From NCBI GenBank assembly GCA_964017185.1, contig OZ024883.1, positions 1,612,001 through 1,676,000 of the forward strand: 64,000 nucleotides of DNA. Reading direction: 5' to 3'. The position numbers and the translations under genes were made by a program. Origin of the DNA: Rugalucina vietnamica. Taxonomy: Eukaryota > Mollusca > Bivalvia > Lucinida > Lucinidae. Each line of letters begins with the position of its first letter. Positions within the stretch are counted from its first letter, which is position 1. Positions 1 to 64,000 of the stretch are shown here, in pieces. The notes beneath the pieces were generated by a model that saw only the letters and a program-made list of their open reading frames with translations, searched no databases and was not told where the DNA came from.

Positions 1-488
1 AAAAGAGTGTGTTGACCGGAAGTGTCATAGTATTACAGGATCATGTGACCTTGGCTGTGTTGAACAGTATCATATGACCTCATATAACGTGTGTCAATCA
101 TGTCCGAGTCATTGTATAAACAAAGTATGTCACGATAAAACAGCATACTACAAAGAAGGCTGTATTCATGGATATTATCTATCGGGAGGCGCGTGTACGC
201 AGTGTTCGACCCGGTGTAAGGACAGGTGTGCAGACGCTTCAGGTGCATGTGAACAGTGTAAGAAGGGTTATTATATGGACCTTAACGGGAACTGTAATTA
301 TTGTCCTCAATGTTCGAGTTGCACCCGAGAGAGTGAGGTGATGTGTCAGGGTTGTAAAACAGGATATTGGGGCGATACTTTTTCTATGAAATGCTATGAG
401 GGATGCATGTTGGATCTGTGTCTCATGACTGAGGGACACTGCCTCAACGTATGTCGGGAAGGATATACTGATAAACTATGTGAAATAC
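1..488 (+). CDS. EGF-like cysteine-rich receptor, ectodomain exon (partial)
   Basis: The frame is open from base 2 (KECVDRKC...) and continues upstream of the window, so the Met at 74 is not the start. The exon encodes about 160 residues dense in CxxC, GYY and GYWG motifs (for example CEQCKKGYYMD, CQGCKTGYWGD), typical of the short EGF/laminin-like repeats in MEGF10/SCARF-type receptors and in mollusc receptor phosphatases. A donor (GTAAGA) at 489 ends the exon in phase 1, and the reading frame loses its cysteines right after it. The next exon I can find (2061-2163) starts in phase 1 and encodes a membrane helix, so this is the juxtamembrane end of an extracellular region. Exact family is uncertain because the rest of the gene is outside the window. 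Confidence 0.72.
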
Positions 489-631
489 GTAAGAAACTGG
501 CTACCGAAATAATTTGTGATTGTCTTTTTATTAAACAGTTTTTTTCATTATTCAATGAACCTACAAGCTTGTCGACCACAAGTATGCATTATCATGTTCT
601 GAATATGTGCGACAATCTGCATAAATTATGA

Positions 632-1131
632 TAACTAATTTGAGACTTGTGCCATACTGACGTCAACAAAAAACGCCTCAGTCAATTTTGACACGCCATA
701 CTGCCAAGATTAACAACTTTAATAATTTTAAATATTGGCCATATCTTTTGCTAACCTTTTACGCATTCGGAAATGCTAAACTGAAATTATTCAGACAGCT
801 GCTTGAAAAATGACATGCCGATGAAAACATACACCCTTCGTAAAATCCCTATTCTGTTACTGAACCGGTCTATCAGGCATCGCTCCTTTCGATTACTGAG
901 AGTTTGCTTTGCTATACCAACACATATGCCATGGAGTGGGATATCCATACGTGACCATATGTTGTTGAAACACATTTTTGAAAACCGAATTTCGTTCTGT
1001 AGCGTTATTGACGTCACTGCAGTTAATGATCAATGCTGAAATGGTAATCGCAGGCAAAATGGTAAAAAGTTTTCAAAGGCTATCCTGGCATGGCTATTTG
1101 ACAAAGAATAGTTTCTATTGTTACTTCTCCT
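632..1131. other. intron sequence, nothing recognised
   Basis: Part of the intron between the ectodomain and transmembrane exons. No coding signal or repeat family recognised. Confidence 0.4.
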
Positions 1132-1850
1132 GCCTTTCAGCGTGAAACGAACTTCCTTACGGATAACGTGTATTTGACGTCTAGGGAAATAAGCGCCAGA
1201 ATATCATTGCTCCATTTTGGCTATTCATTTGAAATAATGTGGCTACGTTATGAAAATTAACTCAAGGTGTGCATCCGAATATAACGGCATCGTTTCTAAA
1301 TTGTTTCATCATTAGAATTCGTAAGCATAAGAGACGTCCACGTCAAAAAGATTTTGCTACAGAAGCGTCGGCGAAAGAGCTAAGGTAACAAAAATCGATA
1401 GAGGGAATCTTATACCGAAGCTAACGATAGTCCCGGACTATGGTGTCGCTTCGAACGACAGAAACCGAACAGTATCATTTTTTCGTTCTGTCTATTTCTT
1501 TTCATGTGCAAAGTCCCCGTGTTTTTATTTTACAGTATTTCAACTTCACGTAGTCCAGTAATGTTACGCTTCAAAATTTTGATGTTCTTAAGTTTGTAAA
1601 ACGACTTTGCACGGCTTTCAAGAATTTTCACGCCAAACACGTGTGAACAATGACGTCAGGATACATTTTTTAAAAATGGTGCAACCAGGCAAGTTTTGAG
1701 AAAAGTGCGCATCCTAACCAAGTTCGGTGTATGCTATACCATGAGAGAGAACGTAAAAATAAGGAAAATGCAAATTTCGTTCATATTGTGTACCTATTGG
1801 CTAAGTTATGCAACATTTTCGATGAGGCGTTTTTTATTGACGTCAGTATA
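1132..1850 (+). repeat. dispersed duplication, copy 1
   Basis: About 720 bp matching 38124-39330 almost end to end. Shared blocks include 'gacgtctagggaaa', 'aaaaatcgatagaggga' and 'aacattttcgatgag'. This copy is uninterrupted, whereas the other carries an R3 insertion. It lies inside the intron of the EGF-like gene. Confidence 0.75.
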
Positions 1851-2060
1851 TTTATGAAACAGTGAAGCGGTATAGCCCCAGAACGCGGCGTCCCATCTGG
1901 GGCTATTCTGTTTGCTTCGAGAAATTTCATCGATAAATGGAATAACATTTCAAAATCAAACCTGATGTTGCTAAACATCAAGGTGTACTAATCTAATTGA
2001 TAGATATGAGAAAGTCCATACTTTACAAATGGGTTAAGCCATTTTGCTTTCTATTGTCAG

Positions 2061-2163
2061 CTTCCACCAGAGACAGCGTGCTCATTGCGCTGTCAGTTAC
2101 TGTCGGCATACTCGGCATTGTTGTAATAACAGCTGTCGGTCTTTTCATTATCAAGAAACAGAG
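2061..2163 (+). CDS. EGF-like receptor, transmembrane exon
   Basis: The acceptor tgctttctattgtcag precedes 2061 and a donor GTATTT follows 2163. The exon enters in phase 1, matching the exon ending at 488, and leaves in phase 2. It encodes STRDSVLIALSVTVGILG followed by IVVITAVGLFIIKKQR: about 24 hydrophobic residues then a basic stop-transfer, so a type I single-pass protein. The cytoplasmic part must come from later exons. The tandem exon-like units starting at 2916 are in a compatible phase but are unproven. Confidence 0.7.
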
Positions 2164-2439
2164 GTATTTTACACTTGATTTGTAGTAAATTTTCAAGCAT
2201 CTACCTATACATTTAGAAGCAATGCAGTCTTTTTCAACAGATCTTGGTTTTGATACTATTCAACTGAAAGCGATGTTCTTTTTCCTATCGACTAAAAGCT
2301 GTATGTTTAAGTCGCGAATGAATCATTCTTCTTCTTTTTCTTCCTATCTGCATTTGTCTGTTTTAAAGCGCATTTCCTATGGCACGTACTTCGACAGCTA
2401 CTTTCGACAAACACCCATTTGAAAAAGATGATTATACCG

Positions 2440-2634
2440 GGGGCCAGTTGTTCAAGACTCCGTTAGCTTAACATCATCGTTAAGACCTCAACTCGTTCGG
2501 TAAATGCGGACTACAAAAGCAAAGACACTGTTATTTTTTGTTGATACAAAATAAAAGTGTATTTGTAATATTTGCATTTAAAATTTTAACGAATCGTTAA
2601 CTAACGACAATGTTAATATTGAACAACTGGCCCC
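2440..2634 (+). mobile_element. MITE-4, copy 1
   Basis: About 195 bp with terminal inverted repeats GGGGCCAGTTGTTCAA / TTGAACAACTGGCCCC and subterminal GTTAACTAACG-like motifs. A second copy lies at 54866-55103 in the opposite orientation. No coding capacity. Lies in the intron after the transmembrane exon, if the gene continues. Confidence 0.75.
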
Positions 2635-2874
2635 AGTACGCGACAACAAGAATTGGCAATTGTTAGGCTAGAAAGGATGTTAGACGGCCACACAAAATCA
2701 TGTGTCATTTCTCTAAGCGGGCCTCAAACGTTTCTCGATTTCGTAATTAAATGTGATATTTTTTTACAATAACCATGGATAAAGATCAATAATTTCCTTA
2801 TGCTATAAGTCAACGCTTCAAACGTGTTGCGGTAAGCGATTGATACGTTCCGGCTTAATTATGAGAGCTTCCAA

Positions 2875-4206
2875 ACTCTTCTACTGGTTGATGATGTTAT
2901 GTTGTTATCTTTCAGAGGGTCACTGTGCCACCCTAGAGATGTACTGTTCTGTTTACCGAGTGCCAAAGAAGCAGGACCCAGACAGGAAACTGATGGTGGT
3001 TCTACTGGTTGTAATGTTGTTATCTTTCAGAGGGTCACTGTGCCACCCTAGGGATGTACTGTTCTGCCTACCGGGTGCCAAAGAAGCAGGACCCAGACAG
3101 GAAACTGATGGATGATTCTACTGGTTGATGATGTTATGTTGTTATCTTTCAGAAGGTCACTATGCCACCGTAGAGATGTACTGCTCTGCCTACCGATTGC
3201 CAAAGAAGCAGGACCCAGACTGGAAACTGATGGATGATTCTACTGGTTGATGATGTTATGTTGTTATCTTTCAGAAGGTCACTGTGCCACCGTAGAGATG
3301 TACTGTTCTGCATACCGGGTGCCAAAGAAGCAGGACCCAGACAATAAACTGATGGTGGTTCTACTGGTTGTTATGTTGTTACCTTTCAGAGAGTCAATGT
3401 GCCACCCTAGAGATGTACTGTTCTGGCTATCGAGTGCCAAAGAAGCAGGACCCAGACAGGAAACTGATGGTGGTTCTACTGGTTGTAATGTTGTTATCTT
3501 TCAGAGGGTCACTGTGCCACCCTAGGGATGTACTGTTCTGCCTACCGGGTGCCAAAGAAGCAGGACCCAGACAGGAAACTGATGGATGATTCTACTGGTT
3601 GATGATGTTATGTTGTTATCTTTCAGAAGGTCACTATGCCACCGTAGAGATGTACTGCTCTGCCTACCGATTGCCAAAGAAGCAGGACCCAGACAGGAAA
3701 CTGATGGATGATTCTACTGGTTGATGATGTTATGTTGTTATCTTTCAGAAGGTCACTGTGCCACCGTAGAGATGTACTGTTCTGCATACCGGGTGCCAAA
3801 GAAGCAGGACCCAGACAGGAAATTGAGGGTGGTTCTACTGGTTGATGATGTTATGTTGTTATCTTTCAGAGGGTCACTGTGCCATCCTAGAGATGTACTG
3901 TTCTGCCTACCGGATTCCAAAGAAGCAGGACCCAGACAGGAAACTGGTGGATGGTTCAACTGGTTGATGATGTTGTGTTGTTATCTTTCAGAGGGTTACT
4001 GTGCCATTCTAGAGATGAACTGTTCTGCCTACCGAGTGCCAAAGAAGCAGGACCCAGACAAGCAACTGAGGGTGGTTCTACTGGTTGATGATGACCGATT
4101 GTTATGTTGTTATCTTTCAGAGGGTCACTGTGCCACCCTAGAGATGTACTGTTCTGCCTACCGGGTGCCAAAGAAGCAGGAATCAGACAGGAAACTGAGG
4201 GTGGTA
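2875..4206 (+). repeat. 11-unit tandem repeat of an exon-like unit
   Basis: Eleven units of 115-129 bp. Each contains ttgttatctttcag (ends at 2915, 3030, 3152, 3274, 3389, 3504, 3626, 3748, 3869, 3991, 4120), a good splice acceptor, followed by about 85 bp open in two frames in every unit (GSLCHPRDVLFC or EGHCATLEMYC). A GT suitable as a donor follows the open stretch in only some units; others read gatggatgatt. Units 2-4 are repeated as units 6-8 at 474 bp spacing, a higher-order duplication. The units could be duplicated cytoplasmic exons of the EGF-like receptor, or a minisatellite grown from one exon edge. Confidence 0.8.
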
Positions 4207-4510
4207 ATCCGAGATTGTTTAATAACTCATGTTTGACCGCTCATGGGCACCAGAACCAATCTGTAACGCCATATTAAACTTTAAACTTGCAGGCTTTCTC
4301 AGTTAGATCTCAGCTCATCGCGTATCTATTTTATTTTATACTTTACAGTGAAAACCAATGTATATTAAAACTTCATAAAAATTGGTAATTTCATTGATAT
4401 GAAATTTCACTGATATCAAATCTCACTGATATCAAAAGTAACTAGTGACTGATATCAGCCTATATCTTCACTGTAGAAGACGAACTACTTTTTTCAGTTA
4501 AAAGTATGAA

Positions 4511-4620
4511 ATAAAAGGAAAATTTGCTTTTTTCGCACTCGTGAAAATTCTGATGTTTTCAAGTCACTCGATGAAACATATTTCGTATTCATCTCAAAAA
4601 AGCAAATATCCTCTATTTAT
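4511..4620. mobile_element. short MITE with 'ATTTGCTTTTTT' ends
   Basis: 110 bp with inverted ends ataaaaggaaaatttgcttt / aagcaaatatcctctattta and a centre containing 'gtcactcgatgaaacat'. Non-coding. Confidence 0.55.
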
Positions 4621-4639
4621 CCGTTCCAGCCATCATCAA

Positions 4640-4890
4640 CAGCCTGGACTACGTAGTTCCAACCTGGGGCCCAGATGATCCATACACCAGCCTATCCGGA
4701 AACCAGGGGTATGAACGCCCGGTGACCAGTACTAGTGACCATTAGATACCAGCCCATATTTTATCATGTACACCGTGCACCAGCCTATTAGGGAACCAGG
4801 GTAACCAGTGACCAGTGACCAGTGATGAACACTGAACTACCATGTACACCATACACTAGCCTATCCAGTGACCAGTAGTGACCAATAGAT
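4640..4890 (+). repeat. CCAGTGA-type tandem repeat
   Basis: Irregular repetition of 'gtgaccagt', 'accagccta' and 'catgtacacc', with two related halves (about 4640-4760 and 4765-4890). Confidence 0.6.
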
Positions 4891-5068
4891 ACCAGCCACT
4901 CTTTTTCGTGTATTGACGTTGATTTCGTTGAGGTTTTATGTTCTAGGAAATACTGGGTCTGTAAATGATAAAATATGTAGCAATGGGTTCAGTTTCATCC
5001 TTGATGTATACAGGTAGACAAGTTACCAGGGTAAAAAGTAATTAACAATGAAGTACAACGCAATATAC

Positions 5069-5346
5069 ATCAGGCAAACATGTCCGTGCAATATATACCC
5101 CCATTAAACCCCACTTTTATATAGAAAAAATGGGGTTTGCAGAGGTATACCTAATTTGCTCATTTTTGATCCATAACATAAATTGTGGGTACTCGTAAGA
5201 ACCGTCTCGGCGAGGCGGCTCTAACAAGTACTCACAATGTATGTTTTGAGCTTAAATGTAAAAAATATCCAAATTTTCGTAATTAAATTTTTCAATTTTA
5301 CAACTCAAGAAAAATCTTTGTATCTCATGGGCGTGTTCTCGTAATG
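5069..5346 (+). mobile_element. MITE-2 copy
   Basis: Begins atcaggcaaacatgtcc, ends gggcgtgttctcgtaat. Contains the 'gtggggtttgcag' block and the family's central palindrome (gaaccgtctcggcgaggcgg), diverged in this copy. Confidence 0.8.
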
Positions 5347-5414
5347 ATATATTTTGCTACCATATGAAACTGACCAGTGTTGTCTAGGGTGATACTGCTT
5401 CTAGCATAATGTTT

Positions 5415-5505
5415 GAGCCTGTGCGTGAGAAAACCAACAATTTGAGTTTCGACCAGGCCCGAGACAAACCGGGCGGTACAGACTCAGAAGATGGCTAGAG
5501 GCTGG
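5415..5505 (-). mobile_element. MITE-1 fragment
   Basis: One end only (gagcctgtgcgtgagaaaac) plus the 'gaccaggcccgagacaaac' block. The palindromic half is absent. Confidence 0.65.
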
Positions 5506-5869
5506 AAATTTGCAAAAAAATGCAAGATAGAAAAGTTTTTCAATTGAATTTAAATTAATGTTCGTAAGGTTATATAATGCGCTTAAAGTTAAGACTAGCA
5601 TAAGATTTACTTCAGGTATCCTTTGAGAATTAATAGCCGATAACCACTAGTTGATAGATCACTGGTCCCTCATCGATCACTGGTCGCCTTATGCTAGTTT
5701 TTTCAGCTGTAATTCAATTCAATTCAATTCTTTATTTCTCTACAGGAAACAGTTTCATGTAACAACAGGAGGTACATACATATATAACATGCAAAAAGTT
5801 GGAACTAAGTGGTCACATACACACTCGGGAGAACAACAGATTTTTTTTTTAAAATACTTAAATTTAAAT

Positions 5870-6072
5870 TTTCAGTCGAAAATAATTGATGTTTTTAAAT
5901 TTTTGCTCAAACTATACATTTTGGGAATACTGTGTCGGTTCGAATGAGTACCCACAATGCATAGTTTGGATCAAAAATAAGAAAAACAGGTATACCCCTG
6001 CAAACCCCTGTTTCGCTATGTAAAAGTGGGGTATACGGGATAATACAATTCACGGATATGTTTTCCTGAAGG
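5870..6072 (-). mobile_element. MITE-2 copy, truncated
   Basis: Reverse orientation. The core has decayed on one side, while 'aggtatacccctgcaaaccc' and the cggatatgttttcctga end are kept. Confidence 0.65.
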
Positions 6073-6195
6073 AGAATAGGTTAATAATAATATAATTGGT
6101 CATTTTTTTGAAAATATTAATCTTTATATCGATTGCATTCTTGCCAGATGCAAAATTACAGTAATTCTCTTTGGCTCCATGTTGCCGTTAAATCT

Positions 6196-6275
6196 TAAGG
6201 GTCGCTGACGAGGCTTAAGTAGCCGAAACCAACGGCATGGCCCATTGCCTTTCTCATTGACATTTTCGCTGCTCT
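6196..6275 (+). repeat. R6 repeat fragment
   Basis: Shares 'gaggcttaagtagccgaaac' and 'tttctcattgacat...gctgctcttaaa' with an inverted copy at 33223-33363. Probably the 3' end of a retroelement (inference). Confidence 0.5.
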
Positions 6276-6280
6276 TAAAT

Positions 6281-6517
6281 GAGCTGCATCGTGAGTAAAC
6301 CGGATTTTTGCCTTTGCGAAAACAAAGACGCAGATCAGCTTCGCACTAACTGCCGAAAGCTGATCAGCGCCTTTGTTTTCGCTACACGGATAGTACAATT
6401 CCTATTCTTCCTAATTCCAAAATTGCAAGCGTCTAGCCTTTTCCTGAGACTATATAGGCCGGTTTGTGTCGGAACTGGTCGGAAACCCCGAAGAACGCTT
6501 TTCTCGCGTCGCGGCTC
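6281..6517 (+). mobile_element. MITE-1 copy
   Basis: Ends GAGCTGCATCGTGAG and GCGTCGCGGCTC. Flanked by AAAT on both sides (6277-6280, 6518-6521), a likely 4-bp target duplication. The palindrome gcgaaaacaaagacgcagat... is imperfect at its centre in this copy. Confidence 0.85.
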
Positions 6518-7149
6518 AAATGATTTAAGTTTTACATTCTCGTGCCGCCATATATGTAATTGACGGTACGGCGAAAAGCTAGCATTGCTTGTGATGAACC
6601 CTATCAATAGCTATAGTTGTTCCCTCGTTGTCCTTGATTTCCGACATTTTTATTAATATTCGCAAGAGCACATTAGACAGAGCTGCCAGCTTCTACTGTA
6701 ACCCTTCACGGCATGCGATTTTTCAAGATTTCTATCTGATTGGATGATTTGAAGAGGGACAAAAGCAAATCGCTAATCTCTCAGGGATCATTTCTGTCAG
6801 ATTAATTATTCTTAGGGTGTTTGATTTCCTTGAAAACAAACCTTAACTTCACTGCACACTGCATGAAAACCTCGATTTACGCGAATTTACAAACATATGC
6901 AAATATTTGGTAAATTTATGGAATTACATGCGCTAATCATTTTCAATGGTTTCTTCATAAAAGTAAATGTATCAAAAATTTACTGGTGCTTGCATATTAA
7001 TAAAATACTTGGCAAATGTTGAGTCGAAATTTGCTGGGAATTTACATGACAGGTAAATGTTGCGATGAATTTGACTTTTATTTTCTTGCGTTGTTTTGCA
7101 TGTGTAAACATTGACATTTGCAATTATTTTACATATCCTATGTGTGCCT

Positions 7150-8130
7150 TTAGCTTGCCGCATTTACCAAGGCATGCATATCATTGAAATGTCAATATTT
7201 GATATCTGATTTACGTATCTTCCGTAAATGCGAATGTTTGTCTCTTTTGATAACGTTGTTTACATGTCCAAAGACTGGCATTAGCAATCATTTTGCATAC
7301 CCTATGTGTGCCTTTAGCTTGCCGCATTTACGATGGTATGTATACTATTGGCTATGCCTAAGTTTGATAGTTGATTTACATATCTTCTGTAAACGTAAAT
7401 ATTTGTTTCGTTTGGTTGCGTTTTTGTACATGTTCAAAGACTGGCATTTGCAATCATTTTACATATCTTATGTGTGCCTTTAGCTTGCCGCATTTACAAT
7501 GGTATGTATAATATTGGCCATGCCAATATTTGATTACTTATTTACGTATCTTCCGTAAACGTTAATCTTTGTTGCTTTTGATTGCGTTGTTGTATATGTT
7601 CAAAGACTGGCATTAGCAATCATATTGCATACCCTATGTGTGCCTTTAGCTTGCCGCATTTAAAATGGTATGTATACTATTGGCTATGCCTAAATTTGAT
7701 AGCTGATTTACGTATCTTCTGTAAACGTAAATATTTGTTTCGTTTGGTTGCGTTTTTGTACATGTTCAAAGACTGGCATTTGCAATCATTTTGCATACCT
7801 TATGTATGCCTTTAGTTTGCCGCATTTACAATGGTATGTATAATATTGGGTATGCCAATATTTGATTACTTATTTACGTATCTTCCGTAAACCGTTAATC
7901 TTTGTTTCTTTTGATCGCGTTGTTGTACATGTTAAAAGACTGGCATTTCAAATCATTTTGCATACCTTATGCATGCCTTTAGCTTGCCGCATTTAAAATG
8001 GTATGTATACATCTAGCTATGTCAATATTTGATGGCTGATTGACGTATCTTCCGCAAACATTAATGTTTGTTTCGTTTTGTTGCGCTGTTGTACATGTTC
8101 AAAAACTGACATTAGCAATCTTTTGCATAC
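7150..8130 (+). repeat. 165-bp tandem satellite, about 6 units
   Basis: The landmark 'agcttgccgcattta' recurs at about 7151, 7316, 7481, 7647, 7812 and 7979. Each unit also has 'gactggcatt(t/a)gcaatcat' and 'cgtatcttc(c/t)gtaaacg'. A decayed partial unit precedes 7150. Short open frames here are repeat translations, not genes. Confidence 0.85.
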
Positions 8131-8208
8131 CTTATGCAAAATGTAACAGATTTTTCGAATTATTTGATGAATATTCATTTCTGGCATCGCCCGTGGTATT
8201 TAAATTCA

Positions 8209-8291
8209 GGTTTTTTTCCCACCTCGGTTTTTGGAGTGGGAATCTTTTTCTGATTGCGCCTTTTCCTGATCTTTGCCTACTTGTGCCTTTT
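8209..8291 (+). repeat. R3 family, short copy (left hairpin arm)
   Basis: The last 83 bp of R3 (cccacctcggtttttggag ... gatctttgcctacttgtg). It forms an almost perfect inverted repeat with 8323-8402 across a 31-bp spacer. Confidence 0.8.
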
Positions 8292-8322
8292 CATGTTCAG
8301 TGTTGGCATTGGACGGTGATAG

Positions 8323-8697
8323 AAAGGTACAAGTAGGCAAAGATCAGGAAAAGGCGCAATCAGAAAAAGATTCCCACTCCAAAAACCGAGGTGGGAAAAA
8401 ACCAAACTAACAATCAGGTACTTATACCATGAAACATATCGTAAGCCGAATGAGCAGCTATTTTCCCAATAGGTGGCCACTCAGTTACCTTAACTTAACT
8501 AAAAATATGAAAACATACATAAGGCGCCAACAGCACAAAAAATTTTAAACACCAAGACATAAAACAAAAAGAACCACTACAGAAGTATCGACTTGGAACG
8601 ATCAGTAACACAAAGTTACTGGCGGGCTTAAACCGGTTTTACAGGTACCTAACCTCACCCTCAGCTTCTGCAGTGGTTCACAACATTTAGTTAGTTC
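8323..8697 (-). repeat. R3 family copy
   Basis: Reverse-oriented R3. It starts at the shared 3' end (ggtacaagtaggcaaagatc) and runs to 'cctcaccctcagcttctgca', tail-to-tail with the short copy at 8209. Confidence 0.8.
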
Positions 8698-8699
8698 TA

Positions 8700-9659
8700 T
8701 ATGTAATGATAGTCTAATCATAATTATTAGTTTCGTGATTAGACCATATTTAATCATATGATATTCTGTTCGACAAATTATTATACACTTTCGAGTCGGT
8801 TGTGTGACCAGAACCGCCTGATGGTGACAGTTTTTCTCATGATAAGGATCAAAACGAAACATTCGTTTTCCCTCCACGTTTAATTAAACAGATTTGCAGA
8901 CAACATATGGGGTTCGGTCAGATAATTAATCAAAGGTGCAGGGGAATGATAAGCTACATGTATGACGTCTCAGTCATAATGTATTGATATGCAAGCAAAC
9001 ACAATTTACATAAATCAACTTTTTGGCAACACGAATAAATACAGTTTCAAAGAGTCCTGTCAACCAAATACCTAACATGCATTTTGCTTACAAATGCCTT
9101 CATTGTAGCAAAGATTACACTCTATGCAGTCTTGGCGAGCTACTTGGTAACTTGATTGCGTAAAAAGTTCGAAAACAAAACAATGTTACAATGTTGCATT
9201 TTATATAATTAGAGTTTTTTATTTTCGCCAAAGAAACATCAAAAATAATATAGTTAGAACAGATTGTTTTCAAATTGAATATAACTGCATCTTATTAAAT
9301 CTACCTATAACAATCCTAAATACTAAACAACGGCAACAACAAATTTTAAAACGAAACTTTACAGTTATTAAACTCAAAAGTTATAAACACGCCCCTATTT
9401 TTCATTGAATATTGCTAACCGAATATTTTTCGACTATGCCTGAACTGTTTTGCAGAAAGTACATTTCCAAGAGTTAGAATATTAATTTTGCTTAGTTTAA
9501 AGTGAACGAATTACGGAATAAATCTGTGTGCAGCGGACCGTGGTCAAATGTGCTGTGCTGTCTTGCATAAACGGTACATTGTTTACGGCATTGAATATCG
9601 AACAATTCTGAATGCATTTTATTTGGCTTTAATTAACACAAAAGACACTTTTTTTTCTA
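8700..9659. other. no gene or known repeat seen
   Basis: AT-rich sequence with no convincing reading frame or splice pair. Confidence 0.4.
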
Positions 9660-9790
9660 AAGTACCGGTCCCACTGAATCGTAAGCAATCGTACGATTGT
9701 CTAATCATAAGATTATTGATAAGACTGCGAATGCATTTATAAAATGTTTTCCATCGTATTGCGATCGTAAGCGCAGTGAGACTGGAACTT
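9660..9790. mobile_element. small MITE, 'AAGTNCCNGTCYCACTG' ends
   Basis: 131 bp with inverted ends aagtaccggtcccactg / cagtgagactggaactt and internal palindrome 'aatcgtacgatt'. Immediately followed by a related, longer element. Confidence 0.6.
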
Positions 9791-9791
9791 A

Positions 9792-10329
9792 AAGTACCGG
9801 TCCCACGGAATCGTAAGCTATCGTACGATTGTTAAATCACCAGTTTTGTGGTAAGACTGCGCATGCAAATTATGTAGAATGTTTTCCAACGTGTTTATGC
9901 TTTCTTCATCTGCACATCGGGTCCAAAGAAATGACCCCCACAATCGTATTTAGCGATCTTAAACCCCAAAGAACGCATTTTTTGGTGATAATGATAACAA
10001 ATAGGTGCTTATTAATACTGTTGACTGTTAGGAATAAGTTCCTTTCTTTGGCGTGGACCACATATGGCCATATAATTCAAAAGCTGTTTCTTGGAGCTTG
10101 CATAAATTATGATTCATTATAGACTGGAGAAAGTAGAAACATAAGTAATGGCAGATAGCAAGTTCCAGAGATAATACTTATCAGTCACTAGAAATAGTAT
10201 TCTATGAATGGGACAGAAGATACACATACCAGAATCTAATGAATATAATGACCAGTTTATGTATTTACACATTCTGATCAGTGACAGATCTAAATTGTTG
10301 ATATCTTAAGCGCAGTGGGACAGGCACTT
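9792..10329. mobile_element. related longer element with the same ends
   Basis: 538 bp with ends aagtaccggtcccacgg and cagtgggacaggcactt. The first 100 bp match the preceding element and the middle is unrelated. No coding frame. Confidence 0.55.
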
Positions 10330-11284
10330 GAGCAAATAATGACCTAGAAAATTCAGGTTTTCGGTCAGGAATTTTGTTTTAAAGGCCGCTTGTCGCTACA
10401 ATGTAAATTATTGGTACAGAATTCGCACAGCCCATGAAGAATTCAATGCGTCACATACAGACGTCGCGTAAGATGTTCAGGCACAACTTGCGATTTTTCA
10501 CGGCTCTTGGTGCTACATGTAAAATGCTGCCATTTCATTTTTTTTTTTTTTGAAGTAGCGGTATGCAAAATATATCAAAATAAAGACTTTGAAACCATGC
10601 AGCTTTTAGACCATGTGCAGGTTTGATGTGTCTTATGACCTATTAATGAATACCAGTGCTTCACAGATGAATAAGTGCCAATTGTTCTTTGAAAATGAAT
10701 TATCCGGCACAATTGGATTTTTACAAACTTGATGACGTATATGTGACGTCACGTGACCTCAAATTTGCCATCTTATAACTATACGGCACTGCTGCAGTCT
10801 CTCCCAGGCTATGTTGACACCGGTCTGATAAACCAAACTTTGCACACCAATGCATTTAATGTCTCTACAGATTCGACGTAAATACACTATATTAGGTCGA
10901 TTTCGTCGACTATGACCATTCAGACAAGCTAGCATCATTGCCAATCAGTGCAACTTAAAACTGGAAAAACTTATGTTTTCAATGAGATAGCAATGTTTTT
11001 TTGTGCATGGCAAGGGGCAAATTGTTGACGTGCTCGATATCAGTTATTAGCAGTTTTGGATTTTAGTGGAATTGCTATATCTAGGACTGTTAAGTCACAT
11101 TTAATACAAATTATTTCGATACGAAATTCACAACATAGTTTGCAAACAAACGAATGCTTATATTGTGTCAAAATTGATTAAATCGAATTTTTATAGACAT
11201 GAAAAACATTTGAATTACAACTTTTGCGTTTTCAAAGCTCTTCGGTGTAGTTATGTCAGTCTGCTCGTGACAGTTTAGCATTTA
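10330..11284. other. no gene seen
   Basis: Non-coding. Contains a T-run at about 10538-10552 and a CRE-like 'tgacgtcacgtga' near 10744. No assignable feature. Confidence 0.4.
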
Positions 11285-11385
11285 ATGTTTGTTTGTTTGA
11301 ATTAATTCTAGACATCCCAGTCAACAGCTATGATCATGTAGGGACGTGGTCTTCATTTTATGGGACTCCTATCTACAAAATTAGA
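11285..11385 (-). mobile_element. SINE 3' fragment
   Basis: Contains 'catcccagtcaacagctatg', the reverse complement of the 3' region of the tRNA-derived SINE seen whole at 62748-62958. Confidence 0.5.
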
Positions 11386-11421
11386 ATGTACAAAACGTGC
11401 TTCAGTCTAACCACCCACAGA

Positions 11422-11520
11422 AAAAGGTACAAGTAGACAACGATCAGGAAAAGGCGCAATCAGAAAAAAAGATTCCCACTCCAAAAACCGAGGTGGGGGG
11501 AAAAACTAAATTAACAAGCC
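11422..11520 (-). repeat. R3 family, short copy
   Basis: About 98 bp of the R3 3' end in reverse (aaaggtacaagtagac ... ccgaggtgggg). Confidence 0.75.
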
Positions 11521-11747
11521 AGTAAGAATATATGTACGGATTAACTTGAGCAAGCTCCGCCTGAGCAGTTAACCAGTAATCCGATGGTCAGTCAGTAGCG
11601 TACATGTATATGCTTTCACTGAAGACACAAACAGCCCATCTATTTCTTTAGGCCTCAAAGGGCGGCGGCCATATTCCCACCATATATTGTGCCGGACGCG
11701 GCTTTCACTTTACCAGTAAATGTGACGGATATGCGGGATAACAGCTA

Positions 11748-11862
11748 AGAGAGTTTCGTTTAACTCCCTACAGTACTGGGAATACCTAGGGAGCAATGGC
11801 TCCGTCCCGACATGACTGAAAAAATGTTGACTGAGACGTTAAACCTCAATATAAACAAACAA
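11748..11862 (+). mobile_element. SINE 3' fragment
   Basis: 'ctccctacagtactggg', 'ggctccgtcccgacatgact' and 'tgactgagacgttaaacctc' match the tail of the SINE at 62748-62958, in forward orientation. Confidence 0.6.
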
Positions 11863-12203
11863 TTAAACCGGGATAAACCAGGCAGTTAAACCGGAGCAGT
11901 GATAACAAGGCTCCATGTACATCATGTTTCATGAAATGCTTTTGTTGGACCTGGACGGAAGATCAGATATATGTTTTCAGTAGGATGGCTTGAGTCTGTG
12001 CAGAATTATATAGAACGTTTCCGCATCTTACTTTGTAGTAATGCTGTACACGACCTGTACATGATGTGTGCTCGCGCGCGCGTGCCAGTATTACAGATTC
12101 GACTTAATCGTCGTGGCCTGACCCTGATGGTACCTGATCGTAAAAGGATACTAAAGATTAGGTTTTTGATGCTATCTGAAGGAGAATATAAACATTAGCA
12201 TAT

Positions 12204-12438
12204 GAGCCGCCTCATGGGAAAACCAACAATCTGCATAGGCGAAAACAAAGACGCAGATCAGCTTCGCGGTAACCGCGAAGCTGATCAGCGCCTTTGTTTT
12301 CGCTACACGGATAGTACCTCTTCTACTTAAATCCGAAAATTCAAACTTCTAGCTCTTTTCTGTGCTTGTACAGGTTGGTTTGTGTCAGACCTGTTCGGAA
12401 ACCACATTCAATTTGTTGGTTTTCCCACGAGGTGGCTC
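12204..12438 (+). mobile_element. MITE-1 copy, near full length
   Basis: Ends gagccgcctcatgggaaaac and ttcccacgaggtggctc. Carries the palindrome centred on cttcgcggtaaccgcgaag. The flanks do not show a clear target duplication. Confidence 0.88.
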
Positions 12439-13689
12439 AATTATAATAAAACAAAATTTAAGGCGTATCAAGATGTGGGTATTCAATCCGATAATGTTAT
12501 GGAATTGTCCGTTTTTCTAATAAATAAATAAATTTATTTAAGAGGATTGTATGTATAGCGTCTCAAAAGACCGTCTTTTAAGATAAAATACATTCCAGTT
12601 TCATTTGATTGATGTAGGCGCTAATTAACCAATTAGCTATGCAATAACCTATGCGTCTGGAATCATTCTTTTGATGTGCGCGGAACACATGTGCGTAAAC
12701 ACGCCCGCCTCTTATCTTATCGTATGCTATTCATAAAAGGATTTGAGTAGCTTCAGAAAGGATTGACAACATTTCTTGGAAATCATTTATAACAAACTGC
12801 AAGTTTTCGGGGAATATTCGTTATTCGTAGCGTTGAAGCATCATCCGCGTGTGTCTTACAAAAAAAAACTATTGTAACATCGGTGCTAAATTCATTGTGG
12901 AACATTTATTCATTATTATGTAGAATTAACATTATGACTCTGCATCTCGGGGTAATGACATTGACAATAGAGAACAAAATTTAACCATCGTTTTGTTCAA
13001 ACTGTCGAGCATCTTTTAAGTGTAACACGTTTTCGTTTTCATAGTGTTGTCTGTTTAACGATCAGTTAGCTGGGATATGAAACAAAAGCGTTATTTAATA
13101 TTTAACATAAATGTCTAGCAAAATTTTGCGTCGACAGGATAGTTATTGACATTATATATGTACGATTCTTCAATGATTTTTGTTACATTTTATTCTCCAC
13201 AAAACTCGCAATTTTCTAAAATTTATATCCAACATGCTATCGAAATACAATTTAGTTTAATTGCAACTACGTGTAATATTTCAAGTTAATATGTGGGCAA
13301 TTGCACTCCAATAGGCTCCCTTTTTATTAAAAATAATAATTTCATAACTATAAATCAGTTACATATGAAATTCGAGAGCTGTAAGTTCAAATATTTCAAC
13401 AAAATAAAGCGCACAGGAAAGAGTTTCCTCAATAAACCGAAATACATGTATTGATAAGGATTTGCGTAAAAAAAATACCATTTCTAATTTATGGCTTGAA
13501 GAGGCTACATATTGTTTTGCTAACTCAATGATTCACATATGATATCGTGCATATTTAATTAACTGTACACCAAAAGGATATTAACTAGTCAAGGACTTTG
13601 GTGGCGACAATGTGTTCTGCGGTTTGAAGCACTGGATCGACAATCATGACAGTTAATGGATCTAGGGAAAGAAAAGATGTAATTTGACC
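12439..13689. other. no gene or known repeat seen
   Basis: AT-rich, no coding signal. A short (TAAA)n-like tract is at about 12520-12540. Confidence 0.4.
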
Positions 13690-13812
13690 ACAATCAATCG
13701 CAGGTTCGACCCCTGGCTTCTCCAGTCCGTCGGATGGGACTATAAACCGAGGTCCCGTCTCCATATGACCTTAGCTGTTGGTGGGACGTTAAACCACAAT
13801 CAAACAACCAAA
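13690..13812 (+). mobile_element. tRNA-derived SINE, 5' truncated
   Basis: A B-box-like 'ggttcgacccc' is followed by 'gtcggatgggactataaacc' and the tail 'gtgggacgttaaaccacaat', the layout of mollusc SINEs. The A-box side is missing. Confidence 0.55.
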
Positions 13813-13849
13813 CCTACCAGAAAGCATACCCCACTACCAGATCAAATCA

Positions 13850-14620
13850 TAATAACCCCGATATGCATACCAACCTATGTAAATATATTGCAAATATTAC
13901 CCTATCATACAACAGCAAATATACTACGTAAATATATTTGTATGCAGTCTGCACATACGTTAGCAAACATGAATATTATATTTATATTTGACACCTGCAA
14001 ACGTGGTCTCATTTTTGTATTTGCCACATGTTTGCATATGTTTGAAAGATAAAAATATCTCATTTCTGCAGCCTTTACATAGATATGCAAATCTAATTCA
14101 AGAATAATATGCGCGCATGTTTACATGATTCTGAATTGCGATTGGCATACTTATATTTTTCTTATATTTGCTACATGTACCATTCAGGTTGAAAAATAGA
14201 TATTTGAAATCAATTTACTGTACAATTTGAATTACATTAAACAAGTCATTTAAAAGGATTGCATTTGCATGGCAAATTTTTTATTTGATTTACATTTGCA
14301 TAGCGTATTCAAAATGACTGCTCACGTTTTTATTTGCATTAGTCGGTAAATTGCTACATGCAGATTAATATTCACATACGTAGTAAAGGTTAACATGAAC
14401 GGGAAATAGCATGCTATGCAAATATTTGGTAAAACGTTTAAAGTAAACAATAAAATTTGACAAAATATTTACGTACTGCACGATAAGGGTTTGAATCTTA
14501 TAATGCATTTAACATATGCACAGGTCGCACACAATTAAGTAAATGCGGCAAGCTAAATGTGCGCCACCATCCGTATACTTGTGTAAACACAGACATTTTC
14601 CATAGGCAAATGTAATGCGC
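13850..14620 (-). repeat. AT-rich region with inverted satellite unit
   Basis: Rich in 'gcaaatatt' and 'tttgcatatg'. At about 14537-14562 it has 'gtaaatgcggcaagctaaat', the reverse complement of the 7.1-8.1 kb satellite landmark. The rest is too diverged to align by eye. Confidence 0.45.
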
Positions 14621-14649
14621 ATGAACTTCAAATGAAGTCAAATATGAAG

Positions 14650-15231
14650 CAAGCCTTAGTAAATTCTGGCATTTCAGTATGTTTGCAACACTTTTACTAT
14701 GGTGCCTAAATCGACTTTTTCATGCAGTGGCAGAGAATCAGATAAGCATCATTTTGTATTGTATGTAATTTAAAGAGCTTGGATTAATGTGATTAATATG
14801 TAAATAAATTTGTCAATTTTGTTTAATTTTATGGAAATATTGACATCATAAATGGGATAGCTACTGAAACAAATGTAGTTTTCATGTGGAAACATAAATA
14901 AATGTGAATTCAGTTACATGATGAAAAGTTCATTATACAATTCAAGTTTTACCTAGGGCAGTGATCCAGATAAGGTGGATAATTCAGGAATCATGTTAAC
15001 GGTTGCCATGGAAATCATGCATTTTTCGTAGTGCAAACAAGTTTTTCTTTGAGGACAAAACTTCGTTGCATTCTTGGGTCCCAGTGAACGATTTGGCACC
15101 CATGAAAATATCTGGGTGCGCCGAAATGTCAGCGGCGGAGCTCTACGATACAACAGAATAGCTTTATCTAACTGAAGTATCTGTTAGATGGACATATAAG
15201 GCTGGTTTTCTCTCGAATAGCGACTGCCAAT
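14650..15231. other. no gene seen
   Basis: No supported gene. A short open frame on the minus strand at 14953-15153 has no family features. Confidence 0.4.
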
Positions 15232-15403
15232 CATGCGCGGATCCAGAAATTTTCATGAGATGGGGTCCAACGAAAATGGAAATTTTTGGTCACAGACGAG
15301 GGGTGTCCAACCCCCAATAAATCCCGAAATTACCTTTTTTAGGTAAAATTTTCAAATTCCAGGGGGGTCCGGACCCCCGGTCCCCCCTCTGAATCCGCGC
15401 ATG
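15232..15403. mobile_element. MITE with CATGCGCGGAT ends
   Basis: 172 bp with terminal inverted repeats catgcgcggatccaga / ctgaatccgcgcatg. Flanked by CCAAT on both sides (15227-15231, 15404-15408). Interior has 'ggggtgtccaaccccc' and 'ggggtccggaccccc' hairpins. Confidence 0.75.
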
Positions 15404-15591
15404 CCAATATCCTATAGATTATCTAAATATCTCGAAGTCGAAATGTATCCTTGATACACAGCGTGATAGCATACATTTTGCAATTGCAGTTGTTGTTGTA
15501 TTTCTTGAATGCAGTTGCCGTTATAATCACAGTGCAATTAACACATCAGTTATCCATCTTTCAGAATTTTACTTAAATAATTTTGTCGCTT

Positions 15592-15620
15592 AATTTCCAC
15601 CGCGGACCCGCGGTGGGATG
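15592..15620. other. GC-rich palindrome
   Basis: ccaccgcggacccgcggtgg is a near-perfect palindrome in an AT-rich setting. A related motif recurs at about 16343-16366. Confidence 0.5.
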
Positions 15621-16340
15621 AGATTGAATAAGGAAAGAAGGCGGGGTTTATTTCCAGTATATATTTTTATTTCTTAAAAGTAATTGTTATACGATCATAT
15701 TGAGTAAATTAAGTCGTACAACAAGCATGCCATGAAAAATACGGTACGTCGCGCTCACATAATGTCATTTCACTGTGCATTGCATAACGGGGATTCTCTT
15801 TACATGCATTAGCAATACGGAACCCTAAGTCATGATTTGCATTTAATTCGTAGAAGCTGATAATTTTCACTATTTGTCACAAAGCTGGTCGATTACCCAT
15901 TTAGTTAATTTCGCCAAGACAATATTAATCGATACTGACAGCTTTGAAAATAAGTTTTGGGGTATGGAGATGTTAACACTACGTAAACACATATGCCCTT
16001 ACGTTTGTGTTCGCAAAACATAAATTTGACTCTACACAGCATGTTCTAATGAATCTTATGTTATGGAAAACTGGCCAAGTAAGACGCAGCGCAAGACCAT
16101 ATTCGAAAAAAATCATACCAAAATAAAGACACAAGGCAGGGCTAGGGACAAAGACTATCGCAGACTAGTATGCACAGATGCAATGAAAATGTCGCTTATA
16201 TCGCTTGTAAAATCGAGCTCCACGCAAATAAGAAAATGCTCATAAAATCGTATTTTCATATAACAATAACAGGCACAACGTTAACCTAGGCAATTGGTCA
16301 GCTGTCAATCATTTTGACGTCATATTTTTATGTGACAATC

Positions 16341-16440
16341 CTCCGCAAACCCGCGGTGGGATTATACAGGTAACGGGAGGATCCTCCGCGGATCCGCCGC
16401 AATCCGCGGCGGGATTGGATTGCGGCGGGATTGCGGCGGG
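16341..16440. repeat. GC-rich cluster of CCGCGG hairpins and ggattgcggcgg repeats
   Basis: Starts with 'cctccgcaaacccgcggtgg', related to 15592, followed by 'cctccgcggatccgccgc' and tandem 'ggattgcggcgg'. No reading frame. Confidence 0.5.
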
Positions 16441-16852
16441 ATTAAAATATTTTGCGGCAATGAATAAGAAATAATGAATAAGACCATTTATTCAAGTTTG
16501 AAAATTCAAGTAAACCGGTTGATAATCCTGTAATTACTTGTAATTCTATGAATACATCTAGTTTTAAATTGAAAACAATGACCAGAAATCGATGTAAAAT
16601 GCATATGCCTAATTGATTCAATAAACCAAAGTGACACACTACCATCAAATTTCATGAATAAACAATTGGTAAACAATTTGTCTGACCGAGGCACTGAACG
16701 GAGAGCATGTTATGGTATAACAACTGAAGCTACATATATTGCATGAGCTGTAATAATGAACTATCAAAAGTAACTACTTTTCGTTTGTTGAAAGAGCAGC
16801 TAGGCAAAAATAGTTAAAAAATTGTCATTTTGTGACAATTAAAAAGTTATTT

Positions 16853-17036
16853 TTAGCTCATTTGAGCCGAAGGCTCACAAGGTGAGCTTATAGTATGGTA
16901 GTCGAGCCGTCCGTCCGTGCGTGCGTCCGTGTGTCCACACTTTCAATCTTGAATATTTCTGAGACTAGCTGGCCGATTGCAGTCAGATTTTACATGAAGC
17001 AGCATTGGGGTGGGGTATTGCCTGCCATAGGTTTTT
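16853..17036 (+). repeat. R4 family, partial copy
   Basis: Starts agctcatttgagccgaaggc with the family's closing ggtgagcttatag, then (GTCC)n-like 'gtccgtccgtgcgtgcgtcc'. Lies directly before a longer R4 copy. Confidence 0.7.
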
Positions 17037-17954
17037 AGCTCACCTGAGCCGAAGGTTCACAAGGTGAGCTTATAGGATGGCCATGCTCCGTCGTCTGTCC
17101 GTCGTCGTCCGTCGTCTGTCCACAATTGCAAAGATCTTCTTCTCTGAAACCGCTTGGCCAATGAAAGCCAAATTTTGTGTGGAGCATCCATGGGAAAGGT
17201 AAACGAAAGTTTGTTCGCGGGATCTTGATCACATGACCAAGATGGCCGCCACGTCCATATATGGTAAAAACCACTCAAAAATCTTCTCCAGAACCATCGG
17301 GCCGATTTCCACCAAACTTGGTATGTAGCATCCGGGACTCCAGCCCGTCATAGTTTGCGCAAATGATGACCCTGGGATGACCTTGATCTATTTTACGGCA
17401 AGGTCAAATTTGGAAACATAGGCTTTTACATGGGAAAAAGTGAAAACTATGGATTTTTTGAAAACTATTGTAGCCTGAGGCCTGAAAAGTGGTAGATGCA
17501 AACAACTAATGGAGTAGATGAAGGTATGTGATTAATTTAGGTCAAGGTCATCTCTTGACCTTGGCCAGTCTGTCTTCCATACACACTTTTCAAAGATCTT
17601 CTCTGAAACAGCTTGGCCAATCAAAGTGAAATTTTATGTGGAGCATCCAAGGGTAAGGGAGACGAAAGTCTGATCGCGAAATCCAGGTCACATGACGAAG
17701 ATGGCCGCCACGCCCATATATGGTAAAAACCACTCAAAAATATTCTTCTCCAGAACCAGCAGGCGGATTTTCATGAAACTTGGTATGTAGCATTTGGGAC
17801 TCCAGCCCGTCATAGTTTGATCAAATGATGATCATAGGATGACCTTGATCTATTTTACGGCAAGGTCAATTTTGGAGACACAGGCTTTTACATGTGTAAA
17901 AGTGAAACTATGGATTTTTTTAAACTGTTGCAGCCTGAGACCTGAAAAGTGGTA
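17037..17954 (+). repeat. R4 family copy, first half
   Basis: Starts agctcacctgagccgaaggt. Has the hallmark blocks 'cacatgaccaagatggccgcc' (in parts), 'ttggtatgtagcat' and 'gaccttgatctattttacgg', twice in tandem. Interrupted at the TA at 17953-17954 by a 4.5-kb transposon and resumes at 22498. Confidence 0.8.
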
Positions 17955-19398
17955 CACTCCCGGTAAAAAAATAACAACATATTCCGCGTTTCTCCGCAAC
18001 CATGGCAAACGCGAAATTTTTATTTCTCGGAGAAACACCGCGAAATAAGCCAGGTAGAAGAAATCGTCTGCGCGAAATTTCGCGGTGTTTCTCGGTGAAA
18101 TTTCTCGGTGTTTCTCCGAGAAAGGTAATTACCTGGATTTATCGATAAAACTCTTTTTCTCGGAGTTTCTCGGAGGAATTTAAAAGACAAATGCATGTTT
18201 ATAATTTTTGAATAAATATAAAACAATAAGTTAAAAAAAATAATATTTTAAGTATTTGCAAGTATGAAACTTGCAGATGTTACGTATTTGTTTAGATGGC
18301 TTATAATCCACATAAATATATTCTTGATTACATTAAAATTTATGATGACCTTTGTCACTTGTGTTGCTTTTCACATCATCCATGATTATTCGATCTTTGA
18401 ACAGAAGAATGGAAGCGAAAAAATCATTTAAAAATCAAGGGCGTCATTAAAAATTCGCGCCTTGAGCATTGTCCTTTCCAACAAAGAATAAAATTACCAC
18501 ACTTCTAGTGACTATGTGGATAATCAGAATCATTTTCATTGAATGAATATATAAGTTTAATGACATTTGATCAAAGGTATTTAATTATGTACTATAGCAA
18601 TGATTTAACAGGCGGTTTACTTTAATTATGTCAGGATAAATACAAGTCATCAAAATAACATGAATATACCGGCCGGAGATCGAAATCGCAACTTTTTTTT
18701 TCGAAGCGAACGCACTATCTATACATGTAAAACCATCGCGGCCTGTCTTATTAAATGTTCGGACCTTACTTGTCCGCCAGCATTTCTTGGTAAGCTGTTA
18801 ACGTAACCGTTATCAAATATTCAGATTATGGTTCAATATAAATCGCAAATAATTTGAGCATCCGTACATGTACATGTACATGTATATATACTTGTATGTT
18901 TTAGATCGAGACTACATGTAGTAGGAAAGAATTTGCATCAAAAGTTATTCTCCATGAACAACCACAAAGCCGTTTAAATCATGAACTTATGGGATCGCCT
19001 AAATTGATGCCCTTTCACCCGTAATATTGCATGGTATTAACATACATAAATGGTCAACAAAATTTACAGAAATCACTGTTGACTGATTTGGCCAAGTGAT
19101 AGAATTTGCAGTATTACCAGGAAGTGTGTTTCGGCATACACAGTCATGTTCTTGTGTCACATTCTCTAATGAACACGAAGCTGACACTGCTCCTTCACAT
19201 GATAAGGAAGCTGTCTGCCGTAAAATGAAATAAAAAGTCAAGCAAATAAAAATGCCGACCGTGCAGCCAATACTGTCATTGACTTACTCCCAATTGACGG
19301 CTAAATACATCACGTAGATATGAATGTACATGTCCATACATTGCTATTCACGCACATGCATTTGCATCATTAAAATCATTCTTGTTCAAACATTTTAC

Positions 19399-19665
19399 AT
19401 CAGGAAAACATTTCATGGAAAATGTGTATCCCATCAAAAGCAAAACTGGGGTATGCAGGGGTATATCTTTTTTTTGCTCTTTTGCTCCAAAATATAAGAT
19501 TGTGGGTACTAGTTTGAACCGCCTCGGTGAGGCGGTTACAACGTGTACCCACAATCTACGTTTTGAGCATGAATAAGAAAAAGCAAACATTTTCTACTGA
19601 CAATTTTCATTTTTTCTTTTAATCTTTAAACATCTCTGTATATTGCATGGGCATGTTTTCGTAAT
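19399..19665 (+). mobile_element. MITE-2 copy, nested
   Basis: Begins atcaggaaaacatttcatgg, ends gcatgttttcgtaat. Palindromic core gaaccgcctcggtgaggcgg. Nested in the 4.5-kb transposon. Confidence 0.85.
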
Positions 19666-20661
19666 TTTAAAGTTACGGTATATGAAATTATTTCTTTAAA
19701 ACATCATCGACACAAAAGGCAGCAACGCTTTCGGAAGGAGAGATCGGAAAACCTCATAAATACATTTACATGTTTGTTATACCTTGTGCAGAATTGCGGT
19801 TTGTATGGAACATTGTAAATGTACATGTATATACAGACGAGAAATTTTAATGGTCTTAAATTTTTATTTCGCTCCCTCTTTAAATCTGATTGATATTATT
19901 AGATGAAAAATGCATTGTGTGCAACAAATACTTTTGTATAGGATATGTCACACAGTGCATCAAAGTAAGTGGCTGAAATATACAAACTTTTCTTTACATG
20001 TACATGAATTTGGGACAATGTCGGTTATGATAGTATTTTTCTTTTAGTATGCACCATTATTTTGTCGTCATTTGTGTTACGACATCGAGATAAAAATGTG
20101 GATGCATCAAACATACAAAACATACATACTCAAGTATCTGCACTTCATAGCGTGTCGGATGCTGTTTCGGTAGTTTTTGTAAGTGAAGGGTTTACAAATA
20201 CGAATGTTGTGTAGCCCATTTCGAACGTCAGGACATCCCAAACTTGTACAGTACCATAAAGCGACGAAAACGTACCGACATAACCGTGGCTGGGGACAAG
20301 GACGTTAGTAACAGCAATATTGCGCAGTGATTTTTCTATTCATGCACATGCATATTAAAGTTTGTATACTTAGACGGTCCCGGTAATTTTTAAAACTGAC
20401 ACCAAAATATAAGGTCATGTATTTGTTTTCGTGTAAAATGAGAGTATCCGTTCCTGCCTTCTACGGAAACATTAATAAAGGTTAAGTTTTAATCGGCGAT
20501 TTAACGTGTAAATTTGATGTAAGATATCCATACGCCAGTTGAGCTGTGTGCTAGTCGAGCTGCACATGTTTTTCGGAAACGATCAGGATGTGCGATTTTT
20601 GGAACAAGTGCACTTATTAGATCGAATACGGTGAAAAATTCATATCTATACATCTTGATCA

Positions 20662-21085
20662 TGTAACGGGATAGCTTTCCTTGGAAATATGCAAATATCA
20701 AACTCGAGACTTTGTGAATCGAGTAAGTGTTAGGTATATAGCGCAGTAAACCACCCTTGGTGGATGAGCATGCTTTTCCATCGACAGGGTTTGCTGTGGC
20801 TCGGCTCGGCCGCTCGTTACATTTGGTTGCAGCGGTGGGATGATGACAACCGCCAGATCGGGGTTGCCTTACCCATGTAGTCCCAGGCCAAGACTCGGGG
20901 CGAGTCCTCTCGGAGGAGGAAGTAATGTAACGGGATAGCTTCCCTTGGAAATATGCAAATTTCAAACTCGAGACTTTGTGAATCGAGTAAGTGTTAGGTA
21001 TAAAGCGCAGTAAACCACTCTTGGTGGATGAGCATGCTTTTCCATCGACGGGGTTTGCTGTGGCTTGGCTCGGCTGTACGTTACA
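20662..21085 (+). mobile_element. TRIM-like miniature LTR retroelement (fossil)
   Basis: Two direct repeats of about 160 and 150 bp (20662-20821, 20936-21085), each starting TGTAACG and ending CGTTACA. They enclose about 114 bp that starts with a primer-binding-site-like 'tttggttgcagcggtggg' and ends with a purine run 'ggaggaggaag'. No coding part. The two terminal repeats differ at several positions, so it is not recent. A short inverted copy of the repeat end follows (21086-21135). Confidence 0.65.
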
Positions 21086-21179
21086 TGTAACGTACAGCCA
21101 CGTTACATGTAACGTACAGCCGAGCCGAGCCACAGCGTACAGAAATATCAGATTAAAGAAGTAGGGGGATTGTACTAGC

Positions 21180-21258
21180 CGAGTAGTGAAAACAAAGGCG
21201 CTGATCAGCTGTGCAGATACTGCACAGTTGATCTGTGCCTTTATTATCGCATGAGTAT
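21180..21258 (-). mobile_element. MITE-1 palindrome fragment
   Basis: Contains only the palindromic core, in a diverged version: 'gatcagctgtgcagatac' / 'tgcacagttgatctgtgcc'. Confidence 0.6.
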
Positions 21259-21285
21259 AAGTCCAGCGTTCTCATGACGCAGCTC

Positions 21286-21326
21286 ATATAAAAGTGGGGT
21301 ATACATTACATGGACATGTTATCATG
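21286..21326 (-). mobile_element. MITE-2 end fragment
   Basis: 'tataaaagtggggtatac' to 'catggacatgttatcatg', one end of MITE-2. Confidence 0.5.
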
Positions 21327-22497
21327 ATGTGTGTAAATATGTTGAGGAATACCTCATACAATGTATATGGGTTTAAAGCACATGAACATGTAAATGCGTT
21401 TGTTAATTTACTCGATTAATTATCAATTAATTTATCAATTATCAGTAATTGATAAATTGTCTTTACTTGTCATTTTTCACCACGTAGCATGCACTTTCCT
21501 ATGCACTTGACATTTCTGACCGCACCTTGTAAAAACAACATGCCGCCAACACAAAATGTTCATGGCGGAGTTGTCGTTATGCATGGCAATAGGTTTTGCG
21601 TTTATGCATTTAGCAAGAAAAACAGATGCTTAAAAAAAGAAAAGTGTATAAATTGTTTTCTCGTTATCCGCCTTATTCTTATGTGTGCTAGTTAAATACT
21701 GTGTATCCTTATCATCGAGAATGTTGTAATGCATATTCATATATAGGAGTTAGGAGATCGCGGCAGGGTAATCGGGTCAATAAAATTTAAAAAAAAATAG
21801 CTTGCTCTATAAGCTGACAATGTGATGAAATTATGCCATTTCATTCTACATGCACGTTTCCATAGCTTGACATACAACCAGAACCAGAAAACATTTATTT
21901 CATTACAATATGAATTCAAGAATGCGCAAAATGGTTACCTATTATACTCGTACATGTTTATGGCCTATTGCTTTTATGTTTCCTAGCTCAAACAAATGAA
22001 ACTACTTGGATAAAGACATAATTGAGATGAAACAAAGTACTTCTTAATTTGTATGTCAAATGCGAGTCGAGTCATGCCTGACCAACCGTAACGGAAACCA
22101 GTGAAGAAGATTGTGGAATGTTTGCTCAGTAATTAATGTGCCTTATTAAAACGTGTCAAATTGTTAGAGGTGCCATATACAGAAACACTTATAAATACTG
22201 ATCTGTTAAAGGTCTAAAACTTCTTTAATTATTAAAAATATGGTAAAATCGATTTTCACAATCGTGCACAATATTTCTCCGAGAAACACCGCGAACAAGT
22301 AAATCTGGACTTACCTGATTTCACCGGTTAATACCTGCGGTCGCGGTGAAATTTCTCGGTGTTTCTCCGAGAAATCGAACTGAACGAAACGCGAAATATC
22401 TTAATGAAAAGAGAAATTTAGCGTTCTTTCTCCGAGAAAAATAGCTTAGGGTCCTCCGAGAAAAGAAGAATATGTTGTTGATTTTTTACCGGGACTG

Positions 22498-23255
22498 TAG
22501 ATACAAACAACTAACGGAGTAGATGAAGGTATGTGATTAATTTAAGTCATGGTCATCTCTTGACCTTGGCCAGTCTGTCGTCCATACACACTTTTCAAAG
22601 ATCTTCTTCTCTGAAACTGCTCGGCCAATCAAAGTGAAATTTTATGTGGAGCGTCCATGGGTAGGGGGAACGAAATTTTGATCGTGAAATTTGGGTCACA
22701 TGACCAAGATGGCCGCCATGCCCACCTATGGTAAAAAACACTAAAAATTCTTCTTCTCCAGAACCGGCTGGCCGATATTCGCAAAACTTAGTATGTAGCA
22801 TTTGGGACTCCAGCCCATCATAGTTTGTTGAAATGATGACCCTAGGATGACCTTGACATATTTTACGGCAAGGTCAATTATGGAAACATAGGCTTTTACA
22901 TGGGAAAAGGCGAAATCAATGGATATTTTTGAAACTGTTGCAGCCTGAGACCTGAAAGTTGCTGGATGCAGACAACTAATGGAGTCAATGAATGTTAGTA
23001 ATTAATGAAGGTCAATGTCATTTCTTGACCTTGACCCAAGGTCATTTAAATATCAAAACTGAAATTATGGTTTTCTCAGAAATCACTGGGTTTGGAAACT
23101 ATTGCAGCCTGAGACCTGAAACTTTGCAGATTCAGACAACTTATGAAGTCAATAAAGGTGTGTGAGTATTCAAGGTCAAGGTCGTTTCATGATGACTTAA
23201 TATTTGAAGATCAGGCTTCAGGTGAGCGTTCTCAGGACCAATGGTCCTCTGGTTA
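22498..23255 (+). repeat. R4 family copy, second half
   Basis: Continuation of 17037-17954 after the transposon. Ends near 'gaccaatggtcctctggtta', the usual end of this family. Confidence 0.8.
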
Positions 23256-23324
23256 AGCAGATCGGATCGGAACTCTGGTTCCCATGGCAACAGATAGCTC
23301 CCATTGAGTTATAATGGGGTAAAT

Positions 23325-24115
23325 GTTGTGGCCACTCTAGCGCCTTCAATTTTGATCGGATCTTCTTCATACTTGGAAAGAAATAAGGATAGCCATAACA
23401 TCTCGGATGAGTTCGAATTTCAGCCAGATTCAACCCTTGACTGCAGAGTTATCTGCCGTTGACTATGTGAAAAATCAATATTTAGTGTTGTGGCCAAATT
23501 TTTGTTCGGATCTTTTTTATTCTTGAAAGTAACAAGGACATTCGTAACATCTCGGACGAGTTTGAATTTCGACCAGATCTGATCTCGGGCAGCAGAGTTA
23601 TCTGCCCTTGAGTGTTTAAAAAATCAATATTTAGTGTTGTGGTCACTCTAGTGCTTTCAATTTTGATCAGATATTCTTCTTACTTGGAAGTAACAAGGAT
23701 AGCCATAACATCTCGGATGAGTTCGAATTTCAGCCAGATCCGACATTTGACTGCAGAGTTAATCCCTTGACTGTGAAAAATCAATATTTAGTGTTGTAGC
23801 CACACTAGCGCCTTCATTTTATTTGGATCTTCTTTATTCTTGGAAGTAACAAGGACATCCATAACATCTCGGATGAGTTCGAATTTCGACCACATCCGAC
23901 CTCTGACTGCGGAGTTATCTGCCCTTGAGTGTTTGAAAAATCCATATTTTGTGCTGTGGCCACTCTAGCATCTTTGTGGATCTTCTTCATTCTTGCAAGT
24001 AACAAGGATAACTACAATATCTCGAATGAGTTCGAATTTCGACCAGATCAGACTTCTGACTGCGGAGTTACCTGCCCTAGAGTTTTTAAAAAATGTAGCT
24101 AGCACTGTGACCACC
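23325..24115 (+). repeat. 155-bp tandem repeat, about 5 units
   Basis: '(t)tgtggccactctagcgcc' or variants recur at about 23327, 23482, 23633, 23794, 23951 and 24105, each followed by 'acatctcgga(t/c)gagttcgaattt' and 'gcagagttatctgcc'. Abuts the R4 end. Confidence 0.85.
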
Positions 24116-24220
24116 TTATACCTTCAATAGCTGCTCACCCTGCTTTCCTTTATTCATGTTAAACGTTGGTTTCTATGTTTAGTATTTTCTAAATATATTT
24201 TTTCTTATTTCTTGTATATC

Positions 24221-24583
24221 ACTGAACCACTGCGGAAGCCGAGGGTGAGGTTATGGCCATGTAAAATTGGTTTAAGCCCGCCTGTAACCTTTTCTTACTG
24301 ATCGTTCCAAGTAGATACCTCTGTGGTGGTCTTTTTGTTTTATGTCTTGGTGTTTAATATTTTTGTGCTGTTGGCGCCTTATGTATGATTTCATATTTTA
24401 GTTAAGTTTAGGTAACTGATTGGCCACCTATTGGGAATATAGCTGCTCATTCGGCTTACGAAATGTTTTCATGGTATAGGTACCTGATTGTTAGTTTTGT
24501 ATTTTTCCCGGCTCGGATTTTTGGAGTGGGAATCTTTTTCTGATTGCGCCTTTTTCCTGATCTTTGCCTACTTGTACCTTTTT
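24221..24583 (+). repeat. R3 family copy
   Basis: Starts at 'aaccactgcggaagccgagg' and runs to the shared 3' end 'tttgcctacttgtaccttt'. Confidence 0.8.
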
Positions 24584-24599
24584 ACACCTTTGAATCATA

Positions 24600-26860
24600 A
24601 ATTCCCTTGAGAATTGAATTTTACTCTTCGGCACCAAACCCCAGGGGTGGGACTGAAGGTCAAAATCTAGGACACATTTATATAATGTGATAGATTACGA
24701 GATAAATATTATGTACGTGGGATCATCAAAAAATACGTGGACTTTTCTGATAACTTATGATTATATGACTCGATTCCACTCAAACTTTCAATCCACATGG
24801 ACCCATGTAATATGCAGCAGTGTGCAAAATTTTATCACAATCCCTTCATCCGTTACAAAGTTATTGTGAAATGAAAACACCCACTTTCGCCACCATGGAG
24901 CACTCCGATGACGTCAGTGACGTCGACGCAAAAACACTGATTTTGAACCACAAAATGTGCTTTTTAGGGCTACTGATTTTTACAGTTTTACTGCTCAAAG
25001 TATGTTAAAAGATTATTTAACTATTGGGACATGGTTTAAATTACAAATCTATATAAATTTTTTAATGCATTGCCTTGATTTGAAAATAAATTTGGACTGG
25101 GCATAAGGATGCTGACTTTTAACATTATAATTTAGACGTTAGAACATTTTAAGTGACGGATAAGAATTTCGATATTTATTTGGGGTCCTATTTGTTCAAA
25201 CGTGCACAAAATGTTTCATTTGTAATACTTTATCGAAGGACCTTGAAGTTTTACCGGCAAATTACAAAATTAGGATTAGTTTCAAATGGGAATTGTACAA
25301 TATTGCCGGTTGATCTGTGTTGCATGCAATTCAGACATCACTTAAACATTTTGAAAAAAGCAAACATGTATGCCTAAGCAAAACAACGTAGGTGCACAAC
25401 CGGACCACCGTAATTTTTGAGCAAGCATAAATTGTTTTGTTATGGATTTATTAAGACATATGGCACGTTTGGCTGTGATCTGCAAAACCGTTTTGAAGAA
25501 AACGCAAAAGAAATGCGATACTGCAGTGCCAAACTTAACGTCATTTCTGACGTGCTCCGCCATGGGGAGGGTGGGGTAAGAAAAATCATCACCGACTGCT
25601 AATAAAACATTTTATATTAAACAAACTTTCAGAATCTAGTGGAGATATGCAAGTTTATTGCCAGCTGAAATTTGAATATGTTTGCCGTAATTGTTGTCAA
25701 GTTATGGGAAAAGTCCACGTAATTTTTGATGATCCCTCGTAGGTCTATATCTTGACAACCATGTGTCAGAAAGCACTAATACCATAGGTACCTCGTAAGG
25801 ATTGGACCCTAGGGACCATGCCTGGGGATGGGGGTGGGATATTTTTTTTCTTTGAGAATGACATTCTATTTTCATGATACCCCCGGCATTTATGCCGACG
25901 GGTATATAGTTTTCGCTTTTCCGTTTGTCCGTTCGTTCGTTCGTTAGTTCGTTAGTTCAGTAGAATTTGCGTCAAAGTTTTGGTTAAAGTTTCTCTAGTG
26001 GTGTATATCTCATGCAGTTATAGTCAGAAACCATTCATATTTGGACCATAGGTACCCTATAGGGTTTGCCTTATTTCCATGAGTTCGGACCCCAGGGTCC
26101 ATGCCCGGGGGTAGGGCTACAGATCAAAATCTAGGTCACCTTTAATTTGCGACAAAGTTTTGGTTAAAGTTTCTCTAGTGGTGTATATCTCAAGAACCAT
26201 TTATCAGAAATCATTCATATTTGGACTTTAGGTACCCTATAGAGTTAGCTTTGAGTCCAAGAGTTCGGACCCCATGGTCCATGCCTGGGGGTGGGGCTAG
26301 AGTTCAAAATCTAGGTCACCTTTAATTTGCGTCAAAGTTTTGGTTAAAGTTTCTCTAATGGTGTATATCTCATGAGCCAATTTTCAGAAATCATTCATAT
26401 TTGGACTTTAGGTACCCTATAAGGTTTGCTTTGTTTCCGTGAGTTCAGACCTGAGGGTCCATGCTCGGGGGGTGGGGCTAGAGTTCAAAATCTAGGTCAC
26501 CTTGAAAATGTGCTATTTACATAGTGTTTTTTTCTTCTCTAAGTTCATATATTAACAAAGACTCCTATTTGGATCATAGATACCCTTTAGGGTTGAATTA
26601 AATTCCATGGCACCAAACTCTAGGGGTGGGGCTGGAGGTCAAAATCTAGGACACGTTTATAAAATACAGAATATTTACCTAGATTAATATTCTGTAGGTC
26701 TATATCTTGACAACCATTTGTCAGAAAGCATTCATACTTACAACATAGGTACCACATAAGGGTTAGACCCAAGGGTCCATGCATGGGGGTGGGGGTGGGA
26801 TGGACCCAAGGGTCCATGCATGTGGTGGGGGTGGGACTTGAGGTCAAGGTCTGGGGCTTT
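24600..26860 (+). repeat. R5 tandem repeats ('ggtcaaaatctagg' family)
   Basis: Repeated blocks 'ccatgcctgggggtggggct', 'caaaatctaggtcacctt' and 'ttgcgtcaaagttttggtta'. Three well-kept units of about 180 bp lie at 25965-26510. Split by the TA-flanked transposon at 24716-25739. Contains 'ttcgttcgttcgttagttcg' at about 25930. Confidence 0.75.
24716..25739. mobile_element. 1.0-kb DNA transposon, TA-flanked
   Basis: Ends CGTGGGATCATCAAAAAATA and (reverse complement) CGAGGGATCATCAAAAATTA, continuing as tacgtggacttttc on both sides. Flanked by TA (24714-24715, 25740-25741). The host R5 sequence is restored on removal. Inner arms also pair ('ccaccatggagcac...gacgtcag' against 'ctgacgtgctccgccatgg'). 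No transposase frame. Confidence 0.75.
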
Positions 26861-26895
26861 TTTTTTTTTTTTTTTTTTAAGAATGACACTCTCTT

Positions 26896-27505
26896 TTCAG
26901 TCCAATCTAGGACTGAGGACCTGACCCATAATGTCCGTGGATTATGTCCTAGATTGAGTATACACGTCAGCTCTGTATACTGCTCTAAAATAGATCTGTC
27001 ATTCTAAAACACCACTCCCCCATGTATGTATGTAATGTGCTTTACAGTGCTTATTTCTAAAGTGTACTTGATAAGGGTACTGTCTTTCATTGGGATTTGA
27101 GGTTCAATGTCAGGGGTGAGCATGTGCAGGGTTGTATAGGTAGGGGGTAGAGAGGGGGCTTTGTGGCTACCAGTCGGGGGTATACGTGCCTCTCAAGGCA
27201 CTTTTTCTAGTTTCAATCTAGGACTGAGGACCTGACCCACAATGTCCGTGATTATGCCCTAGATTGAGTATACAAGTCAGCTCTGTATAATGCTCTAAAA
27301 TAGATCTGTCATTCTAAAACTACACTCCCCTATGTTTGTAAGCGCTATACAACGCTTATTTCTAATATGCTTGATAAGGGAACTGTCTTTCATTGGGAAT
27401 TTGAGGTTCAATGTCTGGAATGAGCATGTGCCGGGTTGTTGGGGTAGGGATGGGTACTTGGTGGCTTCTAGCCGGTGTATATGTGCCTCCCAAGGCATTT
27501 TTTCT
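26896..27505 (+). repeat. two tandem copies of a 305-bp unit
   Basis: Both start 'caatctaggactgaggacct' and end 'caaggca(c/t)tttttctag' (26896-27210, 27211-27505). Confidence 0.85.
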
Positions 27506-28009
27506 AGCTATTATACTGATAGATTTTTTCAAAGACATTAAATCTCAAAGCCAACATTTGCCTGTATGATCTCATTTTTTTCTGTTCACCCTGGGAGTTC
27601 CGAACTTAACAGTTTTATTTTCTATTTTTATTTTGTTTCAGGGTAGACAAAGAAAACAGGAGCCAGAGGTTAAATTCTCACCCTTAGAATACAAAAAGTA
27701 TTGGTTCAGTAAATTATATCACAAGACGAATGTCTGTTCACAACAACGATAAACACTATAGCTGTCACGTTTGGGAAACTCTCAACATTGATGCGTAATT
27801 ACATAGAGGGTATACTAATTCACATGTGGGATAAACCGACTGATTTAATTTCGACAGAAGACAAATCTTACTTCCTATTTGTACAATTAGACTGGAGTTA
27901 CATTTAATGTATTGCTATTTACTACGAGTAAACAGGTATTTGATTCGTCAAAAACAGCCAGTCGAATAGAAATATTTTGCATAATAATGCTTGTTGGCCA
28001 TTTAGATAG

Positions 28010-30345
28010 ACCACACAGCTGTGGAATATGTAGAAAACCATTCACGAAAAAAGCCGTCTTACAAACCATCTGCTTATTCACACTGGAGATAGACCATAAA
28101 GCTGTGAAACCTGTGAAAATCATTACACAAAAAGGAAATCTTAAAACGCATTTGTTTAGTCACTACAGGTAAACCATAGAGCTGCGGGGCATGTGGAAAA
28201 ATATTCACACGGAAAGGAAATCTTGAATGGCATATGAAAATTCACACTGGAGATAAACCACATAGCTGCGGAACATGTGGACAATCGTTCACACGGAAAA
28301 GCGATCTTTCAAACCATATGATTATGCACACTGGAGAAAGACCACAGAAATGCCATCTAAAATATATATTTTAATTCACACTGGAGATAAATCACATAGC
28401 TGCGGAACATGTGGAAAATAATTCACACATAAAAATCTTAAAAAGCATATGTTTATTCACACTGGAGATACACTTTATAATTGTGAAACATGTGGAAATC
28501 AAACACAAAGAAAAGCATTCTTGAAAGGCATATGAACATTCACACTGGAGATAAACCATATAGCTGCGGAACATGTGGAAAATCGTTCACACGGAAAAGC
28601 GAACTTACAAACCATAAGCGTATTCACACTGGACCACATAATTGTGAAACATGTGGGAAATCATTCACACAGAAAGCCCATCTTAAAACGCATATGTTAA
28701 TTCACACTGGAGATAAACCATATAGCTGCGGGACATGTGGAAAATTATTCACACAGAAATTCCATCTTAAAAGGCATATGAAAATTCACACTGGAGATAA
28801 ACCACATAATTGTGACTCTTGTGGGACATCATTTACAAGAAAAAGCTATCTTACACCCCATATGATTATTCACACTGGAGAAAGACCACATAGCTGCGAA
28901 ATATGTGGAAAATCTTTCACACAGAGAGAGCAACTTAAAAGACATATTTTAATTCATACTGGAGATAAACCACATAGTTGTGAAACATGCGGGGAATTAT
29001 TCACACAAAAAGGCCATCTTAAAAGGCATATGTTAATACACACTGGAGATAAAGCACATAATTGTGAAACATGTGGGAAATCATTTACACAGAAAAGTGA
29101 TCTTAAAAGGCACATGTTTATTCACACTGGAGATAAACCATATGAGTGTGGTGTATGTGGAAAAGCGTTTACTCAACATAACAGACTTACAACCCATATG
29201 CTTATTCACACAGGAGATAAACCACAAAATTGTGAAATATGTGGAAAATCATTCACAATTAAATCTTATCTAACTAATCATATGCTTATTCACACTGGAT
29301 ATAAACCGCATAGCTGTGACGCATGTGGAAAATCATTCACACATAAAGGAAATCTTAAAACGCATATGTTATTTCACACTGGAGATAAACGACATTGCTG
29401 TGACGCATGTGGAAAATTATTCACACTAAAAGCCGATCTTAAAATGCATATGCTAATTCACACTGGAGATAAACCACATAGCTGTGAAACATGTGGGAAA
29501 TCATTCACTCGAAAAAGCGACCTTACAACCCATATGCTTATTCACTCTGGAGATAGTCCACATAGCTGTGAAACATGCGGGGATTCATTCACATGGCAAA
29601 GCGATCTTAAAAGGCATATTTTAATTCACACTGGAGATAAACCACATTAGTGTGATACTTGTCTAAGTAATCATACTTAATCACACTGGAGATTAACCTT
29701 ACAATTGTGATTTTTTGTAGAAAATCATTTTTACAAAAAAGCATTCTTAATACGCGTATGTAGAAACACATCGGAGATAAACCACGTGAGTGTGGTACTT
29801 GTGGGAAAACAATTACTCTTCATGACAGTCAAACAACGTATATGCTCATTCGCACCGGGGAAAAGTCACACAGATGTTATGTTTGTGGAAAATGGTTCCA
29901 TCAGAAACAACCTCTAAAAGCAAATAAGCTTATTCACACTGGAGATGAAGAAATAAGTTGTGGAACTTGTGCACAAACATCTGTTCATAAATCCAATCTT
30001 AAAAGACATATGCTTATTTACACTGGGAAAAAGACACTCACATGTCATGTTTGTGGAAACTCATTTAGTCAGAAACATAGTAAAAAAAACATATGCTAAT
30101 TCACACTGGAGATAAATAACACAGTTGTGAACTTGGCGGAAAATCATCTGCACAGAAAAATAATTGAACAAAACATTTGCGCAATCATACCGAAAATCAA
30201 CCACACCACTGGGAGTTTTGTGGTTAATCATTTGAAAGCAAACGTTATATTACAGAGCATATGCGAATTCACATTGGAGATATACAAAGTTATGAAACGT
30301 GCATATAATTATGTACACAGAAAAAAACAGTCTTACGATGCATAT
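28010..30345 (+). other. C2H2 zinc-finger array, whole extent (intact centre, decayed flanks)
   Basis: About 28 repeats of 84 bp (28 residues: C-x2-C-x12-H-x3-H plus linker). Fingers before 28490 (for example HSCGTCGQSFTRKSDLSNH at about 28261) and after 29650 (for example HRCYVCGKWFHQKQPL at about 29868) are interrupted by stops, frame changes and lost zinc ligands. An AG at 27641 with a good pyrimidine tract opens a short frame (RQRKQEPEVKFSPLEYKKYW) that could be an upstream exon, unproven. Confidence 0.8.
28490..29650 (+). CDS. C2H2 zinc-finger protein, 13 intact fingers
   Basis: Encodes 386 residues. After a half finger (residues 1-18, zinc cysteines out of frame) there are 13 C2H2 fingers, each with C-x2-C and H-x3-H, from YSCGTCGKSFTRKSEL to HSCETCGDSFTWQSDL. 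The linker is mostly HTGDKP instead of TGEKP. The linker before finger 2 is shortened (HTGPHNC). Such arrays bind DNA in the nucleus; the target is unknown. The Met at 28493-28495 region is only the first Met of the open stretch and lies within a broken finger, so the true start is probably upstream in another exon, or the locus is a partly decayed gene. The stop after HTGDKPH lies in a linker, with more fingers beyond. Confidence 0.75.
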   Translation: MWKSNTKKSILERHMNIHTGDKPYSCGTCGKSFTRKSELTNHKRIHTGPHNCETCGKSFTQKAHLKTHMLIHTGDKPYSCGTCGKLFTQKFHLKRHMKIHTGDKPHNCDSCGTSFTRKSYLTPHMIIHTGERPHSCEICGKSFTQREQLKRHILIHTGDKPHSCETCGELFTQKGHLKRHMLIHTGDKAHNCETCGKSFTQKSDLKRHMFIHTGDKPYECGVCGKAFTQHNRLTTHMLIHTGDKPQNCEICGKSFTIKSYLTNHMLIHTGYKPHSCDACGKSFTHKGNLKTHMLFHTGDKRHCCDACGKLFTLKADLKMHMLIHTGDKPHSCETCGKSFTRKSDLTTHMLIHSGDSPHSCETCGDSFTWQSDLKRHILIHTGDKPH

Positions 30346-30360
30346 GCTTATACACGATGA

Positions 30361-31111
30361 AGATAAGTTATGTATGTTATAACATGGTACGGTAGTAGAT
30401 TAGCCAAGATTATGAAATGATATAAAGTCATTGTACATGTTTTCATATATAAATTGGTAAAGTAAGAATAGAGGGATCAGGAATCGATGCAATTAAATTT
30501 TAAATCCCATCATAGACACCAGGTCTGAATCTCAGTATGAATCTAAATAGTTTACTGTTGACTCGTCAAATGTCATTATTTCACCAGGGGTTCAGATGGT
30601 GAGAAATTAGTACCTAGTTCGCACGAGTAAGCCGACAACCTAAAGCTACATCTCACGGTATACGGAAAAAGGGTAATGACAAATGTAAACAGTGCGCTGC
30701 AATGAAACTGAACACTTCCCGTTATGATTTAGCGGTTAAACTTACGATTCACGGTCGACATTTAATGCTTTCTTATCTTAGTTCCCTTCCCATTGCTGTA
30801 TTACGTTCCTTGGACACAGAGGCTAATAAATTTTACGATAGAAATCATCAAATGTACGATGCTGCTCTGCTTACAAGATGTTATACTCAACATGCTCTTA
30901 GTCCATTTACCGATTCTGAATCTTATCATATATTACTAATAGGCATTTTATCAAAATTCCTTTCATTAATAAAGGAATTGACTTTATTGCTTTACCAACT
31001 ATATTCCAGGATAAATCGGTGACTCACTCTCTATACTTTCGTACTTCCAAAATTCAGAACATCCTTTTATTTGTTACAAACATAACAAACCAATCAGAAT
31101 TATTATTTTTA
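30361..31111. other. no supported gene
   Basis: Contains a 106-residue open frame (30702-31022) with no recognisable domain, signal peptide or splice support. Left unassigned. Confidence 0.35.
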
Positions 31112-32106
31112 CAGCTCCGTTTCAAAAGTTTAGTACATACCGATTTGTTTCAAAAGTAATGGCATAGCAGTATCCGTACTTGAAGCTTGGCCAAATTTTA
31201 TTGGGTGTTTGTAGATTCGAACGGATTTCGCTAAGTCAATCCTAATACATATAATTGTTCACTGATTGTAACAATTTAGATTTCGATCGATTTATAAATA
31301 GATAATTACACATAAAATATGATAAACGAAATAACATAACTTCTGTGACACAAATATCAATTTTATCATTGATTTCTCACATTACATGAAAGTTTGAACT
31401 AAACGTTTTTTATTCCAATAAAATGACAGAGCGTCCAGGAGACTACATCTTACATAATATTTGGTCTACACTATGTACAGTCTTGGTTATCGAAGCTTGA
31501 AATCTTGCATCCTACTAGACTGCCTTACCTTGTTTGGACTGTCGTTTTGCCATTTTGTTTCCCAGAACCTTTTCGATCGGCTTTCTTTGGATCAAATACT
31601 TATATTCTACTGTTTGATCAGTGTTATTTGTAAAAATAAACGGTTGTATGTGTAAATATGTATCAAACGCTGACTGATTGTATAATTTAGTGTACCATGG
31701 CTATTTGTGTGCAATAATTCAAGCTTCAATAAACTTGAATATACATAGGGTAGACCAAATATTATGTTAGGTGTAGTATGCCGGGCGAAATGCCAATTTA
31801 ACAATATAATCTGTTTTTGGTTTAAACTTTCTTGAAGTGTTTGAAATGAATGCTAAATTTGATATTTGTATCCTTAAAGTTATGATATTTTGGTTGTTAT
31901 TTTAATGTGTTACTATTGATAAATCAATCAATTAAAATCTAAAATGTTACAATCAGTGAATAGTGTATTGTATTAATTTTGACATAACGAAATCCGTTCA
32001 AATCTGCAAACACCCAATGACATTTGACAAAGCTACAAGTACTGGTACTGCTATGCCATTACTTATGAAACAAAGCGGCATGTACTAAACTTTTGAAGCG
32101 GAGCTG
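31112..32106. mobile_element. 1.0-kb DNA transposon with about 160-bp inverted repeats
   Basis: Long terminal inverted repeats (31112-31275 and 31945-32106) starting CAGCTCCG(T/C)TTCAAAAGTT. Flanked by TA (31110-31111, 32107-32108). The TIR style and TA target fit Tc1/mariner. The interior (about 670 bp) has no transposase. Confidence 0.8.
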
Positions 32107-32265
32107 TATTTCAATAAATTTGTTTCTGATCTTGATATTCATGTTTATACTCCTAAGTCTTGAGATTGTAAAGATTCAAACTATCGTTATCAACCCGCTT
32201 GACATATAATAACTGGAAAATTAAAATTAATTTCGTATGTAGAATTCGCAAATTCAAAAATTCGG

Positions 32266-32754
32266 GCAGCTTACTCAATCTGTGAGTCCTGGTTTTTGAA
32301 TTATCAGGATGTTTATCATGATTTATTTGTTTGATCTTGATGATTCGTTGACTAGTTAGAGATCCACCACGAAGACCGAAGAAGTAACTAAATGTTATGA
32401 ACCACTGCAGAAACTGAGGGCGAGGTTATGGCCATGTAAAACCGGTTTAAGCCTGCAAGTAACTTTGTGTTACTGATCGTTCCAAGGCGATACTTTTGTG
32501 GTGGTTCTATTTGTTTTATGTCTTGGTGTTTAATATGTTTGTGTTGTTGGCGCCTTCAGTATGTTTTCTTTTTGATTTAAGTTTAGGTAACTGAGTGGCC
32601 ACCTATTGGGGAAAATAGTTGCTCATTCGGCTTACGATATGATTCATGGTATAAGTACCTGATTGTTAGTTTGGTTTTTTCCCACCTCGGTTTTTGGAGT
32701 GGGAATCTTTTTCTGATTGCGCTTTTTCCTGATCTTTGCCTACTTGTACCTTTC
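32266..32754 (+). repeat. R3 family copy
   Basis: From 'gcagcttactcaatctgtga' to the shared end 'gcctacttgtacctttc'. The Penelope-like relic begins right after it. Confidence 0.8.
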
Positions 32755-32759
32755 TATAG

Positions 32760-33770
32760 GTCCGAAATATAGATTTCCTTGCTGCATTTGTTTCGACAAA
32801 TGTAGCTAGGAGATTGCTTGTGCATTGAACGATTGCGGGAATCAATGGAGTTTTATACTTATCGTTTACCTCCTACACTCAAATCGTCCTTTAGGCATTT
32901 GAAGCAGGGTATCCAAGAATTTCATTGAAAGTATGTCTTGGTTCCAGCAGACAAGGCCGCAAACAATGTAGTCGTTGTTGGTAGAATTCACTACATTAAC
33001 ACCTTAAAACAGTAACTTATTGGTACCAGGGCTTATAAGGTGACTCCTAGTGTCGAAATATCTGTAGTCAATGCTCATTTAAATTATTTACCTGTTAAGT
33101 TTTCTGTTTGTGTCAATGAACTCCAAGACAAAATTCCAAGAATGTATCGGTTACCTAAGCTTCACAAGACCGTATAAGGCTAGATTTATTGCAAAGTCTA
33201 GTTCTTGTACTATCACTGAATAAAAACAAAAATAAAAACCTTTAAGAGCAGCGCACATATTAATGAGAAAGCGGGTGGGCCATACCGCGGTTTCGGCTAC
33301 ATAAGCCTCTTCAGTGACCAAGTGAGGAACCAAAGGGAATGATAGTAATTTTGCCACTTTCAACAGGATAGTCGATACAAAGACTAGTATAATCCATATG
33401 GGACCAAATATATCAAACGTTGGTTGGAAAATAAATCTAACCCAAAGATATTTTTCTCATTTCTCAAAATACCCCCGCTGATGTGTTATACAGACACATT
33501 GTTGGAATTCCGATGGGTACAAATTGCGCCCCTCTCATAGCTTATTTATTTTTATACTGCTACGAATTCTCTTAACCATGACAATCAAGATGTTACAATC
33601 AAGATGATGTTATCGAGGCCTTGAATTCGACTCGATGACCATTTGAACATTGACAATCCTTATTTTGAAGGCATTGTCAATCATATTTATCCATCTGAAC
33701 TACAGTTGAATAAAGCCAACACAACAGATACCGAAGCCCCCTTTATTATTTTCTTAGTCTGCAATTCTCT
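32760..33770 (+). mobile_element. Penelope-like retroelement relic (reverse transcriptase)
   Basis: Pieces of a Penelope-like reverse transcriptase in several frames: VLVPADKAANNVVVV (about 32935), RMYRLPKLHKT (33139) and KARFIAKSSSCTITE, then after an R6 insertion GIPMGTNCAPLIAYLF (about 33504) and YFEGIVNHIYPSELQLNKA. No frame longer than about 70 residues remains and no endonuclease is visible. Assigned on motif wording from memory of the family. Confidence 0.7.
33223..33363 (-). repeat. R6 fragment inserted in the Penelope-like relic
   Basis: Reverse copy of the sequence at 6196-6275 ('aagaggcttatgtagccgaa' read on the minus strand), ending on that strand in an AT-rich tail. It separates two reverse-transcriptase pieces. 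Confidence 0.5.
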
Positions 33771-33803
33771 ATGACGTAGCCGTAATAAATGATTGAAATT
33801 CAC

Positions 33804-34087
33804 ATTACGAAAACTTGCCCATGCAATATACAGAGATTTTTAAAGTTGTAAAAAATGAAAATTTTCGGTGGAAAAATTTTGATATTTTTCTTTTTTTTTT
33901 TTTTTGCTCAAAACATAGATTGTGGGTACTCGTTAGAACCGCCTGGCCGAAGCAGTTCTAACGAGTACCCTTAATCTATGTTTTGGAGCAAAAATAAGAA
34001 AAATAGGTATACCCCTGCATACCCCAGTTTTACTGTATAAAAGTGGGGTTCAAGGGGGTATACATTGCACGAATATGTTTGCCTGAT
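33804..34087 (-). mobile_element. MITE-2 copy
   Basis: attacgaaaacttgcccatg ... acgaatatgtttgcctga. The core palindrome is present, with a T-run inserted at about 33891. Confidence 0.85.
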
Positions 34088-35114
34088 GGATTTTAGCTTT
34101 CACTTGATGATGAAAAACATTCCATCATCCAGTGAAAGGTAAAATCTGAATTTCAATACTTATATTTACATTCAAATATGAGATTTTTAATTACACACCT
34201 CATCGCTCAGTTTCATGTTATTTGACTTTAAATCCGACTTAATATAATTTTGGAACAACCAAAACGTCAAATTTTCGCGCTTAACGACATGGCGATATGC
34301 GGCAGAGTACACAAACAGCGGCACTGGGTGGATTTGACATCGCCCCGCCCATAGGCGTGGCATCTAGATCACGTGACTTAATGTTTTTTTTTTTTTTTTT
34401 TTTTTTTTTTCATTGGAAAATGAAGAGCATTCAAAAAGATACTTCCATCTAGGGCGATTGCAATAAAAATGTAAATATAGGCAATTGACCGATAGCCGTA
34501 AAATTCTCGCCTCCCATATACCTCGTATACCTTGTTAACCGGGTGTGGTATTAACTTCTTCAAATCAAGTTTGAAAATGGTATATAGCATTTAAAATCTG
34601 GTTGAAGACTGTAACGGCAAATTCAGATATAATTTCATATTAAAGGGGGCGGATATTACACAAAACTTGAAATGTCCGTCCCCCAATATAGTAATAAATG
34701 TTTTTTAAGAGCAAAAGCCAATCTATCTTATATATTTTAGTTTATTTTCAAGTGTATACATCATTCCTACATATCCCTGAGCTTATACATGTATATATTC
34801 ATGGGACATGCAAAATTTGCACAAACATTTATGTGATGTTGTTTTCAAATGTAATGTCCTTCCCCTATAAATGCCTATATTTTAACCCCCAATACACAAA
34901 TAGATAAATATTTCTTTCTCTTTGGATTATTTATTCAGCGCTATTTCCCTTAGACGGAATATTTCCATCGGTATTCCGTTACACCTCTCCCATGTCAGGG
35001 AAGTAGCACGAGGTACCGAAGTGGAGCGGAATGACAGTTAGCCAGCTGATCTTTATTTCGATAGAAAGAAGCAAATATCTATAATTTGTTTATTTATTTT
35101 ATGTCTTCATGCTA
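34088..35114. other. no gene seen; poly-T tract
   Basis: T-run of about 28 at 34384-34411. Otherwise no coding or repeat assignment. Confidence 0.4.
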
Positions 35115-35157
35115 ACCCATTAGGGTAGTGGTAGAGCGATGGACTCCGAAGCGAGAA
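35115..35157 (+). repeat. SINE/tRNA head fragment
   Basis: 'agggtagtggtagagcgatg' resembles an A-box region. It stops at the MITE-1 boundary. Confidence 0.35.
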
Positions 35158-35366
35158 GAGCCTGTGCGTGAGAAAACCACTAATTTGGGTTTCCGACCAG
35201 GTCTGGCACAAACCAGCCTGTACACTCACAGAAGCAGGCCAAAAGCTAGAAATTTCGGATTGTGCAGCGAAAACAAAGGCGCTGATCAGCTTCGCGGTTA
35301 CCGCGAAGCTGATCTGCGCCTTTGTTTTCGCCCAATCATGTTGTTTGTTTTCTTATGCAGAGGCTC
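35158..35366 (-). mobile_element. MITE-1 copy
   Basis: gagcctgtgcgtgagaaaac ... cttatgcagaggctc. The palindrome centre cttcgcggttaccgcgaag lies near the right end, so the element is in reverse orientation. Confidence 0.85.
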
Positions 35367-35575
35367 TTATAGCAAAACATGTAGAAGATGAAACATCAAA
35401 TTTGACATATGACAAAACTTTATTAAAGCTTTCTTCTAGCCTCGTATTCATAACTTACTATACAAAATTTCATTCACCTTCAACTTCCAAATGATATATA
35501 AAATATTGTCATAAGGACTCACAAACACAGTGAAAGATTCATTTGAATACGGTTATCGCCTAATCGTTTTACTGT

Positions 35576-35738
35576 AAAGGTAAAAGTAGGCAATCAGGAA
35601 ATGTTGCAGTCATTAAGAAAAAATTCCCACTCCAAAACCGAGGTGGGAAAAATAAATTAACATTCAGGTACTTGTGCTAAGAAAACATATCGTAAGCCAA
35701 TTGGGAAGTTCTTTTCCCAACAGTCGGTCACTCAGTTA

Positions 35739-35784
<46 letters not shown>

Positions 35785-35910
35785 CTAAGATATGAAACAC
35801 TAAGTTATGAAAACATACACAAGGTGTAAACTGTGCAAATATTTAACACCAAAACATATTTTACAATAAGAACCACCACAGAAGTATCGCATTGGAACGC
35901 TTAGTATACA
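35576..35910 (-). repeat. R3 family copy with 41-bp A-run
   Basis: Reverse R3 starting aaaggtaaaagtaggcaatc. An uninterrupted A-run (35740-35780) sits inside the 'cactcagttac' block. Confidence 0.75.
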
Positions 35911-35949
35911 GCTGTGAAACATGTATAAACATAACCTAACACAACATAT

Positions 35950-36184
35950 GAGCCAGTGCATGAGAAAACCAACAATCTGCATAGGCGAAAACAAAGGCGC
36001 AGATCAGCTTCGCAGTAACTGCGAAGCTGATCAGCGCCTTTGTTTTCGCTACACGGATAGTACAATCCCTCTTCTTCTTAAATCCGAACTTTCAAGCTTC
36101 TAGCCTGCTTCTGTGACTGTACAGCCTGATTTGTATCGGACCTGGTCAGAACCCCAAATTGTTGGTTTTCTCATGCACAGGCTC
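35950..36184 (+). mobile_element. MITE-1 copy
   Basis: gagccagtgcatgagaaaac ... ctcatgcacaggctc, flanked by ATAT on both sides (35946-35949, 36185-36188). The palindrome centre is the variant cttcgcagtaactgcgaag. Confidence 0.88.
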
Positions 36185-36267
36185 ATATGCTAATTCTTGC
36201 CGGAGTTAAACCACACATCTCTGGAACGTGTGGAAAATCATTTATCGAGGAGGCCGATCTGCGAACC

Positions 36268-36360
36268 TGATTTCGCTACTCGGATAGTAGAAATCCTCTT
36301 CTACTTAAATTTCAAGATTTTAGCTTCCTTCTGTGACCGTACAGGCCAAGGATCTCGGAA
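36268..36360 (+). mobile_element. MITE-1 fragment
   Basis: 'ttcgctactcggatagtag' to 'gtgaccgtacaggcc', the non-palindromic half only. Confidence 0.6.
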
Positions 36361-37555
36361 GACTATATAGGTTTTCCGCCCAAAGTTTGAGTGTTTCTAG
36401 CAGCTTCTGTGTTGATTTTAAAGAAAAAATGTTGCATTCTCCGAAAAATTAAAGGTTTGATTAATGCAACAACATGGATGAAACCTTTTGATGTTACATG
36501 CCTACAGCATAAATCTGTGACAAAGGGGAAGAGGTCAGATTTTTTAGAAAAAAAATATTTTGTCAGAAAACAACTTTTTTGGCATAAATTATCAAAAAAA
36601 AAAAAAAAATACTACAATATGTTAATTGCAACTTAAAATTTAGGGTAGAAGCTATTTATGGACTAATAACGGGTACATCATGTTTATCAGATTTATAATT
36701 CTAAATAACACTGCTCATCACTTTTGCAAAAGCCTGTACCTTAAATATACTTTGCAAAAACATTAAGCAGCATTCACTTTGAACAGTGACTCCATATGTT
36801 TTATAGACATTAGGGAAGTTCTTCCGACTAAGCCTTGCATGTATCAAATTAAGGTAAAACCAATAGTTGTGTGGTGCTGAAGTATTGTTAGGTTTTAAGT
36901 CCACGGACGCACATCTCAAATAAAACATAAACAGTCAAAATTTGAGAAACATATTTTGCACAGTATACTTATATGCATTGTAACATGTACACTTAATGTG
37001 TATACCTGTTTAATAAAATAGGACAGATAGTCTGTTCATTCAGGTAGAACATACATATACAGTATATTTCCATAGCCTTGGTACATGAAAAATAATAGAG
37101 GTGAGCCCATTTATCAGTTGTTTTTTTTTTACTTTTTGACAGCCTTCCCCCCTTGCCCAAACACGACATTTTGATATAATATGTCCTTTACAAAAATACA
37201 GTTGTGTCCAAAATATTTTGATTGGGCAAGGGGGGGAACATGGACTTATAAAAAGTTTCCTATTTCCTATATGATCCTATATGAAATTCAAAGATTTTTT
37301 TTCCAATTGTAAAGAAGTCACTTTTTGTCTTACACACAACATTACATGTCTAAATAGAACGGAAACTTATTTTTCGATTGTAATAAACTTCATTTAAGTG
37401 CCTGGAACTTGAGATTTTGAGGATTTCTTGGGCAATCTCACTAAAGAAATCTTCCGAGATCCTTTGTGGCGGACCTTGTCAGAGACACGACGACCGTCGC
37501 AGCTCATCTAGTTTTTTTAACAAACAGTGGTTTCTATCCTTAATAATTTCGCTGC
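36361..37555. other. no gene seen
   Basis: AT-rich, with A/T runs at 36596-36609 and 37122-37131. No coding signal. Confidence 0.4.
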
Positions 37556-37660
37556 ATTACGAAAACTTGTTCTTTTTCCATGCAATATATATACAGAGAT
37601 TTTTTTTTTTTTTTCAGAATAAAAAAGAATGAAAATTTCATTGGAAAGAAATTGCTTTTT
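37556..37660 (-). mobile_element. MITE-2 end fragment
   Basis: 'attacgaaaacttgttc' to 'tgcaatatatatacagagat' and 'gaatgaaaatttcattgg'. The core is missing. Confidence 0.55.
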
Positions 37661-37692
37661 AAATATCCCTGCAAAATAACCTTTCTATATAT

Positions 37693-38067
37693 GAGCCGTC
37701 CCATGGGAAAACCAATAGTCTGCATACGCGAAAACAAAGACGCAGATCAGCTTTGCGGTAACCGCGAAGCTGATCAGCGCCTTTGTTGTCGCTACTCGAA
37801 TATAACAATTCCTCCTCTACTTAACTCCAAAATTTCAAGCTTCTAGGTTGTGCAGGCGAAAACATAGGCGAAAACAAAGGTGCAGATCAGCTTTGCGGTA
37901 ACCGCGAAGCTGATCAGCGCCTTTAGTTTCGCTACCTGGATAGTACAATGCCTCCTCTACTTAACTCCAAAATTTCAAGCTTCTAGCCTGCTTCAGTGCT
38001 TGTACAGCTCGGTTTGTATCAGACCTGGTCGGAACCCCAAATTGTTGGTTTTCTCACGCACAGGTTC
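37693..38067 (+). mobile_element. MITE-1 copy with duplicated palindrome
   Basis: Ends gagccgtcccatgggaaaac and tctcacgcacaggttc. Two palindromic cores (37729-37795, 37857-37932), each followed by 'actccaaaatttcaagcttc', so the core plus about 60 bp is duplicated in tandem. Confidence 0.85.
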
Positions 38068-38123
38068 ATGTATAATAGTGGGTTATGAAGTGTTAAAGAT
38101 TTCACGGACATGTTATGCTGATG

Positions 38124-39330
38124 GCCTTTCAACGTGAAATGGATGTCCTGACAGATAACATGTTTTGACGTCTAGGGAAAAAAGCGTTAGAATAACATTG
38201 CTCTATTGCTTCTCGGCTATTAGTTGAAATAATGCGACTACGTTATTACTATATGAAACTAGAGTGTTATCGAAATATAACGGCGTAGCTTTTGAAATGG
38301 TTCATCATTAGAACTCCTAAGCATTAGAGAAGGCTGCAGGAGCGGCAGCGCTACAGCAATAAAAATCGATAGAGGGACTCTTATACCGAAGCGAACGATG
38401 GTCACGATTCAGACGCCAGAAACCTAGCAGTATATTTTTCGTTCCGTCTGTTTCTTGTGAAATGTCCCTATGTTATTTTCAGTATTTAACTTCACGTAAT
38501 CCAGTAATGTTTCGTTTCAACATGTTGGTGTTCTTGAGTGTGTAAAACGACTTTGTCCACAGGGGTTCAACCGGTGTTTTTCTTTTGATCCGGGTCTCAA
38601 ATAAGTTATTCGGCGCCCAGGGATCTCCGACATCGGACAGCTTACTGAATCTGTGGAATCCTCGTTTTTGTTTCATCAGTGTAGTTATCATGATTTATTT
38701 GTTTGACCTGGATGATTCATTGACTAGTTTGACTAAATTCACCACGAGGACCGAACAACTGATTAAATGTTGTGAACCACTGCGGTAGATGAGGGTGAGG
38801 TTAGGCGCCTGTAAAATCGATAGAAGCCTCTCAGTAATTTTATATTACTGATTGTTCCAAGGCGTTACTTCTGTTGTGGTGCCATTTGTTTTATGTTTTG
38901 GGAGTCGAGTTTTTGTGCTATTTGAACCTTATATACGTTTTCATATTTTTTAAGTTCGGGTAACTGAGTGACCGCCTAATGAGAAATAGCTGCTCACTCG
39001 GCTTACGATATGTGTTTTTTCCACCTCATTTTTGTAGTGGGAATTTCTTTCTGATTGCGCTCTTTCCTGATCATTACCTACGTATACCTTTTTGCACGGC
39101 TTTATAGAATAGCCTGCATCATGACGTCAGTATACAATTGTTAAAATGGTGTATTCACGCGAGTTTTATTGAAAAACGTGCGCATCTTAACCAAATTCGG
39201 TTTATGCTATTACAAGTAACAGAGAACCAAAAAATAAGGTGAATGCAAACCGTTCATATTCAATATGTGTATCTATTGGCCAAGTTAATCAACATTTTCG
39301 ATGAGTCGTTTTTATTGACGTAAGTATACT
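38124..39330 (+). repeat. dispersed duplication, copy 2 (with R3 insert)
   Basis: Matches 1132-1850 over its whole length except for 38556-39090, an R3 element flanked by TTTG. Clearly diverged from copy 1, with scattered mismatches throughout. Confidence 0.75.
38556..39090 (+). repeat. R3 family copy with defined ends
   Basis: The uninterrupted paralogue at 1132-1850 acts as an empty site. Insertion falls in 'acgactttgcacgg', giving a TTTG target duplication (38552-38555, 39091-39094) and a 535-bp element ending 'cctacgtatacct'. Confidence 0.75.
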
Positions 39331-39649
39331 CGGAACCATACTTATCTGATATACATGTAATAGCAGTTCAGAACACCGTTATAAAGCTCTCAATACATGT
39401 ATTTATTTTTATGCTGAAACTGACAAAGGTTACCTATGTTCACTGGTTGGATATAAGAAGTTCAAGAGGGTATAAGTTTGTCTTGTATGATTTCTGTTTT
39501 AGAGCAACGTATTAGTCAGTGCAAATTTCCTTCAAAACTAAATGACTATTGCTCTAATTGATTCAATCATGTATTGTTAGATTCTAGAATATAATTATTT
39601 ATTACACAAAGTTAAATGTACATGTATGTTCCTTGAAAATACTATCATT

Positions 39650-39842
39650 GAGCCGCCGCATGGGAACACCAACAATCTGCAAAGGCGAAAACAAAGGCGC
39701 AGATCAGCTTCGCAGTAACTGCGAAGCTGATCAGCGCCTTTATTTTCGCTATAATGATAGTACAACTCCTCTACTTTCTAAATCCAAAATTCCAATCCTC
39801 TAACCATCTTCTGTGACTGTACAGCCCGGTTTGTGTCGGTTC
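39650..39842 (+). mobile_element. MITE-1 copy, 3' truncated
   Basis: gagccgccgcatgggaacac with palindrome centre cttcgcagtaactgcgaag. Stops at 'cccggtttgtgtcgg' without the second end. Its tttatt at 39739-39744 reads AATAAA on the minus strand, 220 bp past the sulfatase A stop. Confidence 0.8.
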
Positions 39843-39963
39843 CATTTTAAATTTGTACAAACATGTTTCCCATGTTTGAAAGTTTAACTGTCAGAAAATA
39901 TCAAATTACATGCAAACTTGCGTACATCATTATCAATCCAAAGTCGTTACTTTCTGTCCAATT

Positions 39964-41417
39964 TTACGGTAGTACGTTCCTCCATCCCGCTCTCAATGCG
40001 GTACTCAACGCCTGCCTTATTTCGGCATACTCCACTTGGTCTGCCTTGTTGTTATTTTCCTCTGGATCAGTCACGTGACAGTATAACTCAACTCCGTAGG
40101 AATCATCCCAGTCTGGCACGACCTCTGTTGGCGTGTATGTCCCTCCAATCCACTCCGTATAACGGTACTGACTCGTTGTCATTGAGTAGCCCATCACGGT
40201 ACGGGAACTTCTTGGGAATTGGGAAAACACTGCACTCTTCCAGGGTGCGTTCGAATCGCGGATCAGCGGCATTAAGCTGGAACCTTCCCTGCAGTTGGGA
40301 ACGTTGCTGGAGTCCTCCGGACAAACTTGTAACTGCGGCAGCCCTGCGGCCTCGACCAGAGTTGGGAAAAGGTCGACAAACTCCGTCAGTTTCTCCGTTG
40401 TTTGTCCGTCGTCTGTCATTCCGGGAATATGTATCATCATCGGTGCGTGTGTCGCTAGGTCGAAGTTTGTATGTTTGCACCAGGCTCCGTGTTCCCCTAG
40501 TTGCCACCCATGGTCACCCCAGAACGATATTATCGTGTTGTCAGACATATTCAGTCTATCAAGTTCGTCCAAAACACGCCCAAGTTGGGAGTCCATCCAC
40601 GTGACAGCTGCGTAATATGCACGTCGCAGTTCGAGTGTTTTCGTATCCGGTAACGTTGTATTTATGTAGCCATTAACATTCAAGTCTTGTATGTCGGTGT
40701 ACCCATTTCTCAATTCTCCGTAGTATGACCAAGCAATCTGCGGCATGTTGATTGGTGCGTATGGATTATCCGGCAGGCTTATGGTATCTTCAGGGTAATA
40801 ATCCAGTACTGATTCTGGAAAAATGAATGGAAGATGAGGCTTATAGAAACCAACCGCCATAAACCATGGGTCTTGTGAATCACCGGATTCGGCATCCTGT
40901 GCCAGGGTGCGTAGCGTGTCAACAGCTTGATCAGCTACAAGCTCGTCACGTAGAGGGTTATCAACAAGGTCTGCATCTGGGACGGCAATCCAGCTGATTC
41001 CGCTCGTTTCTATGTCGTTTCGTCCCGGTCTAAAATAATCGTAGTCCGCAGACCATGATAACGGATCATCATACCCAGAAGAAGCGCCGGGATGATAGAT
41101 TTTACCCATTCCAATTGATTTGTAACCATTTTCCTTAAAATATTGCGGTATAGTTGTGAAATTACCCCCAGCATTGCGCCAGTATGTGTCAAGGTCGAAC
41201 ACCTTGGTTGTGTCCGGGCGTCGGCCTGTTAACAGTGACGCACGTGACGGCGAACACACCGCTTGTTGAACGTACGCTTTCTTCAAGACCATGCTTTTAG
41301 CAGCGAGTTGGTCTAGATTTGGCGTATGCATCTTCTTCGGCGTTGCATCTTCATACGCTCCGAGTTGAACTCGTAGATCATCCGCCACAAGAAATAGTAC
41401 ATTCTTACGCTTAGGAA
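39964..41417 (-). CDS. IDS-like: sulfatase A exon 4 (whole sulfatase domain)
   Basis: Acceptor tttatcttgcag at 41418-41429, entering in phase 1. The open frame runs 484 codons to TAA at 39964-39966 (C-terminus RAGWRNVLP). The Met just upstream of the acceptor (MHVYLAV...) is intron read-through, not a start, because it would leave the enzyme without a signal peptide. Confidence 0.9.
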
Positions 41418-44414
41418 CTGCAAGATAAACATGCAATTTCTTTAGGAAAACATGCCCATGTAATATACAGAGATTTTTTGAGCGTTAAAAATTGAAAATC
41501 AGCTGAAAAAATTCGATATTTTTCTTATTTTTGTTCAAAACATAGATTGTGGGTACACGTTAGCGCCGAGGCGGTTCTAGCGAGTACACACAATCTATGT
41601 TTTGGAGCAAAAATAAGAAAAATAGGTATTCCCTTGCATACCCCAGTTTTGCTATATAAAAGTGGGGTTCAAGGGGTATATATGACACGTTTTCGTGATG
41701 TGTACATAAGAAGACGTTGCCCTTCTCATTTTTGTAGATAAAGTTCAATTTTATCTATCGTCAACTTTAAATCCGTCAACATCTGTAGACGCCAAAGATT
41801 TAATGCAAAATATGACCTCGAGCAGGTTCGTTGGTTACAAAATAACAAATTGGGTAAGTTAACATTTTAACAAGGTAATGTGAAAATGAAGTCAAATCAA
41901 ATGAATATTTAAGGTCATTGAAGACATGAGTAATGGCTGACCCATAGCCAAAGAAAAATCTATGCGTAATTCTTCACCCTAATTGTTACGGACTCGAGAA
42001 AAGATAAAGAGAGTTATATAAGCTGGCCAAAATAAATAAAATCAAAGGTGGAACCGATATGTACAACACTATAATGATTTTGTTACCGTATAACTTGCTT
42101 CAAGAGTCACTGATTTTTGAAATACAAAATTTACCACTAAGTATATGGAAAACCGTGATGAGGGCTATCTTCATCAGGAAAACATGTCCGTGAAATGTAT
42201 ACCCCCTTATACCCCACTTTTAAATAGCAATACTGGGGTACGCAGGGGTATACCTATTTTTCTTATTTTTGCTCTAAACATAGATTGTGGGTGCTCGTTA
42301 GAACCGCCTCGCCGAGGCGGTTCTAATGTGTACACACAATCTATGTTTTGAGCAAAAATAAGAAAAATATCATTTTTTTCCAGCGAAATTTTTCATTTTT
42401 ACAACCAAATTTTTTTTCTGTATATTGCATGGGCGTGTTTTCGTAATATTAGTGTGACCAACATATTACCTAATGTACAGGTACCAGTCGGGAAGCATGT
42501 CGGCGGTGTGCTGAAGACGACGGTGAATGCTATCAAATACTTGGATTTGTTAATATCCCCACTGTTGATCACTGTGTACGACGTGTCGTTAGTGGACTGT
42601 ACGGTCACTTGCTTTGACTGGAATGGAAATGAATATTATTAATGAGCCGTCTCGTGGGAAAACAAAAAATGTGGTTTCCGACCAGGTCTGACACAAACCA
42701 GGCTGCACAGTCACGGACGCAGGCTAGAAGCTTCAAATTTCTGATTTAAGAAGAAGAGGAAGTATACTATCCGTGTGGTGAAAACAAAGGCGATGCGTCT
42801 TTGTTTTCGCATATGCAGATTGTTAGTTTTCTCATGAGACGGCTCATTTAGGTGATTAAATAATTCTACTGGTAGTGTCTTGAAGTCGACAGTGAATGAT
42901 ATGAAATTTTTTGACATCTTCATATCACTACTGTTGATCACTGTGTACGACATACCGTTAGGTGACTGTACGGTCACTTGCTGAACTGAAAACATGCATC
43001 AAAGTTACACTAGCAGGACGTTAAATAATATTTAGCGCATTGGTGGTGCGTTGTACGAATGATTTGTGAAAAGTGGACTAAGTAATATAGTTATCATGTT
43101 ATGCATCTTGTGTCGTTTCTTGACTGTACGGTCATTTTCTTCGACTAAAACACTTACAATGTACATGCATTTAAGTTATAGTCAAATGTGACTAATTAAA
43201 ATGTTGTTAACATGAAACCGGTATGTTGAAAATAAGGATATTTAAGGACATCAGATATGTTTATATCTTTATAGATCACCGTGTATGACGTGCTCGACGG
43301 CTTGTTGACTGTACGACAATTTGCATCTACTGAAAAGATTATCTAATACATCACGAAAACATGTCCGTGTAATGTATATCCCCCTGAACCCAACTTTTAT
43401 ATGGCAAAACTGGGGTATGCAGGGGTATACCTATTTTTTTTTTTTTTTTTTTTTTTTTTTTGTGGGTACTCGTTAAAACCGCCTCACGGAGGCGGTTCTA
43501 ACGTGTACCCACAGTCTATGTTTTGAGCCAAAATAAGAAAAATATCAAAACTTTCAGCTGATTTTTTTTTTCTTTTTTAAAGCTCAAAAATCTATTAATT
43601 GCATGGACAAGTCTTCGTAATGCATTGTACTAGTACCTTAAAATTTGTTGTTGGTCTATCCAACTCTATATTAAATTTAGCATTCCCTGTCGTGATTACT
43701 GGGTCAAGATCAGTAAAAAGGCATTTCCCCGTAAGTTTGTATTTTGTTCCTGATTTCCCACTGGCTTTGATCTGATGCACGCTGATAGGAACTGACGAGC
43801 ACAATATGGCCTCCACCAGACAGCACAGAAGGGCGATAACTCTGAAAGAACAGAGTGTTTGATCTAGAAGTTGGTCTTGAGATAATATAAAAGTTAAAAG
43901 ATGATAACTTTTATAATTTAGCAATACAGAAATAATACAGAAAGTAGTGTGTTTGATTTCAGAATTTAACAAAACATCTATACTACTGACCTTTATGCAA
44001 TGAGCCGCCTCGTGGGAAAACCAAAAATGTGGTTTCCGAACAGGTCTGACACAAACCAACCTGTACCGTCACAGAAGCAGGCTATATAGAAGCTTGAAAT
44101 TTTGGAGTTAAGTAGAGGAGGAATTGTACTGTCCAAGTAGCGAAAACAAAGGCGCTGATCAGCTTCGCGGTTACCGCGAAGCTGATCTGCGCCTTTGTTT
44201 TCGCCTATGCAGATTGTTGGTTTTCCCATGAGGCGGCTCCAATATGTACTGAAAGTTGCCTGAGCGGGTAGCTGAATAATGTTAAAACCATTTTATAAGA
44301 CTTATCGAGTTAAACTCTGCTAGCTTTGACTAAAATCTGACATGATACGGGATGAGTATCAGTGTATCTTCTATCGATTGGTTGTAATACATAAACATAC
44401 CTTGATATTGCCAT
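39964..44414 (-). CDS. IDS-like: sulfatase A: secreted iduronate-2-sulfatase-like protein with extra N-terminal domain (4 exons)
   Basis: Spliced model: 44401-44414, 43637-43841, 42470-42617, 39964-41417 (1821 nt, 606 residues). All borders are GT/AG and phases agree (2, 0, 1). Residues 1-21 are a signal peptide (MAISR then VIALLCCLVEAILC). Residues about 22-122 form an unrecognised, probably beta-rich domain. Residues 124-606 are an iduronate-2-sulfatase-like arylsulfatase: metal-binding DD at 135-136, the sulfatase signature CSPSRASLLTGRRPDTT with formylglycine Cys177 and Arg181, then GMGKIYHPG, FYKPHLPF, GDHGWQLGEHG and WCKHTNFD, so all catalytic residues known for human IDS have counterparts. 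Expected to hydrolyse sulfate esters, probably on glycans, in the secretory/lysosomal or extracellular space; the substrate is not known. The IDS domain is in one exon, unlike vertebrate IDS (9 exons). Introns hold five MITEs. The paralogue B lies head-to-head, 5.3 kb away. Confidence 0.85.
41442..41702 (-). mobile_element. MITE-2 copy in sulfatase A intron 3
   Basis: taggaaaacatgcccatgta ... cacgttttcgtgatg. The core palindrome is shortened (gcgccgaggcggttctagcg). Its edge lies only 24 bp from the exon 4 acceptor. Confidence 0.85.
42172..42448 (+). mobile_element. MITE-2 copy in sulfatase A intron 3
   Basis: catcaggaaaacatgtccgt ... gggcgtgttttcgtaat. Core gaaccgcctcgccgaggcgg is perfect. 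Ends about 21 bp from the exon 3 donor. Confidence 0.88.
42470..42617 (-). CDS. IDS-like: sulfatase A exon 3 (N-terminal domain, second half)
   Basis: 148 nt, acceptor ccattccag, donor GTAATA. Encodes SKQVTVQSTNDTSYTVINSG then DINKSKYLIAFTVVF, STPPTCFPTGTCTL. An alternative acceptor six bases inside (gtcaaag|CAAGTG) also keeps frame. Three diverged copies of this exon lie in intron 2. Confidence 0.78.
42644..42845 (-). mobile_element. MITE-1 copy in sulfatase A intron 2
   Basis: gagccgtctcgtgggaaaac ... tctcatgagacggctc. The core palindrome is reduced to gcgaaaacaaaggcgatgcg-type arms. Its right edge cuts into the exon 3-like copy at 42846. Confidence 0.82.
42846..42980 (-). pseudogene. duplicated copy of exon 3 (copy b)
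   Basis: Acceptor-like ttttcagttcag, then QVTVQSPNGMSYTVINSSD and KMSKNFISFTVDFKTLPVE, clearly paralogous to exon 3. The donor end is gone, replaced by MITE-1, and no in-phase GT follows. Confidence 0.75.
43091..43140 (-). pseudogene. duplicated copy of exon 3 (copy d, short)
   Basis: On the minus strand 'aaaatgaccgtacagtcaag' and 'aacgacacaaga' match the first 45 bases of exon 3. The reading frame is lost afterwards. Confidence 0.55.
43265..43323 (-). pseudogene. duplicated copy of exon 3 (copy c)
   Basis: Minus strand 'caaattgtcgtacagtcaac' and 'cacgtcatacacggtgatct' match exon 3 bases 7-65. A stop follows in the expected frame. Confidence 0.6.
43350..43622 (+). mobile_element. MITE-2 copy in sulfatase A intron 2
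   Basis: atcacgaaaacatgtccgtg ... gacaagtcttcgtaat, with a T-run of about 28 at 43434-43461 replacing part of the left arm. Ends 14 bp from the exon 2 donor. Confidence 0.85.
43637..43841 (-). CDS. IDS-like: sulfatase A exon 2 (signal peptide core, N-terminal domain first half)
   Basis: 205 nt with acceptor ttctttcag and donor AAG|GTACTA. Encodes VIALLCCLVEAILCSSVP then ISVHQIKASGKSGTKYKL, TGKCLFTDLDPVITTGNA and KFNIELDRPTTNFK. Alternating hydrophobic residues suggest beta strands. Confidence 0.8.
44002..44239 (-). mobile_element. MITE-1 copy in sulfatase A intron 1
   Basis: gagccgcctcgtgggaaaac ... ttcccatgaggcggctc, flanked by CAAT on both sides (43998-44001, 44240-44243). Palindrome centre cttcgcggttaccgcgaag. 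Confidence 0.9.
44401..44414 (-). CDS. IDS-like: sulfatase A exon 1 (start codon)
   Basis: ATGGCAATATCAAG|GTATGT: 14 coding bases ending in phase 2, exactly what exon 2 needs, and a consensus donor. Joined, it gives MAISR followed by the hydrophobic run, a standard signal peptide. Short, so the support is the phase fit and position, not length. Confidence 0.7.
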
Positions 44415-46291
44415 TGTTGTATCCAAGTCGTTTTATTCCAAACAATTTAATAAATATTCATCAAAATTACGTTATGTTTTGTTAAACTGAAATATGTTTA
44501 CATGTGGCATCGAAAAGTTCGAAAATAACTAGTATTATTTCGCTTGAATTATTTTGTTTTAAATAAAGGATGCCGCTTGAAGCAAAGTGGATCGGTCGGT
44601 TACACCATGTACGCGACCAGGCGCAGGCCAGTTCAGCTCAATCTAACCGTAGTTCTCGCCATGTGCTAATAAGTAACACAATAGACATTTGATTCCCGTG
44701 CGTACACGAATGCTTTGATCAGACTGCTTGGCGATCAAGTCTTTTCAATATTCGTTTAGTTATTGACTTTGTCTTTTTGCGTCCAAACCATCGAATCAAA
44801 ATTCTGATTTTAAGTCGAGATAAACTTATGACGTAGATACAATTTTAATTAGTAGCCACTGTTCCCCAGGCGAACTAGTCTTGCTCTATATTTACCGAGT
44901 TATGCAGCCACCAAAGCTCTTTGTTTAAACAGGAGTACGAGGGATGTTCTTTAAAACTTGTCACTTGTTTGATTATTTTTTCTGTGGACAATCAATGGGA
45001 ATGTTGTTCATATGTGGTGAAAGCCCGATCTTTTTTGATCAGATTGGTATCAAAAATATTGCTGTCCGACGCACGGTCATATAGTAATTGCATTTTAAAA
45101 CAGGGTACAGTAATGGCACTGCGTTAATTTTCATTTAATTCACAATATGTTATTTCGATCCCTAGTATAGAGAAGGCTATAACTTTCGCAATAGTATATA
45201 CAGGTTCAATTTTATTTTACACATTATGCTGTCATTCATTTGAGCAATAGAAAACACTTTTGTAGAATATTTTTATTTTGACTTTAAAGAGTTATTGCTC
45301 CTGCTTTATGACGTCATAATATTTTTAATATACGTCATTCAAAATCACCGCACAGGTTACACCTTTTCGTAGTTTTAAATTTTGTCAATTGGATTGTCTG
45401 GTGAATATCTCAAATTGATAGTTATCTCAAGTTTGTCTAAAACGGTCTAAATGGACATTCGCTGTAAGTGACTATACAGGCAACTTAACATTTCCTTCAC
45501 ATGTAAGGTGGAGCAGGTGCTTAATTTCTAAGAGAGCTGTCCGTCTCTATAATAATAGAAACACTGTCAAATTTCATGACTGACAACGTCAACCAAAACG
45601 CTTCTAGAAAGTATCAAGAAAATATTTTTTTTGAAGTTGTAGGAGTATTTGTACACGCTATTATTGTCGTATGAGCAGCTCTTCCAGTGACATTTTGTGT
45701 TATCTTTCAAAATGTTATTACTCATAAACCAAGATTTAAGTGGATAAATAATCCAAAACTTATATCAATGGAATCAGCAAAGATCTGACACAAAGCAGCA
45801 TTAACATTTTGGATGAGTAATAACTGGACAGGAAATTATTAGGCTCTGAAACTTCTATTCTGACGTTTATTCAATTTATCAACACGTAAAAATTGGCATA
45901 GTACTATGATTACAGCTCTCGTAAAACTTGTAATTTCTGTTTTAGAAAAATAACTTTCGACCAATGCGTTTTCAAGGTTATGGAGATCCCACAGGAATAA
46001 AGTCGTGATTCTAACCCTTTTAATTCAAACATTATACTGTTTATTGGGACAGGATGAAGAAGGTATTTGCAGTGTCATTAGGGTGCCCCTCTTTAGAGTC
46101 TCAGTTTGCTATGATAAATTGTACCGTCCTAAAATTGTTCGGTGATTTCAATATCGCAAATAACTCCTTTATAATAACCAAGTCTTTTTACTCTGGTACA
46201 GATGCTGGCTAAGGAGAAATTGAGTCGATGACAAGAATTAAAGAACATCCCTCGTACATGTAAACTTTTTCGTATGCAGTCGATGTATATC
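44415..46291. other. intergenic, presumed 5' region of sulfatase A
   Basis: No gene or repeat recognised. No clear TATA box close to the exon 1 ATG. Confidence 0.4.
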
Positions 46292-46573
46292 ATTACGAAA
46301 ACTTGCCCATGCAATATACAGAGATTTTTGAAGGTGTGAAAAATGAAAATTTTCAGTAGAAAACTTTTGATATTTTTTTTATTCTTGCTCAAAACATAAG
46401 ATTGTGGGTACACGTTAGAACCGCCTCGCCGAGGCGGTTCTAACAAGTACCAACAATCTATGTGTTGGAGCAAAAATAAGAAAAATAGGTTACCCCTGCA
46501 TAGCCCAGTTTTGCTATATAAAAGTGGGGTTTTAGTGGGTATTCATTATTCATTGCACGGATCATTTCCTGAT
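46292..46573 (-). mobile_element. MITE-2 copy
   Basis: cattacgaaaacttgcccat ... cacggatcatttcctgat. Core gaaccgcctcgccgaggcgg perfect. Confidence 0.88.
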
Positions 46574-46781
46574 GAAAATCAGGCATGATGTTTTGCCCAC
46601 TTTTGACCCAAAGTGCTTCATGGCTATTTATGCTGCTTGATTTTACTGTCATTGTACCAAACATATTCCCATTAGATAAAACAAAATTTCAAAAATAGTA
46701 AAAATAATAGTATGATTTTAGAATTGTGGCAGTTTATTGTTTATTTGAGTCTCATGTTGATATACACAATATAAGTATATA

Positions 46782-47755
46782 CAGTGAACTCGTCAATAGA
46801 GAATCATCGACAATGGCGAATCACTCGTAAAGATAATGCAGGATTTCTTGGACTTTAGACAAAAATATCATTTATCATATAACTCAGTCATTTACTTTCA
46901 ACTATGCTTTGAGGTTTGATAAAGGAATGAGGTCAAAATTCTTCCGGACATTAAAATCAGGGTTGCTGAAACGTTTGACCCCTTAACGAAGGTGCCTAGT
47001 TTATTGTTCCGCGAAAAGTGACGTTCAGATAAAACGTGTCTCTAACCTCTTTCCTAAGCATTTGATTATGACAATTTTTGCATTATTTCAATGCCTAATA
47101 TCCCTAGTTATGCAGTATGCCTGTTTTTGATAAACGTTTTGACATTGAAGGTAGAAAAAAGCGTGGGAAGATGTACAGGCAAATTCGGCAATAGCGAATC
47201 ACACTTTGTGTAGTCAAAAGAACGTGCACAAAGTACTGATAATCTACCTTTGGAAGGCTTGTTCAGGAACCATTTGGTTTGTTCAATGGCGTAACTAATA
47301 TTGATGCAAGTAGTGGTTTAACCCTCTTGCTTTTAGGCTTACACTGATTCGTTAAAGCAATAAGACAAGCTTAAATCGGTATAATTGATCTTTCCTATAT
47401 GGCATTTGCTGTTGACAGTGAACGTAAGACACAAAAGCAAATTAACATAATCGAACAACATTTAGTTTCGCATTATGATGGCACCATTTGTATGCAAAAA
47501 TCCTCCTTAAAATGGTTTCTTTGGAGCTATATACTGTTTGATTCGCCATTGTCGAGTTTGGTTCGCCATTGTCTAACGCGGGAGGTAACATATCAACAGA
47601 GGTATCTCCCATTAGGAAATTAAATGAATCAAAACCTGTAAAGCTGAGATATGTTTGTTAGCTGTTCTTAGTACGAAATAGAATAACATTCCCGCGGTCG
47701 TGTTTAAAATAATAGCGTTTGATCTCATAATGATTCGCCATTGTCGAGTCCACTG
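46782..47755. mobile_element. 0.97-kb DNA transposon, TA-flanked, CAGTG ends
   Basis: Left CAGTGAACTCG, right (reverse complement) CAGTGGACTCGACAATGGCG, with TA on both sides (46780-46781, 47756-47757). The word tcgacaatggcgaatca recurs near both ends and internally (about 47180, 47540). The end style and TA target fit the pogo/Tigger branch. No transposase. Confidence 0.7.
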
Positions 47756-47920
47756 TACATATAACAATACAAAATATATCAACCATTTTTTTCAAAATTA
47801 CAAGAGACTATCGTTGGTACAAAAAATAAATAAAACATATATATAGCGTCAAAAATATGTTTTCTTTTACTTATGCCTGGTGTAATTGTAATGATTAGAT
47901 CGCTCCTTGGAGTCAAACAA

Positions 47921-47923
47921 TAT

Positions 47924-47990
<67 letters not shown>

Positions 47991-47991
47991 C
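47921..47991. repeat. (TATT)n microsatellite
   Basis: About 17 uninterrupted repeats of TTTA, followed by 'caatatttaaagagggtaga'. Confidence 0.95.
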
Positions 47992-48092
47992 AATATTTAA
48001 AGAGGGTAGACACATTTAGCCAGGTGGCTATTCTACCATGTGGCCCTCTATAAAAATGTACTTCTCGACCGCGGCACATGTATTGTATATTG

Positions 48093-48195
48093 AAAAGGCA
48101 CAAGAAGGCAATGATCAGAAAATGGCGCAATCAGAAAGAAATCCCCACATAATAAACCGAGGGGTGGGAAAAAACTAAAATGACACTTAGGTACT

Positions 48196-48241
<46 letters not shown>

Positions 48242-48305
48242 ATATCGTAAGCCGAGTGGGCAGCTATTCCCCAATAGGCGGCCACTCAGTTACCCGAACA
48301 GAACT
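48093..48305 (-). repeat. R3 family copy with 39-bp A-run
   Basis: Reverse R3 (aaaaggcacaagaaggc ... cactcagttacc). A-run at 48202-48240. Confidence 0.75.
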
Positions 48306-48346
48306 GAAAGTATGTTTTACTGCAAACGTTGTGTTAGTTCCTTAAC

Positions 48347-48605
48347 ATTACGAAAACTCGCCCATGCAATATACAGAAATTTTGTCAGCTGTAAAAAATA
48401 AAAACTTTTTTTTTGGTTGTTGTTGTTTTAAATATCCTTGCTCAAAACATTGATTGTGGGTACACGTTAGAACCGCCTCGGCGAGGCGGTTCTAACGCTG
48501 AGTGCCCACAATCTATGTTTTGGATCAAAATTAAGAAATTAGGTGTGCCCCCCGTATACCACAGTCTTTACTTATCTATATAAAAGTTAAAGGGGGTATA
48601 CATTT
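48347..48605 (-). mobile_element. MITE-2 copy
   Basis: attacgaaaactcgcccatg at the left, core gaaccgcctcggcgaggcgg, 'aaagggggtatacattta' at the right. The far tip is lost. Confidence 0.8.
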
Positions 48606-48858
48606 AAATGCAGATCATGCGACAGCTGTCAGCGAAACTTAAGAAGGGTTGTTCTAGCAGGCTGAATTGCCTACGTTCAACTGTTCATATGCGAATGGAA
48701 ATACTTACCTAACCCAAGGTAGATAAAAAGATCTAAAGCATGATTACACGTCCGTGAAGTTTCAAAAGATTGCCTTGTGTTGTGTGTGCTTCGTTATCCG
48801 ATGGTGTCCAGATTTTTAGCAAATTTTACTGTAGGAATAATATGGAGCTTTTCGTAGC

Positions 48859-49136
48859 ATCAGGAAAACATATCCATGTAATGCATACCCCCTTAAACCC
48901 CACTTTTATGTAGCAAAACTGGGGTATGCAGGGGTATACCTATTATTCTTATTTTTGCTCCAAAACATAGATTGTGGGTACTTGTTAGAACCGCCTCAGC
49001 GAGGCGGTTCTAACGTGTACCCACAATCTATGTTTTGAGCAAAAATAAGAAAAAATATCAAAATTTCTCAGCCGAAAATTTTCAATTTTTAAAGCTAAAA
49101 AAATCTCTGCTTATTGCATGGGCAAGTTTTCGTAAT
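48859..49136 (+). mobile_element. MITE-2 copy
   Basis: atcaggaaaacatatccatg ... gggcaagttttcgtaat. GCAT occurs at the left tip and directly after the right tip, a possible short target duplication. Confidence 0.88.
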
Positions 49137-49461
49137 GCATCTACTGAAACGTGTTACTCTATAGAAAAGGTACTGAAATGAAAATCGACCTATCCTTAAC
49201 AAAATGATTAAAGCTTCAAGGCTGATAATTGCATATAAAAAGTTTATTAAGATAAAAGTTATGACAAACAAATTTTGACGTTTTTGCAGTAAGTCCATGG
49301 AAAAGATTCAACTGGGGCTTAAATTTATTTTGACCAGTTAATGTTTGAGAAAAGTCCAAAATTTAACCCAGAATATGAACCCAGATTTACGATCATGTTG
49401 GAATTGAAAGGTCTTGTAGTACAGAACAATAACACGAATTAATTGATAAGCAATCTCATAT

Positions 49462-49695
49462 GAGCCTGTGCGTGAGAAAACCAACAATTTGCATGGGCGA
49501 AAACAAAGACGCAGATCAGCTTCGCGGTAACCGCGAAGCTGATCAGCGTCTTTGTTTTCGCTACACGGATAGTACATTTCCTCCTCTACTTATACCCAAA
49601 TTTTCAAGATCCTGGGTTTCTTCTGTGACTGTACAGGCTGGTTTGTGTCGGACCTGTTCGGAAACCACATTGTTGGTTTTCTCATGCACAGGCTC
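49462..49695 (+). mobile_element. MITE-1 copy just upstream of sulfatase B
   Basis: gagcctgtgcgtgagaaaac ... tctcatgcacaggctc. Palindrome centre cttcgcggtaaccgcgaag. Ends 55 bp before the sulfatase B start codon. It is open in the sulfatase frame, making a false N-terminal extension. Confidence 0.9.
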
Positions 49696-49696
49696 A

Positions 49697-49704
49697 TTTA
49701 TAAG
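49697..49704 (+). promoter_or_regulatory. TATA-like box of sulfatase B
   Basis: TTTATAAG starts one or two bases past the MITE-1 end and about 47 bp before the ATG. If used, transcription would start near 49725-49730, giving a very short leader. Candidate only. Confidence 0.35.
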
Positions 49705-49750
49705 ACTCGGTCACTACCGGACATACAGTACATACACACGATCAGTCAAA

Positions 49751-51331
49751 ATGTTAAAACTTTCGGAAATTATACAAAAGATATTCATTCTAATAACTGT
49801 GTTACACGTGACCGTAGTTCTTGGACGTAAAAATGTGTTATTTCTCGTGGCGGATGATTTACGTGTTCAGCTTGGTGCATACGATGGACCAAACTTCGCC
49901 TCTCCAATACATCCACAGATGTATACACCGAATCTCGACAAACTCGCTGCCAAGAGCATGGTATTGAAGCGAGCCTATGTGCAGCAGGCGCTGTGTTCGC
50001 CGTCACGGACCTCACTACTGACGGGCCGACGTCCTGACACTACCAAGATCTGGGATTTGGACCACTATTGGCGCCAGGTGGGTGGCAACTTTACCACAAT
50101 ACCACAGTATTTCAAGGAACATGGGTATTACTCCGTTGGGATGGGGAAGATATTTCACCCCAACGCTGCTTCAGGCCATGACGACCCCATATCGTGGTCT
50201 AAGAAATACTGGCACTCTAAACGTACTCCCTGGGAAGACACAAAGAACAGGAGTTGGACCGCGGTGCCTGATCATGAACTAAACCACCATCCTTTAGTTG
50301 ATAAACAAATCAGCAATCACGCATTGTACACACTGCGCAGTCTCGCTGCACACGCCAATCTATCAAGCCACGCCCACAAGCCGTTCTTCATGGCGGTAGG
50401 GTTCCACAGGCCACACCTCCCTTTTGTTTTCCCCGCCTCAATGTTGAATCATTACCCAGAATCTGCGATACATCTACCGGACAACCCATACGCACCAGTC
50501 AACATGCCCGATGAGGCTTGGGCGGCCTACACAGAGCTGAGGAATTTCAATGACGTTAAGGCGCTACATCCGACAGGCAACATAAATACAACGCTACCGG
50601 CTTCAAAAGTTTTAGAACTGCGACGTGCGTATTACAGTGCTGTAACATGGATGGACTATAATATTGGTCGGATTCTTGATGAACTGGAAAAGTTGAATCT
50701 GGCTGACAATACGATTATTTCATTCTTCGGAGATCACGGGTGGCAACTTGGGGAACATGGTGAGTGGTGCAAACATACAAACTTTGATATCGCTACGCAT
50801 GCGCCAATGATGATCCGCGTGCCAGGACTGACGGATAACGGGGAATCAACAGACAAACTGACGGAATTTGTCGATCTTTTCCCGACTTTGGTCGAAGCGG
50901 CGGGACTACCGAAGTTGAATGTCTGTCCACCTGATTCTAGCCATGTACGTCTGTGTACTGAAGGGTCGAGCTTGATGCCGCTGATCAGAAATCCTAGCGC
51001 ACAGTGGAAATCCGCAGCCTTTTCACAATACCCAAGAAATGTGCATGGAGCCCACGGACAGAAAGCTATGGGATACACTATGACAACTAGCCAACACCGC
51101 TATACGGAATGGGTACGTGTAACAAACCTGTATACATCAAGTTATAAGCCAGACTGGAATACTGTATACAGCGTTGAGTTGTACGACCACACCAAAGATC
51201 CCGAGGAAAATTACAACGTCGCGGATGAATCGGGTTATGCCCATATAAGACAACAGCTACACCATTCTCTGAGGTCGGGGTGGAGATCTATGGTGCCTGG
51301 GGGACATGGTACAGCACCCGTGGTTGGATAG
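49751..51331 (+). CDS. IDS-like: sulfatase B: single-exon iduronate-2-sulfatase-like protein
   Basis: 526 residues with no intron. The start is the ATG at 49751: it gives a signal peptide (MLKLSEIIQKIFILITV...VVLG, about residues 1-25) directly followed by RKNVLFLVADD. The open frame continues upstream only through a MITE. Catalytic set present: DD 35-36, CSPSRTSLLTGRRPDTT with formylglycine Cys82 and Arg86, K133/H136 in GMGKIFHP, FHRPHLPF, GDHGWQLGEHGEW and CKHTNFD. Length is close to human IDS (550). It lacks the about 100-residue domain that precedes the enzyme in sulfatase A. Predicted secreted or lysosomal sulfatase; the substrate is not known. Possible retrocopy relative to intron-rich IDS of vertebrates. 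Polyadenylation signal at 51393. Confidence 0.93.
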   Translation: MLKLSEIIQKIFILITVLHVTVVLGRKNVLFLVADDLRVQLGAYDGPNFASPIHPQMYTPNLDKLAAKSMVLKRAYVQQALCSPSRTSLLTGRRPDTTKIWDLDHYWRQVGGNFTTIPQYFKEHGYYSVGMGKIFHPNAASGHDDPISWSKKYWHSKRTPWEDTKNRSWTAVPDHELNHHPLVDKQISNHALYTLRSLAAHANLSSHAHKPFFMAVGFHRPHLPFVFPASMLNHYPESAIHLPDNPYAPVNMPDEAWAAYTELRNFNDVKALHPTGNINTTLPASKVLELRRAYYSAVTWMDYNIGRILDELEKLNLADNTIISFFGDHGWQLGEHGEWCKHTNFDIATHAPMMIRVPGLTDNGESTDKLTEFVDLFPTLVEAAGLPKLNVCPPDSSHVRLCTEGSSLMPLIRNPSAQWKSAAFSQYPRNVHGAHGQKAMGYTMTTSQHRYTEWVRVTNLYTSSYKPDWNTVYSVELYDHTKDPEENYNVADESGYAHIRQQLHHSLRSGWRSMVPGGHGTAPVVG

Positions 51332-51392
51332 AGGTGTAAAATTCTGTCACAATTGCATGTTACATTGTATTTTACGTGTTTGTGCATATTGC

Positions 51393-51398
51393 AATAAA
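51393..51398 (+). terminator. AATAAA polyadenylation signal, sulfatase B
   Basis: gcAATAAAac, 62 bp after the stop codon; short 3' UTR expected. A MITE-1 starts 49 bp later. Confidence 0.6.
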
Positions 51399-51446
51399 AC
51401 TATACTTCTGCTGTCATAGTACAGTGTTCATTTTCGAAAGTTAATT

Positions 51447-51681
51447 GAGCCTCGACGCGAGAAAACCGGTCTTCGGGGTTTCCGACCAGGTCCGACACAA
51501 ACCGGCCTGTACAAGCTCAGAAAAGGGCTAGAAGCTTGAAATTTCGGATTTAAGTAGAAGAGGAATTGTACTATCCGAGTAGCGAAAACAAAGGCGCTGA
51601 TCAGCTTCGCGGTTACCGCGAAGCTGATCTGCGCCTTTGTTTTCGCATAGGCAAAACTCCGGTTTTCTCGCGTCGCGGCTC
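51447..51681 (-). mobile_element. MITE-1 copy downstream of sulfatase B
   Basis: gagcctcgacgcgagaaaac ... tctcgcgtcgcggctc, flanked by AATT on both sides (51443-51446, 51682-51685). Palindrome centre cttcgcggttaccgcgaag. Confidence 0.9.
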
Positions 51682-52256
51682 AATTAGAAATAGTTATAGT
51701 CTAGATGACCTGGGGTTAGTAACTCGAAAGCATCTTAAGTTCCCCTACGACATACTTACATGTACATGTACGATGGTCTAAAGATGATCAACATAAAATT
51801 CACACTCTGGCTTTTCCAGTTACTCAAAGCTACATGTATCGTAACTTTTTTTTAAATAAAAGGTGCCACTTCGTAAGATAAGACGACGCTAAGGTTGGCT
51901 TGAGTTGACCGTAAAGTTACAATGCTGTTACGTTGCCACCGTAACTTAAGGTCTTTTTCAGTTATTCACCATAATCCCTAAGAGATACTTAAGTTGGTCT
52001 TAAGTTGATCGTAAGCTTAAGATGGCTTTGAGTTACTAACGCCAGCATTCTTAACAATATGTGTCTGTCTTTATGTTGCCTAGCATCCAAGTAATCAATT
52101 GTGGTCATGTAGGGACTGTTGCCGTTTTAACAATAAATAATTTAGGCAAAAGTATGCCCAAATTACCAATGTGGCAATAAGAAATTATTACTTCTGAAAA
52201 TTTTGAACCAACCATTTTGACCTTTCTGTTCTTGCATTCCACTTCCATTCAAAAAG
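51682..52256. other. no gene seen
   Basis: Repetition of 'cttaagttg(g/a)' and 'gtaacttaa' near 51880-52030 but no recognised element. Confidence 0.35.
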
Positions 52257-52335
52257 TTTTGTTTGTTAGTGGCTTAACGTCCCAGTAAACAGCCATGGTC
52301 ATGTCGGGATGTTCATTCAGATCATGTCATGATTT
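52257..52335 (-). mobile_element. SINE 3' fragment
   Basis: 'ggcttaacgtcccagtaaac' and 'gtcatgtcgggatg', reverse of the SINE tail. Confidence 0.5.
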
Positions 52336-52477
52336 GCAGTAGGTTTGTTTGAAGAACTTGTGGCCCAACCCCATTGCATGCATGTACATGTAAACAGTTG
52401 CAATAAAATATCTTTAAACTAGGTTTTTAGGGCTCATGCCCCTAATGCTACCTGCTAGATTTCAAGAAGAACCCCTT

Positions 52478-52575
52478 TGCTCCTTTGTTTATTTGAATTG
52501 ATGCTTTACATCCCAGTCAACAGCTATGGTCATGCTGGGATGTGGCCTCCATTTAATGGGACTTATACTCAACAT
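52478..52575 (-). mobile_element. SINE 3' fragment
   Basis: 'ctttacatcccagtcaacag' and 'atggtcatgctgggatg', a second reverse tail fragment 150 bp from the first. Confidence 0.5.
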
Positions 52576-52604
52576 AAGGATGACAGTACAAACAAAATGT
52601 GCTT

Positions 52605-53160
52605 ACAAAATATCACCCCAAGTAATAACCTACTGTCCATACACCATCTGTCAGAAACTGCATTTTTCAAAATCTCTTTTCTGAAACACCTCAAGAAAAA
52701 TATAATTAATTCAAGTCACCTTTTTGCATGTCAAGAGTCATACAAAGTGTTGGAAAAAAATTGAAATCTGTTACCAAATAAAAATTTTATGCTAGAATTT
52801 AATTTCGAACAGACTTTTTTCCATTGTGAAAATACATGTATAAGCAAGGGAAGTATCTATTTTCACTGAAAAAAAATCAAAATTATTTTTCATTTAAAAT
52901 GCACCAAAACAAACTGCATAGTATCCATAGCTGAGCTCTAAACTCTTAAAATTATTTCTTAAATATGTTTGATTTTCAGTTTTGAGGTATTTGGATTACC
53001 TCCCTTGCACATGCAAAATGCCTATTCAAGATAATTTTGGGCATATTTTTTTTTATTAATGAGCAGATTTTTTGAGGCACCTTTTAAGACTTTGTTTCAG
53101 AAAAGGGTGATTTTGAAAAAAGCAGTTTCTGAAAGATGGTGCAGGGACAGTAGTAAACGA
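52605..53160. repeat. about 75-bp inverted repeats around 390 bp
   Basis: 52610-52695 ('ctactgtccatacaccatct', 'cagaaactgcatttttcaaa') pairs with 53085-53160 ('tttgaaaaaagcagtttctg', 'agatggtgcagggacagtag'). Possibly an R4-associated element. No coding frame. Confidence 0.55.
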
Positions 53161-53224
53161 TTCCAATATACATGTATAACTATTGAGGCTTTGCATGAAA
53201 TTTGGCTGCCATGGAAAAATGTCT

Positions 53225-54690
53225 TGGTATGGGTAAACAAACCAGAGGACCAATGGTCCTGTAAACTCTCACCTGGGATCTGAGATATACCAATAAATTT
53301 GTTTGACTATAATGTTATATACATGTATGTATATAGCCCCAAGGCAGGGCCAGAATAACCCCTGGCGTCAATTTCTTTCTCAAAATGATAAATATTCTGT
53401 CCATTTGCCCATTCCCTGAAGTTTTCCCCTTCAATGACATTTTAACAGCTTTTTGCAATATGTGACCTAACTTGACCTTGCCTTAAAACTCGTCATGGTC
53501 ATCACAGGGTCATGATTTATAAAACACATTGTAGTACTATGGACCGAACTGCTACATGTTTAGTTTCATTGCAATAGGTTCAGAAGTTCCAGACAAGAAG
53601 ATGTTTGAAGGGTTTTTACCTTGTAAGGGCATGGTGGCCATCTTGGTCATGTGACTTGGATTATTTATAAACACATTGGTTCCCACTTCCTAAAAATGCT
53701 TCCTTTAAATTTGGATTTGATTGGCCAAGTGGTTTCAGAGAATATCTTTGAATATATGTATATTGCCCCAGGGCGGGGGCATACCAACCCCAGCGGTCCA
53801 ATGTTTTTCAGAAACAAATATCTTCAGTTCATTTGCCAATTTCCTGCAGGTTTTTCCTTTCAAATGGCATTTTAACAATTTTCCTCATTTAAATGCACGG
53901 GGGCCTTGCCGTAAAATAGGTCCAGGTTATCCAAAGGTCATAATTTATAAACACATTGTAGTACTCCAGTCCCCAGTGCTACATGCCAAGTTTCGTCGAA
54001 AACGGTCCACCGGTTCCGGAGAAGAAGATTTTTGAAGGGTTTTACCATATGTGGGCATGGCCGGTATCTTGGTCATGCCACCTGGATTACTTACATTGGT
54101 TAACCCATCGTATAGATGCTTCACATAAAATTTGGCTTTGATTGGCCAAGTGGTTTCAGAGGAGCAGATGTTTGAATATTATGGAAATATACATGTATAT
54201 ATATTGCCCCAGGGTGGGGGCATATGAGCCCCTGGGGTCGTTTTTCATCAGAATAATCAAAATTCAGTCCTATTGCCAATTTTCTGCAAGACTTTAAATG
54301 GCATTTTAAAAGTTTTCCCCATTCAAATGCATTGGCGACCTATGTTGACCTTGCCGTAAAATAGTCAAGGTCATCACAGGAACATGATTTATAAATACAT
54401 TGTAGTACTTGATTTATCCATACTTCATGTCAAGCTTCGTTGAAATCAGTTCACAGGTTCTCGAGAAGATTTTTAAATATTTTTACCACATATGGGTGTG
54501 GCGGCCATCTTGGTCATATGACTCGGATTATTTATACACACATTGGTTCTCCCTGCCTATAGATGCTTTATATAAAATTTAGCCAAGCGGTTTTAGAGGA
54601 GAAGATCTTTGAAATTGTGGACGGACGCCAGATCATGGCCATCCTATAAGCTCACCTTGTGAGCCTAACGGCTCATGTGAGCTAAAAATC
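53225..54690 (-). repeat. R4 family copy, long, with three internal units
   Basis: From 'agaggaccaatggtcctg' to 'aaggtgagctt' (on the minus strand) and agctcac. Three units of about 430 bp starting 'tatattgccccagggcgggg' or similar at about 53330, 53760 and 54190. Blocks 'ggccatcttggtcat' and 'tttcgt(c/t)gaaa' present. Confidence 0.75.
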
Positions 54691-54865
54691 CCAGAGAGGT
54701 ATTGCATTGTGCAGGTTTCTTTAATTTTAAAGTAGGTCACATGAAAAAGCAAGATGAAGAAAACATAATAACTGACATGTTTATTCACCAAGTATTGCAC
54801 ATTTGGAGAATTTAAAATAATAAATTACATATTTTACATCATAATACATGAAACATTAAAACAAG

Positions 54866-55103
54866 ACCAGTTGTTCAGAATTAACGATGTTGTTAGTTAA
54901 CGATTCGCTAAAATTTTAAATGGCAATATTACAAATACTCTGTTGTGTGTTGTTGAAAATATGTGAGAATCCTTTGCAAAAGGATTCTCACATATTTTCA
55001 ACAACAAATAACAGTGTATCTGCTTTTGAAGACGATATATAGTTAACAAATTGAGGGCTTAACAACAGAGTTAAGCTAACAAAGTTTTGAACAACTGGGC
55101 CCA
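54866..55103 (-). mobile_element. MITE-4, copy 2, with inserted palindrome
   Basis: accagttgttcagaattaac ... gttttgaacaactgggcc. Compared with 2440-2634 it carries an extra near-perfect hairpin (54950-55006; arms gttgttgaaaatatgtgaga...). Confidence 0.7.
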
Positions 55104-55823
55104 GAAGTGCACATAAAAGCAGTCATAATCCAAGACAATCTTAGGCAATGCTTACAGAGCTGTTATATACCAATCTAAAGTTCTTTCTGGTATTATGTTT
55201 TTATAAATTTCCTTCAAAGCCAAAACCATAATTAAAATTATTCACAAATCCCTGATCCTATCAGTAAAATTTATTACTAAGCAGCTTAGCATAATTCAGA
55301 AACATGCATCATGGAGAAATTGTCAAACACAATTATCCTCATTTAAAATCAATATTTGCATCAGGTAGTTGGGTATAATCCTTGCACTGTTCGTTGTCGT
55401 CTCCTCTGACCTGCATTGTCCCGTTTACCTGTTTATTTAACAGAACTCGGAACCAAAAGAGACCTTTGACATAACATGCTTACATAAAGGGGATTATAAC
55501 TTTTCATATTTTGTTGATAAGAGACAGACGTATTGCAGAATGAAAAATCAGTTTAACATGAAAATGTTCAATATTAGTTTATGTTCAGAAATGAACAAGA
55601 ATAGGACAAAACTGCAGTGTTTTAAAAAGTTACATCTGTCAGAAAAGAATGTGAAATTTATGAATTTAGAAAATGAACAACCACTAGAAAGAACTTTGAC
55701 AACATTTAAAGCACCATTCAAAGCCAGAGAACTATTTCCTTACTCTATCTTCTACAAAAACTTCTTATGAGTTCCGTAGAGACAAGGCTTATACAAGATG
55801 TGGTAAGTTCTAAAGAACAATAC
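55104..55823. other. no gene seen
   Basis: No recognised element. A 76-residue open frame at 55540-55770 has no domain. 'acaagatgtggtaagttcta' near 55793 is repeated at about 56119. Confidence 0.35.
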
Positions 55824-56093
55824 CCATTAAGAAAACTTGCTCATGCAATATAGAGATTTTTTTTCAACCCTAAAAATAGAAAAATTAATCGGAAAAAGTT
55901 TGATAGGTTTAACATGTTTGCTCAAAAAAAAATGATTGTGGGTATACATTAGAACAGCCTCACCGAGGCGGTTCTAATATGTACCGACAATCTTTGTTTT
56001 GAGCCAAAAAAAAAAGAAGAAGATAAATATCAAAAATTTTCATTTCCACAAGTTTAAAAATCTCTGTATATTGCATGAGCGTGATTTTGTAAT
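55824..56093. mobile_element. MITE-2 derivative with two like ends
   Basis: Left cattaagaaaacttgctcat and right gcatgagcgtgattttgtaat are both the 'gggcaagttttcgtaat'-type end, so the whole element is a palindrome around gaacagcctcaccgaggcgg. It is flanked by two copies of a gacaaggc...acaagatgtggtaagttctaaag segment. Confidence 0.75.
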
Positions 56094-56258
56094 GGACAGT
56101 TTTGTTGTGACAAGGCACATACAAGATGTGGTAAGTTCTAAAGTACAGTGCCAAAGGAAATACAGCAATTTTATGACATTAAAATTGTGATAAATGTATA
56201 TCATTTGGGGATTATAGTGGACTGTCTATGTATGTTTCCATTGAGGTAGAACATATTT

Positions 56259-56484
56259 GAGCCGCCACATCAAAAAACAAACAATTTGCATATGCGAAAA
56301 TAAAGGTGCAGTAACTACATACTCAGCTGATCAGCATCTTAGTTTTCACTTCTCTGATAGTGCAATGCCTCTTCTTCTTAAACCTGAAATTTCAAGCTTT
56401 TAGTCTGTGCCTGTAATTGCACAGAAAGGTTTATGTAAGACATGGTCGAAATCCCAGACTGCTGGTTTTCTCATGCGATAGCTC
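56259..56484 (+). mobile_element. MITE-1 copy, decayed
   Basis: gagccgccacatcaaaaaac ... ctcatgcgatagctc, flanked by ATATTT on both sides (56253-56258, 56485-56490). The palindrome is largely lost (gcgaaaataaaggtgcag). Confidence 0.75.
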
Positions 56485-56557
56485 ATATTTCATAGTCTTT
56501 TAAGCCATTTCCAGTACATATATATACTTCACATGCACATCTTATTATTGTTAAACC

Positions 56558-56840
56558 ATCAGGAAAACATGTCCATGAAAAGTAAACCCCCTTGAACCCC
56601 ACTTTTATGTAGAAGAAATGGGGTTTGCATGGGTAAACCTATTTTTCTTATTTTTGCTCTAAAACATAGATTGTTGGTACTCGTTAGAACCGCCTCCCCG
56701 AGGCGGTTCTAACTTGTACCCGCAATCTATGTTTTGAGCAAAAATAAGAAAAATATCAAAATTTTTCCAATGACAATTTTCATTTTTTTTTTTTACAACA
56801 TTTAAAATCTCTGTTTATTGCTTGTGCAAGTTTCCGTAAT
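56558..56840 (+). mobile_element. MITE-2 copy
   Basis: atcaggaaaacatgtccatg ... gtgcaagtttccgtaat. Core gaaccgcctccccgaggcgg. Confidence 0.87.
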
Positions 56841-56920
56841 GATTAAGAAACACAATCATGAACTACACACATACTATATGAGCTTATTTTATGCAAACTG
56901 TACACAAAACAAACAAAGTA

Positions 56921-57180
56921 GCGGCCCCCCGAGGCCGAGCGGTTAAGAGCGCTGTTTCTTAATTACTCAATCATCTCACCACTGAATCTGGTGTGGGTTC
57001 GAGCCCCGCTCTGGCCACATGTGAGACAATACAAGTTCTGCTTGCGGGTATGGCAGGTGGTTTTTCTGGGGGTTCTCCTGTTTTCGCCCCACCTACTGAT
57101 TGGCCCGTCACATGTGAGCTGAAATAATCTTGAAAGGGAAGTAAAACTGAATTGAAAAAAAAAAAACAAACAAAAAAACA
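56921..57180 (+). mobile_element. tRNA-derived SINE, near full length
   Basis: tRNA-like head with an A-box-like ggccgagcggttaagagc and B-box ggttcgagccc (about 56996-57006), a central region 'gggttctcctgttttcgccc', and an A-rich tail. 'acaaacaaa' before the head and after the A-run suggests a target duplication. The head has no coherent anticodon stem, so it is not a working tRNA gene. Confidence 0.75.
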
Positions 57181-57273
57181 AGGGAATAAAGCTGATGTAC
57201 AACACCTCTTACATGACCTCAAACTGTAAAAGTCTGTAAGTTTGAAAATTTTCGAATATAGGGATCAACCATG

Positions 57274-57620
57274 GTTTACAGTGTTCAAACATTCGATGGA
57301 TCACGAGAAAGGTGTTTGAACACAAGGCCGCAGGCCGCGTGTTCAAACACCAGTGATCAAGCGAATGTTTGAACACTGAAACAAACCATCGTTGATCGCT
57401 ATTCTTGCATTTTCACTCTAATCCACTTAAAATCTCATGAAAATAACATTAACAAGGTAAAAACTCACCGAACACGCGGAGCTTCTGCAACGTCGGCCAT
57501 TTTGTTTCTACAAAACACATGACGTCACGTCGCATTGACCAATGATGTCGGCCAAAACCCATGTTCAAACGGCACATGAATTTCATGATTTGAACATGGG
57601 TTTTGCTGTTTGAACACGGC
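57274..57620. repeat. GTTCAAAC/GTTTGAAC palindrome cluster
   Basis: Near-palindrome 57274-57392 (arms cagtgttcaaacattcg and cgaatgtttgaacactg, with a second inner pair gtgtttgaacac/gtgttcaaacac and a GC loop ggccgcaggccgc), then three more half-motifs at about 57561-57615. Confidence 0.7.
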
Positions 57621-57771
57621 TTTCGACCAATCGAAAACGGCTTCAAACAGCTATGCGCATAGACATCTATGCAAGAATAACTTTTATTTCGCAAATTATC
57701 CATTTCAGAATTATTAGCGAGTTTTTAAGTTCTCGAGAGAGTACTTGTCTTCTTTAATCTTATGCATGTAT

Positions 57772-57777
57772 TTTATT
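57772..57777 (-). terminator. AATAAA candidate, MOSPD1-like gene
   Basis: tttatt on the plus strand, about 190 bp past the stop codon at 57963. Confidence 0.4.
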
Positions 57778-57962
57778 ACCAAGAACTTACGAGTTCATGA
57801 GGCATCAAATTCTCAACCATCAGCAAAAATTAAGTTCTCACAAAAATTTCCGAACTTACAGTATTGAAGAAGCTCAATGGGATATACACAATTTTCAATG
57901 CCACTCCAACCTTTCATCCTATCACAACACAATATATATACACCTAAGAGACTGGCCCATCA

Positions 57963-59591
<1,629 letters not shown>

Positions 59592-59688
59592 CTGGCAAAT
59601 AAAATAAGGTGCAAATCTTTCACATGTGTCCATATTGCCCAGTTCAGTTTGTCTCAGGTTTGGATGGAACACCACATGAAGCACCTAT

Positions 59689-59909
59689 GAGCCAAGACCA
59701 GAAAAACCAGTCTTCACCAGTTCCGACCCTGTCCGACAGAAACTGGCCTGTACTGTCACAGAAGAAGGTTAGGAGCTTGAAATTTTGGTTATAAGTAGAG
59801 GAGGAATTGTATTATCCATACAGCTTAAACAAAGGCGCTAATCAGCTTCAGGGTAAATGTGCCTTTGCTTTTGCCTAGCCAACACTCCGATTTTCTATTG
59901 AGGCGGCTC
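59689..59909 (-). mobile_element. MITE-1 copy, decayed
   Basis: gagccaagaccagaaaaacc ... ttctattgaggcggctc. The palindrome is shortened (ggcgctaatcagcttcaggg). Confidence 0.75.
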
Positions 59910-60164
59910 ATATAATTTCATATCAAACATATAAAATGAATCACACTGTTGCAGTGGTTCATTAACATCACATTGTAACAGCTAATCTGAACTGAACCCT
60001 TGAATGTTATGCGAAAGTCTGCATGCTTAGTTTTTAACCCAATCATGGTTGATAACTATGCTGCCTTCTTTAATTGCACGCCGGTGGGTCGGGCGTCAGA
60101 CTCTATGATGGCCCCGACTTATATGCTATTCATTTTAGTTGGCTGGGGCTGGAGTTTCTTGTCT

Positions 60165-60555
60165 GTTGCTTGGCCCACCGGGGTCCAACTGGTGTTTTTC
60201 TTTTGCTCCAGAGTTAGTAAGTTATTCGGCGCCCAGGGATCTCCATCATAGGGCAGCTTACTCAATCTGTGAGTCCTGGTCTTTGATTCATCAGGATGTT
60301 TATCATGATTTATTTGTTTCCTCTTGATGATTCATTGACTAGTTAGAGATTCACCACGAGGACCGAAAAACTAACTAAATGTTATGAACCACTGCGGAAG
60401 CTGAGGGTGAGATTATGGCCATGTAAAACCGGTTTAAGCCTGCCAGTAATTTTGTATTACTGATCGTTCCAAGGTGATACTTCTGTGGTGGTTCTTTTTG
60501 TTTTATGTCTTGGTGTTTAAAGATTTTTGTGCTGTTGGCTCCTTATGTAGAGCTA
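60165..60555 (+). repeat. R3 family copy, 3' end missing
   Basis: 'cttggcccaccggggtccaa' to 'tgctgttggctccttatg'. Breaks off where the ACGTA array begins. Confidence 0.75.
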
Positions 60556-60569
60556 CAGTCACACTGTCA

Positions 60570-61030
60570 CGTTTCGAGGCCTATGTTTTACTACGTTTCT
60601 GAAACGTAGCAATACGGCAATATACGCAGTAAAGCGTATTAAAACGTAGTGAAACGTATTACATACGGCTATATACGGCTATATACCTGGCCCATGCCAC
60701 GTTCGAACTAAAAAAACAGTTCGAACGTGGCACTCTGATTTACGTAGCTTATACCTAGTAAAACGTAGCAAAGCGTAGTCGAATCGTAGTAAAACGTAGT
60801 ACATACGTAACCAATACGTACTAAAACGTAAATTACAACCCGGTGGAGCTCTACGTATCAATACGCAGGGACTACGTTTCTGTACGTTTTACTATGACTT
60901 GCTACGTGTTACCCTACGTTTTGATAGGTTTCAGTAGGTTTCAGCAGGTATTACTAGGTATCACTTCGTATTGACACGCTCTACTACGATTTAACTAAGT
61001 ATTACTACGTTTGGTTACGCATACGGGCCG
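60570..61030. repeat. degenerate ACGTA/TACGT array
   Basis: About 460 bp holding more than twenty copies of aaacgtagta-like words. The left part mostly reads aaacgtagt and the right part actacgttt. It contains the hairpin gccacgttcgaact/agttcgaacgtggc (60696-60731). Confidence 0.75.
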
Positions 61031-61272
61031 TAATAGAGGTTAATGCTGATTTCCCAAACATTTTATATGATATGGAATCATGGCGTTTATATGAATATAT
61101 TTCATACGTCTTAAGAAGGACACAAAAGCATACGATTAAATTTCCAAAAAATACGATCATCGAACGCTCAAGTTCATGGCCAGTACGCATGGGATTAAGA
61201 ATTGGGTGCAATTTCGAAACAAATAGCAATATATGCACTAAATGCGTACAGTTTGTTTTTTTTTTTTTTTTT

Positions 61273-61810
61273 AGCTCACCTGAGCCGAAGGCTCACAAGG
61301 TGAGCTTATAGGATGGCCATGCTCCGTTGTCCATCCATCCGTCCGTCCGTCGTCCGTCCACAATTTCAAAGATCTTCTCCTCTGAAACCGCTTGGCCGAT
61401 CAAAGCCAAACTTCATGTGGAGCATCCTTAGGAAGGAGGAACGAAAGTTTATATAAATGGTCCAGGTCACATGACCAAGATGGCCGCCATGGCTATAAAT
61501 AGCAAAAACCTTTAAAAAATCTTCTCCAGAACCAGTGGGCCGATTTCCACGAAACTTGGTATGTAGCATTGGGGACGCTGGCCCATCATAGTTTATATAA
61601 ATCATGACCCTAGGATGACCTTGTCCTATTTTACGGCAAGGTCAACTTAGGTCGCCAATGCATTTGAATGGGAAAAAATGGTGAAATGCTATTTATTGGG
61701 TAAAACTTACTGGGAATAGGCAAATGGACAGAAGATTAATGTTAATGGAAAATTTTAGCCCCTGGGGGGTTGTCTGCCCCTGCCCCGGGGCTACATGTAT
61801 ATGGGTCATT
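61273..61810 (+). repeat. R4 family copy
   Basis: agctcacctgagccgaaggc after a T-run. Contains 'gtccatccatccgtccgtcc', 'cacatgaccaagatggccgc' and 'gaccctaggatgacc'. Ends near 'gccccggggctacatgtat'. Confidence 0.85.
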
Positions 61811-61989
61811 ATCAAAAAATGGAGCAATCCAGAAAGGCAAAACGAAAAAAATTAATTGTCCATTTTTTCTTTTTTAATGGGATAGTTTTATTAACAGGAG
61901 CATATAGAATATAGAAATAAAATATGCCGAGTTTAACTGAACAAATAGTGCACCAGCATTAATTAATTGTATGGTACCCTTGAAAAAAT

Positions 61990-62375
61990 ATCAGTGCTGT
62001 CACGAACAAACTTTCTTGCGTAAAACGCTCATTTGATAAGACTTCCCCAATCTGTAAGTGGGGGCATATATAACTTGTCACAAACAATAGTTCTCACAAA
62101 CTTAAATACTTCCAATGAATTAACGGGGAAGAGATCTTCAATGAAAATGCACATACTGTGATTTGTTCCGTTTCTGAAACGCTTTATTTTTGTAGACATT
62201 ATCTTGTGGGATTAAACCAAAAATAAGTTCTGCTAAACGTTTACAATTTCAGTATAGTATCATAACATACCAAAAGCAATTACTTTTATATGATGCGTTT
62301 TAAGTATTTTAAATAATTATGACCGTGACAGCACTGATATCGTGACAGCACTGATGTTGTCGTGACCGCACTGAT
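61990..62375. repeat. GTGACAGCACTGAT repeats, inverted pair
   Basis: atcagtgctgtcacga at 61990 pairs with cgtgacagcactgat at 62324, with two further direct copies to 62375. The same word reappears at the window end. Confidence 0.6.
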
Positions 62376-62621
62376 AATAATCCGATCTCGCCTTTTTCAT
62401 TCCAATGTGTGCGGAAATGATTAATTTCTGACCATTTACCGATGAGCTTAGGGGCAGAGACTCACTTAAGGTAGCAACCAACGAAGCCTTTGCTGTTGCT
62501 CTAACCAGGGACACCTTTTGCGTAGATCGATTGCTAAAAAAAAAACATGTTCGCTTCACGCAAACCAAATGCGATGTAACACGTAAAGCGCAGTAGAAGC
62601 GCTGTTCATCTTAAGCAGCAG

Positions 62622-62680
62622 CATGAGAAAATGTGTCTTTGGGGCTTTCGACCAGGTCTGAGACAACCAGGATAGTTCAC
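62622..62680 (-). mobile_element. MITE-1 fragment
   Basis: 'atgagaaaatgtgtctttgg' and 'gaccaggtctgagacaacc', end region only. Confidence 0.4.
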
Positions 62681-62747
62681 GACAAAAGACCGCATTAAAT
62701 TTAGGACCCTATCACGGATTTTAGGGAGCTGGGTAGCAGGGCCATTT

Positions 62748-62958
62748 TGTTTGTTTGTGTTTCTGTTGGGGCTTAACGTCCCAGTCAACAATTTTTTAGT
62801 CATGTCGGGACGGAGCCAACGCTTCCTGGGTTTAACCAGTACTGTAGGGAATTAATGTGTCTTGCCCAAGGACACATCACGGTGACGCCTGTGGTGATCG
62901 TACCCAGGACCTCTCGATTCAGAGTCCGACGCTATACCACTACACCACCGCGCTCCCC
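62748..62958 (-). mobile_element. tRNA-derived SINE, near full length
   Basis: On the minus strand: ggggagcgcggtggtgtagt and ggtatagcgtcgg (A-box region), ggtcctgggtacgatc (B-box region), 'gtccttgggcaagacaca', then 'gactgggacgttaagcccc' tail. Reference copy for the fragments at 11.3, 11.7, 52.3 and 52.5 kb. Confidence 0.75.
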
Positions 62959-63182
62959 ACGGCCATATTGTTTTCAGGGAGCTTGGGAAAACTGGAAAAC
63001 AATTGAAGGGAATTGAGGATTACTAGAAGAGAACACTCTTGGTTTAAGGAAGCTGGGAGCAAGGAAAAGATTTTTAGGGAGCTAGGGAGAAAGGTCATTT
63101 TTCTTTTAGTGAGCTTGGATCTAATACCTCCTTGGATGGGCCTCAACTTTAGGTTAACTTGCAGCCGAGCTGCACATTTGCT

Positions 63183-63359
63183 TTCACATATATCCCATTA
63201 AATCCCATTTTATGTATAGTGACGTATACAGGGTAAAATGAGGTATACAATGTTACTGCTTTTTGTTTCTAAAATTTGACAGTCAGATATATTTTTTTCT
63301 TCAATTTTTAAAGCTAAAAAAATCTCTGTATATTGCATGGGTAACATATTTTCGTAATG
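63183..63359 (+). mobile_element. MITE-2 copy, core deleted
   Basis: 'atcccattttatgtatagtg' then 'atctctgtatattgcatggg' and 'acatattttcgtaat'. The central palindrome is missing. Confidence 0.65.
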
Positions 63360-63946
63360 GTATGCAACATACAAACACACTGAAAGACACATGCGTCAGA
63401 AAAGGTTAAAATTTTCGTATTTTCATGTACCATAGACCCCTAGTGTGTATATTACCGGGTCCCTTTTTTCGAGGTGTATGCATTTGGTAGGTTTTACGGC
63501 ACATCCGTACTTGCATTACCCCGAGTTCCCCTCCCACCCCTCGAGGAAAGTGATGGCGTTTTAAACAAAAAGGCGATTTTTACGTATAAAGTTGGGGCTT
63601 AAAATGTCTTTTTTTTTTTTTTTTTTTTACTGAAAAGGGGTAATCTAATTTGGAATGGACCGCCAAAAAGGGCATTTATCGCGCGACATACACAAACTGT
63701 CTAAATATCATTATGGGAGTACCACCCTCAGGGCTATTTGTTTACCGTGGTCGACGAAGCATTTTGAATTTGTAGTTTTGTATCACCCACACACAGTCAC
63801 ACACCTCGAACGATTTTCAAAGCGATATGAATTGGCCACTTCTGGCTGCTGCTGGCGTTAGTAGCTGAGACCCTCTGGTGAAAGGCAACCTAACTCTTGT
63901 CAGCCTAGGAAATTACCTGAATCCACACCTGCTGACAGAAGTCAAT
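63360..63946. other. no gene seen
   Basis: T-run at 63609-63629. No coding signal found. Confidence 0.35.
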
Positions 63947-64000
63947 TCAGTGCTGTCACATCATTACTGTCACGACCGTGACAGCACTGATCCGTGACAG
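63947..64000. repeat. GTGACAGCACTGAT repeats at window end
   Basis: 'ttcagtgctgtcaca' and 'accgtgacagcactgatccg', continuing beyond the window. Confidence 0.55.

Follow-up and report, generated by a model that had tools for sequence, protein, structure and literature searches.

The minus strand of a 64,000-nucleotide stretch of the Rugalucina vietnamica genome (contig OZ024883.1, positions 1,612,001 to 1,676,000; hereafter the window) appears to encode a sulfatase of the iduronate-2-sulfatase (IDS) type preceded by an additional N-terminal domain split between two small exons. In human IDS the sulfatase begins right after the signal peptide, and paralogue B, elsewhere in the window, is arranged in the same way, its own leader being readable directly ahead of the sulfatase as the initial annotation had stated. 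The locus therefore raises the question of whether the additional domain belongs to the sulfatase gene, and if so, where it came from and what it might do there.

Gene model and the IDS-like gene set

Exons 1–4 (Table 1) join through GT-AG borders and phases 2/0/1 to give a continuous 606-residue reading frame with no inner stop, as the initial annotation proposed, and the predicted order of signal peptide, extra two-exon domain and complete IDS-type sulfatase is upheld by the sequence; the three cysteines ascribed to the extra domain are at residues 45, 114 and 120. Exon 2 has no in-frame upstream Met, and the exon 4 frame has none between its upstream stop and KRKNVLF, the first Met falling beyond the catalytic DD pair. 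Because neither frame has a Met start of its own, both would need a start upstream. The phase-1 exit of exon 3 is matched by a phase-1 entry at the AG acceptor of exon 4. Given that exon 4 is without a start and that relatives of the extra domain have the same phases (see below), the four-exon join, as read from sequence, is not a product of chance. Exons 1–3 would thus be spliced to the sulfatase exon, with exon 1 appearing the least supported of the four.

Table 1. Coordinates of the window features (window positions) and of module copies elsewhere in the genome.
Feature	Location	Strand	Description
Exon 1, coding part	44401..44414	-	14 b; start codon and first signal-peptide residues; phase 2 out; GT donor; phase fits exon 2
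Exon 2	43637..43841	-	205 b; remainder of the signal peptide, then the first half of the N-terminal module; phase 0 out
Exon 3	42470..42617	-	148 b; second half of N-terminal module; phase 1 out
Exon 4	39964..41417	-	1454 b; complete IDS-type (S1_7-like) sulfatase in a single exon, with stop
Truncated tandem exon 3 copy	42840..42985	-	Intron 2; from alignment, edges approximate; frame 42711-42998; genome match C15:1654867-1655028
More diverged, gapped exon 3 copy	43200..43331	-	Intron 2; from alignment, edges approximate
Paralogue B	49751..51331	+	Single-exon IDS-type sulfatase; own leader; no extra module
Module copy X3	C2:2.078 Mb		
Module copy X1	C2:2.093 Mb		
Module copy X4	C2:2.102 Mb		
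Module copy X2	C2:2.137 Mb		
Module copy X5	C2:71.12 Mb		
Module copy X6	C2:65.75 Mb		
Module copy C2d	C2:26.93 Mb		
Module copy C16	C16:33.66/33.595 Mb		

Residues 127-481 match the sulfatase family PF00884 (E 4.6e-45), and the top solved structure for this half is human IDS (5fql, E 6.8e-99; 42% identity); 5fql and 6ioz lead the ranking (E 7e-99), with 6hhm next (3.9e-72). The catalytic motifs are intact: DD (135-136), CSPSR (177; the C-x-P-S-R sulfatase signature), GDHGW (423) and WCKHTNF (435) align with those of IDS, and we take the residues to have the same catalytic roles. Iduronate-2-sulfatase activity is not implied by this IDS-like sequence. SulfAtlas subfamily S1_7 is tabulated in PMC5066984 as including both IDS and an endo-4S-kappa-carrageenan sulfatase, and because the subfamily holds both, the sequence leaves the substrate unfixed. 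IDS (S1_7) is the nearest solved relative and shares its catalytic motifs with the window gene, which differs in having the extra N-terminal module and in having its sulfatase in one exon, as one of 13 such frames.

A search of the genome (1.09 Gb, 47 contigs) gave these 13 frames, all intact, IDS-like and contained in a single exon; the window gene and B are among them. In all 12 of the others the NVLF motif is immediately preceded by a Met and what by eye is a hydrophobic leader; 10 of these starts are distinct, as L001/L002 and L004/L005 show identical ones. The window gene is the only one of the 13 without its own leader and the only one with the module; neither module query gave a match near the other 12 frames in the genome search. 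Its closest relative by identity is B (67%), and the pairing of the two has a support of 70 in one tree but is not recovered in a larger tree, which included 30 of the 47 bacterial IDS-like loci found (the other 17 were omitted by choice beforehand, under no fixed rule). The single-exon group of this genome, in which L037-L039 have C-termini clipped by the extent of the retrieved stretch, forms one clade with a support of 100. We considered a bacterial origin for this group, one planctomycete locus being 52% identical to the window sulfatase compared with 42% for human IDS, and set it aside; the tree, which is unrooted and has a long human branch, does not resolve it. The evidence leans towards a retrocopy origin, given a multi-exon IDS-like gene at C1:84343801-84350053 (~84.34 Mb; 64%, 38%, 49% and 47% identity by piece), which is perhaps the ordinary IDS gene and the source of the single-exon group.

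Several other features of these loci may be recorded. One IDS-like gene pair is present twice, 27 kb apart (C15:37370840-37372303 with 37397860-37399323, and C15:37378465 with 37405485), with scores that are equal or nearly so, which suggests either a recent segmental duplication or an assembly duplicate. Other IDS-like copies, at C10:4627713-4629483, C5:20989170-20996290 and C4:70541974-70543342, are broken by stops or split frames. Within the window, a 387-codon open frame at 28487-29650 has what looks by eye to be a run of C2H2 zinc fingers, and an abundant short interspersed repeat occupies introns and flanks (e.g. 44292-43993, 42840-42640 and 49433-49700) and is also present at the C2 loci. 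By alignment, exon 3 is repeatedly duplicated at the window locus (42840-43331), with the copy predicted to be in use intact. The truncated copy has a frame open into an inserted repeat, lacks a donor as well as the final two cysteines, and is probably dead.

The N-terminal module in glycoside hydrolase genes

The module has no Pfam match above cut-off in either the window gene or the other copies, and a comparison of its profile with sequences of solved structures gave a best E of 0.27, which is chance-like. Several Pfam stragglers (TcaA_3rd_4th at 0.0044, Cadherin_FAT4_N at 0.098, and others) are below the cut-off and differ from copy to copy, and we likewise attribute these to chance. The earlier description of the domain as unfamiliar is thus apt for Pfam and for the sequences of solved structures, but not for the genome itself, where it is recognizable at the N-terminus of GH10 and GH9 genes. 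Searching the genome with the window module matched 19 places with E values no higher than 10, three of them in the window, and a C16-type module query matched 16, both counts being lower bounds because the genome search scores only the best candidates. The best E values against genome relatives are 1.2e-17 for exon 2 and 4.4e-12 for exon 3; exon 2 relatives are at C2:2.078-2.138 Mb (51-56% identity) and also at the X5 and X6 loci, and exon 3 relatives are at the same loci.

The copies share their intron phases as well as their sequence. Reading of the junctions gives an exon 2 entry in phase 2 and an inner intron in phase 0 in five copies (X1, X2, X3, X5 and C16, the last presuming that exons 69 kb apart form one gene), and an exon 3 with phase 0 in and phase 1 out in six (the same five and C2d). 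The window module is 53-59% identical to X1-X4, and 48-59% across the five GH10-linked copies X1-X5. Relative to X1-X4 its dN/dS (Nei-Gojobori) is 0.12-0.29, values that are rough since dS is 1.1-2.8, and relative to X5 the synonymous sites are saturated.

GH10 exons are downstream of X1-X5 and on the same strand. The X2 chain, spliced in phase by script with its first exon and C-terminal end omitted and some borders picked by score only, has the module followed by CBM_4_9 (E 3e-8) and GH10 (E 1.7e-39), while the GH10 link for X1, X3, X4 and X5 is drawn from position and strand; CBM-like exons lie between module and GH10 in X1, X3 and X5. The window gene therefore resembles the GH10 xylanase genes (C2:2.07-2.15 Mb and C2:71.1 Mb) in its signal peptide, two-exon module and, for the four copies printed (X1, X2, X3 and X5), splice phases, but departs from them in that its module leads directly into the sulfatase, whereas theirs is followed by CBM_4_9 and GH10 (spliced for X2 only). 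The same GH10 exon is found at three loci with no module match (C2:79.46, C2:72.64 and C6:20.08 Mb). The C16 copy has GH9 exons downstream, and after the C2d copy there is a series of two-exon modules that have Thr/Pro-rich linkers. This array of closely similar modules is in L035 (C2:26920001-26930000), and one of them, when spliced, had no above-threshold match in Pfam. Frames situated between GH10 exons of X3 (L017, C2:2067937-2070422) resemble by eye a non-LTR retrotransposon reverse transcriptase.

Genome searches with PF00331 and PF00553 gave no match, although the spliced X2 product matched GH10 and a spliced CBM2 is present at C14; the former miss is probably due to the short GH10 exons. 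In this genome, family searches run exon by exon overlook short exons, so that a missing match carries little weight. With supports of 36 and 46 at its deep nodes, the tree of the module copies does not point to one donor, and a comparison of upstream sequence with those C2 loci that were covered gave no shared promoter, the matches resembling dispersed repeats. A bacterial source for the module was also considered and discarded, a scan of the genome_contigs collection with an 8-row alignment giving 51 pattern matches and no relative.

Probable relationship of the module to CBM2

The 'r4' module immediately ahead of the GH9 part at the C16 locus aligns with the N-terminal module with an hhalign score of 46.7 (best of 60 column shuffles, 17.7), and by this profile comparison the two are homologous. 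A second GH9 gene (C14:47.18 Mb) encodes a true N-terminal CBM2 (PF00553, E 9.5e-11), which is split by a phase-0 intron. The module profile compared with CBM2 scores 15.71 (best of 60 shuffles, 15.59), the module with its relatives 19.6 (15.17; probability 5%), and the repeat-module profile 12.9, a value reached by 5 of 60 shuffles; the hhalign probability for module and CBM2 is at most 5%. In six of the seven alignments of module-holding profiles, which are not independent of one another, the intron of the window gene occupies exactly the column of the CBM2 intron, the seventh being 13 columns long and stopping short of it. By eye, r4 also has its intron on this column, as do the repeat modules when aligned without r4.

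The module is probably a remote and strongly diverged descendant of CBM2. It is not a CBM2 as the family is now defined, because there is no Pfam match (none to CBM_2 over the gathering score in eight module copies or in the C2:26.93 Mb copy) and no tryptophan in residues 20-122 of the window module. The binding face of CBM2a is formed by aromatic surface tryptophans, and because the module has none, a classic flat-face mode of cellulose binding is unlikely. The CBM2 at C14 and the module are alike in being N-terminal, of ~100 residues and interrupted at a shared profile column by a phase-0 intron, but the module differs in lacking the Pfam match and the tryptophan and in its very low sequence similarity.

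Origin and possible role of the module

One alternative is that the four exons do not form a single gene, with exons 1–3 being the 5′ part of a GH10 gene that was left stranded, while an unseen first exon, in the intervening 1 kb or elsewhere, serves the sulfatase. Stranded pieces do exist. The X6 copy has lost its frame in exon 3, has no CBM_4_9 or GH10 exon among the frames of at least 60 codons below it and no GH10 match, and looks broken or stranded; intron 2 of the window gene has additional exon 3 copies, which are of a kind with this explanation. However, exons 2 and 3 of the window gene are intact, with their three cysteines and a low dN/dS, the exit of exon 3 fits the entry of exon 4 at an AG acceptor, and exon 4 does not supply its own start, so that this alternative seems improbable to us.

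Two other explanations accept the join and concern the nature of the module. It could be a two-exon beta domain unrelated to CBM2, the likeness arising by chance, as the low hhalign probability and the absence of a Pfam match would permit. We regard this as rather unlikely, since both the column and the phase of the intron coincide with CBM2, for which our own estimate of a chance agreement is ~1 in 200 (65 columns x 3 phases), and two of the three profiles beat all 60 shuffles, one of them barely, with the third not doing so. A role in secretion, folding or oligomerization, with no polysaccharide binding and CBM2 ancestry at most, deserves more weight while still being doubtful. Neither the window copy nor the eight others compared (one truncated) has a tryptophan, and X2, with a CBM_4_9 of its own, need not depend on the module for binding; against this, the six other loci with an assigned catalytic part are all GH10 (five) or GH9 (one), subject to the X1, X3, X4 and X5 assignments coming from position and strand.

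We favor, with a probability of about two in three, the explanation that exon shuffling or a 5′ gene fusion put a GH10-type module on a secreted IDS-family sulfatase, where it likely serves as an accessory, polysaccharide-directing domain. The original single-exon start of the sulfatase would have been replaced by a signal peptide and N-terminal module such as this genome has on its GH10 xylanases. The module would then most likely be non-catalytic, holding the sulfatase on a polysaccharide or directing it toward one, so that sulfate esters may be removed alongside the action of the animal's own xylanases and cellulases. A polysaccharide-directed role is suggested because the other hosts of the module are xylanase-type genes and one cellulase-type gene, in a comparison made wholly within one animal species. 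The sequences themselves establish that the module is homologous to the other copies and has their intron phases, that it occurs at GH10 and GH9 loci, and that the catalytic motifs are intact; we infer the splicing to the sulfatase exon, the direction of transfer, secretion, polysaccharide binding and the substrate. Of the two functions offered in the initial annotation, binding of substrate gains circumstantial support from these hosts, but anchoring to matrix gains none.

A broader interpretation, which is tentative and which we think has the odds against it, is that the module represents a new carbohydrate-binding family derived from CBM2, with a non-aromatic face, and has been shuffled among GH10, GH9 and sulfatase genes to give an enzyme set for one sulfated xylan-like algal polysaccharide. 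Among the papers listed by our literature searches, none has a title or displayed abstract opening that mentions such a sulfatase or module. Sulfatases do occur together with glycoside hydrolases in bivalve digestive glands: excerpts of the respective reports place arylsulfatases alongside hydrolases in the scallop digestive-gland proteome (PMC5159873) and describe the oyster digestive gland as richer in aryl-sulfatases than the shipworm (PMC5840672), but an IDS-type sulfatase carrying an extra module is not mentioned in these excerpts.

If the four-exon join is true, the window gene would clearly exemplify exon shuffling in an animal, a sulfatase having gained an accessory module from a wall-degrading hydrolase whose family, the likely donor, is present in the same genome to this day. 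It would also provide a testable guess at the substrate for one of the 13 IDS-like frames, and draws attention to a module that is common to GH10, GH9 and sulfatase genes and has no Pfam entry.
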